DNA of 64,000 bases from Allokutzneria sp. A3M-2-11 16 (GTDB taxonomy: Bacteria > Actinomycetota > Actinomycetes > Mycobacteriales > Pseudonocardiaceae). Of the stretch, positions 1-64,000 are shown piece by piece (position 1 is the first letter of the stretch; every line of letters begins with the position of its first letter). The stretch lies in NCBI RefSeq assembly GCF_024213555.1, contig NZ_JANAVO010000001.1, positions 1,612,001 through 1,676,000 of the forward strand, in the 5' to 3' direction. The position numbers were made by a program, and so were the translations under genes. The notes beneath the pieces are model-generated. The model was not told the origin of the DNA, did not search any database, and was given only the letters and a program-made list of their open reading frames with translations.

Positions 1-678
1 GTCGAGATGCTGGGCAACGAGGCCGACCAAGTACGGGTCGGAGCCCTCCATGCGCTTGCGGGCCTGGCAAAGAGCAGACCGGATTACACGCAGACCGTGC
101 TCGACATCATCTGCTCCTACCTCCGCCGTCCGTTCGAGCACTCGTCCTTCGAGAGGCGCCCCGACGAACCGCATCGGTACCTGCCCAAGCCCGAGGAGCG
201 GGACCCGGACACCGACCGCGAACGCCAGGTCCGGGAGACCGCGCAACGGCTGATCCACGACCTCCTGCCGAAGCGGGACACCGAGGGCCCGACCTACGAC
301 CTGGACCTGACCGGCGCCAAGCTCGAATACCTGGAGCTGAGCAACCTGCGCATCGGCAGGCTGGTCGCGCGGTACACGCACTTCATGGGCATCACGCGCT
401 GGCAGGGGGCCGAGTTCGGCAAGGAGGTCCTGCTCACCAACGCCGTCTTCCACGGCCGGGCGGAGCTGCACCACGCGAAGTTCCGCAACGGGATCTCGTT
501 GCTGGCCACCAGGTTCGACCGCGAGCTCAGCATCCACCACGCTCTGGTCGAGCAGTGGGCGGACTTCCGCGTCGAGGCCCCGCTGATCCGGCACGAGGAG
601 CTCACCTTCGGGAAGCTGGACCGCCTCCAACTGCCGGAGGGGTGGCGGGTCGAGGACGGCAAGCTGATCATCCCGTGA
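1..678 (+). CDS. Pentapeptide-repeat-like protein, 5' partial
   Basis: The frame is open from the first base (gtc gag atg), so the true start probably lies before the window. The visible 225 residues hold a helical, HEAT-like stretch (residues 1-45, with 'VRVGALHALAGLA'), a charged linker rich in Arg, Asp and Pro, and then a run from about residue 95 to 210 with the A/N-L/F-x-x-x periodicity of pentapeptide repeats (for example 'LTGAKLEYLELSNLRIG', 'TNAVFHGRAELHHAKF'). Such beta-helical proteins are common and mostly of unknown role in actinomycetes; N-terminal membrane segments, if present, are outside the window. Its stop overlaps the convergent flavoprotein gene by 11 bases. Confidence 0.6.
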   Translation, partial: VEMLGNEADQVRVGALHALAGLAKSRPDYTQTVLDIICSYLRRPFEHSSFERRPDEPHRYLPKPEERDPDTDRERQVRETAQRLIHDLLPKRDTEGPTYDLDLTGAKLEYLELSNLRIGRLVARYTHFMGITRWQGAEFGKEVLLTNAVFHGRAELHHAKFRNGISLLATRFDRELSIHHALVEQWADFRVEAPLIRHEELTFGKLDRLQLPEGWRVEDGKLIIP

Positions 679-1165
679 CGCGCTCGACCCGCTCCAGCGC
701 CAGATCCCACGCCAGGTCGGGCACCAGTTCGACGCCGCCCGCGCGCAGGGCCGCGATGTGCCCGTCCCACGCGGGGTGGCGCGTGTGGGCCTCGCTGACC
801 TGCGGGAGCACCACGACCGGCGTCGCCGAGCCGATCGCTTCGGAGACGGTCGTGAGCGCCTGGTTGTCGCCGAGCCCGAGCGCCAGCTTCGCGACGCTGT
901 TGGCGGAGGCGGGCGCCCAGAGGTAGCAGTCCACGACGGGGTGCGGGCGCGGTTCGGTGGGCAACCGCGACGCACCCCGCACGGGCAACCCCGTCAGCTC
1001 GCGCAGCACCTCAACCTCGCCCGCCGCCTCGAACCACGTAAAAGCGTTGGGCGTCAACGTGATCGCGACCCTCCACCCCAGCTGCACCGCAGGCTCCACC
1101 ACCCGCTCCCGCACATCGAGCACGCTGAACGTCGCACTGCACATCAACCCCAGAACCCTCTTCAC
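668..1165 (-). CDS. Flavoprotein, HFCD/PPC-decarboxylase-like
   Basis: A 165-residue protein starting at a GTG. It resembles the homo-oligomeric flavin-containing Cys decarboxylase fold: N-terminal beta strand 'KRVLGLMCSATFSVLDV', a Rossmann-like Thr/Pro region ('ITLTPNAFTWF'), the segment 'VVDCYLWAPASANSVAKLALGLGDNQALT' that matches the substrate-binding 'APASANTxAKxAxGxxDNL' region of the family, and 'PVVVLPQVS' where the family has its P-x-M-N-x-x-M clamp. The clamp is not conserved, so a CoA-biosynthesis role is unlikely; an FMN-binding protein of unknown substrate is the safest call. No clear ribosome binding site precedes the start. It is convergent with the gene at 1-678. Confidence 0.7.
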   Translation of the reverse strand: MKRVLGLMCSATFSVLDVRERVVEPAVQLGWRVAITLTPNAFTWFEAAGEVEVLRELTGLPVRGASRLPTEPRPHPVVDCYLWAPASANSVAKLALGLGDNQALTTVSEAIGSATPVVVLPQVSEAHTRHPAWDGHIAALRAGGVELVPDLAWDLALERVERVTG

Positions 1166-1267
1166 ATCCCCATCCCAACACCCGCCGCATTACACTCCAC
1201 CCATGCCCTCATGCCCTCCCACCTCGTGGAACACCCACCCAACCCTGGCTTGAGTGGTCCAAACCAA

Positions 1268-1332
1268 TCCCGTTTCGTACTCTTAGCGGGAAAGAGAGCG
1301 CTCCCAAATACGGCTTTGAGTACGAAACGGGA
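1268..1332. repeat. 15-bp perfect inverted repeat with 35-bp spacer
   Basis: The left arm TCCCGTTTCGTACTC (1268-1282) is exactly complementary to the right arm GAGTACGAAACGGGA (1318-1332). The pair lies between the start of the flavoprotein gene and the end of purL, just beyond the purL terminator hairpin. The arms are AT-richer than the surroundings. It could be a composite terminator, a regulator site for the flavoprotein gene, or the scar of a small element. Confidence 0.6.
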
Positions 1333-1333
1333 A

Positions 1334-1371
1334 AACGGGGCCGCGCTCCGGAGATGGAGGGCGGCCCCGTT
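1334..1371 (-). terminator. Intrinsic terminator of the purSQL operon
   Basis: An 11-bp stem AACGGGGCCGC / GCGGCCCCGTT (1334-1344 and 1361-1371) closes a 16-base loop. Read on the minus strand it lies just after the purL stop and is followed by a short T run (TTTT, from bases 1332-1335). Confidence 0.75.
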
Positions 1372-1395
1372 CGGGTGCGGCGGTAGTGCGGAGTG

Positions 1396-3683
<2,288 letters not shown>

Positions 3684-3687
<4 letters not shown>

Positions 3688-4355
3688 GCCTTCACCACCG
3701 CGTCGAGAACGGACAGGAACATGCCGAGGCCGTCGTCGGTCGGCCCGGTCAGCGCGTCGATCGCGTGCTCGGGGTGCGGCATCAGCCCCACCACCCGGCC
3801 GCGGGCGTCGGTCACGCCCGCGATGTCGTTGCGCGAACCGTTGGGGTTGTTCCCCACGTAGCGGAAGACAACGCGTCCCTCGGCCTCGAGTTCGTCCACA
3901 GTGGACTGATCGGCGACGTAGCGGCCCTCACCGGACTTGAGCGGCACCAGGATCTCCGCGTCCGGCTCGTAGCGGGTGGTCCACGCGGTTCCCGCGTTCT
4001 CCACCCGCAGCCACTGGTCCCGGCAGACGAAGTGCAGCCCGGCGTTGCGCAGCAGCGCCCCGGGCAGCAGCCCCGCCTCGCAGAGGATCTGGAAACCGTT
4101 GCAGATCCCCAGCACCGGCATCCCGCGCTTGGCCGCGTCGATCACCTCGGTCATCACCGGGGCGAACTTCGCGATGGCCCCGCAGCGGAGGTAGTCGCCG
4201 TAGGAGAACCCGCCGGGGACGATGACGGCGTCCACCCCGCGCAGGTCGTGGTCGGCGTGCCAGAGCGGCACCGCCTCGGCCTCGGCGTAGCGCGCGGCGC
4301 GGGCCGCGTCGACGTCGTCGAGGGTGCCGGGGAAGGTGATGACTCCGATCTTCAC
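3684..4355 (-). CDS. purQ: FGAM synthase glutaminase subunit PurQ
   Basis: A 223-residue class I glutamine amidotransferase that delivers ammonia to PurL. The nucleophile elbow is 'GICNGFQ' (Cys about residue 85), and the partner His/Glu pair lies in 'MPHPEHAID' near residue 197. '[16 protein letters not shown]' near residue 47 is the usual oxyanion-side signature. It overlaps purS by four bases upstream and purL by four bases downstream, giving a tight S-Q-L operon. A perfect 13-bp palindrome (GTCCAC-A-GTGGAC) lies inside the gene at 3894-3906. Confidence 0.97.
3894..3906. repeat. 13-bp palindrome GTCCAC-A-GTGGAC (copy 1)
   Basis: A perfect palindrome inside purQ, where it encodes Ser-Thr-Val-Asp on the minus strand. 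Identical or complementary copies occur at 8201, 35563 and 51488, with near matches at 2644 and 16496. The function is unknown. Confidence 0.7.
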
Positions 4356-4591
4356 GACTCGACCCTGCGGACGGTCCAGTCCTCGATCACCGTGTTGGCC
4401 AGTAAGGTCTCGGCGATCTTGGCGAGCGCGGCGTCGTCGACCGAGTCGTCGACCTCCAGCTCGAAGCGCTTTCCCTGGCGGACGGAGGTGACCCCGTCGA
4501 AGCCGAGGCGCGGTAGCGCGTTGGCCACCGCCTGTCCTTGCGGGTCGAGGATTTCCTGCTTGGGCATGACGTCAACGACGACACGGGCCAC
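4352..4591 (-). CDS. purS: FGAM synthase subunit PurS
   Basis: PurS is the small structural subunit that bridges PurL and PurQ. I place the start at the GTG giving '[19 protein letters not shown]' (79 residues) because GGGAG lies eight bases upstream. An in-frame GTG nine bases earlier would overlap that ribosome binding site. The protein has the usual length and fold sequence ('[19 protein letters not shown]', '[11 protein letters not shown]'). The stop overlaps the purQ start by four bases (ATGA). It is first in the purine operon; the 187-bp spacer to the divergent epimerase gene should hold the promoter. Confidence 0.93.
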
Positions 4592-4778
4592 TGGTCGCAC
4601 TCCCAGGTTTGTGGCTCGGCGGGCAGCCGCAGCGTACCTGACCAGCGGGTTCGAACCTTCTTCAGAGTTGGTGCGGACGGGCGTGAGCTGCGCCGCAGAT
4701 CAATTTCACCTGATCGCCGTCCGTTCGCCCACCGCGAGAAGGATGGCCGGGCCTCCTCCGGCCAGTCAGGCTTGGTGC

Positions 4779-5771
4779 ATGCGGGTACTCGTACTAGGTG
4801 GAACGAAGTTCCTGTCCAAGGCCGTCGCGACCGAACTGGTCCGGCGCGGGCACGACGTCCTCTGCGCGGCGCGCGGCGCCTCCGGCGACGTCCCGGCGGG
4901 AGCCCGGCTGATACGCGTCGACCGAAACGACCCAGACGGGTTCGCCCCCTTGGCCGGCGAGCGCTTCGACTCCGTGATCGACGTCGCCACGATGTCCTTG
5001 ACCTGGGTCAACGAGGCCCTCCAGGCGCTGGCCGCGAACGCGGGGCACTGGACGTTCGTCTCCTCCATCAGCGTCTACGCCGACCACGGACCGCTCGGCC
5101 AGGACACCTCGTCCGAGATCGTCGAACCGCTGCTGGAGGTGACCGAGGCGCGGACCCCGGCGGACAACCCCGCGGCGTACGGGCGGATCAAGGTGGCCAG
5201 CGAGAACCGGGTCCGCGAGGAGCTCGGCGACCGCGCGTTCATCCCGCGCCCCGGCCTGATCACCGGGCACGAGGACTGGTCCGACCGGTTCGGCTACTGG
5301 CCCGCGCGCTTCTACCAGGGCGGCCGGGCCGTGGTCCCGGACGTGCCGGAGCAGCCCGCGCAGTACGTCGACGTCCTCGACCTGGCGAACTGGCTGGTGG
5401 ACGCCTCAGAGCAGCGGCTGGGCGGCACCTTCGACGCGATCGGCCCGATCACCCCGTTCCCCGAGCTGATCGCCGAGGTCGCCCAGGTGGCCGGGCAGGA
5501 CATCGAGCTGGTCCCGGTCGCGGAGGACAGGCTGACCGCCGCGGAGGTGAAGCCCTGGTCGGGCCCGCGGTCGCTGCCGGTGTGGGCGCCCGGCCACCAC
5601 GGCATGCTCTCCCACGACCCGAAGCCCGCGGCCGACGCGGGGCTGCGGCACCGCTCGCTCGGCGACGCCACCAGGGCGGCGCTGGAGAACGAGCTGCGGC
5701 TCGGCCTGGAGCGGGAGCGCCGCGCCGGGCTCACCCACGAGGAGGAGGCCGAGCTGCTGCGCGTGTCCTGA
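4779..5771 (+). CDS. NAD-dependent epimerase/dehydratase-family reductase
   Basis: A 330-residue extended-SDR-like protein. The N-terminus 'MRVLVLGGTKFLSKAVATELVRRGHDV' is a Rossmann dinucleotide-binding motif, with GGTKFLS in place of the usual GGTRFLG. 'TFVSSISVYAD' near residue 92 and 'YGRIKVASE' near 130 correspond to the catalytic Ser and the YxxxK motif. The C-terminal half binds the unknown substrate. Proteins of this group in actinomycetes are usually annotated as reductases or NAD-dependent epimerases without known substrate. It is divergent from purS, and a 13-bp stem-loop follows the stop. Confidence 0.8.
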   Translation: MRVLVLGGTKFLSKAVATELVRRGHDVLCAARGASGDVPAGARLIRVDRNDPDGFAPLAGERFDSVIDVATMSLTWVNEALQALAANAGHWTFVSSISVYADHGPLGQDTSSEIVEPLLEVTEARTPADNPAAYGRIKVASENRVREELGDRAFIPRPGLITGHEDWSDRFGYWPARFYQGGRAVVPDVPEQPAQYVDVLDLANWLVDASEQRLGGTFDAIGPITPFPELIAEVAQVAGQDIELVPVAEDRLTAAEVKPWSGPRSLPVWAPGHHGMLSHDPKPAADAGLRHRSLGDATRAALENELRLGLERERRAGLTHEEEAELLRVS

Positions 5772-5777
5772 CGCGGG

Positions 5778-5806
5778 AGGCGGGCCGCCGCACCGGCGGC
5801 CCGCCT
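5778..5806. terminator. Bidirectional terminator hairpin
   Basis: A perfect 13-bp GC stem (5778-5790 with 5794-5806) and a three-base loop sit between the convergent epimerase and serine protease genes. There is no T run, as is usual in high-GC actinobacteria. Confidence 0.75.
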
Positions 5807-5813
5807 GACGCGC

Positions 5814-6959
5814 TCAGAGCTGGTTCTTGATCTTCTCGTGCACCAGGTCGATGCGGACGCCCTGGTTGGGGCAGCCGCCGTAGTGGTGCAGCGAGATCAC
5901 CTTGTGCGTCTTGCCGGAGAGCACCGGCGAACCCGACGATCCGCCCTCGGTGTCGCACTTGTAGCCGATGTCGGACTCCTTCACCCGCCCGTCCACCTTG
6001 ACGGAGAACACCTGGCAGTCCCCGGACGCCGACTGGTCGTCCTTGAGCGAGACCTTCTTGAGCTTCCCGGCGGGGTGGCCGACCACGTACATCTTCTCGC
6101 CGACGTCGGGCACGCGCGGGTCCAGCTCCAGCGTGCCGAACGGCTGCACCTTGGCGAAGTCGGTCACCGAGAACAGCGTGTAGTCCAGGCCGTAGTCGGT
6201 GGAGAGCACCTGCGAGGCGAGGACCTTGGTCACCGTGCCGCTCGCGGTGCCGCCGCAGGTGTCGCACTGGTAGTTGAACCAGACCTCGATCTGCTGCGGG
6301 TTGGTGGAGAAGCAGTGGTTGTTGGTCAGCATCCGGTTGTTCGCGCCGACCCGCCAGCCCGTGCACAGCGAGGAACCGTTGCGGAGCAGTTTCGCCACCG
6401 CGGCGGTCTTGGAGAATTCGGTCGGATTGCTGGTCTTGTAGCAGACCGCGTCCTTGTAATCATTGGTTCCGCAGATACTGCGGGTCTCCGCGTCCGCGCG
6501 CGCCGCGAACTCGGCGTCGGTGAATCCGCGCGTGATCTTGTCAATGCGCGCCGAGCTCAGCGGGGAAGGGGCCCCGCCGTCCTTGGCCCGCAGGGTGACC
6601 ACCGCGGAGTCGCCGGTGACCGACAACGCCCAGAAACCGGTGTCGGTCGGCGTAGCGGGCGCGTCGCCCTCCGTCGGTTTGGCCGAGTAACGGTAGCTCT
6701 CCGACCCCTTCGGATCGGCGATCACCAGCTCGTCCGTCGGAGCCAGCCGCAGGCCGGTGACGTGCGTCTTCACGTACCAGGACCCGGCGCGGTCGATCAC
6801 CGCGACCGGGCCCGCCGCGGTGACCTCGGCGCGCACCGCCTCCTCGGTCCCGACCTGTTGCGCGCCCTGTTCGACCGGGGCGGACCGGGCCTCTCCGGTA
6901 AGGACGAACGCGGGTAGCGCCAAAGTGGCCGCGACTATAATCTTGCCGAATGCGTGCAT
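5814..6959 (-). CDS. Secreted trypsin-like serine protease
   Basis: A 381-residue chymotrypsin-fold protease with a signal peptide ('MHAFGKIIVAATLALPAFVLTGEARSA'). An N-terminal beta-rich region of about 140 residues precedes the protease domain. The triad is visible as His in 'TNNHC' (about 214), Asp in 'LDYTLF' (about 259) and Ser in 'GGSSGSPV' (about 339). The Cys-rich core ('CDTCGG', 'SICG', 'AVCY') suggests several disulfides. The ATG at 6959 is chosen because GAGG lies five bases upstream; the GTG six bases earlier would overlap it. The protein resembles secreted serine proteases that follow an SSGSP rather than GDSGG pattern, as in V8/Lys-C-like enzymes. Confidence 0.85.
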   Translation of the reverse strand: MHAFGKIIVAATLALPAFVLTGEARSAPVEQGAQQVGTEEAVRAEVTAAGPVAVIDRAGSWYVKTHVTGLRLAPTDELVIADPKGSESYRYSAKPTEGDAPATPTDTGFWALSVTGDSAVVTLRAKDGGAPSPLSSARIDKITRGFTDAEFAARADAETRSICGTNDYKDAVCYKTSNPTEFSKTAAVAKLLRNGSSLCTGWRVGANNRMLTNNHCFSTNPQQIEVWFNYQCDTCGGTASGTVTKVLASQVLSTDYGLDYTLFSVTDFAKVQPFGTLELDPRVPDVGEKMYVVGHPAGKLKKVSLKDDQSASGDCQVFSVKVDGRVKESDIGYKCDTEGGSSGSPVLSGKTHKVISLHHYGGCPNQGVRIDLVHEKIKNQL

Positions 6960-7085
6960 AAGCACCTCGCAGGGAAATTACTTCAGCAGGGTGCTTTTGA
7001 TACTGGTTGTCGGTTAATTCGGCGTCACTCTGACATCCGCCGTAATCGGCGCACCATTCAGCTCACGCCTTTGGTCTGGCGGTCC

Positions 7086-7091
7086 TAGACT
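7086..7091 (+). promoter_or_regulatory. -10 element TAGACT of a leaderless gene
   Basis: TAGACT lies seven bases before the ATG at 7099 and no ribosome binding site is visible, so the transcript probably begins at the start codon. Confidence 0.55.
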
Positions 7092-7098
7092 CGGGCGT

Positions 7099-7734
7099 AT
7101 GCGGATCACCCACTACCGCCACTCGTGCGTCCTGCTGGAGACCGGTTCGGCGCGGCTGCTGCTGGACCCCGGCGCCTTCTCGTCCGGCTTCGACGGGCTG
7201 ACCGAGCTGGACGCGGTCCTGGTGACGCACCAGCACCCCGACCACCTGGACCTGGACCGGCTGCCGGAGCTGCTCGCGGCCAACCCGCGCGCGGAGCTGG
7301 TGGTGGACCGGGGTTCCGCCGCCGCGATCGCCGGTCTCGGCCTCACGCCGAAGGTCGTCACGACCGGCGAGACGATCACGCTCGGCGGGCTCCGGATCGA
7401 CGTGGTCGGCGGCGACCACGCCACCATCTACGGCGCGCTGCCCGGCATCCCCAACCTCGGCTACGTGATCGGCGACGGCGCGTTCTACCACCCCGGCGAC
7501 GCGTTGTTCGTGCCCGACCAGGACGTCGACGTGCTCGGCCTGCCGACCGAGGCGCCGTGGCTGAAGCTCGCCGAGACGGTCGACTTCATGAACGCGGTCG
7601 GGCCCCGGGTGGCCGTGCCGATCCACGAGGCGCTGCTGGCGCGGCCGGAGCTGTACTACGGCTGGTTCGACCGGCTCAGCGCGGAGAGAACCGAGGTCCG
7701 TGCGCCGAAGCACGCCGAGGCGACGGAACTCTGA
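7099..7734 (+). CDS. Metallo-beta-lactamase-fold metal-dependent hydrolase
   Basis: A 211-residue UlaG/YtnP-type hydrolase. The metal ligand motif 'VTHQHPDH' (HxHxDH) is at residues 48-55, further ligands are probably His in 'VGGDHATIY' and Asp in 'YHPGDALF', and the C-terminal His in 'VPIHEAL' completes the site. Actinobacterial proteins of this type are annotated as MBL-fold metallohydrolases of unknown substrate. A TAGACT box seven bases upstream points to a leaderless mRNA. The 3' end overlaps the convergent deacetylase gene by 59 bases. Confidence 0.85.
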   Translation: MRITHYRHSCVLLETGSARLLLDPGAFSSGFDGLTELDAVLVTHQHPDHLDLDRLPELLAANPRAELVVDRGSAAAIAGLGLTPKVVTTGETITLGGLRIDVVGGDHATIYGALPGIPNLGYVIGDGAFYHPGDALFVPDQDVDVLGLPTEAPWLKLAETVDFMNAVGPRVAVPIHEALLARPELYYGWFDRLSAERTEVRAPKHAEATEL

Positions 7735-8350
7735 CCTCCGCGTAGGTGCCGGGGACCGCGTCGTCGCGCAACGCGTCGTCGACTGCGTCGAACAGCGCCC
7801 ACCGGTACGGGTGGTGGGCCAGATCGGCCGCGTTCACGTCGATCCGCACCAGCTCGGCGCGACGAATGCCGCGCTGCCCGACGCGCCGCACCCGCCCGCG
7901 CCAGTGCGCGCCGGTCTTGAGGTCGTGCACCCCGTTGGCGTCGGCGCAGACGGCGAATCCGTGCCGCCGCAACGCGGTCATCGTGCCCAGCGACACCGTC
8001 TCGTCGAACACGGCGAAGCAGTCGGTGACCAGCCCGCGCGCTTCGAAGGACGCCACCGAGGCGATCAGCCGCAGCCCGGCCTCGTGCGCGGGCAGGGAGG
8101 GCTTGCGCCTGGCCCTCCGCTGCTGCGGCACGAGCACCGGGCCGCGCGCGAAACCGTTGAGCACCACGGCATCCCCGGCACTCCGCCGGAACCGAATCCA
8201 GTCCACTGTGGACTGTTCGGCGGCGGGGAGCGGGGTGGTCAGCAGGGACAGCGGGACGCGGAGCCGGTCCAGCTCGTCGGCGACGGACGCGCAGTGCTCC
8301 AGTGAGCCGCGGTCGATGCCGGAGAGCGAGACCAGGAGCCTGGTAGCCAC
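7676..8350 (-). CDS. DUF2334 polysaccharide-deacetylase-like protein
   Basis: A 224-residue protein starting at a GTG ('VATRLLVSLSGIDRGSLEHCASV'); no other plausible start lies between it and the end of purC. The pattern 'LLVSLSGI', 'VPLSLLTTP', 'LPAHEAGLRLIA', 'TDCFAVFDETVS' and 'LRRHGFAVCAD' matches DUF2334, a NodB-like (polysaccharide deacetylase) fold. The usual metal-binding His/Asp set looks partly degenerate: 'VLNGFARG' stands where a His is expected and 'FDETVS' replaces the 'PRW' segment. It could be an inactive homologue. It follows purC by 74 bases and contains one 13-bp palindrome (8201-8213). Confidence 0.7.
   Translation of the reverse strand: MATRLLVSLSGIDRGSLEHCASVADELDRLRVPLSLLTTPLPAAEQSTVDWIRFRRSAGDAVVLNGFARGPVLVPQQRRARRKPSLPAHEAGLRLIASVASFEARGLVTDCFAVFDETVSLGTMTALRRHGFAVCADANGVHDLKTGAHWRGRVRRVGQRGIRRAELVRIDVNAADLAHHPYRWALFDAVDDALRDDAVPGTYAEVRVPSPRRASAHGPRFSPR
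8201..8213. repeat. 13-bp palindrome GTCCAC-T-GTGGAC (copy 2)
   Basis: A perfect copy inside the DUF2334 gene, where it again encodes Ser-Thr-Val-Asp. It is followed by TGTTCGGCGG, similar to the flank of copy 1 (TGATCGGCGA). Confidence 0.7.
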
Positions 8351-8424
8351 GTCCCCATTCAGCAGGACCGAGGTGACCAGCGGCTTTACCGCCGATGACG
8401 GCGGGCGTCCGATCCCGCGAACTC

Positions 8425-9315
8425 TCAGGCGGGTGAGGGCCAGTCCGCCATCGAGCGACCGGTGATCATCTCGTAGGCCCGCAGGTAGCGCTCGCGGGTG
8501 GCCTCGACGATGTCGGCGGGCAACGCGGGCGGCGGCGTGTCGCTCGCGCGGTCCCACCCGGACGCGGGCGAGGTCAGCCAGTCGCGCACGAACTGCTTGT
8601 CGAAGGACCGCTGCCCCCGGCCCGGCGCGTACTCGTCGGCGGGCCAGAACCGGGAGGAGTCCGGCGTCAGCACCTCGTCGCCGAGCACCAGCGCGCCGGT
8701 GGTGTCCGTGCCGAACTCGAACTTCGTGTCGGCCAGGATCACGCCGCGCTCCCGCGCGTGCTCGGCGGCGCGCGTGTAGACCCGCAGCGTCAGCTCGCGC
8801 AGCCGCTCCGCCTTCTCCTGCCCGACCTCCTTCACCACGGCCTCGAAGGAGACGTTCTCGTCGTGCGCGCCGATCTCGGCCTTGGTCGCCGGGGTGAAGA
8901 TCGGCTCGGCCAGCCGGGAGGACTCCACCAGCCCAGCGGGCAGCTCCACCCCGCACACCGCGCCGGTGCGGTTGTAGTCGGTGAGGCCGGAGCCCGTCAG
9001 GTAGCCGCGCGCAACGCACTCCACCGGCTCCATCGACAGGCGGCGCACCAGCAGCGCGCGGCCGCGGACCTCGTCGGGGATGCGCGGGTCGTCGTGCGCG
9101 ACGAGGTGGTTCGGCACCAGGTCGGACAGCAGCTCGAACCAGAACACGCTCATCGCCGTGAGCACGCGCCCCTTGTCCGGGATGGCGGACTCCAGCACGT
9201 GGTCGTACGCGGAGATGCGGTCCGAGGCGATCAGGAGCAGGTGCTCGTCGTCCACCGCGTGGAGCTGGCGGACCTTACCGGCGGCGATCTGCGGGTACTC
9301 GGCGAGCGTTGGCAC
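8425..9315 (-). CDS. purC: SAICAR synthetase PurC
   Basis: Phosphoribosylaminoimidazole-succinocarboxamide synthase, 296 residues, which condenses CAIR with aspartate using ATP. Family motifs: '[26 protein letters not shown]' (glycine-rich loop and SDRIS motif, residues 13-38), '[16 protein letters not shown]' near 95 and '[11 protein letters not shown]' near 190. This is the long, eukaryote-like form common in actinobacteria. A TAGGGT box (9322-9327) six bases upstream of the GTG suggests a leaderless transcript. The DUF2334 gene follows on the same strand. Confidence 0.96.
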
Positions 9316-9321
9316 GGGGCA

Positions 9322-9327
9322 ACCCTA
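9322..9327 (-). promoter_or_regulatory. -10 element TAGGGT of purC
   Basis: On the minus strand TAGGGT is followed after six bases by the GTG start of purC, a leaderless arrangement. Confidence 0.55.
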
Positions 9328-9425
9328 GTCGGCGCACTCCCCTGGCAGATCCCGAAAGGCTTGGTGATCACCCGCCTCCGCCGCAGACTTGAGCCCGGAT
9401 CCCCTGCTGGAGGAGGAAAATCGCC

Positions 9426-9914
9426 GTGCGCCGTCCCCTCGCCGCCCTCGCGCTGTCCGCCGTCGCCGTGTTCGGCTTCACAACGCCCGCGACCGCCGGG
9501 CCGCGGGCCATGAACCAGCTCAACGAGAGCGAGCGCAAGATCTGCGCGGAGAACCCCGTCAGGTGCCTCGCCGCGGTCGCGGTCGCCAAGACCGCCAGCG
9601 ACGAGTCGACGTCGGCGTTCTCCGGCCAGAAGTACGACGGCACCCAGCGCGACGCCGCCCGGCACTGCATGTGGCAGTCCCTGCTCAGCGCCGACCACGG
9701 CAGCGCCTACGCGAAGCGCTGGGGCGACGCCCACGAGGAGAACCCCGCGCCCCCGGCCAGCCACGAGATGGACTTCCACAACAACGCCGTCGCCAGGGCG
9801 TGGGGCGGGCAGGTGGCGCGGAACAAGCTCATCGCCCACTGCACCACCTCGGCGCGCGCGGCGGCGTTCAAGGACTACAGCGACAAGCAGAAGCTGGTCT
9901 ACCTCGCGAAGTGA
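9426..9914 (+). CDS. Small secreted protein, DUF6973-like
   Basis: A 162-residue exported protein with a signal peptide (residues 1-24, ending 'TTPATAGPRA'). The mature part has 'DAARHCMWQSLLS', 'HEMDFHNNAVAR' and four Cys, the RHCxW...HE...DxxNN pattern seen in the DUF6973 family of actinomycete secreted proteins. The conserved His and Glu could bind metal, but no activity is known. GGAGG lies about eight bases before the GTG start. A weak hairpin follows. Confidence 0.7.
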   Translation: MRRPLAALALSAVAVFGFTTPATAGPRAMNQLNESERKICAENPVRCLAAVAVAKTASDESTSAFSGQKYDGTQRDAARHCMWQSLLSADHGSAYAKRWGDAHEENPAPPASHEMDFHNNAVARAWGGQVARNKLIAHCTTSARAAAFKDYSDKQKLVYLAK

Positions 9915-9933
9915 CCCGGACGAGGCAGAACTT

Positions 9934-9960
9934 CCGCCGATCGAAGCTTTGCATCGGCGG
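9934..9960 (+). terminator. Hairpin after the DUF6973-like gene
   Basis: CCGCCGAT (9934-9941) pairs with ATCGGCGG (9953-9960) around an 11-base loop. There is no T run; it is a likely weak terminator. Confidence 0.45.
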
Positions 9961-10025
9961 CGGAGGTTTCCGCCACGGGTAGTAACGTCACTACGACCAT
10001 TCTGAACTCCAGAAGGAGTGCCGAG

Positions 10026-10472
10026 ATGTCGTCAGGCCGGCTGTTCCGCTGCCTCGCGGTCCTGCTCTGCGGCTTCGCCCTGATCGCTACCGGACCCGCC
10101 GCACTGGCAGGCCCGGCGACATCCCCGCCCCCGGCCTCGCCTTTCGCGGTATTCGACTACTACCACCTGCCGAGCAGCGGAAAGCTCGGTTGGTCGCCGG
10201 TCGAGGGCGCGGTCAGGTACCACGTCGTGACCGTCAAGGACGGCCAGGCGCCGAAGGCGTTGCGCACCGTGAAGGCCACCGACGAGCAGTTCGTCGAGAT
10301 CCTGGTCGGCGCGAAGTTCAGCCCCGACCGCGCCGCCGCGAACAGCGCCTACCACCTGCGGGTTCAGGCGGAGTTCGCCGACGGCGGCAAGAGTGCGCTG
10401 TCCGGTGAGCCGGTGGTCTACACCGAGGCGCCGGAGACCGGCACGCTGCTGGAGCGCCTCGGCGCCGCCTGA
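10026..10472 (+). CDS. Small secreted protein with a fibronectin-III-like fold
   Basis: A 148-residue protein with a signal peptide (residues 1-29, 'LLCGFALIATGPAALAGPA') and a short Pro-rich linker. The body has the beta-sandwich pattern of a type III domain: 'LGWSPVEGAVRYHVVTVKDG' and 'AYHLRVQAEFADGGKSALSGEPV'. No catalytic residues are seen. AGAAGGAG stands six to nine bases before the ATG. No known function; a cell-surface or matrix role is only inference. Confidence 0.7.
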   Translation: MSSGRLFRCLAVLLCGFALIATGPAALAGPATSPPPASPFAVFDYYHLPSSGKLGWSPVEGAVRYHVVTVKDGQAPKALRTVKATDEQFVEILVGAKFSPDRAAANSAYHLRVQAEFADGGKSALSGEPVVYTEAPETGTLLERLGAA

Positions 10473-10489
10473 GAGCTACTGCCTGAGGG

Positions 10490-11083
10490 TTACTGCCGGG
10501 CCAGCGCCACCGAGAGGTCGACCACCAGCTGGTCCGGCACGTCCTCGCCGCGCAGCCGCCGCTGCTCGAAGCCCTGCACCAGCGCGCCGATGCCGAGCGC
10601 GAGCTGCCGGGCCCGCTCCGGGCCGATCACCGCTCCGCCCTGGTCCGCCCTGCCCACCAGCGCCTCGGCGAACTGCTGGTCGGAGCGCTGGGCGATCTCG
10701 CGCAGCCGGGTGCTGACGACCGGGTCGCTCTGCGCCTGCCCGGCCAGCTCCATCTCGAAGGCCAGCAGCTGCGCGGCCTCCTTGGTGCCCGCCGCGCGCA
10801 GCCGCCCGTGCACGTAGACGCCGATGACCTGCTCCAGCCCGAGCCGGGGGTCGCCGAGCTGGCGGAGTTCGGCGATCACCCGCCAGTGGATGTCCTCCAC
10901 CACCGCGACCAGCAGGTCCCGCTTGCTGCCGAAGATCGAGTAGATCGCGCCGGTGGTCAGCCCGGCCCGTCCGGCGATCATGCCGAGCGAGGCGCCGCGG
11001 TGGCCCTCCTCGACGATCACGTCCCTGGCGGCGTCGAGCAGGGCAGCGCGGTTGCGCGCTTTGCCTTCCAAGCGAGCGACCAC
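10490..11083 (-). CDS. TetR-family transcriptional regulator
   Basis: A 197-residue repressor. The helix-turn-helix is at residues 13-57 ('RAALLDAARDVIVEEGHRGASLGMIAGRAGLTTGAIYSIFGSKRDLL'), followed by a C-terminal ligand-binding domain of unknown specificity. It stands alone between a secreted protein gene and purB, with no obvious efflux partner next to it. A near-perfect 16-bp palindrome at 11197-11212 is a candidate operator. Confidence 0.88.
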   Translation of the reverse strand: MVARLEGKARNRAALLDAARDVIVEEGHRGASLGMIAGRAGLTTGAIYSIFGSKRDLLVAVVEDIHWRVIAELRQLGDPRLGLEQVIGVYVHGRLRAAGTKEAAQLLAFEMELAGQAQSDPVVSTRLREIAQRSDQQFAEALVGRADQGGAVIGPERARQLALGIGALVQGFEQRRLRGEDVPDQLVVDLSVALARQ

Positions 11084-11196
11084 GCGGACAACCCCCTCGA
11101 CAACGCGTCAGCAGAACTTGACACCTGCACACATTGTCGTGCCGCCCAGTCGTGCGATACCCCACTGCATCCAGGGTCCTGATTTAACCGAATAAG

Positions 11197-11212
11197 GTTC
11201 ACGTACGCGAAC
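11197..11212. promoter_or_regulatory. Candidate TetR operator
   Basis: GTTCACGTACGCGAAC is a 16-bp palindrome with one mismatched pair, 115 bp upstream of the TetR start in the TetR/purB spacer. Assignment to this TetR is inference. Confidence 0.4.
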
Positions 11213-11280
11213 CAGCACTACTCGATCATTCGGTGGACACCGGGCTGACGGCCGTTCGGAGCAAGGATTGAGCCCCGTCG

Positions 11281-12714
11281 CTACAGAATCGGTTCCGGGG
11301 CGTACCCGGCGGCCTTGGGGTAGCGGGCCATGACTTCCTGCACCCGCTCGACCACGGCACCGACCTGGGCCGCCGCCGCGCCGGTGAAGGGCAGCCGGTC
11401 GGCAAGCAACCGGTCGAGCTCCGCCCGGCCCAGCGGGAACCGCTCGTCGGCTCCGAGCCGGTCGAGCAGCTCGTTGCGCTCGGTCCCCCGCTCCCGCATG
11501 GCCAGCGCGGACGCCACCGCGTGCTCCTTGATCAGCTCGTGCCCGGTCTCCCGGCCCACCCCGGCCCGCACCGCGGCCATCAGCATCTTGGTGGTGGCCA
11601 GGAACGGCAGGTACCGGTCCAGCTCGCGGCCGATCACCGCGGGGAACGCGCCGAACTCGTCCAGCACCGTCAGGAAGGTCTCGACCAGGCCGTCGAAGGC
11701 GAAGAAGGCGTCCGGCAGCGCGACCCTGCGCACCACCGAGCAGGACACGTCGCCCTCGTTCCACTGGTCCCCGGCCAGCTCGCCGATCATGGAGGCGTAA
11801 CCGCGCAGCACCACCGCGAGCCCGTTGACCCGCTCGCAGGACCGGGTGTTCATCTTGTGCGGCATGGCGCTCGACCCGACCTGGCCGGGCTGGAAGCCCT
11901 CGGTGACCAGCTCGTGCCCCGCCATCAACCGGATCGTCTTGGCCAGCGAGGACGGCCCCGCGGCGAACTGCACGAGCGCGGTCACCACCTCGAAGTCCAG
12001 CGACCGCGGGTAGACCTGCCCGACACTGGTGAACACCGCGTCGAAGCCGAGGTGCTCGGCCACCCGGCGCTCCAGTTCGAGCAGCTTCGCCGAGTCACCG
12101 CCCAGCAGGTCCAGCATGTCCTGCGCGGTGCCGACCGGCCCCTTCACGCCCCGCAACGGGTAGCGCTCCAGCAGGTTCTCCACCCGCCCGAACGCCACCA
12201 GCACCTCGTCGGCCGCCGTGGCGAACCGCTTGCCCAGCGTCGTCGCCTGCGCCGCCACGTTGTGCGAGCGCCCGGCGATGACCAGCTCGGAGTTCTCCGC
12301 GGCCAGCCTCGCCAGCCGCTCCAGCAGGGCCACGCCCCGGTCCCGGACGTGCTCCAGGCTGAGCCGCACCTGCAGCTGCTCGACGTTCTCGGTGAGGTCG
12401 CGGGAGGTCATCCCCTTGTGCACGTGCTCGTGCCCGGCCAGGGCGTTGAACTCCTCGATCCTGGCCTTCACGTCGTGCCGGGTGACCCGCTCGCGCTCGG
12501 CGATCGAGGCGAGGTCGACCCGCTCCACCACCTGCTCGTAGTCCGCCACCGCGCTCGCGGGCACGTCCACGCCCAGGTCCGCCTGCGCGCGCAGCACGGC
12601 CAACCAGAGCTTGCGCTCCAGCACGACCTTGTGTTCCGGGGACCAGATCCGGGCCAGGGTCGCGGAGGCGTACCGGCCGGCCAGCACGTTCGGGATGCGG
12701 GGCTTCGAGCTCAC
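11281..12714 (-). CDS. purB: Adenylosuccinate lyase PurB
   Basis: A 477-residue fumarase/aspartase-superfamily enzyme that removes fumarate from SAICAR and from adenylosuccinate. The signature 'GSSAMPHKMN' (near residue 300) and the substrate loops 'TSRDLTEN' (near 100) and 'RSHNVAAQATTLGKRF' (near 155) are present. I start it at the GTG giving 'VSSKPRIPNVLAGRYAS', the conserved N-terminus; an upstream extension of 35 residues is non-homologous. TAGGCT lies seven bases before this GTG, supporting a leaderless start. Transcription from the upstream NYN gene is blocked by a terminator at 12791-12829. Confidence 0.96.
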   Translation of the reverse strand: MSSKPRIPNVLAGRYASATLARIWSPEHKVVLERKLWLAVLRAQADLGVDVPASAVADYEQVVERVDLASIAERERVTRHDVKARIEEFNALAGHEHVHKGMTSRDLTENVEQLQVRLSLEHVRDRGVALLERLARLAAENSELVIAGRSHNVAAQATTLGKRFATAADEVLVAFGRVENLLERYPLRGVKGPVGTAQDMLDLLGGDSAKLLELERRVAEHLGFDAVFTSVGQVYPRSLDFEVVTALVQFAAGPSSLAKTIRLMAGHELVTEGFQPGQVGSSAMPHKMNTRSCERVNGLAVVLRGYASMIGELAGDQWNEGDVSCSVVRRVALPDAFFAFDGLVETFLTVLDEFGAFPAVIGRELDRYLPFLATTKMLMAAVRAGVGRETGHELIKEHAVASALAMRERGTERNELLDRLGADERFPLGRAELDRLLADRLPFTGAAAAQVGAVVERVQEVMARYPKAAGYAPEPIL

Positions 12715-12721
12715 GCCGCCG

Positions 12722-12727
12722 AGCCTA
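12722..12727 (-). promoter_or_regulatory. -10 element TAGGCT of purB
   Basis: TAGGCT on the minus strand ends seven bases before the GTG start of purB; no ribosome binding site is visible. Confidence 0.55.
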
Positions 12728-12790
12728 TTCGACGACCGAACCCCCAGCTCAGCCGCTACGACGTGAGCCTGGGAACAGGAAGGGGGGAAC

Positions 12791-12829
12791 AAAAAAGACC
12801 CGGCCCTGCGTTGCCGCAAGAACCGGGTT
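12791..12829 (-). terminator. Intrinsic terminator after the NYN gene
   Basis: On the minus strand AACCCGG pairs with CCGGGT around an inner GC hairpin and is followed by T6 (bases 12791-12796 read as TTTTTT). It ends the NYN transcript upstream of purB. Confidence 0.8.
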
Positions 12830-12876
12830 CGGTAGCTAAAGCATAACGCAGAACAACACGATCACCAAATCCCGCC

Positions 12877-13683
12877 TCACCACCCGGCGGGCTTCACGTG
12901 CGAGCCGACCCGGACGGGCATCTGATGCGCTCGGAAATCGTCGGCGCGGAGGCGTCGCCACCAGTGTCCGCCCACTCCATCGGCGGCTCCACCTCGAAGG
13001 TCGCCTGCCGTGGGCATCGCATGCGGGTTGATCGTCGCGACCGGCACCCGAAGCCGCGCCTCCACCAGCGACAAGCTCAGATCGCTGTCATTGGAGAACA
13101 CCATGGCCGCATCGATCTGACCGGCCAGAACGTCGATCAACAGGTGGCTGGCGACGTTCACGTCGGACCCCTTCTCCTCAAAGGTCTGGATCGACGCCAG
13201 CAGTACCGGACGCCCCTCAGGACCGGTGACCTCCCGGACGGGTAGCCAGTCCGGCACCTGATCACTGCCCAGGGTGATCACCTGGCGACGGCGATCACCG
13301 CTTCTGCCGACGAGCAGACCGGTACAGATGCGAGGTCTGTACTTTCCCAAGGCGACACGAACGTCGCCGCAGTGCTGTTTCAACGCCTCGATGTAGCACT
13401 TCTGATCCTCCAGCGAACTGGGATCTCCAGGACGGTCGCGCAGGGCGGTGCAGTACACGATTCGGTCGATGATGGGGTTGGGCCAGAGGCGGGGGTTGAT
13501 GAGGCTCGTCGCCAGGCCGCCGATGTCCAGCCAACGCCAACCCTCCGTCCTCTGCCCGCAATGCGCCCGCGCGCCGTAATAGACGTTGAACGCGTCGACG
13601 TAGACGCCGACTCTGGTTGGCCGCTGGGCGGCACTTGGATCGATCACTCGGGGCAAGATAACCACGCAATGCAAATTCGTCAT
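12877..13683 (-). CDS. NYN-domain (PIN-like) ribonuclease
   Basis: A 268-residue NYN/LabA-type protein, a metal-dependent RNase fold related to PIN domains. The acidic residues that build the metal site are visible: 'VYVDAFNVYYG' near residue 29, 'EKGSDVNVASHLLID' near 180, and 'VFSNDSDLSLSLVEA' near 205. The start is uncertain: I use the ATG at 13683 behind GGGGG; a TTG at 13710 or an internal GTG would also fit. It has its own terminator and is divergent from a HEPN-like gene across an AT-richer spacer. Stand-alone NYN proteins act in RNA decay or defence; the target here is unknown. Confidence 0.82.
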   Translation of the reverse strand: MTNLHCVVILPRVIDPSAAQRPTRVGVYVDAFNVYYGARAHCGQRTEGWRWLDIGGLATSLINPRLWPNPIIDRIVYCTALRDRPGDPSSLEDQKCYIEALKQHCGDVRVALGKYRPRICTGLLVGRSGDRRRQVITLGSDQVPDWLPVREVTGPEGRPVLLASIQTFEEKGSDVNVASHLLIDVLAGQIDAAMVFSNDSDLSLSLVEARLRVPVATINPHAMPTAGDLRGGAADGVGGHWWRRLRADDFRAHQMPVRVGSHVKPAGW

Positions 13684-13700
13684 TTGCCCCCGTGGCAAAT
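13682..13700. repeat. Short inverted repeat over the NYN start
   Basis: ATTTGCC-CCCGT-GGCAAAT (7-bp arms, 5-bp spacer) overlaps the proposed start codon and ribosome binding site of the NYN gene. It could be an operator or an mRNA hairpin that hides the start. Confidence 0.4.
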
Positions 13701-13820
13701 TGTCACTCAAGAGAGTAATTCTCGCTCAGTCGGCCACAATAAAGAGCGCTACAGTCCACCACGAACACTTTCCAAGTTGGCATGTCAGACAACGAAACCG
13801 CAGCTCAGCGAGCGTCTGCA

Positions 13821-13860
13821 CAAAAGAAAACCGGAGAGCGGCCTGATGGCGACTCTCCGG
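13821..13860 (-). terminator. Terminator-like hairpin in the NYN leader region
   Basis: Read on the minus strand CCGGAGAG pairs with CTCTCCGG around a 14-base loop and is followed directly by TTTTCTTTTG, a textbook Rho-independent terminator. No minus-strand gene ends here. It lies upstream of the NYN gene, so it may be an attenuator in the NYN leader, or end an unseen small RNA. Confidence 0.6.
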
Positions 13861-13903
13861 CTTGGGAATTTAGCGTTGAACGCTGATGGAAGCGTAGCAC
13901 CTC

Positions 13904-15010
13904 ATGACCACCGCACCATCTCCATCAACAGGATCGCTGTGGGACGTCAGCAGCGCGTTGGCGTTGCACGAGGCGGCGGAGGCGGGTGACTGGGTCCGCA
14001 CGAGGGTCCTCTCCCCGGGCGCGGTGTCCTGGTACCTGCGCGCGCTGGAGCGACAGCTCGGCCCGGACCGAGGGCTCGGCGACTCGCGGCTGCGCCAGGA
14101 ACTCACCGCACTCCTGCGTTCGGGTCTGGAGCCGGACAGCCGTGATCGGCGTCGGCTGGTCCAGCTGATGCCCTTGATCACCAACGGATACCTCGGGCGC
14201 TGGGCGAGCGCGGTGGACTCGGCGAGGACCCCGTCCCCGGAGCGGCTGGCCCGTGCGGTGGCGACCCACCTGCTCGACTGCGGGCACAGTTCCGGATACC
14301 TGCACCGGTGGGTGAGGGCGCTGAGCAAGGACCGCCGTTCGTACTCGCGGAGCTTCACGAAACGATTGGAGCCCGTGGGCAAAGTCTGGATCGCTGGCCA
14401 CGCGACGCCATTGCCGCTGCTCCCGCCCGAGCACGGAGTCGACATCTTGTCGCCGAAAAGCGAAGAGGCCATGTACTCCGGCAAGGGCAGCGACCGGCTC
14501 GACGAAGCATTGGAGCTGGTCGCGCAACTCAACACCGGAACGGCGGCCGCAGCCGTCGCGGGCGTCCGGGCGGCGATCGAATCGCTGTTGTTCCACCCCG
14601 ACGACGAGTCGGACGTGAAGGCTGCGGATCGACTCGCCGTGATCGTCACGTGCTCATTGCCGCACGCGGAGCTGACAACCTTGTCGTACAAGTACAAGAC
14701 GTCTCCTCCCGAACTGACAGCGGAAGCACCGCGAGCCCCGGTTGGCGGACGTGCGGCACATCATCCAAAGCACCTTCCGCAGGCTCCACCGGCAGCGCGA
14801 CATCGTCATGCACGGGGGCAGCACGACCGCCATCGCGCTCGACTCGGCGCTGCGCGCGGCCGCACCGCTCCTCGGAGCAGGGCTCGACCGCGTCGTGCGC
14901 GCCAAGTTGATCAAGAATGTGGCCCGCTGGACCTGGCGGCGCGGGCGGAGAACTCGCTCGCGCTGGTCGGTGACCCAGTCGGCCCCGCCGTCACGAACCT
15001 CCTGGAGTAG
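13904..15010 (+). pseudogene. HEPN-like protein with two compensating frame shifts
   Basis: The frame opens at an ATG ('MTTAPSPSTGSLWDV') and is coherent for about 275 residues ('ESLLFHPDDESDVKAADRLAVIVTC', then 'LSYKYKTSPPE'). Between about 14736 and 14925 the sensible protein lies one frame over: 'LADVRHIIQSTFRRLHRQRDIVMHGG', then 'ALRAAAPLLGAGLDRVVRAKLIKN'. After that the first frame resumes with 'PLDLAARAENSLALVGDPVG' and a stop at 15010. The region has the R-x4-H signature of HEPN ribonuclease domains (R-DIVM-H). One extra and one missing base, both near short G/C runs, would explain this, by real decay or by sequencing error. If repaired the product is about 368 residues. It is divergent from the NYN gene. 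Confidence 0.6.
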
Positions 15011-15016
15011 TCAAGT

Positions 15017-15037
15017 AACCCTTGGGACACAAGGGTT
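15017..15037 (+). terminator. Terminator hairpin after the HEPN-like gene
   Basis: AACCCTTG (15017-15024) pairs perfectly with CAAGGGTT (15030-15037) around a five-base loop and is followed by T-C-A. It separates this gene from dnaE. Confidence 0.6.
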
Positions 15038-15067
15038 TCACGCGAACACGCCACATCGTTGGTCATT

Positions 15068-15097
15068 TTGGCGCTGCCCGGCCGACAGGTATAGGTT
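15068..15097 (+). promoter_or_regulatory. Promoter of dnaE, leaderless
   Basis: TTGGCG (15068-15073) and TATAGGTT (15090-15097) form a plausible -35/-10 pair. The TAGGTT hexamer ends six bases before the GTG of dnaE, and no ribosome binding site is seen. Confidence 0.5.
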
Positions 15098-15103
15098 CTG
15101 CCA

Positions 15104-18100
15104 GTGACTGCTGGAGCTGGTTCGTTCGTTCACCTGCACGTGCACACCGAGTACTCGATGCTCGACGGTGCGGCGAAGATCGCCCCGTTGTTCGCCGAGG
15201 CGCAGCGGCTGGAGATGCCCGCGGTCGGGATGACCGACCACGGGAACATGTACGGGGCGGATCAGTTCTACCAGCAGGCGCAGAAGTTCGGGATCAAGCC
15301 GATCATCGGGATCGAGGCGTACATCGCCCCGACCAGCCGGGGTCACAAGAAGCCGGTGTTCTGGGGTGAGCCGCACCAGCGCGGTGACGACCTGGCCGGT
15401 GGTGGCGCGTACACGCACATGACGATGGTGGCGCGGAGCGCGACGGGGTTGCGGAACCTGTTCAAGCTTTCCAGTTTGGCAAGCATTGAGGGGTACTACC
15501 GCAAGCCGCGGATGGACCGGGACATCATCGCGCAGTACTCGGAGGGCATCATCGCCACGACGGGATGCCCGTCGGGTGAGGTGCAGACCCGGTTGCGGTT
15601 GGGGCAGGAGAAGGAAGCGATCCAGGCCGCGGCGGATTACCGGGACATCTTCGGGGCGGAGAACTTCTTCCTGGAATTGATGGACCACGGCCTGGACATC
15701 GAGCGCCGGGTCCGCGAGGGCCTGGTGAAGATCGGCAAGGATCTGGGAATCCCGCCGCTCGCGACAAATGACTCGCATTATGTGACAAAGGATCAGGCCG
15801 ATACTCATTCGGCGTTGTTGTGCGTGCAGTCGGGCAAGACGTTGAATGACCCGAACCGGTTCAAGTTCGACGGTGACGGCTACTACCTGAAGTCCGCCGC
15901 GGAGATGCGGCAGATCTGGGATTCCGAGCTGCCGGGGGCCACGGACAACACGTTGCTGGTCGCGGAGATGGTCGAGTCCTACGACGAGGTCTGGGCCTAC
16001 CATGACCGCATCCCGCTGTTCCCGGTCCCGGACGGCGAGACCCAGGAATCGTGGCTGCACAAGGAAGTCATGCGCGGCCTGGAGTGGCGCTTCCCGAACG
16101 GCATCCCGGACGGCTACGTCGAGCGCGCCGAGTTCGAGATGAACGTGATCAACCAAAAGGGCTTCCCCGCCTACTTCCTGGTCGTCGGTGACCTCGTGAA
16201 GTACGCGAAGGAGGTGGGCATCCGGGTCGGCCCCGGCCGTGGCTCCGCCGCGGGCGCGCTGGTGGCCTACGCGATGGGCATCACCAACCTGGACCCGATC
16301 CCGCACGGCCTGCTGTTCGAGCGGTTCCTCAACCCGGAGCGCGCGTCGATGCCCGATATCGACATCGACTTCGACGACCGCAGGCGCGGCGAGATGGTGC
16401 GCTACGCCACGGAGAAGTGGGGCCACGACCGGGTCGCCCAGGTGATCACGTTCGGCACCATCAAGACCAAGGCCGCGATCAAGGACTCGGCTCGTGTCCA
16501 CTATGGACAGCCGGGCTACGCGATCGCGGACAAGATCTCCAAGGCGCTGCCGCCGCCGATCATGGCCAAGGACATCCCGCTGTCCGGCATCGTCGACCCC
16601 AAGCACGAGCGCTACAACGAGGCCGCCGAGGTCCGCACGCTGGTCGAGAACGACAGCGAGGTCGCGAAGATCTTCGAGACCGCGCGCGGCCTGGAAGGCC
16701 TGATCCGCAACGCTGGTGTGCACGCCTGCGCGGTGATCATGTCCTCGCAGCCGCTGATGGACTCCATCCCGCTCTGGCGGCGCGACGACGGCTCGATCAT
16801 CACCGGCTGGGACTACCCCTCCTGCGAGGCCATCGGCCTGCTGAAGATGGACTTCCTCGGGCTGCGCAACCTCACCGTCATCGGCGACGCCATCGAGAAC
16901 ATCAAGGCCAACCGCGGCGAGGACATCGACCTCGACACGCTGGAGCTCGACGACAAGGCCACCTACGAGCTGCTGGGCCGCGGTGACACGCTCGGCGTAT
17001 TCCAGCTCGACGGCGGGCCCATGCGCGACCTGCTGCGGCGCATGCAGCCCACGGCGTTCGAGGACATCGTCGCGGTCGGCGCGCTGTACCGCCCGGGTCC
17101 GATGGGCATGAACGCGCACAACGACTACGCCGACCGCAAGAACGCGCGGCAGAAGGTCAAGCCGATCCACCCGGAGCTGGAGGAGCCGCTCAAGGACATC
17201 CTCTCCGAGACCTACGGCCTGATCGTCTACCAAGAGCAGATCATGTTCATCGCCCAGAAGGTCGCGGGCTACTCGATGGGTCGCGCGGACGTGCTCCGCA
17301 AGGCCATGGGCAAGAAGAAGCAGGAGGTCCTCGAAAAGGAGTTCGAGGGCTTCCAGCAAGGTATGCGCGACCACGAACTGCACTTCTCCGATGACGCCAT
17401 CAAGGCGCTGTGGGACACGATCCTCCCGTTCGCCGGATACGCGTTCAACAAGTCGCACGCGGCCGCCTACGGCCTGATCTCGTACTGGACCGCCTACCTG
17501 AAGGCGAACTACCGCGCCGAGTACATGGCCGCGCTGCTCACCTCCGTCGGTGACAACAAGGACAAGTCGGCGGTCTACCTCTCGGAATGCCGCAGGCTCG
17601 GCATCAAGGTGCTGCCGCCGGACGTCAACGAGTCCGCGCTGCGCTTCTCCGCGGTCGGCACCGACATCCGCTTCGGCCTCGGCGCGATCCGCAACGTCGG
17701 CGCCAACGTGGTCGACTCGATCATCAAGACCAGGGAGCAGAAGGGGGCCTACACCTCGTTCACCGACTTCCTGGACAAGTCGGAACTGGTCTGCTGCAAC
17801 AAGAGGGTCATCGAGTCGCTGGTCAAGGCTGGCGGTTTCGACTCCTTCGACACCACCCGGCTCGGCCTGTTCCAGGTGCACGAGGAGGCGGTCGACGCGG
17901 TCGTCCCGCTCAAGCGCCAGGAGGCGATGGGCCAGTTCGACCTGTTCGGCGCGGGCGGGGACGACGAGGAGCCGAACGAGGACGCCTCCCCGCTGGCCCA
18001 CCTGAAGATCGCGGCCGAGGAGTGGCCGAGGAAGCAGCTGCTCGGCTACGAGCGGGAGATGCTGGGCCTCTACGTCTCGGCGCACCCGCTGGACGGCGCC

Positions 18101-18661
18101 GAGCGCGCGCTGCGGCAGAACGCGCCGAGGTCGATCGCGGAGATCATCTCCGATCCGCCGAAGGAGGGCGAGGTCGCCATCGCCGGGATGATCTCGGCGA
18201 TGGAGCGCAGGGTGAACAAGAAGGGCGAGCCCTGGGCGATCGTCACGGTGGAGGACCTGGACGCCTCGCTGGAGGTGCTGTTCTTCCCCAAGTCCTACAG
18301 CGTGCTCTCCGACGAGCTGGTCGAGGACGCCGCGGTCGCGGTCAAGGGCCGGGTGAACTGGCGCGAGGACAAGATGTCGGTCTTCGGCTCGGGCCTGGTG
18401 ACCCTGGACATCGCCGAGATGGACCTGACCCAGGACCCGCCGCTGGTGATCAAGCTGATGGCGTCGAAGGTGAACCCGACGCTGGTGGAGGACCTCAAGC
18501 ACACGCTCAAGGCCCACCCCGGGGAGACCCCGGTGCACCTGAAGATCCAGAACAACCGCCGCGCCTTCACCCTCGCGGTCGACGACGGCTTCCGGATCAG
18601 CACCTCCGGCGCGTTCATGGGCGAGCTGAAGGCGCTGCTCGGCGCGGGCTGCGTCGGCTGA
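15104..18661 (+). CDS. dnaE: DNA polymerase III subunit alpha
   Basis: The 1185-residue replicative polymerase. The PHP domain begins at once ('[19 protein letters not shown]', residues 7-25). The palm carries the catalytic acidic motif '[16 protein letters not shown]' near residue 417 and the glycine-rich '[16 protein letters not shown]' near 375. The finger and helix-hairpin-helix region follows ('[21 protein letters not shown]'), and the C-terminal OB domain lies near residues 1010-1100 ('[18 protein letters not shown]'). Length and motif order fit the DnaE1 type used for chromosomal replication in actinobacteria, rather than the DnaE2 mutagenesis polymerase, which would sit with imuA'/imuB. 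A 17-bp stem terminator follows. Confidence 0.96.
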
Positions 18662-18665
18662 CCCG

Positions 18666-18705
18666 CCGCCTTCGCGGCTGGTGCGCTCACCAGCCGCGAA
18701 GGCGG
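18666..18705. terminator. Strong bidirectional terminator after dnaE
   Basis: A perfect 17-bp stem (18666-18682 with 18689-18705) with loop GCGCTC lies between the convergent dnaE and anti-sigma-like genes. Confidence 0.85.
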
Positions 18706-18707
18706 GC

Positions 18708-19550
18708 TCACATGGTGAAAGCGCGGTCGGTGGCCAGCGCCGTCAGCTGCTTCTCGGTCAACGCGGGCCGCTCCCGCCGCGGCTGCTCCGGCCTGCCGCT
18801 GCCGGTGGGGTCGTAGGTGTAGGCGGAGAAGCGCACGACGACCCCGTCCAGGCGGTAGTGCGTCGCGCTGAAGACCACGTCGGCCGGATTGCGCTGGCCC
18901 CTGTGCTCGCTGACCACCAGCGCCGTGCCGTCGGCCAGCTTGCTGACCCGACAGGGCTCGCCCGCCGCAGCCTCGGCGCATTCCCTGTCAGGGTGGGGAA
19001 ACACGAAGCGCGACGAGTAGACGCTGATGAAGGTCGCCGTGGTGCCGACCTGGTCGCGGAACTCGACGCCGCCCTCCACCACGTTGGGTCCCGGGTCGCC
19101 CGTCCCCGCGGCGACGGCGTCGAACGGCATCGCCTTGACGTTGCGCATTCCCTTGACCTGCTTGAGGAACTTGTCCAGCGCGGCCTTGCCCAACGCCCTC
19201 TCCGCTGCCTCGGCCTCGGCCTGGGTCAGGCGCTTCGACGGCACGAGCCCGGGGACCGGCCACTGGAAGTCGGTCGTCGGCCGGGAGGTGGTCGTCGGCG
19301 GGTCCACCGTGGCCGGTGGCGCGGGCCGGGTCGCGAACTCGACGTCACCGCCCCGGCTCAGCCCGACGCCCTGCTGCACCGCGACCGCGCCGCCGATGAC
19401 GGCGACCACCGCCGCGGCGACGGCGAACGTGGCGCGGCGCCGTCTGACCTTGACACCGATCCTGGTCACCGCCTCGTCCGGGTCGAAGCCCAGTGGCGGT
19501 TCCTCGGCGACGGCGCCCCGCAGACCGTCCCGCAGTTCCTTCTCGATCAT
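18708..19550 (-). CDS. Membrane anti-sigma-like protein
   Basis: A 280-residue protein with a soluble N-terminal part ('MIEKELRDGLRGAVAEEPPLGFDPDEAVTRI'), one membrane helix at residues 40-58 ('TFAVAAAVVAVIGGAVAVQ') and a large extracytoplasmic domain with two Cys. The ATG overlaps the stop of the upstream ECF sigma gene by four bases (ATGA), so the pair is coupled. This is the architecture of actinobacterial proteins that hold SigE-family sigma factors at the membrane, although no zinc-binding anti-sigma motif (HxxxCxxC) is present. The role as anti-sigma factor is inferred from context. Confidence 0.7.
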   Translation of the reverse strand: MIEKELRDGLRGAVAEEPPLGFDPDEAVTRIGVKVRRRRATFAVAAAVVAVIGGAVAVQQGVGLSRGGDVEFATRPAPPATVDPPTTTSRPTTDFQWPVPGLVPSKRLTQAEAEAAERALGKAALDKFLKQVKGMRNVKAMPFDAVAAGTGDPGPNVVEGGVEFRDQVGTTATFISVYSSRFVFPHPDRECAEAAAGEPCRVSKLADGTALVVSEHRGQRNPADVVFSATHYRLDGVVVRFSAYTYDPTGSGRPEQPRRERPALTEKQLTALATDRAFTM

Positions 19551-20095
19551 GACTCCGTCCTCCCGCCGGCCAGGGCGGAGTCCTCCAGCCCCAACCGTGC
19601 GATCACCGCCCGCAGTTTGTCCAACCCCCGGGCTGACTGGCTCTTCACCGTGCCTTCCGAGCACCCCAGCGCGACCGCCGTGTCGGCGACCGAGAGGTCC
19701 TCGAAGTAGCGCAGGACGAGCACGGCCCGCTGCCGTGACGGGACCTCGGCCAGCGCGCGCAGGACGAGGTCCCGTGTCTGCGCGCGCTGGCCTACGGAAG
19801 CGGGATCGCCATCGTGGTCGGCGACGTCCGGTACGACGCCGGTCCTGTCCTCCGCCCTTCGCCAAGGGCGGCGGACCTCGTCCAGCCAGCAGCGCACCAC
19901 GGTCTTGCGGACGTAGCGGTCGATCGTCTCCGCGCCGCGGATCCGCCACCACGCCGAATAGAGCTTGGTGAGTGCGTTCTGGACCAGGTCCTCGGCGAGG
20001 TGCCAGTCCCCGCACAGCAGGTAGGCGAAGCGGCGCATCGGCGCCGCCTGCCTCCTGGCCATGTCGCGAAACCGGGCCTCGTCCTCGGACCGCAT
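19547..20095 (-). CDS. SigE-family ECF RNA polymerase sigma factor
   Basis: A 182-residue extracytoplasmic-function sigma factor. Region 2 is at residues 18-80 ('PMRRFAYLLCGDWHLAEDLVQNALTKLYSAW') and region 4 at 115-165 ('LAEVPSRQRAVLVLRYFEDLSVADTAVALGCSEGTVKSQSARGLDKL'). 'AYLLCGDWHLAEDLVQ' is the typical SigE-family signature of Streptomyces and Pseudonocardiales. It is first in a two-gene operon with a membrane anti-sigma-like gene. The promoter-like 10-mer GGTTGCATCG upstream is shared with the second ECF operon of this window, suggesting autoregulation or cross-regulation. Confidence 0.93.
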   Translation of the reverse strand: MRSEDEARFRDMARRQAAPMRRFAYLLCGDWHLAEDLVQNALTKLYSAWWRIRGAETIDRYVRKTVVRCWLDEVRRPWRRAEDRTGVVPDVADHDGDPASVGQRAQTRDLVLRALAEVPSRQRAVLVLRYFEDLSVADTAVALGCSEGTVKSQSARGLDKLRAVIARLGLEDSALAGGRTES

Positions 20096-20147
20096 GATGG
20101 TGCTCCCTTCGCGCTACCGGCCCTACTCACGCGGGCTCCGCGGGAAA

Positions 20148-20157
20148 GGTTGCATCG
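20148..20157 (-). promoter_or_regulatory. ECF-type -35 element (CGATGCAACC) of sigma operon 1
   Basis: GGTTGCATCG on the plus strand reads CGATGCAACC on the minus strand, about 53 bp upstream of the sigma gene. The same ten bases precede the second ECF gene at 22677-22686. About 16 bases downstream of GCAACC comes CGTGAG, a possible -10. Confidence 0.5.
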
Positions 20158-20158
20158 C

Positions 20159-20812
20159 TCAGGGCAGCTCCGCGCGCAGCACTCTTCGCGCCGCGCCCCG
20201 GGGGTCCGGGTCGGACTCGATGAGCGCGTTGACCACGGTGCCGTCGATGAGCGCGATCAGCCTGGTCACCTCGGCGGAGGACGACGGGGCGCCCGCCTGC
20301 GCCAGGATCTCCACCAGCAGCGCGTGCAGTTCGTCACCCATCTCGCGCATCAGCGGGGCGAGGTAGGGGCGCCGCCCGGAGCCGACGAGCCGCTCGTAGC
20401 GCAGCAGCACCACGTCCAGGCCGCCGTCGCGGGAGTTGTGCCCGAGCAGCATGTCCAGCACGAGCTCGCACAGCTCGTCCCGGTCCAGGCGGCCGCACCC
20501 GGACAGCCGCTCCCGGCCCCAGGCCAGCTCGGTGCGCCCGTGGTACTCCACCGCCCGCTCCACCAGTTCCTCGATCGAGGAGAAGTAGTAGGTGGTCGAG
20601 GCCAGCGGCAGCCCGGCGCGCTCGGCGACCGCCCGGTGCCGGATACCCGCGAAGCCGCTCTCGACGAGCAGTTCGCTCGCGGCCTCGACGAGGGCCTGGC
20701 GGCGGCGCTCACCCTTGGGTGTGCTGGCCTGGCCGGTCCGCTCCTGGGAGGGGGCGGATGGCGCTTCGGTGGGCTCCGGCATGACCAAGGATGGTGCCAG
20801 TCCGCGCAACAT
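20159..20812 (-). CDS. TetR-family regulator, partner of the SMR exporter
   Basis: A 217-residue regulator. The helix-turn-helix is near residues 38-85 ('ALVEASELLVESGF' pattern, then 'IRHRAVAERAGLPLASTTYYFSSIEELVERAV'), and a C-terminal effector domain follows. Its ATG overlaps the last base of the SMR stop (TGATG), so it is translated as the second gene of the SMR operon. A later ATG at 20782 would remove ten non-conserved residues. By position it is the likely repressor of the operon acting at 21155-21170; the inducer may be guanidinium or another cation, which is inference. Confidence 0.87.
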   Translation of the reverse strand: MLRGLAPSLVMPEPTEAPSAPSQERTGQASTPKGERRRQALVEAASELLVESGFAGIRHRAVAERAGLPLASTTYYFSSIEELVERAVEYHGRTELAWGRERLSGCGRLDRDELCELVLDMLLGHNSRDGGLDVVLLRYERLVGSGRRPYLAPLMREMGDELHALLVEILAQAGAPSSSAEVTRLIALIDGTVVNALIESDPDPRGAARRVLRAELP

Positions 20813-21135
20813 CAGTGCGCACCCCCGGCGAGCTGCAGCCCCACCACCCCGCCGATGATCAACAGGATCGAGACGATCTTGAGGGTGGACACCCCGTCGT
20901 TGAGCCAGACCATGCCGATCACCGCGGTGAGCGCGGCGCCGATCCCGGTCCACACGGCGTAGGCGGGGCCCGCGGGCAGCTGCTTCATCGCCCAGGCCAG
21001 GCCGCCGAAGCTGGCGGTGGCCAGCACCGCGAAGGTCACCGTCGGCCACAGCCTGGAGAACCCGTCGGAGAGCTTGAGCGCCACCGCCCAGCCCGCCTCC
21101 AGCACCCCGGACACGATCAGCACGACCCACGCCAT
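20812..21135 (-). CDS. SMR-family exporter, guanidinium exporter (Gdx/SugE) type
   Basis: A 107-residue four-helix small multidrug resistance protein. It carries the conserved Glu of helix 1 ('VSGVLEAGWAVALKLSDGFSR') and the segment 'AWAMKQLPAGPAYAVWTGIGA', which resembles SugE/Gdx more than EmrE (Gdx has WAMK-LP-GTAYAVWTGIGA and GFSRL after helix 1). Gdx proteins export guanidinium and work as antiparallel dual-topology dimers. GAGGTGG lies five bases before the ATG. No guanidine riboswitch is visible; instead a TGGTAC-AAGC-GTACCA palindrome sits 20 bp upstream, and a TetR gene follows in the operon. Confidence 0.88.
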   Translation of the reverse strand: MAWVVLIVSGVLEAGWAVALKLSDGFSRLWPTVTFAVLATASFGGLAWAMKQLPAGPAYAVWTGIGAALTAVIGMVWLNDGVSTLKIVSILLIIGGVVGLQLAGGAH

Positions 21136-21154
21136 GACAACCACCTCGACAATC

Positions 21155-21170
21155 TGGTACAAGCGTACCA
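21155..21170. promoter_or_regulatory. TetR-type operator of the SMR-TetR operon
   Basis: TGGTAC-AAGC-GTACCA is a perfect palindrome with 6-bp arms, 20 bp upstream of the SMR start codon in the short promoter region. Confidence 0.6.
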
Positions 21171-21193
21171 TTTTTGCCCTGAGGCGGAGACAC

Positions 21194-21234
21194 GGCCGTG
21201 GCCCGGCAGAAGCGTGCTCTGCCGGGCCACGGCC
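21194..21234. terminator. Terminator of sigma operon 2
   Basis: A perfect 17-bp stem (21194-21210 with 21218-21234) with a 7-base loop follows the stop of the anti-sigma-like gene on the minus strand and insulates the SMR promoter. Confidence 0.85.
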
Positions 21235-21255
21235 CGGGGGAGGGGACCCGTTGGT

Positions 21256-22044
21256 CTAGTACTTCTCCGCGATCTTCTTCGCGAGCTCCTCGACCCGGCC
21301 GCCGAACGGCGAGCTGGTCGAGCCCTGGCCCGGCTCGCTCACCACGGTGAGCGGGCGCCCGCTGGGGGCGTAGGCCGATGCCGACTTGGAGCCGGGGGGA
21401 AGATCCCTGGTGCCGACGTCCTCGGTACCGATCTTGACGTCCGGCGGGGCCAGGATCACCGAGATCACCCCGCTCACGTCGCCGTCCCTGACCAGCACCG
21501 ACACCGCCTTCGAACCGGGCGCGCAGGACCGGTTGGCCGGGGTCGGGGTGTGCCCGGCAGCGGCCGGGAGCTCGTGGGCGAGGGCGACCGCGAGCTCCCG
21601 GTCCGCCGGTCCGCACCCGGTCGGGGTGCTGCTGGTCCGAGGACCAGCGCTTCCCGAGCCGCCATCCCCCTGCTTGGACGTCGGCTCAGGAATGCTTCGT
21701 GGCGGAAGCTGGGTGGTCTTGCCCGGCGGGACGACCCCGCTGGGCATCGGTTGCGTTCCTGTGAAGGGGACGAGGGGTACGCCGTCCTCGGTTGCACCGT
21801 ATTCGGAAGAAGTTTGGGCCGCCGTCACTCCGCCCTGGTCGGCGCCGAGGTTCAGCGCGTTCGCGCCGAACACGGCCACCCCCGCGAGCACGACGACACC
21901 GAAGGCCGAGCCGGTCGCCACGCGCATCCGATGCCGCGACGTGGCCAGCTTCGAGGCCCCCAGGACGTCCTGTTCGTCGAACGATGCCGGTGGCGCTTCC
22001 CGCACCGCATCGCGGAACAGGTCCGCGAGCTTGTGCTCGTCCAC
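21256..22044 (-). CDS. Membrane anti-sigma-like protein of the second ECF operon
   Basis: A 262-residue protein: short cytoplasmic part ('[39 protein letters not shown]'), one membrane helix at residues 42-65 ('VATGSAFGVVVLAGVAVFGANAL'), a Pro/Ser/Thr-rich linker and an extracytoplasmic domain with two Cys. It lacks a zinc anti-sigma motif, like its counterpart at 18708-19550. GGAGGT precedes the GTG by eight bases. It is 56 bp downstream of the ECF sigma gene. The regulatory role is inferred from this repeated sigma / one-helix protein arrangement. Confidence 0.65.
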   Translation of the reverse strand: MDEHKLADLFRDAVREAPPASFDEQDVLGASKLATSRHRMRVATGSAFGVVVLAGVAVFGANALNLGADQGGVTAAQTSSEYGATEDGVPLVPFTGTQPMPSGVVPPGKTTQLPPRSIPEPTSKQGDGGSGSAGPRTSSTPTGCGPADRELAVALAHELPAAAGHTPTPANRSCAPGSKAVSVLVRDGDVSGVISVILAPPDVKIGTEDVGTRDLPPGSKSASAYAPSGRPLTVVSEPGQGSTSSPFGGRVEELAKKIAEKY

Positions 22045-22100
22045 CTAAATCCACCTCCTCGACCGGCGAAGGTCGCCGCACCCCGGCGCGATACCGGTGT

Positions 22101-22619
22101 TCACGACGCCGAACGCAGGTCGTCCAGCGCGTCTCCCAGCGAGGTGCGCAGGGCCTCCAACCCGCGCGCCGTCTGGCTCTTCACAGTTCCCTCGGTGCAC
22201 TTCAACGCCGCCGCCGTTGCCGCGACGTCCAAGCCTTCGAGAAACCTCAGCACGAGCACCGCCCGCTGCCGCGGCGGCACCTTGGCCAGACCGGCGAGCA
22301 GCGTCTCCCGCGTGGCGACCGACTCGCCGACCTCGGCGTCGGTGACCGGCGTGTCGGGGAACTCCTCCACGGTCCGCTCACGTCGCCACGGCCTGCGGGA
22401 CTCGTCGATCGAGGCCCTGACCAGCGTGCGCCGCACGTAGGCGTCCAGGGCACCCTTGTCCCTGACCTTTCGCCACCGCCTGTGCAGCGCGACGAACGCC
22501 GTCTGGGCCAGATCGTCCGCACGGTGCCAGTCGCCGCAGAGCAGGTACGCCGTCCGTCTCACAGCATCGCGCCGTGCGACGAAGTACTCCGCGAACTCCT
22601 GTTCTTCGCGCTGGTCCAC
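22101..22619 (-). CDS. SigE-family ECF RNA polymerase sigma factor (second copy)
   Basis: A 172-residue sigma factor that resembles the one at 19547-20095 ('RRTAYLLCGDWHRADDLAQTAFVALHRRW' in region 2; 'VPPRQRAVLVLRFLEGLDVAATAAALKCTEGTVKSQTARGLEAL' in region 4). I start it at the GTG at 22619, which has GGAGAG six bases upstream. A longer frame to 22694 would run through the proposed promoter element at 22677-22686. It heads a two-gene operon with a one-helix membrane protein and is divergent from the threonine aldolase gene. Confidence 0.92.
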   Translation of the reverse strand: MDQREEQEFAEYFVARRDAVRRTAYLLCGDWHRADDLAQTAFVALHRRWRKVRDKGALDAYVRRTLVRASIDESRRPWRRERTVEEFPDTPVTDAEVGESVATRETLLAGLAKVPPRQRAVLVLRFLEGLDVAATAAALKCTEGTVKSQTARGLEALRTSLGDALDDLRSAS

Positions 22620-22676
22620 GCGGGACTCTCCGCTCGTCGTGTCTTGCACTGGTGGGACGGACGCGGCCGTTCCAAG

Positions 22677-22686
22677 GGTTGCATCG
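22677..22686 (-). promoter_or_regulatory. ECF-type -35 element (CGATGCAACC) of sigma operon 2
   Basis: The ten bases GGTTGCATCG are identical to those at 20148-20157 and lie 58 bp upstream of the chosen start. CGTC follows GCAACC after about 17 bases as a possible -10. Confidence 0.5.
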
Positions 22687-22741
22687 TGCCGCACTCGATT
22701 TCCTCCTGGCCAGCGGCCCGGGGTGATGATCTGATCGAGTC

Positions 22742-23773
22742 GTGATCCCCGTCGACCTGCGCTCGGACACCGTCACCCGCCCCGACGAGCGGATGCGCTC
22801 CGCCATGGCCACCGCCGAGGTGGGCGACGACGTGCTCGACGTTGACCCCACAATGCGGCGCCTGGAGGAGCGCGCGGCGGACCTGTTGGGCATGCCCGCC
22901 GCGCTGTGGGTGCCCACCGGCTGCATGGGCAACACCATCGCTTTGATGGCGCACCTCGGCCGCGGTGACTCCTTCCTCGCGGTGCGGGACGCGCACGTGA
23001 TCAACAACGAGCTGGGCACCCCCGCGTGGCTGGCCTCGGGCATGCCGCAGGCGCTCCCCGAGCTGACTCCGGAGGCCGTGCGCGCGGCCACCCTCAACAC
23101 GGGCCCCTACTACTCGATGCGCACGTCACTGCTGTGCCTGGAGAACACGTACAACGCCGGGGGCGGCACGGTGCTGCCACCCGCGGAGCACGCGCGGCTG
23201 GTCGACGTGGCGAAAGAACTGCGGCTCACCGTCCACCTCGACGGCGCCCGGGTGTGGAACGCCGCCGTCGCCGCCGGGGTCTCCCCCGCCGAGCTGACCG
23301 CGGGCGTGGACACCGTGCAGTCCTGCCTGAGCAAGGGCCTCGGCGCGCCGATGGGCTCCGTGGTCGCGGGCACCCGGGAGTTCGTCGCGGAGGCGCGGCG
23401 GATCAGGAAGATGCTCGGCGGCGGAGTGCGCCAGGGCGGCGTGGTCGCGGCGGCGGGTCTGGTCGCGCTTGAGCGGATCGACGACCTGGCCGTCGACCAC
23501 GACAACGCCAGGGCGCTGGCGGACGGGCTCACCGAGCTGGGCTGGCTGGTGCGCGCCCCCGAGACCAACATCGTGCTGGCCGAGGCGCCCGGCATGACCG
23601 TGCCCGCCGCGCTGGAGCGGCTGACCGCGCTGAACGTGCTCGCCGGGCCGATGGCCGGGCTGGTCCGCTTCGTCACCCACCGGGACGTGGGCAAGGCGGA
23701 GATCGACGAAGTGCTGAACCGGATGAGGGGAATCGCGTGGGCTGGATCGTCTTCGACTACGGCGAGGTCTTGA
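22742..23773 (+). CDS. Low-specificity L-threonine aldolase
   Basis: A 343-residue fold-type I PLP enzyme that cleaves threonine or allo-threonine to glycine and acetaldehyde. 'VDLRSDTVTRPDERMRSAMATAEVGDDV' at the N-terminus and 'LHLDGARVWNAAVA' near residue 165 are family hallmarks. The PLP lysine lies in 'SCLSKGLGAPMGS' near residue 200. 'ENTYNAGGGTVLPP' is also typical. Its 3' end overlaps the HAD gene by 37 bases in another frame, so the two are likely co-transcribed. Confidence 0.92.
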   Translation: MIPVDLRSDTVTRPDERMRSAMATAEVGDDVLDVDPTMRRLEERAADLLGMPAALWVPTGCMGNTIALMAHLGRGDSFLAVRDAHVINNELGTPAWLASGMPQALPELTPEAVRAATLNTGPYYSMRTSLLCLENTYNAGGGTVLPPAEHARLVDVAKELRLTVHLDGARVWNAAVAAGVSPAELTAGVDTVQSCLSKGLGAPMGSVVAGTREFVAEARRIRKMLGGGVRQGGVVAAAGLVALERIDDLAVDHDNARALADGLTELGWLVRAPETNIVLAEAPGMTVPAALERLTALNVLAGPMAGLVRFVTHRDVGKAEIDEVLNRMRGIAWAGSSSTTARS

Positions 23774-24318
23774 GCAGGCGTTCGGCGATGCTGCCGAAGC
23801 ACGCCGAGGTCTACGGCGTGCCGCTGGAGGACTTCGAACCGGCCTACTGGAAGGCGCGCGACGCCTACGACCGGGGGCAGCCGGACCTGGACTACTGGCG
23901 CGCGGTCGGCGCGGAGCTGGGCGTCGAGGTGGACGAGAAGACCTCGGCCGCGCTGACCGAGGCCGACATCTCCGGCTGGCTCGAACTCGACCCGGACTCG
24001 TTGGTGCTGCTGGACGAGCTGGCCGAGGCGGGGGTGCCGCTGGCGCTGCTGTCCAACGCGCCCGCCTCCTTCGCCGCCGCCGTGCGGGAACAGACGTGGT
24101 CGCGGCGGTTCCGGCACCTCGTGTTCTCCGGCGAGCTCGGCGTCGCGAAGCCGGACCCGGCGATCTGGACGGCACTGCTCGACCAGCTCGGCGCGCCCGC
24201 TGCGGACTGCCTGTTCCTGGACGACCGGCAGGTCAACATCGACGGGGCGCTGCAAGCCGGGCTCCGCGCCGAGTTGTGGAGGGGCGCGGCCGAGATCCGG
24301 CCGCGCCTACTGCGCTAG
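23737..24318 (+). CDS. HAD-superfamily hydrolase
   Basis: A 193-residue subfamily IA HAD phosphatase. Motif I is 'VFDYGEVL' (residues 5-12), where the second Asp of DxD is replaced by Gly, as in the YihX / epoxide-hydrolase-N group. Motif II is 'LLSNAPA', motif III is Lys in 'VAKPDPAIW', and motif IV is 'FLDDRQVN'. The substrate is unknown, probably a small phosphorylated metabolite. It begins inside the threonine aldolase gene. Its TAG stop shares CTAG with the stop of the convergent small membrane gene. Confidence 0.87.
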   Translation: MGWIVFDYGEVLSRRSAMLPKHAEVYGVPLEDFEPAYWKARDAYDRGQPDLDYWRAVGAELGVEVDEKTSAALTEADISGWLELDPDSLVLLDELAEAGVPLALLSNAPASFAAAVREQTWSRRFRHLVFSGELGVAKPDPAIWTALLDQLGAPAADCLFLDDRQVNIDGALQAGLRAELWRGAAEIRPRLLR

Positions 24319-24473
24319 TACTTCGGTGCCTTCTTCTTCAAGGCACCGAAGGCGGCGGTCGCCACGAGCGCGATGCCACCGATCACGGCCAGCCAGAACA
24401 GGCCCTTGAAGATGATGCCGATAACGGTGATCGCCAACCAGATGACGATCAGCGTTGCGATGATGGCGAGCAT
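24315..24473 (-). CDS. Small hydrophobic membrane protein
   Basis: A 52-residue protein with two membrane helices ('LAIIATLIVIWLAITVIGII', then 'LFWLAVIGGIALVATAAFGA') and a basic tail 'LKKKAPKY'. GGGAGG lies six bases before the ATG. Such short hydrophobic proteins are common in actinomycetes; the function is unknown. The stop codons of this gene and the HAD gene overlap in the palindrome CTAG. Confidence 0.75.
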   Translation of the reverse strand: MLAIIATLIVIWLAITVIGIIFKGLFWLAVIGGIALVATAAFGALKKKAPKY

Positions 24474-24528
24474 GGCGTCCCTCCCCTGAGTTGCCCGTTC
24501 AACGAGCACAACCGGAGTGAAGTTCCCG

Positions 24529-25686
24529 TCAGCCCAGCCAGGCGCCGATGCGGTGCACGGCCTCGTGCACGTCTTCGAGCGATCCGGCGAAGGACATCCG
24601 GATGAAGCGGTTGCCCTCCACCGGATCGAAGTCCACACCGGGAACGACGGCCACACCGGTGTCCGCGAGCAGCCGCTCGCAGAACGCCATCGAGTCCTGC
24701 GTCAGGTGGGAGACGTCGGCGTAGGCGTAGAAGGCGCCGTCCGCGGGCGCGATCCGGTCGATGCCCAGCTTCGCCAGCCCGGCGAGGAGCTCGTCGCGGT
24801 TGCGGCGGTACCGGACGACGTGGCTGTCCGCCTCGGCATAACCCTCCTCGGTGAAGGCCGCGACGCCCGCGTACTGCGCGAGCGCGGGCGGGCAGAGGGT
24901 GAAGTTCCCGGTGAGGCAGTCCACGGCGCGCAGCAGCGGCCGGGGCAGCACCATCCAGCCGAGGCGCCAGCCGGTCATCGAGAAGTACTTGCTGAACGAG
25001 TTGACGATGATCGCGTCGCGGGAGGTCTGCCACGCGCAGCCGAGCGGGCGCTCGTAGCTGATGCCGTGGTAGATCTCGTCGCTGATCAGCCGGACCCCGT
25101 TCGCCTGGCACCACTCGGTGATCGCGGCCAGCTCGGCCGGGTCGAGCACGGTGCCGGTGGGGTTGGCCGGGCTGGCGACGATGAGCCCGCGCACGGGCTT
25201 GTCCAGCGCTTCGAGCATGTCCACGGTCGGCTGGAAGCGCGTGCTCGCGTCGCACGGCAGGTCGACGACCTCGCAGCCCAGCGCGGACAGGATGTTGCGG
25301 TAGGCCGGGTACCCGGGCCGGGCCAGCGCGACCCGGTCACCCGCCTCGAACGCGGCGAGGAAGGCCAGCAGGAACGCGCCGGAAGAACCGGTCGTGACCA
25401 CCACGTCCTCCGGCGCCACGTCCAGGTCGTAGCGGCGGCCGTAGTGCCCGGCGATGGCCGCGCGCAGCTCGGGGATGCCGAGCTGCTCGGTGTAGCCCAG
25501 GGTCTGCCGGTCCAGCGCCTCGGCCGCGGCGGCGCGCACCGGCTCGGGCGCGGGCGTCGCGGGCTGTCCCGCGGCCAGGGAGATCACGTCGCCGAACTCC
25601 CGCTGCCGCCGCGCCGCCGCGGAGAGGACCTCCATCACGTGGAACGGCGGGACGATGGCGCGCTGGGCCGCGGTTGCGAACGACAT
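24529..25686 (-). CDS. Class I/II PLP-dependent aminotransferase
   Basis: A 385-residue fold-type I aminotransferase. Motifs: 'SLAAGQPATPAPEPV' near residue 35, 'GYTEQLGIPELRAAIAGHY' near 64, 'VTTGSSGAFLLAFLA' near 97, 'VASPANPTGTV' near 170, the PLP lysine in 'NSFSKYFSMTGWRLGWMV' near 230, and the carboxylate-binding Arg in 'NRFIRMSFAG' near 363. The substrate cannot be read from sequence; aspartate, alanine or aromatic amino acids are possible. It is monocistronic and on the strand opposite the SdrD-like gene. Confidence 0.9.
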   Translation of the reverse strand: MSFATAAQRAIVPPFHVMEVLSAAARRQREFGDVISLAAGQPATPAPEPVRAAAAEALDRQTLGYTEQLGIPELRAAIAGHYGRRYDLDVAPEDVVVTTGSSGAFLLAFLAAFEAGDRVALARPGYPAYRNILSALGCEVVDLPCDASTRFQPTVDMLEALDKPVRGLIVASPANPTGTVLDPAELAAITEWCQANGVRLISDEIYHGISYERPLGCAWQTSRDAIIVNSFSKYFSMTGWRLGWMVLPRPLLRAVDCLTGNFTLCPPALAQYAGVAAFTEEGYAEADSHVVRYRRNRDELLAGLAKLGIDRIAPADGAFYAYADVSHLTQDSMAFCERLLADTGVAVVPGVDFDPVEGNRFIRMSFAGSLEDVHEAVHRIGAWLG

Positions 25687-25911
25687 GCCGTCAGCGTGCC
25701 ACGCGTCGGCCGCTACTCCATAGGAGTGGCGCCACAGTCCACATAAGACACTCGGACTGAGCTGTTCCGGTGAAGCACCCGCCCGCCCGTTTTAGATCTT
25801 CAGGGTGAAAGTAAGATCCCGGGCAACCCGCGTACCGGACGGGGCGTCTCCCTAGCGCCGACGCTCGCAGCACCGGCACCAAGCACCACTTTCCGCGAGG
25901 GGAACCACGTC

Positions 25912-26697
25912 ATGGCCAGGGGCATCAGCCGGTCCGCTTCCACCGTCCTCGGCGCCGGTATCTCGGCGGCCGTCCTGATGAGTTTCGTCCCGTCCGCGGG
26001 TGCGATCTCGGGCACCCTCGGCGCGATCGACGGCACGGTCTTCTTCGACCGCAACGGCAACGGCCTGATCGACCGCAGCACCTCCGGTGGCGAGGCGGGC
26101 GCCGACAAGGCCGAGGTCCGCCTCTACAACGCCAACGGCGACGTGGTGGCCGACGCGGTCGCCGACGCCAACGGGAAGTTCCGCTTCACGGACCTGCGCC
26201 CCGGCACCTACAAGCTCGACGGCAGCCAGTCCGGCTTCATCTCCACCACCGACGCCGAGCGCAAGGTGGAGGTGCGCAGCAGCCAGACCGAGTTCGTCCG
26301 CTTCGGCGTCCGCGGTGGCAGCATCTCCGGCCTCGCGTGGGTCGACGAGAACGGCGACGGCATCCGCCAGGACACCGAGAAGGCCTACGCGGACTCGCGC
26401 GGCTTCACGCTGACCGGCGCCACCGACCACTACGGCAAGTTCACCCAGCGCACCGCCAAGGTGGACGACAAGGGCGAGTACTCCTTCGAGGACCTGCCCT
26501 CCGGCCGCTACACCGTGCAGACCACGGGCCCGGACGGCAGCGCGGCGACCAAGTCCGAGGCCGGTCCCGACGCCACGACCGACTCCGACTTCACCGGCAA
26601 GACCGGCACCGTGAAGTCCGAGAAGATCCAGCTCGCCCCCGGCGGCGGCATGGTCAGCCTCGACGCCGGCTTCAGCCGCACCACCACCACCAACTAA
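25912..26697 (+). CDS. Secreted protein with two SdrD-B-like domains
   Basis: A 261-residue exported protein. The signal peptide spans residues 1-32 ('STVLGAGISAAVLMSFVPSAGA'). Two Cna-B/SdrD-B-like beta domains follow, each opening with a calcium-loop-like motif: 'VFFDRNGNGLIDRS' near residue 43 and 'AWVDENGDGIRQDTEK' near 142, and each closing with a 'F.DL.PG.Y' strand ('RFTDLRPGTYKLDG', 'SFEDLPSGRYTVQT'). No sortase signal or membrane anchor is seen, so it is probably released or held non-covalently. GAGGGGA stands about nine bases before the ATG. A terminator hairpin follows. Confidence 0.8.
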   Translation: MARGISRSASTVLGAGISAAVLMSFVPSAGAISGTLGAIDGTVFFDRNGNGLIDRSTSGGEAGADKAEVRLYNANGDVVADAVADANGKFRFTDLRPGTYKLDGSQSGFISTTDAERKVEVRSSQTEFVRFGVRGGSISGLAWVDENGDGIRQDTEKAYADSRGFTLTGATDHYGKFTQRTAKVDDKGEYSFEDLPSGRYTVQTTGPDGSAATKSEAGPDATTDSDFTGKTGTVKSEKIQLAPGGGMVSLDAGFSRTTTTN

Positions 26698-26709
26698 CCC
26701 TCAACGCCA

Positions 26710-26743
26710 AAGGGCGGCTCCCCGAACAGGGGAAGCCGCCCTT
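26710..26743 (+). terminator. Terminator of the SdrD-B-like gene
   Basis: AAGGGCGGCT (26710-26719) pairs with AGCCGCCCTT (26734-26743), extended inward by CCCC/GGGG. It is followed by CTTGCA. Confidence 0.75.
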
Positions 26744-26763
26744 CTTGCACTCCAGGGGTTGAC

Positions 26764-26878
26764 GCGTCTTCAAGTACTACGAACCCCACCCACAGCAGTC
26801 TTTAACTGCCCCCAACCCTGTGCGGGTCGGGGGCAGTTAAAGACGTTCTGAGCGGGGGTAGGGCGTACTTGAAGACGC
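26764..26878. repeat. Nested inverted-repeat element, copy 1
   Basis: Outer arms GCGTCTTCAAGTAC (26764-26777) and its exact complement (26865-26878) enclose a second perfect inverted repeat, GTCTTTAACTGCCCCC (26798-26813) with 26829-26844, which has a further ACCC/GGGT stem and a five-base loop. A second copy of the same design lies at 63126-63244, including the shared AGACGTTCT after the inner arm. It sits between the convergent SdrD-B-like and EtfD-like genes. Confidence 0.8.
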
Positions 26879-26893
26879 ACGTACCCCGCCGGG

Positions 26894-29155
26894 TCAGGCT
26901 TTGTCCTGCTCGGGGAGCGGAGTGCCGGTGGGCTCTTCATCGGTCGGGGTGTCCTGCTCGGCGGGCTGACCGCGGCGGACGGACTCCAGCAGCATCTGGG
27001 CGACGTCGACGATCTGGACGCTTTCCTCGGCCTTGCCCTCGTTCTGCCGTTGGGTGAGGCCGTCGGTCAGCATCACGCGGCAGAACGGGCAGCCGGTCGC
27101 GATCTTGGTCGGCGCGGTGCCCAGCGCCTCGTCGACGCGGTCGACGTTGATGCGCTTGCCGATCCGCTCCTCCATCCACATCCGCGCGCCACCCGCGCCG
27201 CAGCACATGGAGCGGTCGCCGTGGCGGGGCATCTCGCGCAGCGTGGCACCGGTGGAGCCGATGAGGTCGCGCGGCGGCGAGTAGACCTTGTTGTGCCGCC
27301 CCAGGTAACACGGGTCGTGGTAGGTGACGTCCTCGGCGACCGGGGCGACGGGCACCAGGCGGCGCTCGCGGACGAGCTTGTTCAGCAGCTGCGTGTGGTG
27401 CACGACCTCGAACTGCCCGCCGAGCTGCGGGTACTCGTTGGCCAGCGTGTTGAAGCAGTGGGCACAGGTCACGACGACCTTGCGCTGCTTGGCTTCGCGG
27501 CCCTCGAAGACGGTGTTGAGCACCTCGACGTTCTGCTGCGCGAGCATCTGGAACAGGAACTCGTTGCCCGCGCGGCGGGCCGGGTCACCGGTGCAGGTCT
27601 CCTCCGAGCCGAGCACCACGTACTTGACGTCGGCCATGTGCAGCAGCTCGGCGACGGCCTGGGTGGTCTTCTTCGCGCGGTCCTCGAAAGCACCCGCGCA
27701 GCCGACCCAGAACAGGTACTCGGTCTCGGCGGCCAGTTCGCCGTCGAAGACGGGGACCTCGAAGTCCAGCGCCTCGGTCCAGGCGAGCCGGTCCTTGGCG
27801 TTCTGGCCCCAGGGGTTGCCCTTGTTCTCCAGGTTCTTGAACATCCCGCCCAGCTCGCTCGGGAAGTTCGACTCGATCAGCACCTGGTAGCGGCGCATGT
27901 CGACGATGTGGTCGACGTGCTCGATGTCCACCGGGCACTGCTCGACGCACGCGCCGCAGCTGGTGCAGGACCACAACACCTCGGGGTCGATGACGCCCAG
28001 CTCGTCCGGCCCACCGATCAGCGGGCGCTCGGACTCGGCGAGCGCGAGCACGTTGATGTTGGCGAGGCGGGCCTCCGCGTCGTCACCGGTGATGCCGACC
28101 TCGTCGCCGCCCATGTCCTTGCGCCCGCCTGCGAGCAGGTACGGGGCCTTGGCGTAGGCGTGCTCGCGGAGGCTGGTGATCAGCAGCTTCGGCGACAGCG
28201 GCTTGCCGGTGTTCCACGCGGGGCACTGGGACTGGCACCGGCCGCACTCCGTGCAGGTGGTGAAGTCGAGCCAGCCCTTCCAGCCGAAGTCCTCGATCTT
28301 GCCGGCGCCGAAGACGTCCTTCTCCGGGTCGGCCTCCTCGAAGTCCAGCGGCTTGCCGCCGCTCATCATCGGCTTCAGGGCGCCGAGCGCGACGCCGCCG
28401 TCGTCCTCGCGCTTGAAGTAGATGTTGAAGAACGCCGTGAACCGGTGCCAGGCAACGCCCATCGTCATGTTGCGCGCGATGACGATCGCCCAGGTGCCGG
28501 AGATGAAGACCTTCAGCGCGGCCACGATCGACACGGCGACCAGGCTCGCGGGCAGCAGCGCGCCGAGGCCGTGCGAGATCGGCGCCGCCCACACCGGGTA
28601 CGGCAGCAGGCCGTTGGCGGACTTGAAGGCGCGGATGCCGAAGATGCACAGGCCGACGCCGAGGATGACCGCCTCGACGAAGTACGCCTGGCCGAAGTTG
28701 GAGCCGGAGAAGCGGGACTGGCGGTCGGCCCGGCGCGGGTGGTTGCGCTGCCGGATCGCGATCAGCACCAGGATGCCGACGACCGTGGTCAGACCGATCA
28801 GCTCGACGAACATGCCCCAGACGGTCCAGTGCCCGATGATCGGCAGCTCGAAGGTGGGGTCGAAGACCTCGCCGTGCGCCTCGACCAGCGTCAGCACCAG
28901 CGAGCCGAAGCCCACCATGACGAACCAGTGCGCCGCGCCGACCGTGCCCCACTTGAGCATCCTCGTGTGGCCGAGGACCTCCTTGAGCATGTTCTTCAGC
29001 CGCGGCACCACGGGGCCGTTGCGCGTCGGGTCGGGTTGGCCGAGCCGGATCGTGCGCACCATGCGGATGACGGTCTGCGTCAGCATCGTGACCCAGACCA
29101 ACGTCATCGCGACGCAGATCAGGCCCAACACGATGTGCAAGGCGCCCATGCCCAC
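26894..29155 (-). CDS. Membrane iron-sulfur oxidoreductase, EtfD-like
   Basis: A 753-residue fusion of a heme-binding-type membrane domain (about six helices, residues 1-250), two 4Fe-4S motifs ('CTECGRCQSQCP' near 298 and 'CTSCGACVEQCP' near 393) and two CCG-type cysteine domains ('DPCYLGRHN', 'SMCCGAGGARMW' near 647). This is the architecture of mycobacterial EtfD (Rv0338c), proposed to pass electrons from the electron-transfer flavoprotein in beta-oxidation to the quinone pool. The Pro/Glu-rich tail is poorly conserved. The gene is monocistronic, and an acyl-CoA dehydrogenase gene elsewhere in the window fits a fatty-acid role. Confidence 0.88.
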   Translation of the reverse strand: MGMGALHIVLGLICVAMTLVWVTMLTQTVIRMVRTIRLGQPDPTRNGPVVPRLKNMLKEVLGHTRMLKWGTVGAAHWFVMVGFGSLVLTLVEAHGEVFDPTFELPIIGHWTVWGMFVELIGLTTVVGILVLIAIRQRNHPRRADRQSRFSGSNFGQAYFVEAVILGVGLCIFGIRAFKSANGLLPYPVWAAPISHGLGALLPASLVAVSIVAALKVFISGTWAIVIARNMTMGVAWHRFTAFFNIYFKREDDGGVALGALKPMMSGGKPLDFEEADPEKDVFGAGKIEDFGWKGWLDFTTCTECGRCQSQCPAWNTGKPLSPKLLITSLREHAYAKAPYLLAGGRKDMGGDEVGITGDDAEARLANINVLALAESERPLIGGPDELGVIDPEVLWSCTSCGACVEQCPVDIEHVDHIVDMRRYQVLIESNFPSELGGMFKNLENKGNPWGQNAKDRLAWTEALDFEVPVFDGELAAETEYLFWVGCAGAFEDRAKKTTQAVAELLHMADVKYVVLGSEETCTGDPARRAGNEFLFQMLAQQNVEVLNTVFEGREAKQRKVVVTCAHCFNTLANEYPQLGGQFEVVHHTQLLNKLVRERRLVPVAPVAEDVTYHDPCYLGRHNKVYSPPRDLIGSTGATLREMPRHGDRSMCCGAGGARMWMEERIGKRINVDRVDEALGTAPTKIATGCPFCRVMLTDGLTQRQNEGKAEESVQIVDVAQMLLESVRRGQPAEQDTPTDEEPTGTPLPEQDKA

Positions 29156-29325
29156 GGCCTTCCTGTCCGGTTTTCTACCGTGCCGGGAGACTACGCCATA
29201 TTACTGACCAGTAACCACTGGGAAGTGGCGGCCGTCGCACCCCAGCGGCGGAGATCAGCTCGCATCCTCGCAAACGCGCCGGGAGCCCACCCACTGAGCG
29301 CGCCCTAACCGCGGCGCGAAAAGCA

Positions 29326-29366
29326 GAACGCCGGTGAGTGGCGCCCTGTGCCACTCACCGGCGTTC
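29326..29366 (-). terminator. Terminator of the large secreted protease gene
   Basis: A perfect 17-bp stem (29326-29342 with 29350-29366) and a 7-base loop; on the minus strand it is followed by TGCTTTTCG. Confidence 0.85.
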
Positions 29367-29387
29367 GGTCATCGACCGATCAGGCGG

Positions 29388-31550
29388 TCACGCCTTGCGG
29401 CGGCGGAACTTCACCATCAGCGCGCCACCGGCGACGAGGGCGACGAGGCCGCCGACGATCAGCTGCCACACGAAGTCGACACCCGTGTCGGCCAGGCCGC
29501 CACCACCCGGCTTGTTGTTGCCGGGCTGCGGACCGGGAGCCGCGCCCTTGACGATGTAGCGGACGCTGGTGACGTCGGAGTCGACCTTCTCCACGGTCTG
29601 CCGGGCGCCGATCACGCGCTCGCCCACCGCGAGGTCCGCGGTCAGCGGCAGCGACCACTTGCCGTCTGCGGCGACCGTGGCCTCGCCGACCTTCTTGTCG
29701 TCGACGGTCACGGTGACCAGTGCCTTGGCGATACCGGTACCGGCGACCACGGGCTTGGCGTTGTCGCTGGTGGCGCCGGTCTTCGGCTCGGTGATCTGCG
29801 GGGCGACCGGGACGACGGTGAACTTCGAGGTCGTCTCCTTGGAGGAGGTGCCCTTCAGGGTCTGCTTCACCTTGACCTCGTGCGCGCCGAGGGCCAGCTC
29901 GGAGCCGACCTTCAGCGTCCACTCGGACTTGTCGGTGCCGGTGGCCTCACCGAGGTCCTTGCCGTCGAGCTGCACGCTGACCTTGGCGCCGGGCTTGGCC
30001 GCGCCGCTCAGGGTCGGCTTCGTCTCGGTGATCCTGGCGTCGGCGGCCGGGGTCTTGACGGTGGCCGGGCGCAGGTTCGGCTCGTCCGGGTCGAGGTGCG
30101 CGGCGATGCCGTCGCCGTTGGCGTCCTTGGTCTGCGTCGGGTTGGCCGACAGCTCCTCGACGTCCTTCACGCCGTCGCCGTCCGCGTCACCGGTGGTGGT
30201 GAGCACGGTCAGCTTGTTGCCGCTGAACTCCGGCAGCGTGAGGATGTCGGTGGCCAGGCTCTCGCCGAGGTTCTGGTAGGTCAGGTTGCCGTTGTTGTCC
30301 GGCACCTTGATGCACTTGCCGTCCTCGAAGTAGGCACCGGTGCTCCAGCCGAGCGCGGCACCGCCCGCGACGATCGCGCCGCCGCTGTCGCCACCGGCGA
30401 CGCAGGCGCCGTGGAACTCGAAGCCGAGCTGGGCCTTGCCCTTCTCGGTGCCGTCGCCGATGTACCAGAGCGAGCGCTCGTTGACGACCTTCCCGCAGGT
30501 CCAGCCGGTGGTGCGGCCCGACTTGCACACGTTCATGCCGACGATCGCCTGGCTGACCGAGTCGACCTTGACGTTGCCGCCCGCGTTGCCCCAGGTGTAG
30601 ACCTCCGGCACCGCGCGCACGGCCGGGTTGGTGACCCGGATGGTGGCGTAGTCGTTGCCCTTGCGCTCGTCGATCTGGCCGTTGCCGTTGTCGGCGTTGT
30701 CCCAGACGGTGGTGGCGAAGGCGCCGATCTTGTCACCGAGGTTGGACTGGTTGCCCTGCTTGACCTCGACGAAGACCTCCTTGAGCGCCGGGGTGTGCAT
30801 CAGCGCGCAGTGGCCCGCGGTCAGCGGGGTGAGCTTGCCGTTCTGGTCAACGGCGTTGAAGCCGATGGAGCACAGGCCGTAGCTGGGGCTGGCGCCACCG
30901 CTGGAGCCGATGTAGCCGCTGCCGTTGAGCAGGTTGGCCGGGGCCTTCGGCTGGAGCTTGCCGTACTTCACGTCCTGGGAGACCTGCGGCTTGGGCATCT
31001 TGGCCTGGACGCGGCGGCCGTCCTCGGAGTCGGCCAGCACGATGTTGAGCTTGCCGCCCTTGACGTCGATGCTCGCGGAGAAGACCAGCTTGCGCTCGGC
31101 CTCGGGCAGCGACCTGACCCAGGTGGACAGCGCGTTGAGCGCGTCCTTCAGCCTGGCCTCGGTGGTCGGGCGCACGTGCGCCTCGGCACCGGCGGCGCGG
31201 GCCTTCTTCGCGGCGGCCTCGGAGGTCACGGCGACGTGGGCCTTCTTGGTGGCCGGGTCGAACCAGACGCCGCCGAACTCACGGCCGAGCTCCTTGCGCA
31301 GCGCGGTGCCCGTTGCGGCCGCCTTCTGCGCGGACTTGGCGTCGTTGACGTAGGTCGCGGCGTCGGTCTTCAGGTCGCGCTGGATGGCTTCCTTCAGGCC
31401 GGGCGGGAGCTGGCGGACGGTCGCCTCGGTCGAGGCCGCGTCCGGCTCGGCGGCCGGGGCCACGCCGGCGCTGAACGCGACCGACAGGGCGACCAGACCG
31501 GTCACCGCCGCAGCGGCGACCAAGCCCCTGCGGAGTCTTCCCTCGGACAA
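29388..31550 (-). CDS. Cell-wall-anchored S1 serine protease with LADTG sorting signal
   Basis: A 720-residue exported protein: signal peptide (residues 1-34), alpha-lytic-type propeptide (about 35-200), and a chymotrypsin-fold protease. The triad is His in 'TAGHC' (about 243), Asp in 'GNDYATI' (about 298) and Ser in 'VAGGDSGGAIV' (about 388). Then come a calcium-binding 'DADGDGVKDVEEL' segment and two bacterial Ig-like domains (about 500-670). The C-terminus has a Gly/Pro linker, 'LADTG' (about 686), a hydrophobic helix and 'KFRRRKA', the pattern of an actinobacterial sortase E substrate. No sortase gene is in the window. Confidence 0.87.
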   Translation of the reverse strand: MSEGRLRRGLVAAAAVTGLVALSVAFSAGVAPAAEPDAASTEATVRQLPPGLKEAIQRDLKTDAATYVNDAKSAQKAAATGTALRKELGREFGGVWFDPATKKAHVAVTSEAAAKKARAAGAEAHVRPTTEARLKDALNALSTWVRSLPEAERKLVFSASIDVKGGKLNIVLADSEDGRRVQAKMPKPQVSQDVKYGKLQPKAPANLLNGSGYIGSSGGASPSYGLCSIGFNAVDQNGKLTPLTAGHCALMHTPALKEVFVEVKQGNQSNLGDKIGAFATTVWDNADNGNGQIDERKGNDYATIRVTNPAVRAVPEVYTWGNAGGNVKVDSVSQAIVGMNVCKSGRTTGWTCGKVVNERSLWYIGDGTEKGKAQLGFEFHGACVAGGDSGGAIVAGGAALGWSTGAYFEDGKCIKVPDNNGNLTYQNLGESLATDILTLPEFSGNKLTVLTTTGDADGDGVKDVEELSANPTQTKDANGDGIAAHLDPDEPNLRPATVKTPAADARITETKPTLSGAAKPGAKVSVQLDGKDLGEATGTDKSEWTLKVGSELALGAHEVKVKQTLKGTSSKETTSKFTVVPVAPQITEPKTGATSDNAKPVVAGTGIAKALVTVTVDDKKVGEATVAADGKWSLPLTADLAVGERVIGARQTVEKVDSDVTSVRYIVKGAAPGPQPGNNKPGGGGLADTGVDFVWQLIVGGLVALVAGGALMVKFRRRKA

Positions 31551-31808
31551 TTGATCTCCCCAGTTCAGTTACCTCGTACGGGTGACGGGCGGGACCATAG
31601 GCATACGAGGAGCTACTTCGTATCCACTTCGTGAAAGAAGGCGCGAACTTCGTTATCCGGATTTCACCTGGTGAGCCCGCTACTACTCCGTTCGGCGGCA
31701 TACCTCCGTCGTCATTCGGACGGGTGAGCATGATCAACAGACTGTGACCGCCGTCGCTTTCCGGCCGGGAACCCCGCCGGGCGCCCGGCCGTTGAGCGAG
31801 TCAGAAAG

Positions 31809-31829
31809 CTTGAGCGCGGATCACTCAAC
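31809..31829. promoter_or_regulatory. HAIR element 1 (HspR operator) of dnaK
   Basis: CTTGAGC-N7-ACTCAAC matches the HspR-associated inverted repeat CTTGAGT-N7-ACTCAAG at 12 of 14 positions, 109 bp before dnaK. Confidence 0.85.
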
Positions 31830-31863
31830 TTCGGTTTGACGCCGGACCAGGGGAGACTCCAGA

Positions 31864-31884
31864 CTTGAGCCAGGCGCGCTCAAG
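31864..31884. promoter_or_regulatory. HAIR element 2 (HspR operator) of dnaK
   Basis: CTTGAGC-N7-GCTCAAG has perfectly complementary arms and lies at or just after the presumed transcription start. Confidence 0.85.
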
Positions 31885-31937
31885 GCTCCTCGCCGGGCGC
31901 GCGACCCACCGATCACCGATTCACGGAGGAAACTGCA

Positions 31938-33778
<1,841 letters not shown>

Positions 33779-33782
<4 letters not shown>

Positions 33783-34468
33783 CGGTGGAGCACTCGGAGC
33801 ACCAGGAGGGCGAGCCCCGCGTGGTGGTCCGCGACCGGCGCCGCGTCGACCCGGAGACCGGCGAGGTCCGCCCGCCCGCTCCGGCAGGCGAGGAGCCGGG
33901 CGCGGGTCCGGTGGCCCAGGAGGGCGGCAGGCACGCCGCCACCGAGTCCACTGAGACCGCCGAGCCCACCGCCGAGGACCGGGCCGCCGAGGAGACCGCG
34001 GCGCTGCGGGCCGAACTGGCCGAGCGCACCGCGGACCTGCAGCGGCTGAGCGCGGAGTACGCCAACTACCGCAAGCGCGTCGAGCGCGACCGGGAGGCGG
34101 TGATCGCGGGCGCCAAGGCGCAGGTGGTCACCGACCTGCTCGGCGTGCTCGACGACCTGGAGCGGGCCGAGGCGCACGGCGACCTCACCGGCGCGTTCAA
34201 GGCGGTGGCCGACAAGCTCGGCGCGGCCCTGACCAAGGCCGGGCTGGAGCCCTTCGGCACCGAGAACGAGCCGTTCGACCCGTCGGTGCACGAGGCGGTG
34301 CAGCACAGCACGTCCCCCGAGGTCTCCGGACCGACGGTGACCCTGGTGATGCGCCGCGGCTACCGCTTCGGCGACCGGGTCGTGCGCCCGGCGCTGGTCG
34401 GCGTGACCGACCACGAGCCAGCCGCCCAGGTCGTCGAGCCGGACTCCGGCGACCGTGGCGAAGGCTGA
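33779..34468 (+). CDS. grpE: Nucleotide exchange factor GrpE
   Basis: A 229-residue GrpE, which releases ADP from DnaK. The N-terminal 75 residues are acidic and probably disordered. The long helix ('[32 protein letters not shown]') is followed by the four-helix region and a C-terminal beta wing ('[40 protein letters not shown]'). The GTG start overlaps the dnaK stop by four bases. A GGGGAGGGGA ribosome binding site for dnaJ follows the stop. Confidence 0.96.
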
Positions 34469-34495
34469 TCGAGGACCGAGGGGAGGGGACGCCCG

Positions 34496-35683
34496 ATGAG
34501 TGCGCGGGACTGGATCGAGAAGGACTTCTACGGCGAGTTGGGCGTTTCCTCCTCGGCCTCGGCCGACGAGATCAAGAAGTCGTACCGGAAGCTGGCGCGG
34601 GAACTGCACCCCGACGCCAACCCGGGTGACGCGGCGGCCGAGTCCCGGTTCAAGGCCGTCTCCGAGGCGTACGCGGTGCTCTCCGACCCGGAGAAGCGCA
34701 GGCAGTACGACGAGGCCCGCAGCCTCTTCGGCGGCGGGCGCGGCGGCTTCGACGGTTTCAGCGGCGGCAACACCGGCTTCGACTTCGGCAACATCTTCGG
34801 CGGTGGTGGCGGAGGCGGCGGCCAGGGCGCGGGCGGAGGCGGTTTCAGCGACCTCTTCGGCGGCCTGTTCGGCAAGCGCGGCGGTGCGTCGGGAACGGCG
34901 AACCGGGCGCGGCGCGGTTCGGACGTCGAGACCGAGGTGCGGATCGACTTCGTGGACGCGGTCAAGGGCGCGACGGTGCTGCTGCGCCTGTCCAGCCCGA
35001 CCACGTGCGGCACCTGCGGCGGCGACGGCGCGGCCCCCGGCACCTCGCCGAGGGTCTGCCCGAGCTGCTCGGGATCCGGCCTGGTCACCCGCAACCAGGG
35101 CGCGTTCGCCTTCAGCGAGCCGTGCCGGGACTGCCGGGGCAACGGCAAGATCATCGACACCCCGTGCGGCGAGTGCGGTGGCGAAGGGATCAGCACGCGG
35201 ACCCGCGCGCTGAACATCCGCATCCCCGCCGGGGTCGAGGACGGCCAGCAGATCCGGCTGGCCGGACAGGGCGAGCCCGGCCGCAACGGGGCCGCCGCCG
35301 GTGATCTCTACGTGCGGGTGCACGTCAGCCCGCACGAGCTGTTCGGCCGTTCCGGCAATGATCTGACGCTGAGCGTGCCGGTGACCTTCCCCGAGATGGC
35401 CCTGGGGACCACACTGACCATTCCGACCCTGGACTCCTCCGTGACCGTGCGCGTGCCCCCGGGCACCGCGAGCGGCCGCGTGCTGCGCGTCCGGGGGCGG
35501 GGTGTGGTCCGCAAGGACGGGCAGGCCGGTGACCTGCTGATCACCCTGCAGGTGCACGTGCCGTCCACTGTGGACGATACGGCCCGCGCGGCGCTGGAGG
35601 CCTACGCCGAGGCGACCGCGGGCGCCGACCCGAGGGCCGGCCTGAACGCGTTGCTGCAGAAGAAGGACCCAGGGGAGGCGTGA
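34496..35683 (+). CDS. dnaJ: Chaperone DnaJ (DnaJ1 type)
   Basis: A 395-residue type I Hsp40. The J domain with 'HPD' is at residues 10-75. A Gly/Phe-rich linker ('GGGRGGFDGFSGGN' onward) follows. Four CxxCxGxG zinc repeats lie at about residues 170-235 ('CGTCGGDG', 'CPSCSGSG', 'CRDCRGNG', 'CGECGGEG'), then the C-terminal substrate domains. It is third in the hspR-controlled operon. The gene carries one perfect 13-bp palindrome (35563-35575). Its stop overlaps the start of hspR by one base. Confidence 0.97.
   Translation: MSARDWIEKDFYGELGVSSSASADEIKKSYRKLARELHPDANPGDAAAESRFKAVSEAYAVLSDPEKRRQYDEARSLFGGGRGGFDGFSGGNTGFDFGNIFGGGGGGGGQGAGGGGFSDLFGGLFGKRGGASGTANRARRGSDVETEVRIDFVDAVKGATVLLRLSSPTTCGTCGGDGAAPGTSPRVCPSCSGSGLVTRNQGAFAFSEPCRDCRGNGKIIDTPCGECGGEGISTRTRALNIRIPAGVEDGQQIRLAGQGEPGRNGAAAGDLYVRVHVSPHELFGRSGNDLTLSVPVTFPEMALGTTLTIPTLDSSVTVRVPPGTASGRVLRVRGRGVVRKDGQAGDLLITLQVHVPSTVDDTARAALEAYAEATAGADPRAGLNALLQKKDPGEA
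35563..35575. repeat. 13-bp palindrome GTCCAC-T-GTGGAC (copy 3)
   Basis: A perfect copy inside dnaJ near the 3' end, encoding Ser-Thr-Val-Asp on the plus strand. Confidence 0.7.
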
Positions 35684-36156
35684 TGAACCCCGACCCCAGC
35701 TGGCAGGGCGTCCCGGCGGCGCCCGGCACCGATGAGGACACCCCGGTGTTCGTCATCTCGGTGGCGGCCCAGCTCGCCGGGCTGCACGCGCAGACGCTGC
35801 GCACCTACGACCGGCTGGGGTTGGTCTCCCCCGGCCGGTCGCCGGGCGGCGGGCGGCGCTACTCGGCCCGCGACATCACGCTGCTGCGCCAGGTGCAGCG
35901 GCTCTCGCAGGAGGAGGGCATCAGCCTCTCCGCGATCAAGCGCATCATCGACCTGGAACAGCACGTGGACGCCCTGAGCGCCAAGGTCTCCGAGCTCACC
36001 GAGCGCCTCGTCGACGCCCACGAGCAGCTGGCCGCGGCCCACGCCGCCGCCGAGAGCGCCGCAGCCGCGGTGCACGCCTCCTACCGCCACGACCTCGTGC
36101 CGGTGAAGCCGCAGTCCACCGCCCTGGTCATCTGGCGACCCCGCCCCCGCCGCTGA
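35683..36156 (+). CDS. hspR: Heat-shock repressor HspR (MerR family)
   Basis: A 157-residue MerR-family regulator: winged helix 'VFVISVAAQLAGLHAQTLRTYDRLGLVSPGRSPGGGRRYSARDI' at residues 15-60, and a coiled coil at 85-130. HspR represses the dnaK operon and clpB through HAIR repeats and uses DnaK as co-repressor in Streptomyces and mycobacteria. I use the ATG at 35683 (TGATG with the dnaJ stop; GGAGG four bases upstream) rather than the GTG three bases earlier. HAIR-like sites lie before dnaK and clpB in this window. Confidence 0.95.
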   Translation: MNPDPSWQGVPAAPGTDEDTPVFVISVAAQLAGLHAQTLRTYDRLGLVSPGRSPGGGRRYSARDITLLRQVQRLSQEEGISLSAIKRIIDLEQHVDALSAKVSELTERLVDAHEQLAAAHAAAESAAAAVHASYRHDLVPVKPQSTALVIWRPRPRR

Positions 36157-36188
36157 CCGGCACATGCCCAATCCCGGCGGGGCATAGT

Positions 36189-36226
36189 TTGCGGACCCCG
36201 CAAAGCCGCCTTTGCGCACCCCGCAA
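36189..36226. promoter_or_regulatory. Tandem palindromic operator pair
   Basis: TTGCGG-ACC-CCGCAA (36189-36203) and TTGCGC-ACC-CCGCAA (36212-36226) are two copies of one 15-bp palindrome with centres 23 bp apart, directly upstream of the leaderless gene at 36245. Confidence 0.55.
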
Positions 36227-36232
36227 CATTGT

Positions 36233-36238
36233 TACCGT
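36233..36238 (+). promoter_or_regulatory. -10 element TACCGT
   Basis: TACCGT ends six bases before the ATG at 36245; no ribosome binding site is visible. Confidence 0.5.
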
Positions 36239-36244
36239 CGATCC

Positions 36245-36652
36245 ATGACCGAGGGCGGGGGGATTTCCGGCGATCCGCGCTGGCGTGGTGAGTGGACCGC
36301 GATCCCCACCCGCGAGGAAGCGACCCGCCCCGGCACGCTGCGCATCGACCGCGACAAGATCCCCCAGGCCATCGCCCTCTTCCGCAGTATTCGGAACCGC
36401 ATGGACGACCTGGCCGAGGAAGCCAAGACGGCGTTGATCGTGGAGCCGATGGCCGCTGATCGGGTCAGCGCCTACGCCGCGGAGATGCTGACGGCGAAGG
36501 GGTTGACCGAGCCGGAGTGCGCTTACAACGCCATCGCGGCGTTCCGTGATCAACTTCAGGGCATGATCGACCGGCTCGAAGAGACCCAGCGCATGATGGC
36601 CACCATGGAGCACACCAATGTCGAGGGATTCCGCCGGGGCCAGGGTGGCTGA
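36245..36652 (+). CDS. Conserved hypothetical protein next to a DUF3558 lipoprotein
   Basis: A 135-residue soluble helical protein ('IPQAIALFRSIRNRMDDLAEEAKTAL', 'AAFRDQLQGMIDRLEETQRMMATME'). It has the size and helical hairpin pattern of WXG100/ESX-like or PE-domain proteins found beside DUF3558 genes in Pseudonocardiales, but no WxG motif is present. No function can be assigned. It overlaps the lipoprotein gene by 35 bases, so the two are an operon. Tandem 15-bp palindromes in front suggest a dedicated regulator. Confidence 0.7.
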   Translation: MTEGGGISGDPRWRGEWTAIPTREEATRPGTLRIDRDKIPQAIALFRSIRNRMDDLAEEAKTALIVEPMAADRVSAYAAEMLTAKGLTEPECAYNAIAAFRDQLQGMIDRLEETQRMMATMEHTNVEGFRRGQGG

Positions 36653-37238
36653 TCGCACGGCACGCCGCCGTCTCACGGCACTCGGGGTCGGCCTGCTCGC
36701 ATTGCCCCTCGTCAGCTGCGTCAACGTCGTCGGGAGCGACACCCCCGCCACCACGACACCCACCACACCAGCGGTCCAGCGGCCACGCGTCCTCTCCATG
36801 GCCGACGTCGATCCCTGCACCCTGCTGACACCCGAACAGCAGCGCACCTTCGGCATCGACCAACCATCCCGACCCGATGACAGCGTCGTTCTCAACGCGA
36901 AGTCGTGCCGGTTCCCCAACGAAGCCCTCTCCACCAGCGTCAGCTTCATCCCCATTCCGCACACGGGCATCGACCGATTCGCGGCCGGAGAGGTCAGAGG
37001 CGAAGTCCGGGACCTCAGCATCGGCGGGTTCCCCGCCAAAGAGAACTTCGTGCCCGTCAAGCCCAACCTTCCCCCCTGGTGCGATGTCGTTGTCGACGTC
37101 GCACCTGGGCAGGCGCTCAATGCCCGCTACTCCAAGAACGGGACGACCAAGCCGCCGTTCCTCACCAGGGATGAACTCTGCAAGCGGGCGGCGGAGGCGG
37201 CGGAGGCGGCCATCGCGACGCTCATGAACAAGGGCTGA
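36618..37238 (+). CDS. DUF3558-family lipoprotein
   Basis: A 206-residue exported lipoprotein. The signal peptide ends in the lipobox 'LPLVSC' (Cys about residue 34), followed by a Thr/Pro-rich linker. The DUF3558 pattern is visible: 'VDPCTLLTPEQQRTFGI', a second Cys in 'KSCRFPN', and 'PWCDVVVDVAPGQAL' with 'DELCKRAAEAAEAAI', giving two likely disulfides. GGAG lies seven bases before the ATG; a GTG at 36645 is an alternative. The family is widespread in Pseudonocardiales and mycobacteria with no known function. Confidence 0.85.
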   Translation: MSRDSAGARVADRTARRRLTALGVGLLALPLVSCVNVVGSDTPATTTPTTPAVQRPRVLSMADVDPCTLLTPEQQRTFGIDQPSRPDDSVVLNAKSCRFPNEALSTSVSFIPIPHTGIDRFAAGEVRGEVRDLSIGGFPAKENFVPVKPNLPPWCDVVVDVAPGQALNARYSKNGTTKPPFLTRDELCKRAAEAAEAAIATLMNKG

Positions 37239-37342
37239 CCACTGGGCCAAATGGGGCAAATGGACTAGGGCGATGCGACATTCGGCCCAGTGGAATGCGA
37301 AAGTGTGCCTCCCCGACACGCTCTCCTTCCCCGAGGAGCCCC

Positions 37343-38479
37343 ATGCATCGCCGTGCAGGCCAGGTGGTCCTGGTCGTACTCGTGCTGCTGGTGAGCGCCG
37401 TTCCCGCGCTCGCGGAACCCAGCCCCGTGCGGTCGCTCGAGCAGACCCACGCGACCTACCCCAGGGCGATCCGCCTCCAGCACTCCGGACCGTTCAACGG
37501 CCGCGTCATCGCCACCGTCACCACCTACACCAACGGCGCCGGGATCGGCTCGGTCTACGAGAGCCGGGACGACGGGAAGAGCTTCCGCAGGATCGGCGCG
37601 ATCAAGGATCCCCTTGCCGCGCGCGGGTTGTGCTGCACGCACCTCTACGAGTTGCCGCAGCGGGTGGGCAAGCTGCCCAAGGGCACGCTGCTGTGGGCGG
37701 GCAGCGTCGGCCAGAACGGCGGGAACATGTCGCTGCGGGTCTGGCACAGCCGGGACCGCGGTCGCTCCTGGTCGCAGCTGACCTCCTGCTACGACTCCCC
37801 CAACGGCCAGGGCCTGTGGGAGCCGGAGCTGTTCGTGGACCCGAAGGGGCGGCTGGTCTGCCAGTTCGCCGACGAGACGGAGAAACCGCGCTTCGACCAG
37901 CTCATCGCGCAGCGGGTGTCGGTGGACGGGGTCACCTGGGGACCGAAGACGCACGTGGTGACGAGCGGGAACCGTTGGCACCGCCCGGGAATGCCGAACG
38001 TGCGGCGGCTGGGCAACGGCGTCTACTACATGACCTACGAGATCTGCGCGCAGTTCGGCAAGTACTTCTGCGCGGTCTACTACCGGACCTCGACCGACGG
38101 CGTGAGCTGGGGCGACCCGTTCAACTTCGGCACGCTGGTGGAGAGCACGCACGGGCGGTACTTCACGCACACGCCCACGATCGCGCTGACGCCGCAGGGC
38201 AGGCTGTTGCTGATCGGGCAGATCCTGCAGAACCCGGACGGCTCGGTCGCCCCGGGCAACGGGCGGACGCTGTTCGTCAACGACAACAACGGTGTCGGCC
38301 GGTGGACGGAGGGCCCCGCCCCCGTCTCGGTGCCGGGCGCGCGGGACAACTACTGCCCGAACTACAGCCCGACGCTGGTGTCCTCGCTGGACGGCAAGCG
38401 GGTGCTGGAGATCTCCACCGACTACGTCGGGGACCAGAGCTGCCGGGCGTTCTTCGCCACCGGCCCGCTGCCCGCCTGA
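37343..38479 (+). CDS. Secreted sialidase-fold (BNR repeat) protein
   Basis: A 378-residue exported protein. The signal peptide is residues 1-25 ('VVLVVLVLLVSAVPALA'). The body is a six-bladed propeller with Asp-box motifs S-x-D-x-G-x-x-W/F: 'SRDDGKSFRR', 'SRDRGRSWSQL' and 'STDGVSWGD'. The sialidase Arg triad cannot be confirmed from sequence alone, so the sugar substrate is uncertain; exo-alpha-sialidase or a related hydrolase is the usual annotation. GAGGAG lies five bases upstream of the ATG. A 15-bp terminator stem separates it from the convergent flavohemoglobin gene. Confidence 0.82.
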   Translation: MHRRAGQVVLVVLVLLVSAVPALAEPSPVRSLEQTHATYPRAIRLQHSGPFNGRVIATVTTYTNGAGIGSVYESRDDGKSFRRIGAIKDPLAARGLCCTHLYELPQRVGKLPKGTLLWAGSVGQNGGNMSLRVWHSRDRGRSWSQLTSCYDSPNGQGLWEPELFVDPKGRLVCQFADETEKPRFDQLIAQRVSVDGVTWGPKTHVVTSGNRWHRPGMPNVRRLGNGVYYMTYEICAQFGKYFCAVYYRTSTDGVSWGDPFNFGTLVESTHGRYFTHTPTIALTPQGRLLLIGQILQNPDGSVAPGNGRTLFVNDNNGVGRWTEGPAPVSVPGARDNYCPNYSPTLVSSLDGKRVLEISTDYVGDQSCRAFFATGPLPA

Positions 38480-38482
38480 CCG

Positions 38483-38516
38483 GTGCCTGGCGGACCCGCG
38501 GGGGTCCGCCAGGCAC
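38483..38516. terminator. Bidirectional terminator hairpin
   Basis: GTGCCTGGCGGACCC (38483-38497) pairs perfectly with 38502-38516 around a four-base loop, between two convergent genes. Confidence 0.8.
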
Positions 38517-39695
38517 TCAGTCGAGGGTGAACGGGTCGTACTTGATCCGGTCCAGCGGTGTGCCCGCGACGAGCATCCGGGACACGGTGGCGCGGATCAT
38601 CGCCGGTGAACCGCAGACCAGCACGTCGCGGTCGTTCCACGAGCCGTAGCGGGTGACCACGTCGGCGAGCGAGCCGTGCTCGACGCCGCGCGCGCCGGGG
38701 TCGGCCTCCAGGGTCGGCACCACGGTCAGCCACGGGTTGGCCATGGCCAACCGCTGGAGGTTCTCCAGGTCGTAGAGGTCGGCGCGGGTGCGTCCGCCGA
38801 CGAACAGGTTGACCCTCGGGTTCTCGCCCCACTGGGCCATGTCGTCGACCATCGCGCGCATCGGCGCGACCCCGGTGCCGCCCGCGACCATCAGCACGTC
38901 GCGGCCGTTGGTGCGGTCGACGCCCATCCGGCCCATCGGCGGACCGATCCGCCAGGTGTCGCCGATCTGGGCGTGCCCGACGATCGCGCGGCTGACCCAG
39001 CCGCCCTCGACCGCGCGGACGTGGAACTCCATCATCCCGTCCTCGCGCGGGCCGTTGGCCGGTGAGAGGTAGCGCCACAGGCGGGGGCGCTGCGGGGTCT
39101 CCACGCTGACGTACTGGCCCGCGCGGTAGGGGATCGGGTACTCGGTCTGCACGCGCACGATCGCGAGGTCCCAGCTCAACCGCTGGTGGCCGACCACCTG
39201 GCCGTTCCACCACGCCGGGCTCTCGTCGGCGTTGGCCGCCTCCTGCATGGTGCGGGCCATGATCGTGTAGGCCTCGGCCCACGCGCGTTCGACGTCCGAG
39301 GTCCACGCGTCGCCCGCGTACTTGCGCACGGAGGACAGCAGCGCGGTGCCGACCGCCTCGTAGTGGCTGGCCACGACGCCGAACTTGCGGTGGTCGCGGC
39401 CGAGCTGCCGTAGGAAGGGAACAAGGTCATCGGGGCGGTCCACCATCTGTACGACGTGGACCAGCGCACGCAGCAGTCGGCTGCGTTGCACCTCCATGTT
39501 CGCCGGGAACAGCTCGCGAGTGGCCGGTGCGAGACTGAACAGCATCCCGTAGAAGAACCTGGCGACATCCTCAGCCCTCGGCTCCACGACCGCGAAGCTC
39601 TCCCGGATCATCCGCACCATGGCGGAGACCTGGGCAGGGGGCTGGCGGTTAGGTTGCGAGGGTGGCACTGGCATAAGCACGGCGTTCGCGGTCAT
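38517..39695 (-). CDS. Flavohemoglobin-like globin/FAD-NAD reductase
   Basis: A 392-residue fusion. Residues 25-165 are a globin: 'VARFFYGMLFSLAPATRELFP' in the B-E region and the proximal His in 'DHRKFGVVASHYEAVGTALL' near 112. Residues 170-392 are a ferredoxin-NADP-reductase-type module: FAD motif 'RPRLWRYLSPAN' near 206 and NAD motif 'VLMVAGGTGVAPMRAMVDDM' near 265. Flavohemoglobins turn NO into nitrate with NAD(P)H and O2; the divergent active site of actinobacterial type II proteins makes the exact reaction uncertain. The gene is monocistronic and faces a PPOX gene. Confidence 0.87.
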   Translation of the reverse strand: MTANAVLMPVPPSQPNRQPPAQVSAMVRMIRESFAVVEPRAEDVARFFYGMLFSLAPATRELFPANMEVQRSRLLRALVHVVQMVDRPDDLVPFLRQLGRDHRKFGVVASHYEAVGTALLSSVRKYAGDAWTSDVERAWAEAYTIMARTMQEAANADESPAWWNGQVVGHQRLSWDLAIVRVQTEYPIPYRAGQYVSVETPQRPRLWRYLSPANGPREDGMMEFHVRAVEGGWVSRAIVGHAQIGDTWRIGPPMGRMGVDRTNGRDVLMVAGGTGVAPMRAMVDDMAQWGENPRVNLFVGGRTRADLYDLENLQRLAMANPWLTVVPTLEADPGARGVEHGSLADVVTRYGSWNDRDVLVCGSPAMIRATVSRMLVAGTPLDRIKYDPFTLD

Positions 39696-39921
39696 GGTCC
39701 GGGCGCGTCTTCTCCACGTTGTTCGGCGTACCGCGTTGGCACACCATTGGTCGACGAGCGTCCCCCGACAGGGTGGACACTAACTCGTCATCCAGCCCAG
39801 TGGCCCCTTGATGCCACCTTCGAGTGCAACTTGCTTACTGCGTGTGTACATACTTCCGGCCAACGGGCGAACCTCCCACCTACATGTGCGTCGACCCACG
39901 TGGTCGTGACACCGTGACACC

Positions 39922-40875
39922 GTGAGCCCCGACTCCCCCGTCCCGACCGGTACCGCCGGTCCTGACCTACTGCTACTGGAGCTGGCCGAGCCCTCGTCAC
40001 GTCCCCCGACCGTGCGAGCCACCCGTCCAGTTGATCACGAGCGGCAGCGGAGCGCCGGTGCGTCCAGCTCCATTCCGCCACCGCATTCTCCCGCGCGCAC
40101 GGGTGTTCCAGAAAGCCCTTCCGGCACACCCGTTCGCCGCGCGTCCGAACAGCCGACCCGGTTGCTCCAGCGGCCGACGCCACCGGAAGCGGCGCCGACC
40201 AGGCTGATCGCGCTCCCACCCGAGGACCCGCACGCCGATCCGGGTGATCGACTGCCCGGATCTCGGGGCGAACATCTGCTGCAGAACGTGTACGGCACCC
40301 ACAAGCGGGCCGAGCGCTTCTACAACGACCAGGTGCTCGACCACCTCAACGACCGGATGGTCGAGTTCATCGGCCGGATGGAGATGCTGTTCGTCTCCAC
40401 CGCCGACAACAAGGGCGAGTGCGACGCTTCGCTGCGCGCGGGCCCGCCCGGCTTCGTGCGGGCGCTGGACACCGGTCACGTCGCGTACCCGGAGTACCGG
40501 GGCAACGGCGTGATGGCCAGCCTCGGCAACATCAGCGAGAACCCGCACGTGGGCATCCTGATGATCGACTTCGCCGAGGACGTGATCGGCCTGCACGTCA
40601 ACGGGCACGCCCGGATCGTGGAGGACGCCGACCTGCGCCGGGAGCACCCGGAGCTGCCGACGGACTTCGAGAAGGGCCGGACCCCGGAGCGCTGGGTGGT
40701 GGTCGAGGTCGAGGAGGCCTACATCCACTGCCGCAAGCACATCCCCCGGATGGTGCCGGTCGGCCGGGACCGCCCGTGGGGCACCGACGACGCCAAGCGC
40801 AAGGGCGGGGACTACTTCGGGGCGAAGGAGCTGCCGAAGCCCTGGCAAACCACCCGGGTGGGTCACCAGGAGTGA
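39922..40875 (+). CDS. PPOX-class FMN-binding protein with disordered N-terminal extension
   Basis: A 317-residue protein. Residues 1-110 are a Pro/Ser/Thr/Arg-rich, low-complexity extension. Residues 115-300 form a pyridoxamine-5'-phosphate-oxidase-like split barrel ('RMVEFIGRMEMLFVSTADNKGECDASLRAG' near 145, 'YPEYRGNGVMASLGNISENPHVGILMIDF' near 190). The fold binds FMN or related cofactors. The start is uncertain: three in-frame or near GTGs stand in a tandem GTGACACC repeat just upstream, and the conserved domain would allow an internal start. Confidence 0.78.
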   Translation: MSPDSPVPTGTAGPDLLLLELAEPSSRPPTVRATRPVDHERQRSAGASSSIPPPHSPARTGVPESPSGTPVRRASEQPTRLLQRPTPPEAAPTRLIALPPEDPHADPGDRLPGSRGEHLLQNVYGTHKRAERFYNDQVLDHLNDRMVEFIGRMEMLFVSTADNKGECDASLRAGPPGFVRALDTGHVAYPEYRGNGVMASLGNISENPHVGILMIDFAEDVIGLHVNGHARIVEDADLRREHPELPTDFEKGRTPERWVVVEVEEAYIHCRKHIPRMVPVGRDRPWGTDDAKRKGGDYFGAKELPKPWQTTRVGHQE

Positions 40876-40933
40876 GCGCGGTCGTGCCCTACGGTCTCCC
40901 CTCAGGCCCGAACGAGGGGAAGACCGGGGGACG

Positions 40934-41389
40934 ATGACCGACGAGGACACTGCGCACGTGCACCGGCGAGCGGCCGGGGACGCGGTGGAGCGCGAGCTGT
41001 CGGTGCTGTTCCGGCGCGCTCGCAGCCTGTCGCTGTCCCTGGCCGCCCGGCTGCACCCGGACCTGGACGCCGCCGCGTACGGGCTGCTGGTGTTCATCGC
41101 CGACGGCGAGCCGGTCCGCGCGGCCGAGCTGGCCGGGCGCTTCGGACTGGACAAGTCGACGGTGAGCAGGCAGCTCGCCCAGCTGGAGTCGCTGGAGTTG
41201 ATCGAGCGGGTCGCCGATCCCACCGATGGCCGGGCGCGCCTGGTGCAGCTCACCGGGAACGGCAGGCAGCGGCTGGTCGCCGTGCGCAACGAGCGCAGGC
41301 AGCGGTTCTGGCAGAGCTTCTCCGGCTGGGAGACCGACGACATCCGCGCGCTCGCGGACCTGCTCGGCAAGCTCAACGAGGACCTCTGA
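40934..41389 (+). CDS. MarR-family transcriptional regulator
   Basis: A 151-residue winged-helix regulator ('AAELAGRFGLDKSTVSRQLAQLESLELIERVADPTDGRARLVQLTGNG' at residues 60-110). It precedes a second MarR gene and its efflux pump by 83 bp. The ATG has GGGGGA four bases upstream. It may control the adjacent PPOX gene or itself; no clear operator was found. Confidence 0.88.
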   Translation: MTDEDTAHVHRRAAGDAVERELSVLFRRARSLSLSLAARLHPDLDAAAYGLLVFIADGEPVRAAELAGRFGLDKSTVSRQLAQLESLELIERVADPTDGRARLVQLTGNGRQRLVAVRNERRQRFWQSFSGWETDDIRALADLLGKLNEDL

Positions 41390-41412
41390 CCCCAGAAAGG
41401 GCTTGCCCAAAA

Positions 41413-41457
41413 GGTTGCAGAGCGCAACTAACTCCCTTATAGTTGTATTGCGCAACC
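41413..41457. promoter_or_regulatory. Promoter and double operator of the MarR-DHA2 operon
   Basis: GGTTGCAGAGCGCAACTA (41413-41430) and TAGTTGTATTGCGCAACC (41440-41457) are imperfect inverted copies of each other, and each is itself palindromic (GTTGC...GCAAC). They overlap a strong promoter, TTGCAG (41415-41420), 17-base spacer, TATAGT (41438-41443). This is a typical autorepressor layout. Confidence 0.7.
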
Positions 41458-41472
41458 ATGAGGGAGGCAGCC

Positions 41473-41943
41473 GTGGCGCCCACCACCCAGACCTGCGTCG
41501 AGCTGATCCAGCACGTCCGCGAGCTCGTCCAGCTCCGGCACGCGGTGGCCCACCGCCAGGTCGAGCCGGGCGAGCCCAGCTTCGCGCTGATCAGCCTGCT
41601 CTCCGAGCTCGACCGGCGCGGCGAGTGCGCGGGCGGCACGCTCGCCCAGGAGCGCGCCGTCGACCCGTCGGTGGTCAGCAGGCAGATCGCCCAGCTGGAG
41701 CGCGCGGGGCTGGTCAGCCGCCGCCCCTCCCCCGGGGACGGACGCGTGCACCTGATCAGCGCGACCCCGAAGGGCACGGCGGTGCTCGACGGGTGGCGAC
41801 GACGGCAGACGGCATGGCTGCGCCAGGCGCTCGACACCTGGCCGGATGACGACGTGAACCGGGTCAGCTCGCTGATCGAGGCCATGGCCCGCGCCGTGCG
41901 CGAGGCACTGGAACCGACAACCCCGGCCGGAGCCGCCCGATGA
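41473..41943 (+). CDS. MarR-family repressor of the downstream efflux pump
   Basis: A 156-residue MarR protein ('GGTLAQERAVDPSVVSRQIAQLERAGLVSRRPSPGDGRVHLISATPKG' is the winged helix). I choose the GTG at 41473 because GGGAGG lies five bases upstream; an ATG at 41458 falls within the operator. The stop overlaps the transporter start by four bases (ATGA). Palindromic sites over the -35 and -10 boxes suggest autorepression relieved by a drug. Confidence 0.88.
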   Translation: MAPTTQTCVELIQHVRELVQLRHAVAHRQVEPGEPSFALISLLSELDRRGECAGGTLAQERAVDPSVVSRQIAQLERAGLVSRRPSPGDGRVHLISATPKGTAVLDGWRRRQTAWLRQALDTWPDDDVNRVSSLIEAMARAVREALEPTTPAGAAR

Positions 41944-43619
41944 GCGAGACCTCCCCGATGACGCACCGCGAGATCCTGCGGGCGATGACCGGGCTGCTGC
42001 TCGCGCTGCTGGTGGCGATCCTCAGCTCGACCATCGTGGCCAACGCGCTGCCGACGATCCTCGCCGACCTGAAGGGCACGCAGGGCCAGTACACCTGGGT
42101 CGTCACCGCCACCCTGCTCGCGTCGACCGCGACCACCCCGCTCTGGGGCAAGCTCGCCGACCTGTTCAGCAAGAAGCTGCTCTACCAGGTGGCCATCGGC
42201 CTGTTCACCCTCGGTTCGGTGCTCTGCGGGCTGGCCCAGTCGATGCCCGAGCTGATCGCCTACCGCGCGGTGCAGGGCCTGGGCCTCGGCGGCGTGCAGG
42301 CGCTGGCGCAGGTGGTCATCGCGGCCATGGTCAGCCCGCGCGAACGCGGTCGCTACAGCGGCTACACCGGTTCGGTGCTGGCCGTGGCCACGGTGGCGGG
42401 ACCGCTGGCGGGCGGCTTCATCGTGGACACCGACTGGCTCGGCTGGCGCTGGTGCTTCTTCGTGGTGGTGCCGCTGGCGCTGCTCGCGATGTACGTGATC
42501 GGCCGGACGCTGCACCTGCCCGTGCTGCGCCGCGAGGTCAGCATCGACTGGGCGGGAGCCACCCTCATCACCGGCGGGGTCAGCCTGCTGCTGATCTGGA
42601 TCTCGTTGGTGGGCAAGAACTTCCCGTGGTTGTCCTGGCAGTCCGGGGCATTCGTGCTCGGCTCGCTGGTGACGCTGGCGGCGGCGTTGGTGGTGGAGGG
42701 CCGGGTGCGCGAACCGGTCATCCCGCTGCGGCTGTTCCGCAACCGCACCCTCGTGCTCGGCGTGCTGGCGAGCGTCGCGGTCGGCACCGGGATGTTCGGG
42801 GCCTCGGTCTTCCTCGGCCAGTACTTCCAGCTGGCCCGCGGGTTCTCACCGACCGTCGCCGGGTTGCTCACGCTGCCGCTGATCTTCGGGTTGCTCACCT
42901 CGTCGACGCTGTCCGGGCAGTTGATCACGCGCACCGGGCGGTGGAAGGGCTTCCTGGTCTCGGGCGCGGTGCTGATGGCGCTCGGGCTGGCGCTCATGTC
43001 GGGCGTGGACCACGGCACCTCGCTCTGGCTGCTGGGCGGCTACCAGCTGCTACTCGGCCTCGGGCTCGGGCTGAGCACGCAGAACCTGGTGCTGGCCGTG
43101 CAGAACTCCACCGACGTCCGGGACCTCGGAGCGGCCAGTTCGACCGTGACGTTTTTCCGCTCGCTCGGCGGCACGGCTGGTGTGTCGGTGCTCGGCGCGG
43201 TGCTGGCGGCGCAGGTCTCCGAACTGGTCACGGAGAAACTGCACGGGGCGACCGGCGGGGACGGCACGCTGGACCTCGCGCACCTGCCCGAGCCGGCGCG
43301 GACGGTGGTGCGCGACGCCTACGGCGACGCCACCGGCCTGCTCTTCCTGATCGCCGCGGTGATCTCACTGGTCACACTGGCCTCAGTGCTGTTGATCAAG
43401 GAAGTTCCGCTGCGCGGCTCATCCACAGGCACTGAGGACAAGCCTGTGGACAACGAACTGGGGATTGGGGATAACTCGGTGCGTCCTGTGGGTACTGGTG
43501 TGAAGCATGTGAGTGAAGTGGCGCTGTCTGGGGGTAGGACGGGCCAACATGTGGAGCAGCGCGGCGGATCTGTGGATTCCGCTGTGGACAAATGGGAACC
43601 ATCCACAGGCCGGAGATGA
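41940..43619 (+). CDS. DHA2-type MFS drug efflux transporter
   Basis: A 559-residue, 14-helix major-facilitator proton antiporter. Motif A-like 'GKLADLFSKKLLYQ' is near residue 64, 'YRAVQGLGLGGVQALAQVVIAAMVSPRERGRYSGYTGSVLAVATVAGPLAGG' covers helices 4-5 (motif C), and the last helix ends near residue 495. The remaining ~65 residues are hydrophilic ('TEDKPVDNELGIGDNSVRPV...'), an extension beyond the usual DHA2 length. The DNA of this tail holds several DnaA-box-like sequences. It is coupled to the upstream MarR gene. Confidence 0.92.
   Translation: MSETSPMTHREILRAMTGLLLALLVAILSSTIVANALPTILADLKGTQGQYTWVVTATLLASTATTPLWGKLADLFSKKLLYQVAIGLFTLGSVLCGLAQSMPELIAYRAVQGLGLGGVQALAQVVIAAMVSPRERGRYSGYTGSVLAVATVAGPLAGGFIVDTDWLGWRWCFFVVVPLALLAMYVIGRTLHLPVLRREVSIDWAGATLITGGVSLLLIWISLVGKNFPWLSWQSGAFVLGSLVTLAAALVVEGRVREPVIPLRLFRNRTLVLGVLASVAVGTGMFGASVFLGQYFQLARGFSPTVAGLLTLPLIFGLLTSSTLSGQLITRTGRWKGFLVSGAVLMALGLALMSGVDHGTSLWLLGGYQLLLGLGLGLSTQNLVLAVQNSTDVRDLGAASSTVTFFRSLGGTAGVSVLGAVLAAQVSELVTEKLHGATGGDGTLDLAHLPEPARTVVRDAYGDATGLLFLIAAVISLVTLASVLLIKEVPLRGSSTGTEDKPVDNELGIGDNSVRPVGTGVKHVSEVALSGGRTGQHVEQRGGSVDSAVDKWEPSTGRR
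43419..43607. other. Cluster of DnaA-box-like sites
   Basis: Two perfect TTGTCCACA boxes (minus strand, 43445-43453 and 43583-43591), one TTATCCCCA (43466-43474) and one TCATCCACA (43419-43427), each a one-base variant of a box consensus, and weaker matches at 43571-43579 and 43599-43607 lie within 189 bp. They fall in the 3' tail of the DHA2 transporter gene. Confidence 0.6.
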
Positions 43620-43670
43620 CCGCGCCCCGCGGGTGACCGACGCCACCACGCGATGTCCCGCCTCAGCTAA

Positions 43671-43691
43671 GTTGAGCGGAACACACTCAAC
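43671..43691. promoter_or_regulatory. HAIR element (HspR operator) of clpB
   Basis: GTTGAGC-N7-ACTCAAC has the HAIR structure (11 of 14 consensus positions) and lies 51 bp upstream of the clpB ATG. It matches the dnaK elements of this window. Confidence 0.8.
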
Positions 43692-43741
43692 CTTTCGCTC
43701 GTTGGTTGGGTGTTGGACCCGGTTGACGATGAGGTAGGGGA

Positions 43742-46345
<2,604 letters not shown>

Positions 46346-46447
46346 TCCGGTTGCACCCGGCTGGGTGAGATCGTCCACGTGCGGGTTTTGTGGCCAATTC
46401 GAAGCCCGCGAGCGGCCCGCGTCCTACGTTGTGGCCGATCTCACCGC

Positions 46448-46453
46448 TACGCT
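46448..46453 (+). promoter_or_regulatory. -10 element TACGCT
   Basis: TACGCT ends seven bases before the GTG at 46461; no ribosome binding site is visible. Confidence 0.45.
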
Positions 46454-46460
46454 GCGCAGT

Positions 46461-47177
46461 GTGGGTTTCCCAGCGTGGATCTGGTTCCTCATCGCCGTCG
46501 TCGCGGCCGTTGCGGGTCTCGCGCTGCTCGCCGGAGATCGGGCGCAGCGCACGGCACGCAATCGTGAGCGCCGCAGATGGGCGGCGTTGCGCGGTTGGCG
46601 CTTCGCCGAGAACGACCACGCGCTGCTGACGCAGTGGCAGCACGGCGGCCTCGCCTTCTCCAAGTCCGGCGGGGCCACCGACGTGGTCACCGGATCGATG
46701 TTCACCGCGGACGGCCGCAGGCTCGTGCAAGTGATGGACCACGAGCAGGGCAGCAAGGTCACCATGGTGCTGGCCGCGGTGAAGCTGCGCCGCTCCGTGC
46801 CCACCGTGCTGGAGCTGTGGGAGCCGAGCGTGCCCTTCGCCCGCGAGCGCGAGGCGGAGCTGGACCTCTACGGCCCGGTCGGCAACCGCTACGGCTTCAC
46901 CGCGGACATGGCCGTCGCCCACCCGTTGATCACGCCGGAGTTCGTCGAGGCCGTCGACGAGATCGGCGACGACGTGATGGTGGTGTGGCTGGAGGGCACC
47001 TGGGTGCTCGCCGCCGCGCCGCCCAACGCCGACCCGGCGCGCCTGGAGCGGCTGCTGTCGGACCTGGGCGAGGTCGCGGACTTCGTGGACCCGTTCGACT
47101 CCGACCCGAACGCGCATCCCCCGGAGGACGCCGAGGTCTACCGCCCGACCTCCGCCCCGCACCACTCCGAGCACTGA
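46461..47177 (+). CDS. Membrane-anchored conserved protein (Rv0383c-like position)
   Basis: A 238-residue protein starting 'VGFPAWIWFLIAVVAAVAGLALL', one N-terminal membrane helix, then a basic segment 'RTARNRERRRWAALRGW' and a soluble alpha/beta domain ('FRENDHALLTQW' onward, 'DVMVVWLEGTWVLAAAPP'). It lies between clpB and pyrE, like Rv0383c of Mycobacterium tuberculosis, and the helix-plus-domain layout fits that protein. The function is unknown. TACGCT seven bases before the GTG suggests a leaderless start. Confidence 0.75.
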   Translation: MGFPAWIWFLIAVVAAVAGLALLAGDRAQRTARNRERRRWAALRGWRFAENDHALLTQWQHGGLAFSKSGGATDVVTGSMFTADGRRLVQVMDHEQGSKVTMVLAAVKLRRSVPTVLELWEPSVPFAREREAELDLYGPVGNRYGFTADMAVAHPLITPEFVEAVDEIGDDVMVVWLEGTWVLAAAPPNADPARLERLLSDLGEVADFVDPFDSDPNAHPPEDAEVYRPTSAPHHSEH

Positions 47178-47237
47178 ACCCGCAGGCCACCGGCCCGCCT
47201 GTGGGACACTGGCACGAAGCCGCGCCTGGAGGTGAGC

Positions 47238-47825
47238 ATGTCCGCCGCAGTGGACCACCCGATGATCGGCCCGCACACCGTTGAGGAATGGCTGGCCCTG
47301 GATCCTCCCGGTGACGGGTCCCGCCATGAGTTGATCTTTGGATACTTCCACGTGACTCCCGCACCCGCTGGCGAACACCAGCACTTGGCTTACCGCCTGG
47401 CTCGACTGGTGGACGACGCCCTCCGGGCCGCAGGACGGTCGGACCTGTTCGTGGTCCCGGCCGTGAACGTCAGGATCTCCACGGCCTGGCGGACCGGGTT
47501 GATCCCGGACGTCGTGGTGCTGACGCGAAAGCCGGTCGGCGTGTCCTTCGCCGCCGAGGAGCTGGCACTGGCCGTGGAAGTCTGGTCGCCGGGCAACACG
47601 CGGGACGAGCGCGAGACCAAGCTGGCGGGCTACGCCGGCGCCGGTGTGCCTTTCGTGTGGACGATCGACCAGCCGAACGATCTGAACGCCCTCCCCACGC
47701 TGACCGCCTATCAGCTCAAGGACGGCCAGTACAGCGCGGAGAACACCGTCAGGACCGCTGGTCCGGCAACGGTCACAGCCGCTCCGGTCCCCGTCGTACT
47801 GGACTTGGCCGAACTCGACGCCTAG
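47238..47825 (+). CDS. Uma2-family (PD-(D/E)XK) endonuclease
   Basis: A 195-residue protein of the Uma2/DUF820 family, which has a restriction-endonuclease-like fold. 'TVEEWLALDPPGDGSRHELIFGYFHVTPAP' near residue 15 is the characteristic opening. The acidic/lysine core is visible as Asp in 'LIPDVVVL', Glu in 'ALAVEVWSPGN' and Lys in 'DERETKLAGYAGAGVPFVWTID'. The biological role of this large family is unknown. GGAGGT stands four bases before the ATG. Confidence 0.85.
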   Translation: MSAAVDHPMIGPHTVEEWLALDPPGDGSRHELIFGYFHVTPAPAGEHQHLAYRLARLVDDALRAAGRSDLFVVPAVNVRISTAWRTGLIPDVVVLTRKPVGVSFAAEELALAVEVWSPGNTRDERETKLAGYAGAGVPFVWTIDQPNDLNALPTLTAYQLKDGQYSAENTVRTAGPATVTAAPVPVVLDLAELDA

Positions 47826-47875
47826 CCGTGGGCGGGGTTTTCCCACGGGGTGGTGTGCGGGCTGTGCACGGGCGT

Positions 47876-47881
47876 TAACCT
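47876..47881 (+). promoter_or_regulatory. -10 element TAACCT
   Basis: TAACCT ends six bases before the ATG of the SDR gene at 47888. Confidence 0.45.
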
Positions 47882-47887
47882 GGAGTT

Positions 47888-48667
47888 ATGCCGACTGCGC
47901 TGGTCACCGGTCCCACTGCTGGCATCGGAGCCTCCTTCGCCCGCCGACTCGCCGCCGAGGGCCACGACCTCGTGCTCGTCGCCCGCAACGGGGACCGGCT
48001 GGAGGAGTTGGCCGACGAACTGCGCGAACGGCACGGCATCCACGTGGAGGTGCTGCCCGCCGACCTCGCCGACGAGAAGCAGCGCGGCATCGTGGAACTG
48101 CGGCTGGCCAACCCGGACGCCCCGGTGGACCTTCTGGTCAACAACGCCGGTTTCGGCACGGGCAAGGAGTTCTGGGACTCCTCGATCGACGAGCTCCAGT
48201 CGCAGCTGGACGTCAACGTCACCTCCGTGCTCCGGCTGACCCACGCGGTGCTGCCGGTGATGAAGGCCCGCGGCCGCGGCGCGGTGATCAACGTGTCGAG
48301 CGTCGCCGGGTTCTTCCCGGAGCGCGGGTCGGCGTACTCGGCGAGCAAGGCGTGGGTGACGACGTTCTCCGAGGGGCTGGCCGCGGCGCTGACCGGGACC
48401 GGGGTCCGCGTTGTCGCGCTGTGCCCCGGGTTCACCCACACGGAGTTCCACGAACGGGCCTCGATCGACATGTCGAAGGCGCCGAGGTGGGTGTGGCTGG
48501 AGGCCGACCGCGTGGTGCACGAGTGCCTCAGCGATCTCCGCCGTGGCCGGGTGATCTCCGTGCCGGGCGCGCACTACAAGGCCGCCATCGGGGTCGGCCG
48601 GTTGCTGCCGCGGTCCCTCGTGCGGATGGTGATGAACCGGGCGGGCGTCAGCCGACTGAAGCGGTGA
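47888..48667 (+). CDS. Short-chain dehydrogenase/reductase
   Basis: A 259-residue classical SDR. The cofactor motif is '[17 protein letters not shown]' (TGxxxGIG, residues 6-22), with '[13 protein letters not shown]' favouring NADPH. Then come 'LLVNNAGFG' near 88, Ser in 'VINVSSVAG' near 139, and the catalytic 'YSASKAW' near 152. The substrate is unknown. A TAACCT box six bases upstream suggests a leaderless start; GGAG very near the ATG is too close to be a good ribosome binding site. Confidence 0.88.
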
Positions 48668-48755
48668 ATGGCTCACCGATTTCCTGCTTCGGCGGTGTGC
48701 TCCTCGCCGAAACGTCCTAGGGTGCGCATGATCGGCGTGATGCGGAGGGGCGGCG

Positions 48756-49247
48756 GTGGACTACACGGGAGAGATTCGCCGGCAGCCCATCGGCTACTGG
48801 ATCAAGCGCACCGGCGAGGTGCTGAACAGCACGATCGACAAGCGGCTGCGCGACGCCGGGGTGAGCAGGCAGCACTGGCTGGTGCTGTGCCTGGTCCGCG
48901 AGGCTCCCGCGGGGGCGACCAGGGACCAGTTGCACGCCTCGCTGCGCAGCCTCTCCGACCCGGTGCTCGACGAGATCATCGGCGATCTGTGCGCGCGCGG
49001 CTGGCTGGCCCCCGAGGTGGACCCGCGCTCCGGCGTGGTGCGGCAGACGCTGACCGAGCTGGGCCGCGCCGGGCAGCTCAAGCTGGCGCTGGTGATCAGC
49101 GGGGTGCGCAGGCAGTCGCTGGACGGCATCTCCGAGGACGACTACGAGTTCATGATCGAGTGCCTGAAGAAGATGATCAGCAATCTCGGCGTCGAGCCGG
49201 GCGAGGGGCCCAAGACCGGCAACCGCTCGAAGCCCGCGCGGACCTGA
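48756..49247 (+). CDS. MarR-like winged-helix regulator
   Basis: A 163-residue protein: 'QPIGYWIKRTGEVLNSTIDKRLRDAGVSRQHWLVLCLVREAPAGATRDQLHASLR' is the MarR dimer and first helices, followed by the winged helix and 'DDYEFMIECLKKMISNLG' at the C-terminus. GGAGGGG stands five bases before the GTG. Its target is unknown; the nearest neighbours are the SDR gene and pyrE. Confidence 0.78.
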   Translation: MDYTGEIRRQPIGYWIKRTGEVLNSTIDKRLRDAGVSRQHWLVLCLVREAPAGATRDQLHASLRSLSDPVLDEIIGDLCARGWLAPEVDPRSGVVRQTLTELGRAGQLKLALVISGVRRQSLDGISEDDYEFMIECLKKMISNLGVEPGEGPKTGNRSKPART

Positions 49248-49266
49248 CGTGCGAGGCTAACCGCTC

Positions 49267-49815
49267 GTGACCGTCGAAGTGGATCCCACCGCCAAAGCCG
49301 AACTCGCCAAGCTCGTCAGCGAGCTCGCCGTCGTGCACGGCAAGGTCGTGCTCTCCTCCGGTGCCGAGGCCGACTACTACGTCGACCTGCGCCGCGCCAC
49401 GCTGCACCGCACCGCGGCCCCGCTGATCGGCAAGCTGCTCGGCCAGCTCACCGCGGACTGGGACTTCTCCGCAGTCGGCGGGCTGACCATGGGCGCCGAC
49501 CCGGTCGCCTGCGCGATGCTGCACGCCGCCGAGCGCGACCTGGACGCGTTCGTGGTGCGCAAGGCGTCCAAGGCGCACGGCCTGCAGCGCCTCGTCGAAG
49601 GCCCGGACGTGACCGGGCGCCGCGTGCTCGCGGTGGAGGACACCTCGACCACCGGCGGCAGCGTGCTGACCGCCGTTGCGTCGCTGCGCGAGGTCGGCGC
49701 GGAGGTCATCGGCGTCGCGACCGTCGTTGACCGCGACACCGGGGCGCGGGAAGCGATCGAAGCCGAGGGGCTGCCGTACCGGTCGCTGCTCGGCCTCGCC
49801 GATCTCGGCCTGTAG
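49267..49815 (+). CDS. pyrE: Orotate phosphoribosyltransferase
   Basis: A 182-residue OPRT that makes OMP from orotate and PRPP in pyrimidine synthesis. The PRPP loop is 'VLAVEDTSTTGGSVLTAV' near residue 120, and 'VVRKASKAHGLQRLVEG' near 97 is the flexible catalytic loop; 'GLTMGADPVA' near 75 is also conserved. It is followed five bases later by the SpoU methylase gene, as in mycobacteria (Rv0382c region). A TAACCG at 49258-49263 could be part of its promoter but is too near the GTG for a leaderless start. Confidence 0.95.
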   Translation: MTVEVDPTAKAELAKLVSELAVVHGKVVLSSGAEADYYVDLRRATLHRTAAPLIGKLLGQLTADWDFSAVGGLTMGADPVACAMLHAAERDLDAFVVRKASKAHGLQRLVEGPDVTGRRVLAVEDTSTTGGSVLTAVASLREVGAEVIGVATVVDRDTGAREAIEAEGLPYRSLLGLADLGL

Positions 49816-49819
49816 CGCC

Positions 49820-50464
49820 GTGTCCGAACCTGGCCCCACCGAATGGGGCGTGGAGCCGGTGGGCGTCGGTCCGTGGGAGGGCCCGCCGCCCACCGGTGAG
49901 CACTGGGACCCCGAACTGCTGGCGGAGGGCGACCGCCGCAACGTTGTGGACGCATATCGCTACTGGAGGCGCGAGGCGGTCGTCGCGGACCTGGACACCC
50001 GCAGGCACCCCTTCCACGTGGCGATCGAGAACTTCCAGCACGACCACAACATCGGGACCGTGGTGCGCACGGCCAACGCGTTCGCGGCGAAGGCCGTGCA
50101 CATCGTCGGCCGGAAGCGGTGGAACCGGCGCGGCGCGATGGTCACCGACCGGTACCAGCACGTGCTGCACCACCCCGACGTGCGCGGGCTCGTCGAGTTC
50201 GCTCGCGCCGAGGACCTGGCGCTGGTCGCGGTGGACAACACGCCCGGCTCGGTGCGGTTGGAGCGGGCGAAGCTGCCCGATCGCTGCGTGCTGCTGTTCG
50301 GCCAGGAAGGGCCCGGTCTCTCGGAGGAGGCCCGCGAGGCGGCGGAGCTGCTGGTGTCCATCGCGCAGTTCGGCTCGACGCGGTCGATCAACGCGGGTGT
50401 GGCGGCGGGCATCGTCATGCACGCGTGGGTCCGGGAGCACGCGGATCTCGACACGGCCTGGTGA
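49820..50464 (+). CDS. TrmH/SpoU-family RNA methyltransferase
   Basis: A 214-residue SPOUT-class 2'-O-ribose methyltransferase. The three SpoU motifs are visible: 'ENFQHDHNIGTVVRTANAFAAKAVHIVG' near residue 75, 'RCVLLFGQEGPGLSEEA' near 156, and 'SIAQFGSTRSINAGVAAGIVMHAW' near 178. It starts with GTG five bases after pyrE. The N-terminal 50 residues are an extension rich in Pro and Gly. The RNA target (rRNA or tRNA) cannot be told from sequence. Confidence 0.9.
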   Translation: MSEPGPTEWGVEPVGVGPWEGPPPTGEHWDPELLAEGDRRNVVDAYRYWRREAVVADLDTRRHPFHVAIENFQHDHNIGTVVRTANAFAAKAVHIVGRKRWNRRGAMVTDRYQHVLHHPDVRGLVEFARAEDLALVAVDNTPGSVRLERAKLPDRCVLLFGQEGPGLSEEAREAAELLVSIAQFGSTRSINAGVAAGIVMHAWVREHADLDTAW

Positions 50465-50526
50465 TATCGCGTGTCGCAACGTGAAGGACGCCCGCTTCCG
50501 GGGGTTCCAGGGGCGACCATGACGCC

Positions 50527-51696
50527 GTGACCGGCGACGGGGTGCCTGAACTGTGGGCCGCGCGGGCGGCGGTGGCGGAGGTCGCCATCGTGGGCAGACA
50601 CCTGCGCCAGGTCTGGGGCACGCCCGGCACCCGGCTCGGCATGACCCGCTGGCCCCCGGAGACGGGGCACCGGCTGCACGCGCACTGGCACTACGGCTGG
50701 CAGGCGCAGTTGCTGGACTGCGCCGTGGACGCGGCCGAGCGCACGGACGACACGGCGCGCAAGGCGACCGTGGTGAAGCTCGTGCGCGGTATCCGGCTGC
50801 GCAACCCGCACGGGTGGGTGTCCGGGAGGCACGACGAGCTGGCGCTGATGGGGCTCGCGCTGCTGCGGGCGCGAAAGCTGACCGCGATGCCCAAGTCCAC
50901 CGCGCTCGTGGCGATCGCGTCGAGGCTGCGCGCGGCGTGGACCGATCACGCGGGCGGCGGCCTGTGGTCCGAGCGCGGCGGGTCGGTGAAGGACGCGGCC
51001 ACCAACGCTGCGTTCGCGATCCTCTTCACCGGGCTGGCCGAGGAACTCGGCGACCGCGCCGATCTCCAGCGGGCGCGGTCGGCGGTGGAGTGGCTGGCGG
51101 AGCGGTTGATCGATCCCGAAACGGGGCTGCTCGCGGAGTCCGTCGACACGACGGACGACGCCGTGTCGGAAGTCACATCCACTCACTCGCAGGGGTTGCT
51201 TGTCGGTGCGTGCGTCGCGCTCGCGGGAGCGACCGGGGAGGGCCGCTGGCGCGAGCTGGCCGAGCGGACGATCACCGCCGTCTCCGACCACCTGACGAAC
51301 TCGGGAGTGCTGCGCGGCAACGGTGGTTCGGATTCCGGACTGCACGCGGGGATCTGTGCGCGCCACCTCGCGGGCGCGGCGATCGCACTCGACGGTGCGG
51401 CGGCGAAAACCGCTGCCAGCATCGTGTACCGCTCCGCCGAAGGCGCGTGGCGGAACCGGGCCGCGGTACCCGGCGGACCGCTGTTTGGTCCACAGTGGAC
51501 AGTTCCGGCGGTCGGCCGCCTCGGCCCGTTGCCCGCACGCCTGGCCGAGCAGCTGGAGGGCATCGGCAGGGACTCGCGGTGGGAGTGCGACCTGTCGGTG
51601 CAGGTCTCCGGTTGGACCGCGGTGGAGGCTGCCGCGCGCCTCGCCAGGCACGGCGTGCCCGAGCGCGAGTTTCGCGCGGTGCGCCGGGGCATCTAG
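50527..51696 (+). CDS. GH76-like (alpha-1,6-mannanase family) protein
   Basis: A 389-residue alpha/alpha-barrel protein with glycoside hydrolase 76 features: '[20 protein letters not shown]' near residue 57, '[27 protein letters not shown]' near 97 and '[30 protein letters not shown]' near 142. The family's catalytic Asp pair is here Asp-Glu ('HDE'), so activity is uncertain. It lacks a signal peptide, unlike secreted mannanases. It holds a perfect 13-bp palindrome at 51488-51500 and precedes purD by 11 bases. Confidence 0.72.
51488..51500. repeat. 13-bp palindrome GTCCAC-A-GTGGAC (copy 4)
   Basis: A perfect copy inside the GH76-like gene, read in a different frame from the other copies (Gly-Pro-Gln-Trp-Thr), followed by AGTTCCGGCGG. 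Confidence 0.7.
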
Positions 51697-51699
51697 GGT
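51694..51699 (+). promoter_or_regulatory. -10 element TAGGGT of purD
   Basis: TAGGGT ends eight bases before the GTG start of purD and overlaps the stop of the GH76-like gene. Confidence 0.5.
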
Positions 51700-51707
51700 T
51701 GCTCACC

Positions 51708-52964
51708 GTGCGCGTCCTCGTAATCGGCGCAGGTGCCCGCGAACACGCCCTGCTCCTCGCACTGTCCCGCGACCCGAGCGTGACCGCTCTGGCCTGCGCG
51801 CCCGGCAACGCCGGTACCGCCGCGCTGGCCGAGACCTACGGCGTCGACGCTGTCGACCCGTCGGCGGTCACCAGGCTGGCCAAGGAATGGCGAGCGGACC
51901 TGGTGGCCATCGGCCCGGAGGGCCCGCTGGTCGCGGGCGTGGGTGATGCCCTGCGCGATGCGGGTATCCCGTGCTTCGGCCCGACCAGGGCGGCCGCGCG
52001 GATCGAGGGGTCCAAGGCCTTCGCCAAGGACGTGATGACGGCCGCGGAGGTGCCGACCGCCCGGAGCGAGGTCGTCGACAACCCCGCACGGCTGGACTCC
52101 GCCCTCGGCCGGTTCGGCCCCACCTGGGTGGTGAAGGACGACGGTCTCGCCGCGGGCAAGGGCGTCGTGGTGACCGCCGACTTCGACGCGGCGCGGGCGC
52201 ACGCCATGCGGCTGCTCGACGACGGCCACCCGGTCCTGCTTGAGTCCTTTTTGGACGGTCCTGAGGTGTCGCTGTTCTGCCTCGTGGACGGGACGACGGC
52301 GGTTCCGCTGCTGCCCGCGCAGGACTTCAAGCGCGTCGGCGACGGCGACCTGGGCCCGAACACCGGAGGCATGGGCGCGTACGCGCCGCTGCCGTGGGCG
52401 CCGGAGGGCCTGGTCGAGGAGATCATGGACCGCGTCGTGCGGCCGGTGGTCGCCGAACTGGCCCGTCGCGGCACCCCGTTCTCCGGCCTGCTCTACGCCG
52501 GGCTCGCGCTGACCAGCGAGGGCGTCCAGGTCGTGGAGTTCAACTGCCGCTTCGGTGATCCGGAGACCCAGGCGGTGCTGGCGCTGCTGCGCACCCCGCT
52601 GGCCGGACTGCTGCTCGCGGTGGCCAACGGGACGCTCGCCGAACAGCCCGCGCTGGACTGGGCGGAGGGCTCCGCGGTCACCGTGGTCGTCGCGGCGGAG
52701 GGCTACCCCGGTCGCCCGCGCACCGGCGACGTGATCACGGGCAGCGACCTCGACGGCGTGCTGCACGCGGGCACCCGCAGGCGCGACGACGGCGCGGTGA
52801 TCTCCGCGGGCGGGCGCGTGCTGTCCGTGGTGGGCACCGGCGACGACCTGGACGCGGCCCGCGACGACGCCTACCGCAAGATCGCCAGGGTGCACCTGAC
52901 CGGCTCGCACCACCGCACCGACATCGCGCTGCGCGCGGCCCAGGGCCAGGTGGCCGCACTCTGA
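51708..52964 (+). CDS. purD: Phosphoribosylamine-glycine ligase PurD
   Basis: A 418-residue ATP-grasp enzyme (GAR synthetase, second step of purine synthesis). '[23 protein letters not shown]' is the conserved N-terminus. ATP-grasp motifs follow: '[17 protein letters not shown]' near residue 141, '[19 protein letters not shown]' near 180, '[24 protein letters not shown]' near 208 and '[15 protein letters not shown]' near 278. The GTG start is 11 bases after the GH76-like stop, and a TAGGGT box lies eight bases upstream. Confidence 0.95.
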
Positions 52965-52973
52965 CACGCGCCC

Positions 52974-52979
52974 TACGGT
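52974..52979 (+). promoter_or_regulatory. -10 element TACGGT
   Basis: TACGGT ends six bases before the GTG at 52986; no ribosome binding site is visible. Confidence 0.45.
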
Positions 52980-52985
52980 TTCGTA

Positions 52986-53984
52986 GTGGCGCAGCAGCGG
53001 GAGAACGGCGGCGAGAGCACCTTCACCGTGCTCGTCGCGCTGGCGGTGAACTTCGGCATCGGCGTGATGAAGGCGTTCGCCGGGGTGGTGACGGGTTCGG
53101 CGGCGTTGCTGGCCGAGGCGGCGCACTCCGTCGCCGACACGTTCACCGAGGGCCTGCTGCTGACCGCCCTGCGCCGGTCGGGGCGGCCCGCCGACCGCAG
53201 GCACCCGTTCGGCTACGGCAAGGAGCGCTACTTCTGGTCGCTGCTCGCCGCGGTGTCGATCTTCGTCTCCGGCGCGCTGTTCGCGTTCATCGAGGGCTTC
53301 GAAACCCTGGCCGGGGAGAACACCGAGCAGACCTCCGCGTGGGTCGGATACCTGGTGCTGGGCTTGGCTTTCGCGATGGAACTGGTGTCGTGGACGCAGG
53401 CCGTGCGCCAGGTCCGCAGGGACGCCGCGGAGGACGAGCGGTCCTTCACCGAGTACCTGCGGGTCTCCGACGATCCGACCGTGAAGACGGTGTTCCTCGA
53501 GGACACCGCCGCCCTCATCGGCTTGGTCATCGCCTTCGCGGGCGTGGGGCTGCACGACCTCACCGGCTCCGCGATGTGGGACGGCGTCGCCTCGCTGCTG
53601 ATCGGCGTGCTGCTCGTGGTCGTCGCGTACGTCCTGGGGCGCAGCAACAAGGCGCTGCTGATCGGCCGCCAGGCCGACGTGCGGCTCGTGCGCGAGGTCC
53701 ACTCCAGACTGCTGGCCCAGCCGGAGGTGGAGGCCGTCGCCGACCTGCTCACCATGCTCACCGGCACCGACCAGGTGCTGCTGTGCGCCAGGGTGGACTT
53801 CGTCGATTCGCTGACCGCCGCCGAGCTGGAGCGGGCCTGCGTGCGCATCGACGCGGAGCTGCGCGCCGGGATCAGCGAGCTGGACGAGATCTTCCTGGAG
53901 CCGGTGCCTAGGACGGATCCGGAGCTGCGGGCGCGGGTGCTGGCTCGCTACGGCGATCTTGCCCGCCGCTTCGACAGGGATTGA
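52986..53984 (+). CDS. Cation diffusion facilitator (CDF) transporter
   Basis: A 332-residue divalent-metal/proton antiporter. Residues 10-215 hold six membrane helices. The metal-site motif 'EAAHSVADTFTEG' (HxxxD) is in helix 2 near residue 50 and Asp in 'TAALIGLVIAF' helix 5 near 175 completes it. A C-terminal cytoplasmic domain follows ('VREVHSRLLAQPEVEAVADLLTM'). The metal cannot be predicted. A TACGGT box six bases before the GTG suggests a leaderless transcript. The 3' end overlaps the convergent DUF11-like gene by 77 bases. Confidence 0.9.
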   Translation: MAQQRENGGESTFTVLVALAVNFGIGVMKAFAGVVTGSAALLAEAAHSVADTFTEGLLLTALRRSGRPADRRHPFGYGKERYFWSLLAAVSIFVSGALFAFIEGFETLAGENTEQTSAWVGYLVLGLAFAMELVSWTQAVRQVRRDAAEDERSFTEYLRVSDDPTVKTVFLEDTAALIGLVIAFAGVGLHDLTGSAMWDGVASLLIGVLLVVVAYVLGRSNKALLIGRQADVRLVREVHSRLLAQPEVEAVADLLTMLTGTDQVLLCARVDFVDSLTAAELERACVRIDAELRAGISELDEIFLEPVPRTDPELRARVLARYGDLARRFDRD

Positions 53985-54459
53985 TCGCCACCAGCAGCGC
54001 GCCGACCAGGACCATGCCGATTCCCACCAGTGGCAAGGGTTCCAGCTCCACACCGGCGGAAGCGAGCACGTCCGGCTGAGCGCCCGGTCGCGGTGCGACC
54101 GTCTCGACCTGCGGCCGGTGCACGATCCCCTTGGTGTCGTAGGTGGCGCGAACGGGCTTGTGCTGCGGGTCCACCGCCGTCACCGTGACCGTGCCCGGTG
54201 GGCTGTAGTCCTCGACGACCGCGCCGCAGGTGTACCTGCGCTCCGCACCCGGCGGCAGCGGCTCGGCGAAACTGTTGCCGCACACCGCGTCCTCGTCGTC
54301 GTCGATCGAGACCTGGGTGAGCGGGACGTCGCCGGTGTTGCGGACGGTCACGGTGAACGTGGCCATCTCGCCGGGCGTGGTCGGACTGCCTTCCTTCACC
54401 ACTTCGAGGCCCGGGATGACCGGTACTTCCGGTTCGCTGCGCGGAAACGGGACGAGCAC
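53908..54459 (-). CDS. DUF11-like protein with one C-terminal membrane helix
   Basis: A 183-residue protein: residues 20-75 form a DUF11/CARDB-type beta domain ('VVKEGSPTTPGEMATFTVTVRNTGDVPLTQVSIDDDEDAVC' with paired Cys), and residues 140-160 are a membrane helix ('LPLVGIGMVLVGALLVAI'). The segment 'LASAGVE' before the helix resembles a degenerate sortase E signal. No signal peptide is seen, so either the N-terminus is truncated or the start is wrong. It follows dcd by 48 bp on the same strand and overlaps the CDF gene by 77 bp. Confidence 0.5.
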   Translation of the reverse strand: MLVPFPRSEPEVPVIPGLEVVKEGSPTTPGEMATFTVTVRNTGDVPLTQVSIDDDEDAVCGNSFAEPLPPGAERRYTCGAVVEDYSPPGTVTVTAVDPQHKPVRATYDTKGIVHRPQVETVAPRPGAQPDVLASAGVELEPLPLVGIGMVLVGALLVAINPCRSGGQDRRSEPAPAPAAPDPS

Positions 54460-54507
54460 GGCGCCCAGTCTGGCCCGGTCCCGATCACCCCGCCGGTCGG
54501 GGTCGGC

Positions 54508-55092
54508 TCACCTGCGCGTGTCCACCCGGTGGAAGTTCAGGTACGCCCGCGACTGCGTCGGCCCGCGCTGGCCCTGGTACCGCGAGCCCGTCGCGCCGGA
54601 GCCGTAGGGGTTCTCCGCCGGGCTGCTCAACCGGAACAGGCACAGCTGGCCGATCTTCATGCCGGGCCACAGGGTGATCGGCAGATTGGCCACATTGGAC
54701 AGTTCCAGGGTGATGTGGCCGGTGAAGCCGGGATCGATGAACCCGGCGGTGGAGTGCGTCAGCAGACCGAGCCTGCCGAGCGAGGACTTGCCCTCCAGGC
54801 GACCGGCGAGGTCGTCGGGCAGCGTCACCAGCTCGAAGGTGGAGCCGAGCACGAACTCCCCCGGGTGCAGCACGAACGGCTCGGCCTCGTCGGCCTTCTC
54901 CACCAGCGAGGTCAGCTCGTCCTGCTGGAGCGCCGGGTCGATGTGGGTGTACTTCGTGTTGTCGAAGACCCGGAAGAAGCGGTCCAGTCGCACGTCGATG
55001 CTGGACGGCTGGATCATGTCGACGTCGAAGGGGTCGAGCCCGAGGCGGCCCGCCTCGACCTCCTTGCGCAGGTCCTGGTCGCTGAGAAGCAC
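54508..55092 (-). CDS. dcd: dCTP deaminase (dUMP-forming type)
   Basis: A 194-residue enzyme of the dCTP deaminase/dUTPase superfamily. The conserved core '[57 protein letters not shown]' covers residues 100-155, with the catalytic Glu in 'HITLELS'. The full sequence is close to the mycobacterial bifunctional enzyme (Rv0321), which converts dCTP to dUMP directly, so this activity is likely. A TAGTCT box six bases before the GTG (55099-55104) suggests a leaderless transcript. Confidence 0.95.
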
Positions 55093-55098
55093 GGCGCC

Positions 55099-55104
55099 AG
55101 ACTA
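55099..55104 (-). promoter_or_regulatory. -10 element TAGTCT of dcd
   Basis: TAGTCT on the minus strand is followed after six bases by the GTG start of dcd. Confidence 0.55.
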
Positions 55105-55160
55105 GCCGCACCCTGCGCTCCCACCGGGGGGCCCGTCTGTGTATGCTCGTGATCGCGAAT

Positions 55161-55231
55161 GCGGGTGTAGTTCAATGGTAGAACGACAGCTTCCCAAGCT
55201 GTAGACGCGGGTTCGATTCCCGTCACCCGCT
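55161..55231 (+). tRNA. tRNA-Gly, anticodon CCC
   Basis: A 71-base cloverleaf: acceptor GCGGGTG pairs with CACCCGC, D arm GTTC/GAAC, anticodon stem ACAGC/GCTGT with loop TTCCCAA (anticodon CCC), and T arm with TTCGATT. The discriminator base is T and CCA is not encoded. It would read GGG codons. A strong terminator follows. Confidence 0.95.
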
Positions 55232-55235
55232 CTTC

Positions 55236-55275
55236 ATGACGAAGGCCCAGGTCAGAGCACCTGGGCCTTCGTCAT
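55236..55275. terminator. Terminator after tRNA-Gly
   Basis: A perfect 17-bp stem (55236-55252 with 55259-55275) with a six-base loop is followed by TTCC; on the minus strand it also follows the stop of the trypsin-like gene at 55289. Confidence 0.85.
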
Positions 55276-55288
55276 TTCCGGGTCGGCG

Positions 55289-56077
55289 TCAGGTGCCGAC
55301 GTGCTGGTTGATCCAGCTCAGGTAGGCGTTGTCGTCGACGTAGATGGACGGGTCGACCGCGCAGGTGGCGACGGTGCCGCCGAGCCTGCTCGTGCTGCCC
55401 GCCAGCTGCCAGCGCCCGGCCGCCTTGACGATCTGCGGGCCACCGGAGTCACCGAAGCAGGCGCCCTTGTTGCCGCCGGGGTTGTTGGTGCAGAGCTCCT
55501 TCGGCCCGTCGATGGAGAAGCACCTGGAGTCCGCGATCACGGAGGTGTCCAGCTGCTGCAGGGTGGTCGGGGCGTTGCCGCAGCCCCGGGTCGGGCACAT
55601 CAGGCCCCAGCCCAGGAGCCTGGTGGCGGTGCCGACCGGCGGTGAGGTCGCGGCGATCGAGATCGGCGCGGCGGCGGCCGGCTTGGACAGGTGCACGAGT
55701 GCGATGTCGTTGCGGATGAAGAAGATCTGGCTGAACTCGGGGTGGATGACGAAGCGGTCGGGAAGGGCCACCTCACCACCGCTGGTGCGGTTGGTGGAGC
55801 CGATGCGGAACTGGAAGTCCGCCGGGTTCACGTTGGCGACGCAGTGGGCCGCGGTCAGCAGCCACTGCGGTCTGATCAGGGAGGCGCCGCAGCGGTGCGC
55901 GCCCCCGTTCCGGCTCTGCATCGAGGCCATGAAGCCGTAGGTCTCACTCGCGGGGCTGCCGCCGACGATCATCGGGGTGACCTCGTCGGCCGGCTCCTGT
56001 GCCGCTGCGGCGGGCAGCGCCGTCGCGACCAACGCGGCGACGGCGAGCAGGGTGCCCACCACTGAACGTGCCCTCAT
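55289..56077 (-). CDS. Secreted trypsin-like serine protease (S1A)
   Basis: A 262-residue protease with a signal peptide (residues 1-26, ending 'LPAAAAQ') and a short propeptide before 'MIVGG'. The triad is His in 'LLTAAHC' (about 75), Asp in 'RNDIALVHL' (about 123) and Ser in 'GACFGDSGGPQIV' (about 210). The Cys pattern fits three disulfides. It is divergent from a secreted metalloprotease gene, sharing a 173-bp promoter region. Confidence 0.92.
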   Translation of the reverse strand: MRARSVVGTLLAVAALVATALPAAAAQEPADEVTPMIVGGSPASETYGFMASMQSRNGGAHRCGASLIRPQWLLTAAHCVANVNPADFQFRIGSTNRTSGGEVALPDRFVIHPEFSQIFFIRNDIALVHLSKPAAAAPISIAATSPPVGTATRLLGWGLMCPTRGCGNAPTTLQQLDTSVIADSRCFSIDGPKELCTNNPGGNKGACFGDSGGPQIVKAAGRWQLAGSTSRLGGTVATCAVDPSIYVDDNAYLSWINQHVGT

Positions 56078-56250
56078 TCGTGTTCCCCTTCCGGAAGGGC
56101 CCGACGAAAGTAGCCAATACTTTCGACGGGCGACTGAACGCGCTATCTCGATACGACGTTCACCGTCTTTTCAGGCACAGCCAAAAGCTTTACGTTCCGG
56201 ACTAGACGTCCCCTGCGTCCTGAATATCCCTGCGTTTAAAGGACACGTCA

Positions 56251-56739
56251 ATGAGAAGACTTGTTTTGGCAGCTCTGCCTGTCCTGGTCGCCTCGATGCT
56301 CGGCTTTTCCGACGCCCCGGCCGCCGACGCGACGCCGGTGCTGCACGCCCAGGTGGCAGCGGGCGAGCAGCCCCCGGTCGAGCTCGACACCGACTCCGGG
56401 GTGCGGCTCTCGCCCGACGCCCCCATCGCCTGGAGCATGACCGCCAGCTGCAACCCCTGGGCGAGCGTGATCCGCCAGGGCGCCAACCACTGGGGCGGCG
56501 GCAGGCTGGTGGAGCGGGCCGGTGGCGTTCCGGTCCGGTGCCAGACCAGCTACATCACCAACTGCGGGGTCCCGCGCGCGGTCGGCTGCAACTACGGCGG
56601 CCGGTCCATCGCCCTCATGCCCAACGGCACCAGGAGCCCGGGCGTGCTCGCCGCGCACGAGTTCGGCCACTTCTGGTACGGCCACAGCCAGGGCTGCGCG
56701 AGTTGGAACAACGTCATGGGCACCCCGATGTGCAATTGA
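56251..56739 (+). CDS. Small secreted zinc metalloprotease
   Basis: A 162-residue exported protein with a signal peptide (residues 1-25). The zinc site is 'AAHEFGHFWYGHSQGC' (HExxHxxxxH, first His about residue 135), followed by 'NVMGTPMC', a likely Met-turn. This resembles a minimal metzincin or snapalysin-like enzyme, although the third ligand position differs from the HExxHxxGxxD of snapalysin. Eight Cys suggest a disulfide-stabilised protein. AAAGGA lies about six bases before the ATG. Confidence 0.75.
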   Translation: MRRLVLAALPVLVASMLGFSDAPAADATPVLHAQVAAGEQPPVELDTDSGVRLSPDAPIAWSMTASCNPWASVIRQGANHWGGGRLVERAGGVPVRCQTSYITNCGVPRAVGCNYGGRSIALMPNGTRSPGVLAAHEFGHFWYGHSQGCASWNNVMGTPMCN

Positions 56740-56797
56740 TCTCGGCGCACCGGAAACCCGTTCCCAGGATAATGGGATAATGACAACCAGTTAATCG

Positions 56798-56831
56798 AGA
56801 CGGGCCCCGAGTGATCACTCGGGGCCCGTCT
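56798..56831. terminator. Bidirectional terminator (34-bp perfect palindrome)
   Basis: A perfect palindrome with 17-bp half-sites, centred at 56814/56815, between the convergent metalloprotease and DivIVA-repeat genes. Confidence 0.8.
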
Positions 56832-56843
56832 TCGGAAAAGGAT

Positions 56844-58055
56844 CTAGTGCCGGGCGGGGGGTGCCGGGAAGAAGCCTGAGTGCTGCGCCCGCGGGGCGGT
56901 GCGGGGAGGCATGCGGGGCACCGGGCGGAGCCGCTCGGTCGGCATGACGCCGCTCCAGCGGACCTCCAGCAGGTCCAGGAACGCGTCCACCTCGCCGTTG
57001 TCGTAGCCGCCGTGGCCCGGCGCGGGCGAGTGGAAGCGGATGTGCTGCACGTCCTTGAGCGTGATGGCGTCCTCGCCCTGCAACGTCGCCTCGACTCGGT
57101 CGAGGAACTGGTCCACCTCGATCTCGTCGTAGCCGACCTCACCGGGGCGGGGGCGGTGGAAGGCGACCTTGCGGACGTCCTCCGCGGTCAGCATCGGCAT
57201 CGGTTTCGGCTTGCTGCGCGGTGGCAGCTGCGTCAGGGAGAGCGCGAGGCGGTCCAGCAGCGCGTCGACGCCGTCCGCGTCGTAGCCGGGCTTGCCCCGG
57301 CGCGGCGGGGTGAAGCGGATGTCGGCGACCTGCTGCGGGGTGATGGAGTCCTTGCCGCGCATGGTCGCCTCGACGCGCGCGAGGAACGCGTCGACCTGCT
57401 TCTCGTCGTAGCCCCGGCCGCCGGGGACGGGTGGGCGGAACGCCTGATCGCGGACCTTGTCGCGGACCGGGGGCGCCTTGCGCTCGGTGATCTCGGTGGG
57501 GCGATCGGCCAGCTCGTCGTCGTCGAGCTGTTTGGCGAGGCGGGCGAGGAAGGCGTCCACCTCGTCCTCGTCGTAGGCGTCACCGCGGCGCTTGGCGGAC
57601 TTGAAGCGGGCGGCGCGGATCTTCTCCGCGGTCAGCGAGTCGTCGCCGCGCAGGGTCGCCTCGATCCGGTCCAGGAAGGCGTCGACCTCTTCGTCGTCGT
57701 AGCCCGCCTTGCCGCGGCCCGGTTTCTTGAACACGACCTTGCCGATGTCCGCGGCGCGGATGCGGCTCGCGGCGGGCTTCTCCTGGGGTACGTCGTCGTC
57801 GGCCCGCCCCTTGAGCGTTGCCATCGCGCGGTCGAGGAAGTCGTCGACCTCGTCCTCGTCATAGCCGCGGCGGCGCCACCGCGCGGGCGGGAAGCGGACT
57901 TCGAGGATGTCCTTCGGAGTGAGCGTGTCCTTGCCCCGGAGGGTGGCCTCCACCCGATCGAGGAAGGCGTCGACCGCGTCATCGGAATAGCCCCGCTCAC
58001 CGCGCGGCGGTTTCGCGAACGCCGCGGTACGGATCTCTTCCGGGGTGAGTGTCAT
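56844..58055 (-). CDS. DivIVA-domain repeat protein, eight repeats in four pairs
   Basis: A 403-residue acidic/basic soluble protein built from eight copies of the DivIVA N-terminal signature 'GYDxxxVDxFLDRVEATL', each preceded by a Phe-containing lead. Repeats come in alternating long ('...LRGKDTLTPKDILEVRF') and short forms, giving four tandem pairs. Actinobacterial DivIVA (Wag31) binds curved membrane through one such domain; proteins with many copies are recognised as DivIVA-domain repeat proteins, with no defined role. The C-terminal 40 residues are Pro/Arg-rich. I use the ATG of 'MTLTPEEIRTAAF'. Confidence 0.85.
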   Translation of the reverse strand: MTLTPEEIRTAAFAKPPRGERGYSDDAVDAFLDRVEATLRGKDTLTPKDILEVRFPPARWRRRGYDEDEVDDFLDRAMATLKGRADDDVPQEKPAASRIRAADIGKVVFKKPGRGKAGYDDEEVDAFLDRIEATLRGDDSLTAEKIRAARFKSAKRRGDAYDEDEVDAFLARLAKQLDDDELADRPTEITERKAPPVRDKVRDQAFRPPVPGGRGYDEKQVDAFLARVEATMRGKDSITPQQVADIRFTPPRRGKPGYDADGVDALLDRLALSLTQLPPRSKPKPMPMLTAEDVRKVAFHRPRPGEVGYDEIEVDQFLDRVEATLQGEDAITLKDVQHIRFHSPAPGHGGYDNGEVDAFLDLLEVRWSGVMPTERLRPVPRMPPRTAPRAQHSGFFPAPPARH

Positions 58056-58182
58056 GACTGCCGCCGCCTCATGCTCTGTCCTGCCCCGACTACCCGCCGT
58101 CAACACGTCGAGCCACACTTTGCCCAATCGGGCGATGCACATCAAGGCTTGTCAGGCGGCAAATGCTTGATGTGGGCGGTTT

Positions 58183-58231
58183 ACCTGACAGCCGTCAGGT
58201 AGGCGGGTAAGCTACCTAACCAATGTCAGGT
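58183..58231. promoter_or_regulatory. Two TetR-type operators at the tetR start
   Basis: ACCTGAC-AGCC-GTCAGGT (58183-58200) is a perfect palindrome, and ACCTAAC-CAAT-GTCAGGT (58214-58231) is the same site with one mismatch. The second overlaps the ATG at 58223. Centres are 31 bp apart. Confidence 0.7.
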
Positions 58232-58858
58232 AACGCGGGATCCACCCCCAGGAAACGGCTCCGGCCGGACGACCGCCGCGCGCTCATCGTCAGCGCCGCG
58301 ATGGAGGTCTTCGCCGTCAACGGCTACGACAGGGCGTCCATGCGCGCGGTCGCGAAGGCCGCGGGGATCAGCACGCCGGTGCTCTACGACCACTTCCCGT
58401 CGAAGGCCGGGCTCTACGCGCACCTCGTCGAGTCACAGGCGACCGCGTTCATCGAGCACTGGTCCGCGCAGGAACCGGCGGAGACACCGGAGCAGCTGGT
58501 CACCCGGTCCCTCGACGCGATCTTCGCGTGGATCGAGGGCAACGAGCACGCGTGGCGAATGATCTTCCTGGACTCGCCGGGCGACGCCGAGGTGGCTGAG
58601 GCGCACCGGCGCGGACAGGAACTGGCCACCCAGCGGCTGACCGAACTGTTCCACCGCATCCCCGAGCTGTCCCTCTCGGTGGACCTGGAGCGCGCGCGGG
58701 CCGACGAGGTGCTGGCCGAGTCCTCGAAGTGGGCGGTCAACGCCCTGGCGGCCTGGTGGTGGCGCAACCGCGACGTGAGCCGCGAGCAGATCGTGCTGCT
58801 CGCCCGCGACCTGTTGTGGCGGGGATTGGCGTCGACGACGAGGAGTGCACCGACATGA
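58223..58858 (+). CDS. TetR-family regulator
   Basis: A 211-residue regulator with helix-turn-helix 'VSAAMEVFAVNGYDRASMRAVAKAAGISTPVLYDHFPSKAGLYAHLVE' at residues 23-70. The ATGA overlap couples it to the downstream SnoaL-like gene. Two ACCTGAC/GTCAGGT operators overlap its start, so it is probably an autorepressor that blocks its own operon. Confidence 0.9.
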   Translation: MSGNAGSTPRKRLRPDDRRALIVSAAMEVFAVNGYDRASMRAVAKAAGISTPVLYDHFPSKAGLYAHLVESQATAFIEHWSAQEPAETPEQLVTRSLDAIFAWIEGNEHAWRMIFLDSPGDAEVAEAHRRGQELATQRLTELFHRIPELSLSVDLERARADEVLAESSKWAVNALAAWWWRNRDVSREQIVLLARDLLWRGLASTTRSAPT

Positions 58859-59340
58859 CCATGGAAACCACCGAGACGTTCCGGCGCGCGACGGAGACCG
58901 GCGACGTCGAGCTGGCGATGTCCACGATGTCCGAGGACGTCGTGCTGCGGTCACCGCTGACCGACCGCGGCCGCTTCGCCGGGCGCGAGGACGTGCGCGC
59001 CGTTTTCGAGGCGGCGTTGAGCAGCATCGAGGACATCCGCTTCCACACCGACATCGGCGACGACCGCCAGCGCGCGTTGTTCTACCGCGGACGGGTCGGC
59101 CGCACCGCGATCGAGGAGTGCTCGCTGGTGCGGCTCGACGACCAGGCGCGCATCGTCGAGCTCACGATGTGGATGAGGCCGTTGCCCGGCATCACCGCCG
59201 TGATGGGCGCGCTCGGCCCCAAGATCGCGCGGAGCTTCGGGAAGCCGAAGCTGGCCGTGCTGCTGTCGGTCCTCACCAAGCCGTTGCAGGTGATGGTGGG
59301 CTCCGGCGACCGGCTGGCCGCCCGCGTGCTCAAGCGCTGA
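58855..59340 (+). CDS. SnoaL/NTF2-like protein
   Basis: A 161-residue small protein of the NTF2-like fold: 'TETFRRATETGDVELAMSTMSEDVVLRSPLTDRGRFAGREDVRAVFEAALSSIEDIRFH' is the typical opening. AGGAG lies nine bases before the ATG, and the start overlaps the TetR stop by four bases. The family includes cyclases, isomerases and ligand-binding proteins; no function can be assigned. It is the only likely target gene of the TetR in its operon. Confidence 0.75.
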   Translation: MTMETTETFRRATETGDVELAMSTMSEDVVLRSPLTDRGRFAGREDVRAVFEAALSSIEDIRFHTDIGDDRQRALFYRGRVGRTAIEECSLVRLDDQARIVELTMWMRPLPGITAVMGALGPKIARSFGKPKLAVLLSVLTKPLQVMVGSGDRLAARVLKR

Positions 59341-59559
59341 TCAGCGCGAGCCCGCGTGCTGGAACTCGACGCAGGCCAGGATGTCGGCCGGGGTCAGCTC
59401 CGGGTGCCGCTGGATGATCTCCTGGTCGCTCAGGCCCTGGCAGACCAGCGCGACGATCGCGGACACCGAGATCGTCGTGCCCGTCACCACCGGAACGCCC
59501 TGGAGCACGTCGGGGTCCATTGAGATCTCCGAAAGAGCCACGGGCCCATCATCGACCAT
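59341..59559 (-). CDS. DUF433 protein, antitoxin-like
   Basis: A 72-residue protein matching DUF433 ('ISMDPDVLQGVPVVTGTTISVSAIVALVCQGLSDQEIIQRHPELTPADILACVEF'), a compact HTH family often found as antitoxins beside DUF5615 PIN-like toxins. No toxin-like partner is visible on either side, so it is an orphan or regulates elsewhere. A GTG at 59541 is an alternative start. Confidence 0.72.
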   Translation of the reverse strand: MVDDGPVALSEISMDPDVLQGVPVVTGTTISVSAIVALVCQGLSDQEIIQRHPELTPADILACVEFQHAGSR

Positions 59560-59577
59560 CGCCGCCGGTCAAGACAA

Positions 59578-59600
59578 ACAGCCCCGGGCTTCGGGGCTGT
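59578..59600 (-). terminator. Terminator of the SSS symporter gene
   Basis: ACAGCCCCG (59578-59586) pairs with CGGGGCTGT (59592-59600) around a five-base loop; on the minus strand TTTGTCTTG follows. Confidence 0.8.
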
Positions 59601-59616
59601 TCGCCTCGACCGCGGA

Positions 59617-61116
59617 TCAGGAGGTCCTGACCGTCGCGACCTCGTCGGTGGACAGCGAGTCGATCAGCTCGTCCCGCCTGGTGTCGCGTTCCGGGCGGAG
59701 CAGCCCGACCACCACGTAGAGGACCAGCGAGGTCAGCAGCGGGAAGGCGACCAGCGCCTCCTTGTCGACCGCGACCCCGTTCTGCTGGCTGATGTAGAGG
59801 AAGGCCCAGACCCCGAGCCCGCCGACCACCGAGGAGATCGCCGCGCTCGGCCCCATCCGGCGGAACCACGGGAGCAGGCCGAGCATCAGCGGCACCGCGA
59901 TCGGCCCCATCGTCGCCGCGACCAGGTCCACCACGATCTTGAGCACCCAGCCCTGGCCGCCCGAGGTGACGGCGATCAGCATGCTCACCCCGATGAACAG
60001 GAACGTGGTGATCCGCGCCAGCCGCAGCTGTTTGTCCGCGGTCAGGTCCCGCACGCCCTTCCACAGGTGCGGCAGCATGTCCCTGGTGATCACCGCGGAG
60101 ATCACGTTGGCGTCGGAGGACACCATCGCCATGGTGTGCGAGAAGAACCCCGCGAGCACCAGGCCGATCATCCCGGCGGGCAGCATGATCTTGCCGAGCT
60201 CGATGTAGGCGTCGTCGGCCGTGGCCAGGCCGGGCACGATCAGCGGGGCCGCCCACATCGGGAAGAACAGGATCAGCGGCCACACCAGCCACAGCGCGCT
60301 GGAGAGCAGCGCGGAGCGCTTGGCGGCGGCCCCGTCCGGCGCGGCCATGTAGCGCTGCGCCAGGTTCCACATGCCGCCGTTGTACTCCAGGGTCTTGATG
60401 ATGAACAGCGCCATGAAGAACGTCGCGGTGTAGGGCTCGCGCAGCGGTTCGCTGTTGGCCGCGGGCAGCTGGCCCCAGATCTCCCACATGAACTGGATGC
60501 CGCCGAAGTGCGCGGCGACGGCGGCGAACATGACGATGCCCGCGGCGGCCTGGATGATGAACTGGCCGAAGTCGGTGAGCGCGTCGGCCCACAGGCCGCC
60601 CATCACCGAGTAGACCATCGTCACCACACCGACGATCACAATGCCCCAGGTGATCGGCACCCCGGCGAACCCGCGCAGCAGCACGGCGACCGCGGCCCAC
60701 TTCGCCGCGATGTCCACGACCTTGAGCAGGGTGCCCGCCCAGGCCATCACCTGCTGGGTGGGCAGGTTGTAGCGGGTGGCCAGGTACTCCAGCGGCGAGG
60801 CGACGCCGTGCTTGGCGCGCAGGCGGTTCCACCGCGCGGAGAACAGGAAGGCACCGATCCCGATGCCGACGCCGATGGTCAGCGCCCACCACACGTAGAC
60901 CGTGAGGCCGAGCCGGTACGCCTCGCTGGCGAAGGCCACGAACATGACGGCGCTGTAGCCGGACATGTGGTGCGAGATACCGGAGAGCCACCACGGCATT
61001 CGCCCGCCAGCGGTGAAGAAGTCCAGCACGTTCCTGATGCGCGTGCGGGACCACCAGCCGATGCCGACCATCACGAAGAAGTACCCGCCGACCACGATCC
61101 AGTCGAGGGTCCCCAT
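59617..61116 (-). CDS. Sodium:solute symporter (SSS family)
   Basis: A 499-residue transporter with about 13 membrane helices. It starts 'MGTLDWIVVGGYFFVMVGIGWWSR' after GGGAGG four bases upstream; a longer frame would add 35 basic, non-conserved residues. 'HMSGYSAVMFVAFASEAYRLGLTVYVWW' and 'GGMWNLAQRYMAA' fit the family. The substrate is unknown; sugars, proline, sialic acid or solute uptake are all possible. It ends in a T-rich terminator and is 174 bp downstream of a TetR gene on the same strand, which may control it. Confidence 0.86.
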   Translation of the reverse strand: MGTLDWIVVGGYFFVMVGIGWWSRTRIRNVLDFFTAGGRMPWWLSGISHHMSGYSAVMFVAFASEAYRLGLTVYVWWALTIGVGIGIGAFLFSARWNRLRAKHGVASPLEYLATRYNLPTQQVMAWAGTLLKVVDIAAKWAAVAVLLRGFAGVPITWGIVIVGVVTMVYSVMGGLWADALTDFGQFIIQAAAGIVMFAAVAAHFGGIQFMWEIWGQLPAANSEPLREPYTATFFMALFIIKTLEYNGGMWNLAQRYMAAPDGAAAKRSALLSSALWLVWPLILFFPMWAAPLIVPGLATADDAYIELGKIMLPAGMIGLVLAGFFSHTMAMVSSDANVISAVITRDMLPHLWKGVRDLTADKQLRLARITTFLFIGVSMLIAVTSGGQGWVLKIVVDLVAATMGPIAVPLMLGLLPWFRRMGPSAAISSVVGGLGVWAFLYISQQNGVAVDKEALVAFPLLTSLVLYVVVGLLRPERDTRRDELIDSLSTDEVATVRTS

Positions 61117-61290
61117 GAGACCTCCCAGGGTTGTGCGCGAAGCCTGCGCACCGCGAGGGCACCGGGGGCCGTTCGGCGACGACGGGAGCTGGCGGACTCC
61201 CTTGCCCCTCGGCATCCGCACGGGATTGCTGAGTGGCTTACGTCATACGGCGGGGACGCTGGTTAACGGAATGGTCACGGGCGAACTGAG

Positions 61291-61887
61291 TCACACTCGT
61301 GACTGTTGTTCATGTATGTGAGTCACGGCGGCCTGGGCGAAGTCCCCGATGTGCTTCCGGAGCCGGTCTCGGCCGTCCTCGGTGTCGACGTCCTCGCCGA
61401 GCACGAGCCTGGCCATCTGCGGCACGACCACCGGCCACGAGCACATCGCCATGAACATGAACATGTACGGCGCGGCCTCCTCGGCGGTCTCCAGGCCGAG
61501 CGCGTCGGCCATCGCCTGGTTCTTGCGCACGTAGTGCTCGACCCGGCTGCGCCGGTTGGGACAGGAACCGCCGCCCTGCATGCCCTCCCAGACGAGCAGC
61601 CGCACCAGGTCGGGCTGCTGCCGGTGGAAGTCGTGCACGCGCCGCACGTACGCGCCGATGTCCCGGCCCGGCGCGCCGACGAACTCCATGACCTCGTCCA
61701 GCACCTCGTCCAGCACGGCGTCGAAGAGCTTGTCCTTGCTCCCGAAGTAGCCGTAGATGCGCTCCTTGCTCACCCCCGCGCGCTCGGCGATGCGGTCGAC
61801 GCGCGCACCGGCAGCCCCGTGAGCTGCGAATTCAACCCGCGCGGCGGCGAGCAGGCTGGCCTTGGTGGCTTTCGGGTCCCTGGACAT
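61291..61887 (-). CDS. TetR-family regulator
   Basis: A 198-residue repressor with helix-turn-helix 'LLAAARVEFAAHGAAGARVDRIAERAGVSKERIYGYFGSKDKLFDAVLD' at residues 12-60. It is divergent from an MFS gene over a 60-bp spacer holding two near-identical palindromes. TAGCGT (61894-61899) six bases before the ATG suggests a leaderless transcript, so operator binding would block both promoters. Confidence 0.9.
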   Translation of the reverse strand: MSRDPKATKASLLAAARVEFAAHGAAGARVDRIAERAGVSKERIYGYFGSKDKLFDAVLDEVLDEVMEFVGAPGRDIGAYVRRVHDFHRQQPDLVRLLVWEGMQGGGSCPNRRSRVEHYVRKNQAMADALGLETAEEAAPYMFMFMAMCSWPVVVPQMARLVLGEDVDTEDGRDRLRKHIGDFAQAAVTHIHEQQSRV

Positions 61888-61893
61888 GCGCCA

Positions 61894-61899
61894 ACGCTA
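61894..61899 (-). promoter_or_regulatory. -10 element TAGCGT of tetR
   Basis: TAGCGT on the minus strand is followed after six bases by the ATG at 61887. Confidence 0.5.
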
Positions 61900-61931
61900 C
61901 CAACTGGTTGGTTGACTACCAACCGGTTGGT
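61899..61931. promoter_or_regulatory. Tandem TetR operators between tetR and MFS genes
   Basis: ACCAACTGGTTGGT (61899-61912) and ACCAACCGGTTGGT (61918-61931) are near-identical 14-bp palindromes 19 bp apart in the divergent promoter region. Confidence 0.75.
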
Positions 61932-61935
61932 TGGT

Positions 61936-61941
61936 TAGCGT
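61936..61941 (+). promoter_or_regulatory. -10 element TAGCGT of the MFS gene
   Basis: TAGCGT ends six bases before the ATG at 61948, mirroring the tetR promoter. Confidence 0.5.
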
Positions 61942-61947
61942 CCTCGC

Positions 61948-63114
61948 ATGCATTCGCCCCCTGCGCTCGCCGAGCGGCGGACCTTCGCCCCGCTCGGCCG
62001 GACCGTCACCGCGTTAGGCGTGGCCGCCGTGCTCGTGGTGAGCCAGCTGTACGCGTCCATTCCCCTGTCCGCCTTGACCGCGGCCGATTTCGGTGTCGCG
62101 GAGTCCGCACTGGCGTGGTCGTCCACCGGCTTCGGCCTGGCCTACGCCCTCGGTTTCCTGTTCCTCGGCCCGCTGTCCGACCGCTTCGGCCCGGGGCGGG
62201 TGATGGTCGTCGGGCTCGCGGTGGCCGCGGTGACCACCGCCGCGGTCGCCATCGCGCCCGGGGTCAGCGCGCTCGTCGTGCTGCGCGCGATCCAGGGCTT
62301 CACCGCGGCGGCCTTCGCCCCGGCCGCGATGGCCTACGTCGCCGAGCAGATCGACCCGCGGCGCCGCGCGATCGCCTACACGATCTTGACGAGCGCGTTC
62401 GTCTCGTCCGCGGTGATCGGCCAGGTTGGCGCGCAGTTGCTCGGCGACCTGGCCGGCTGGCGCGCGGTGTTCGTGGTGAGCGGGATCGGCCTTTTCGCTT
62501 GCGCTGTATGGAAAAAGCTCGCGCTGCGAGCGGATCTGGTGGAGCGCCCTGCCGTGAGCGTGTCGCCGTGGCGCGTCATGCTCGAACTGCTGCGCAACCG
62601 ACGGCTGGTGCTCCTGTTCGCCGCCGCGTCGACCTTGCTCGCGGGCTTCGTCGGGGCCTACTCCGGCATCCAGATCACCGGGCTCGCCGACCACGACGGT
62701 CTGCTGTGGCTGCGGGCCAGTGCTTTGCCCGCGATGGTGCTGACCGGTGTGGCCGCGCCCTTCGTGACCAGGCTCCCCGCGCCGCGCAGAGCCGTTGTGG
62801 CCCTTGGGTTTTCCGCCGTGGGCGCTGCCATCACGACCGTCTCCGGCGGCAGCCTGGTGCTGATCGGCGTCGGCATGTTCCTGTTCTCCGCCTGCGTGGT
62901 GGCCGCCGGTCCCGCCCTGGTCGAGTCGATCGGCGACAACGCGGGCCCGGCTCGCGCGACGGCCGTCTCCATCTACTCCTTCGTGCTGTTCATCGGCGCG
63001 AGCCTGGGCCCGCAGCTCGCGGTTGCCTTGCACAGCGCCGGTTTCGTGGTGATCGCGCTGGCCGTCACCGCCCTGCTCGCGCTCGGCACCGTGCTCGCCC
63101 GCCTCGCCCGCTAG
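61948..63114 (+). CDS. MFS transporter (DHA1-like)
   Basis: A 388-residue, 12-helix major-facilitator protein. 'GPLSDRFGPGRVMVVGLAV' near residue 74 is motif A, and 'LRAIQGFTAAAFAPAAMAYVAEQIDPRRRAIAYTIL' follows. It is divergent from a TetR gene with shared operators, so a drug-induced exporter is likely. Its substrate is unknown. The nested inverted-repeat element begins 12 bases after the stop. Confidence 0.9.
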   Translation: MHSPPALAERRTFAPLGRTVTALGVAAVLVVSQLYASIPLSALTAADFGVAESALAWSSTGFGLAYALGFLFLGPLSDRFGPGRVMVVGLAVAAVTTAAVAIAPGVSALVVLRAIQGFTAAAFAPAAMAYVAEQIDPRRRAIAYTILTSAFVSSAVIGQVGAQLLGDLAGWRAVFVVSGIGLFACAVWKKLALRADLVERPAVSVSPWRVMLELLRNRRLVLLFAAASTLLAGFVGAYSGIQITGLADHDGLLWLRASALPAMVLTGVAAPFVTRLPAPRRAVVALGFSAVGAAITTVSGGSLVLIGVGMFLFSACVVAAGPALVESIGDNAGPARATAVSIYSFVLFIGASLGPQLAVALHSAGFVVIALAVTALLALGTVLARLAR

Positions 63115-63125
63115 CGGGTTCGCCT

Positions 63126-63244
63126 GTCTTCAAGTACCCCGCACCCCCGCTCACACGGTCTCAAACCGCCCCCAACCTCGGCGACGACGCGGGGTTGGGT
63201 GCGGTTGAAGACGTTCTCGGTGGTGGTTCGGGGTACTTGAAGAC
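63126..63244. repeat. Nested inverted-repeat element, copy 2
   Basis: Outer arms GTCTTCAAGTACCCCG (63126-63141) and exact complement (63229-63244) flank an inner imperfect repeat (63158-63180 with 63190-63212). Shared with copy 1 (26764-26878): the TCTTCAAGTAC outer arm, the CCGCCCCCAACC/TTGGGTGCGG-type inner arm and ACGTTCT after it. Confidence 0.8.
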
Positions 63245-63275
63245 GCCCCAACCACCGTGCGGTTCAGGTTGGTGG

Positions 63276-63638
63276 ATGGGTGGGGGTTTGGTGAGCGGGC
63301 GGCGGCACGAGGAGACGACGGCCCAGGCGGTGCAGCGCGGGTTGTTCGCCTCCTACCGCGCCGGACTGGTGGCGAACCTGGCCAATCCGAAAGCGGCCGT
63401 GCTCTATCTCGCACTGCTCCCCCAGTTCCTCCCGGTCGGCGGGGACGTCCTGAGCGGAACGGCGGTGCTGGCCGCGGCGCAGATGGCGCTCAGCGCGTCC
63501 TGGTACACGCTGGCCGTGGGCGCCGTGCGGCGGTTCCTCGCCCGGCCCGGCGGGGGTGTCCGGGTGGATCAGCTCAGCGGCCTGGTGCTGGTCGGTATGG
63601 GTGTACGCATGGTGACGCTCGGTCGAACCGCGGGCTGA
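63276..63638 (+). pseudogene. 5'-truncated LysE/RhtB-family exporter
   Basis: The 120 residues match only the C-terminal half of a LysE/RhtB amino-acid exporter: 'RAGLVANLANPKAAVLYLALLPQFLP' followed by 'VLAAAQMALSASWYTLAVGAVRRFL' and 'QLSGLVLVGMGVRMVTL'. Full proteins are about 205 residues with 'N-P-K' in the centre, so the first three helices are missing. The fragment begins 31 bp after the nested repeat element. I start at the ATG at 63276, but it is probably not a functional gene. Confidence 0.75.
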
Positions 63639-63770
63639 GTTCACCCGCTTGTGACATCAGTTCCCTTGGCCACCGCTTGCTCCGAGTTACCCATGGGTAA
63701 TATCCTGTTGTTACCGGCTAGTAGGGCGCGTCCCTCGGCCAGCAACCCGCGATGACCCGGGAGCAACGAG

Positions 63771-64000
63771 ATGGGCCACTACAAGAGCAACCTGCGCGAC
63801 CTCGAGTTCAACCTGTTCGAGGTGTTCAAGATCCAGCAGCGGCTGGGCAGCGGGCCGTTCGAACAGGCCGACGAGGACACTGCCCGCGGTGTGCTGACCG
63901 AGCTGAACACCCTGGCCACCGGGCCGCTGGCGGACTCCTTCGCCGACGCCGACCGCAACCCGCCGGTCTTCGACCCCAAGACGCACTCGGTGACGCTGCC
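63771..64000 (+). CDS. Acyl-CoA dehydrogenase, N-terminal part
   Basis: The gene runs off the window; 76 residues are visible. '[19 protein letters not shown]' followed by '[34 protein letters not shown]' matches the N-terminal AcylCoA-DH domain of the FadE5-type, broad-chain acyl-CoA dehydrogenases of actinobacteria. GGGAG stands seven bases before the ATG. The enzyme would start fatty-acid beta-oxidation, whose electrons pass to ETF and then to an EtfD-type protein (one is encoded at 26894-29155). Confidence 0.88.

Follow-up and report, generated by a model that had tools for sequence, protein, structure and literature searches.

A compact cluster of DnaA-box-like sites lies upstream of clpB in the 64,000-nucleotide stretch of Allokutzneria sp. 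A3M-2-11 16 analysed here (hereafter the window; contig C11, positions 1612001–1676000, of the strain's own genome, G000), and a syntenic array of the same kind recurs across genera of the family. Its place, strand and spacing are conserved, it is kept whether or not it is translated, and it lies near dnaA. We consider it probable, at roughly 0.62, that the array is a conserved, origin-proximal, non-origin DnaA-box cluster that limits initiation of chromosome replication by titration. Binding of DnaA at the cluster, its cooperativity, titration and an effect on initiation are what we infer from this arrangement. How DnaA is controlled is little known outside a few model bacteria, and titration is hard to separate from nucleotide switching. 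The finding reaches well beyond the window, and its interpretation has as much support as sequence data can give: the array appears to be translated in some genera and untranslated in others.

In the mechanism proposed, DnaA would occupy boxes that are spaced by two helical turns (21 bp) and for the most part share a strand. Lying about 0.2 Mb from dnaA, the cluster would be copied soon after initiation; each new copy would then take DnaA from the free pool, and the next round would be delayed. Where the transporter frame runs through the cluster, as it does in the window's genus and a number of further ones, the resulting VDN-repeat tail peptide would be a by-product of constraint on the DNA.

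The box cluster and its gene setting

The cluster is located in the 3′ tail of a gene for a DHA2/EmrB-like MFS transporter (41940..43619, plus strand, 559 codons), with the codons past about residue 495 forming the box-bearing tail. A reading made earlier from the sequence alone (the sequence-only reading) had placed it there, and the family models agree: Pfam MFS_1 covers residues 19–414 of 559, TIGR00711 matches residues 14–425 at a score below its cut-off, and the tail lies outside both matches. Two MarR-family regulator genes stand directly upstream of the transporter. On the other side is clpB (43742..46345, plus strand; TIGR03346 above cut-off), the conserved neighbour of the cluster. 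The 122-bp gap between transporter and clpB contains a HAIR-like inverted repeat, TTGAG-N9-CTCAA (43672..43690, plus strand; three in the window against 0.01 expected), a putative HspR site by its consensus. Two HAIR-like repeats at 31810–31883 of the window are likewise positioned directly 5′ of an Hsp70 (dnaK-like) gene that starts at 31938, an arrangement like that at clpB.

A site is defined here as a match to TTRTCCACA with at most one mismatch, unless stated otherwise. Five sites, two of them perfect, occur between 43419 and 43591. They are TCATCCACA (43419..43427, plus strand, one mismatch), with A or G as its third base in congeners; TTGTCCTCA (43433..43441, minus strand, one mismatch), invariant across the three congeneric species compared; a perfect TTGTCCACA (43445..43453, minus strand), equally invariant, which opens a series with spacing 21-105-12; TTATCCCCA (43466..43474, minus strand, one mismatch), which follows at +21 bp and is aligned to a perfect Crossiella box; and a second perfect TTGTCCACA (43583..43591, minus strand). 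When two mismatches are allowed, positions 43571, 43599, 43487 and 43550 are added. The first of these, the weak box GAATCCACA (43571..43579, minus strand), lies at +105 bp in the place that Crossiella and Saccharopolyspora boxes hold in the series, with the second perfect box at +12 bp after it; the weak box CCATCCACA (43599..43607, plus strand) is invariant in congeners. Every site named by the sequence-only reading is present where it had been placed, although that list overlooked TTGTCCTCA at 43433 on the minus strand. No structured RNA was matched in Rfam at E values up to 1 over 43300–43800.

The whole 64-kb window contains 13 sites, five of them in 43419–43591. This total is only mildly high, being reached by 4 of 100 shuffles, and the signal is thus the local grouping of sites. 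Background density in the complete genome of a congener (G001) is 0.243 sites per kb (280 kb sampled in 14 segments of 20 kb); in 13 of the 14 segments no pair of sites falls inside 250 bp, and the remaining segment contains one group of three. Equal box density elsewhere in the genome had been offered as grounds for discarding the cluster. Its density is far above that of the G001 sample, although a few clusters in the strain's own genome are as dense or denser.

Distribution across the family

The family survey was anchored on clpB, which was matched in 79 of 80 genomes, with up to 7 kb examined upstream of each; G007 was left out, having no clpB match at the threshold. Contig ends shortened the upstream stretch in five of the 79 (G013, G038, G046, G049 and G062), and genera are not phylogenetically independent in any of the survey counts. 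Upstream of clpB, a 250-bp stretch with at least three sites was found in 37 of the 79 genomes, representing 23 of 45 genera, and one with at least two in 41 genomes and 25 genera; 38 genomes, from 20 genera, are without even a two-box group. With 200 permuted motifs, three-box groups were obtained on average in 0.16 genomes and never in more than 3, and the reversed word gave 1. For two-box groups the average is 2.6 genomes, with a single motif reaching the highest count of 28, against 41 for the real word and 3 for the reversed word; the two-box permutation test is weaker than the three-box test. Chance or a composition artefact would accord with the mild excess of near matches at window level (13, as in 4 of 100 shuffles) and with the one permuted motif that reached 28 genomes under the two-box criterion. 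The three-box permutation test and the spacing shared between genera speak so strongly against it that it is barely credible, and we reject it on the permuted motifs at the three-box criterion.

Boxes accompany the transporter where it adjoins clpB. Among the 79 genomes, 23 of 28 transporter-bearing clpB loci have at least two boxes within 250 bp and five, including a Saccharopolyspora subclade, lack such a group. In a set of 30 transporter loci (three from the window's genus), 23 carry boxes in the tail or just past the stop codon; boxes are missing in L067, L071, L075, L076, L077 and L078, and L070 has one weak site. Absence of the boxes from orthologous transporters would have told against the sequence-only reading; instead, transporters of other genera carry them at conserved spacings. 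Some orthologs from several genera (L067, L070–L073 and L076–L080) have C-terminal extensions of about 260–350 residues, in which repeated carboxypeptidase-regulatory-like sequence, recognized by eye, replaces or follows the box-bearing stretch.

A broader transporter-locus set comprised the best 80 named loci among the matches listed. In these best 80 loci, 36 perfect boxes fall within 55,349 bp of sequence (the 700 bp past the transporter core) against 10 in 998,585 bp elsewhere. At least two perfect boxes occur in 13 of the 20 listed loci with clpB and in none of the other 60, where just one locus has a box, and only a single one; a general trait of the transporter family is rejected on this basis. 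A general trait of clpB is also rejected: none of 14 genomes outside the family has two sites within 250 bp in the 7 kb upstream of clpB. Those genomes belong to a set chosen by name, of which 18 of 22 were used; Gordonia, with only 213 bp upstream, was left out, as were Saccharomonospora, whose clpB match was that of G026, and G066 and G069; G026, G066 and G069 all belong to the 79. Of further family members in this set, Actinokineospora carries three boxes upstream of clpB, Saccharothrix has a pair at 21 bp, and two Pseudonocardia have no box group there, one of these stretches being only 1.9 kb long.

Spacing and strand

The boxes are arranged with marked regularity. In one genome from each of 25 genera, 89 cluster boxes lie on the minus strand and 14 on the plus strand, and between neighbours on the minus strand a spacing of 21 bp was counted 29 times and one of 12 bp 10 times. 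The 21-105-12 spacing formed in the window by 43445, 43466, 43571 and 43583 recurs, in boxes with at most one mismatch, in 6 of the 79 genomes, from three other genera (g13, g17 and g46), and three more (g14, g35 and g38) have a 21-x-12 series in which x is 104, 117 or 138. By its tail sequence g17 is Crossiella, and the window cluster can be aligned with those of g17 and g46. Perfect pairs 21 bp apart number 38 in 80 whole genomes against 0 for the reversed control; for 23 of the 38, which come from 21 genomes, clpB is no more than 8 kb away. The 21-bp spacing is also present where no transporter was found, and codon phase is therefore no explanation for it.

The window's own genus is a poor representative of this geometry. 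Its series is imperfect, with one mismatch in the second box, two in the third and, in both congeners, one in the last; a single perfect box is left in the cluster of each of the two congeners, and genome-wide there are no perfect 21-bp pairs in G000, G001 or G002. The lack of such a pair in the genus stands against the titration reading, as do the 38 of 79 genomes without a two-box group and the five transporter-bearing clpB loci that lack one.

Constraint on DNA or on protein

In the 41 genomes with at least two boxes, the cluster is coding in 16, partly coding in 3, located after the transporter stop codon in 4 and accompanied by no or only a partial transporter match in 18. In 15 of these 18, from ten genera, the full 7 kb was covered and no transporter was matched, although other coding sequence may be present there. 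G013 and G046, which have boxes and no transporter match, fall outside these 15 full-length cases, and G014, with only a partial transporter alignment, was not scored as lacking the gene. Boxes kept past the transporter stop (4 genomes) and where the transporter was not found (15 genomes) indicate that selection acts on the DNA. The sequence-only reading had envisaged a titration or regulatory locus held inside a coding sequence. The grouping is dense and conserved in orthologs, which partly supports that reading, but the element is tied to the clpB neighbourhood rather than to coding sequence, since it is found past the stop codon and without the transporter as well.

Codon usage bears on the same question. 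Translated full boxes read VDN and are always encoded as T|GTG|GAY|AA (34/34), and each of the 34 VDN triplets present in the 28 tails from transporter-bearing loci has a T before it and forms a full box. By comparison, third positions in the transporter core are T in 3.2% of cases, and 1 of 9 control VDN triplets follows a T. The 34 triplets represent 14 distinct combinations of genus and sequence, and related genomes are not independent. Selection on the peptide, with the VDN-repeat tail as a feature of the transporter protein, would be in keeping with a cluster that is in frame in 16 of the 41 box-bearing genomes and partly so in 3. It does not account for boxes past the stop codon or in loci where no transporter was found, for a 21-bp spacing that holds in the latter, or for a T before all 34 VDN triplets where T fills only 3.2% of third positions. 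It is extremely improbable, and the coding survey and codon test lead us to reject protein-level selection.

Within the genus, the boxes are conserved beyond the rest of the tail, a comparison that the sequence-only reading had proposed. Across three species (G000, the strain's own genome, and G001 and G002), variation is seen in 3 of the 63 columns inside boxes and in 28 of the 126 remaining columns of the tail (p = 0.0016). The codon-position pattern is mostly lost in the transporter tail: in comparisons with the window's own sequence, second-position divergence is 8.7% in the tail against 1.2–1.6% in the core. A reduced third-position divergence of the whole tail was not found (0.145 and 0.174 in the tail; the core values are 0.173 and 0.143); only the box columns, not the tail as a whole, are quieter within the genus.

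Candidate functions and known systems

Regulation of clpB or of the transporter by DnaA acting as a transcription factor, rather than a titration sink, is unlikely. This explanation would suit the 12 of 15 full-length transporter-less loci in which the clpB start follows the cluster by no more than about 430 bp, and the HAIR-like site suggests that the clpB promoter is regulated. However, the cluster has no fixed position relative to that promoter, its distance upstream of clpB ranging from about 109 bp to 5.5 kb, unlike a promoter operator, and the boxes of the window are inside the upstream gene. A nucleotide-cycle site with datA-like hydrolysis or DARS-like reactivation, instead of a passive sink, is slightly less plausible still; in its favour, a strand bias and favoured spacings point to a defined nucleoprotein complex more than to loose sinks. 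The sequence disfavours a fixed promoter role and would fit titration and datA- or DARS-like action alike.

DnaA binding at these boxes is predicted from the sequence match, and the word TTGTCCACA could in principle be shared with another chromosome-organizing protein for which the cluster is the true site. We know of no other protein that uses this word. In two actinobacteria, Streptomyces coelicolor and Mycobacterium tuberculosis, it has been published as the high-affinity box for DnaA (PMC4285127), which makes the alternative very doubtful.

Titration by clusters outside the origin has proposed precedents. DnaA-box clusters of Streptomyces coelicolor and Bacillus subtilis can repress untimely initiation (PMC4585315). 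The Streptomyces coelicolor cluster (Smulczyk-Krawczyszyn et al. 2006) is the closest in kind, being in an actinobacterium, built of TTGTCCACA-type boxes and near but outside oriC; it differs in that the single Streptomyces genome examined here has no box group within 7 kb upstream of clpB. The Bacillus subtilis clusters (Okumura et al. 2012) are also near oriC and restrain initiation (PMC4585315), but they are from another phylum, and the high-affinity box of Bacillus subtilis is TTATCCACA (PMC4285127). Escherichia coli datA similarly has five non-origin DnaA boxes that lower active DnaA; unlike the present cluster, it is non-coding and described as working through DnaA-ATP hydrolysis (PMC12371093). 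A conserved region of high DnaA-motif density near oriC of Escherichia coli is comparable in that titration is attributed to origin-proximal boxes, but it is described as a motif-density region, whereas the cluster reported here is one compact syntenic element (PMC12371093). Among the matches listed in a limited literature collection, no paper was apparent on a clpB-linked DnaA cluster or on a DnaA regulatory locus in this family.

A syntenic, strand-biased array in 23 of 45 genera that is translated in only some of them provides a natural series for testing titration, and synonymous changes could remove boxes while leaving the gene product untouched. A DNA-binding array that may shape protein sequence also calls for caution in reading such tails as protein features. 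A more far-reaching view is that a gene has come to overprint an element of replication control, so that fixed box geometry dictates the C-terminus of an efflux-type transporter and transcription strips DnaA from the boxes; transporter transcription would perhaps be governed by the two upstream MarR-family regulators. If true, drug or heat stress would be linked to the timing of chromosome initiation; this is speculative, and we regard it as improbable.

Replication context and other box clusters

The cluster is 261 kb from dnaA, as placed by the coding sequence of the DnaA C-terminal domain at C11:1916366. With oriC assumed to lie in the dnaA neighbourhood, the cluster is outside but near the origin and has several consensus boxes in a short stretch. 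It was rejected as oriC itself because dnaA is 261 kb off and an AT-rich unwinding element is lacking, GC being at least 0.56 in every 50-bp bin over 43100–43800. In all 24 genomes that are complete or nearly so, the distance between clpB and dnaA is 61–320 kb (median 189 kb), with contigs treated as circular. Nearness of clpB to oriC is not separate evidence, because it is inherited with conserved gene order.

Comparison with oriC had also been recommended by the sequence-only reading. The region after the dnaA stop codon (L161, 2875–3229) contains no perfect, three one-mismatch and eight two-mismatch boxes; boxes linked to clpB are singly closer to the consensus than those beside dnaA, though fewer. 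DnaA may thus bind more tightly at the clpB-linked boxes.

TTRTCCACA occurs 127 times in the strain's own genome against 44 times for the reversed word. Other clusters there, among the 100 matches listed, include five perfect boxes in 244 bp (C11:2135182–2135425) and four in 150 bp (C11:2144270–2144419). In G001, perfect boxes (100 of 129 listed) reach a density of 25 per Mb up to about 0.8 Mb from dnaA, against 11 per Mb in the listed remainder; with neighbours merged, the densities for the same 100 of 129 are 17.5 and 10.1 (p = 0.025). The gradient is not sharp, as the other 29 boxes lie in 1.5 Mb at 19 per Mb. Given the other dense clusters and the many box pairs in the strain's own genome, any titration load would be shared.

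The five-box cluster (L162:2683–2926, equivalent to G000:C11:2135182–2135425) is located within an ORF at 2528–3385, slightly upstream of a YcaO gene (Pfam). It lies about 219 kb from dnaA on the opposite side and has the same spacing in G001. As a second family-wide cluster it was rejected: it occurs in G000 and G001 only, and homologs in other genera (G056, G018, G029, G012, G051 and G026) lack the cluster. At L162:11771–11933 of the strain's own genome, four perfect boxes and one near match occupy 163 bp. The boxes TTGTCCACA, TTGTCCCCA, TTGTCCACA and TTGTCCACT (L165:1366–1439) directly precede a gene that Pfam identifies as a D-Ala-D-Ala ligase; the sequence encoding the DnaA C-terminal domain is some 8.5 kb away.

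Scattered tandem pairs of the form TTRTCCACA-N10-TTRTCCACA, 19 bp apart, occur in 51 of 80 family genomes (for example at L163:462–489 and L029:1501–1528). There are 14 in the strain's own genome, 101 in G003 and 66 in G031, with reversed controls at 0, and the 12 pairs of G001 are nearer dnaA than random (p about 0.001).
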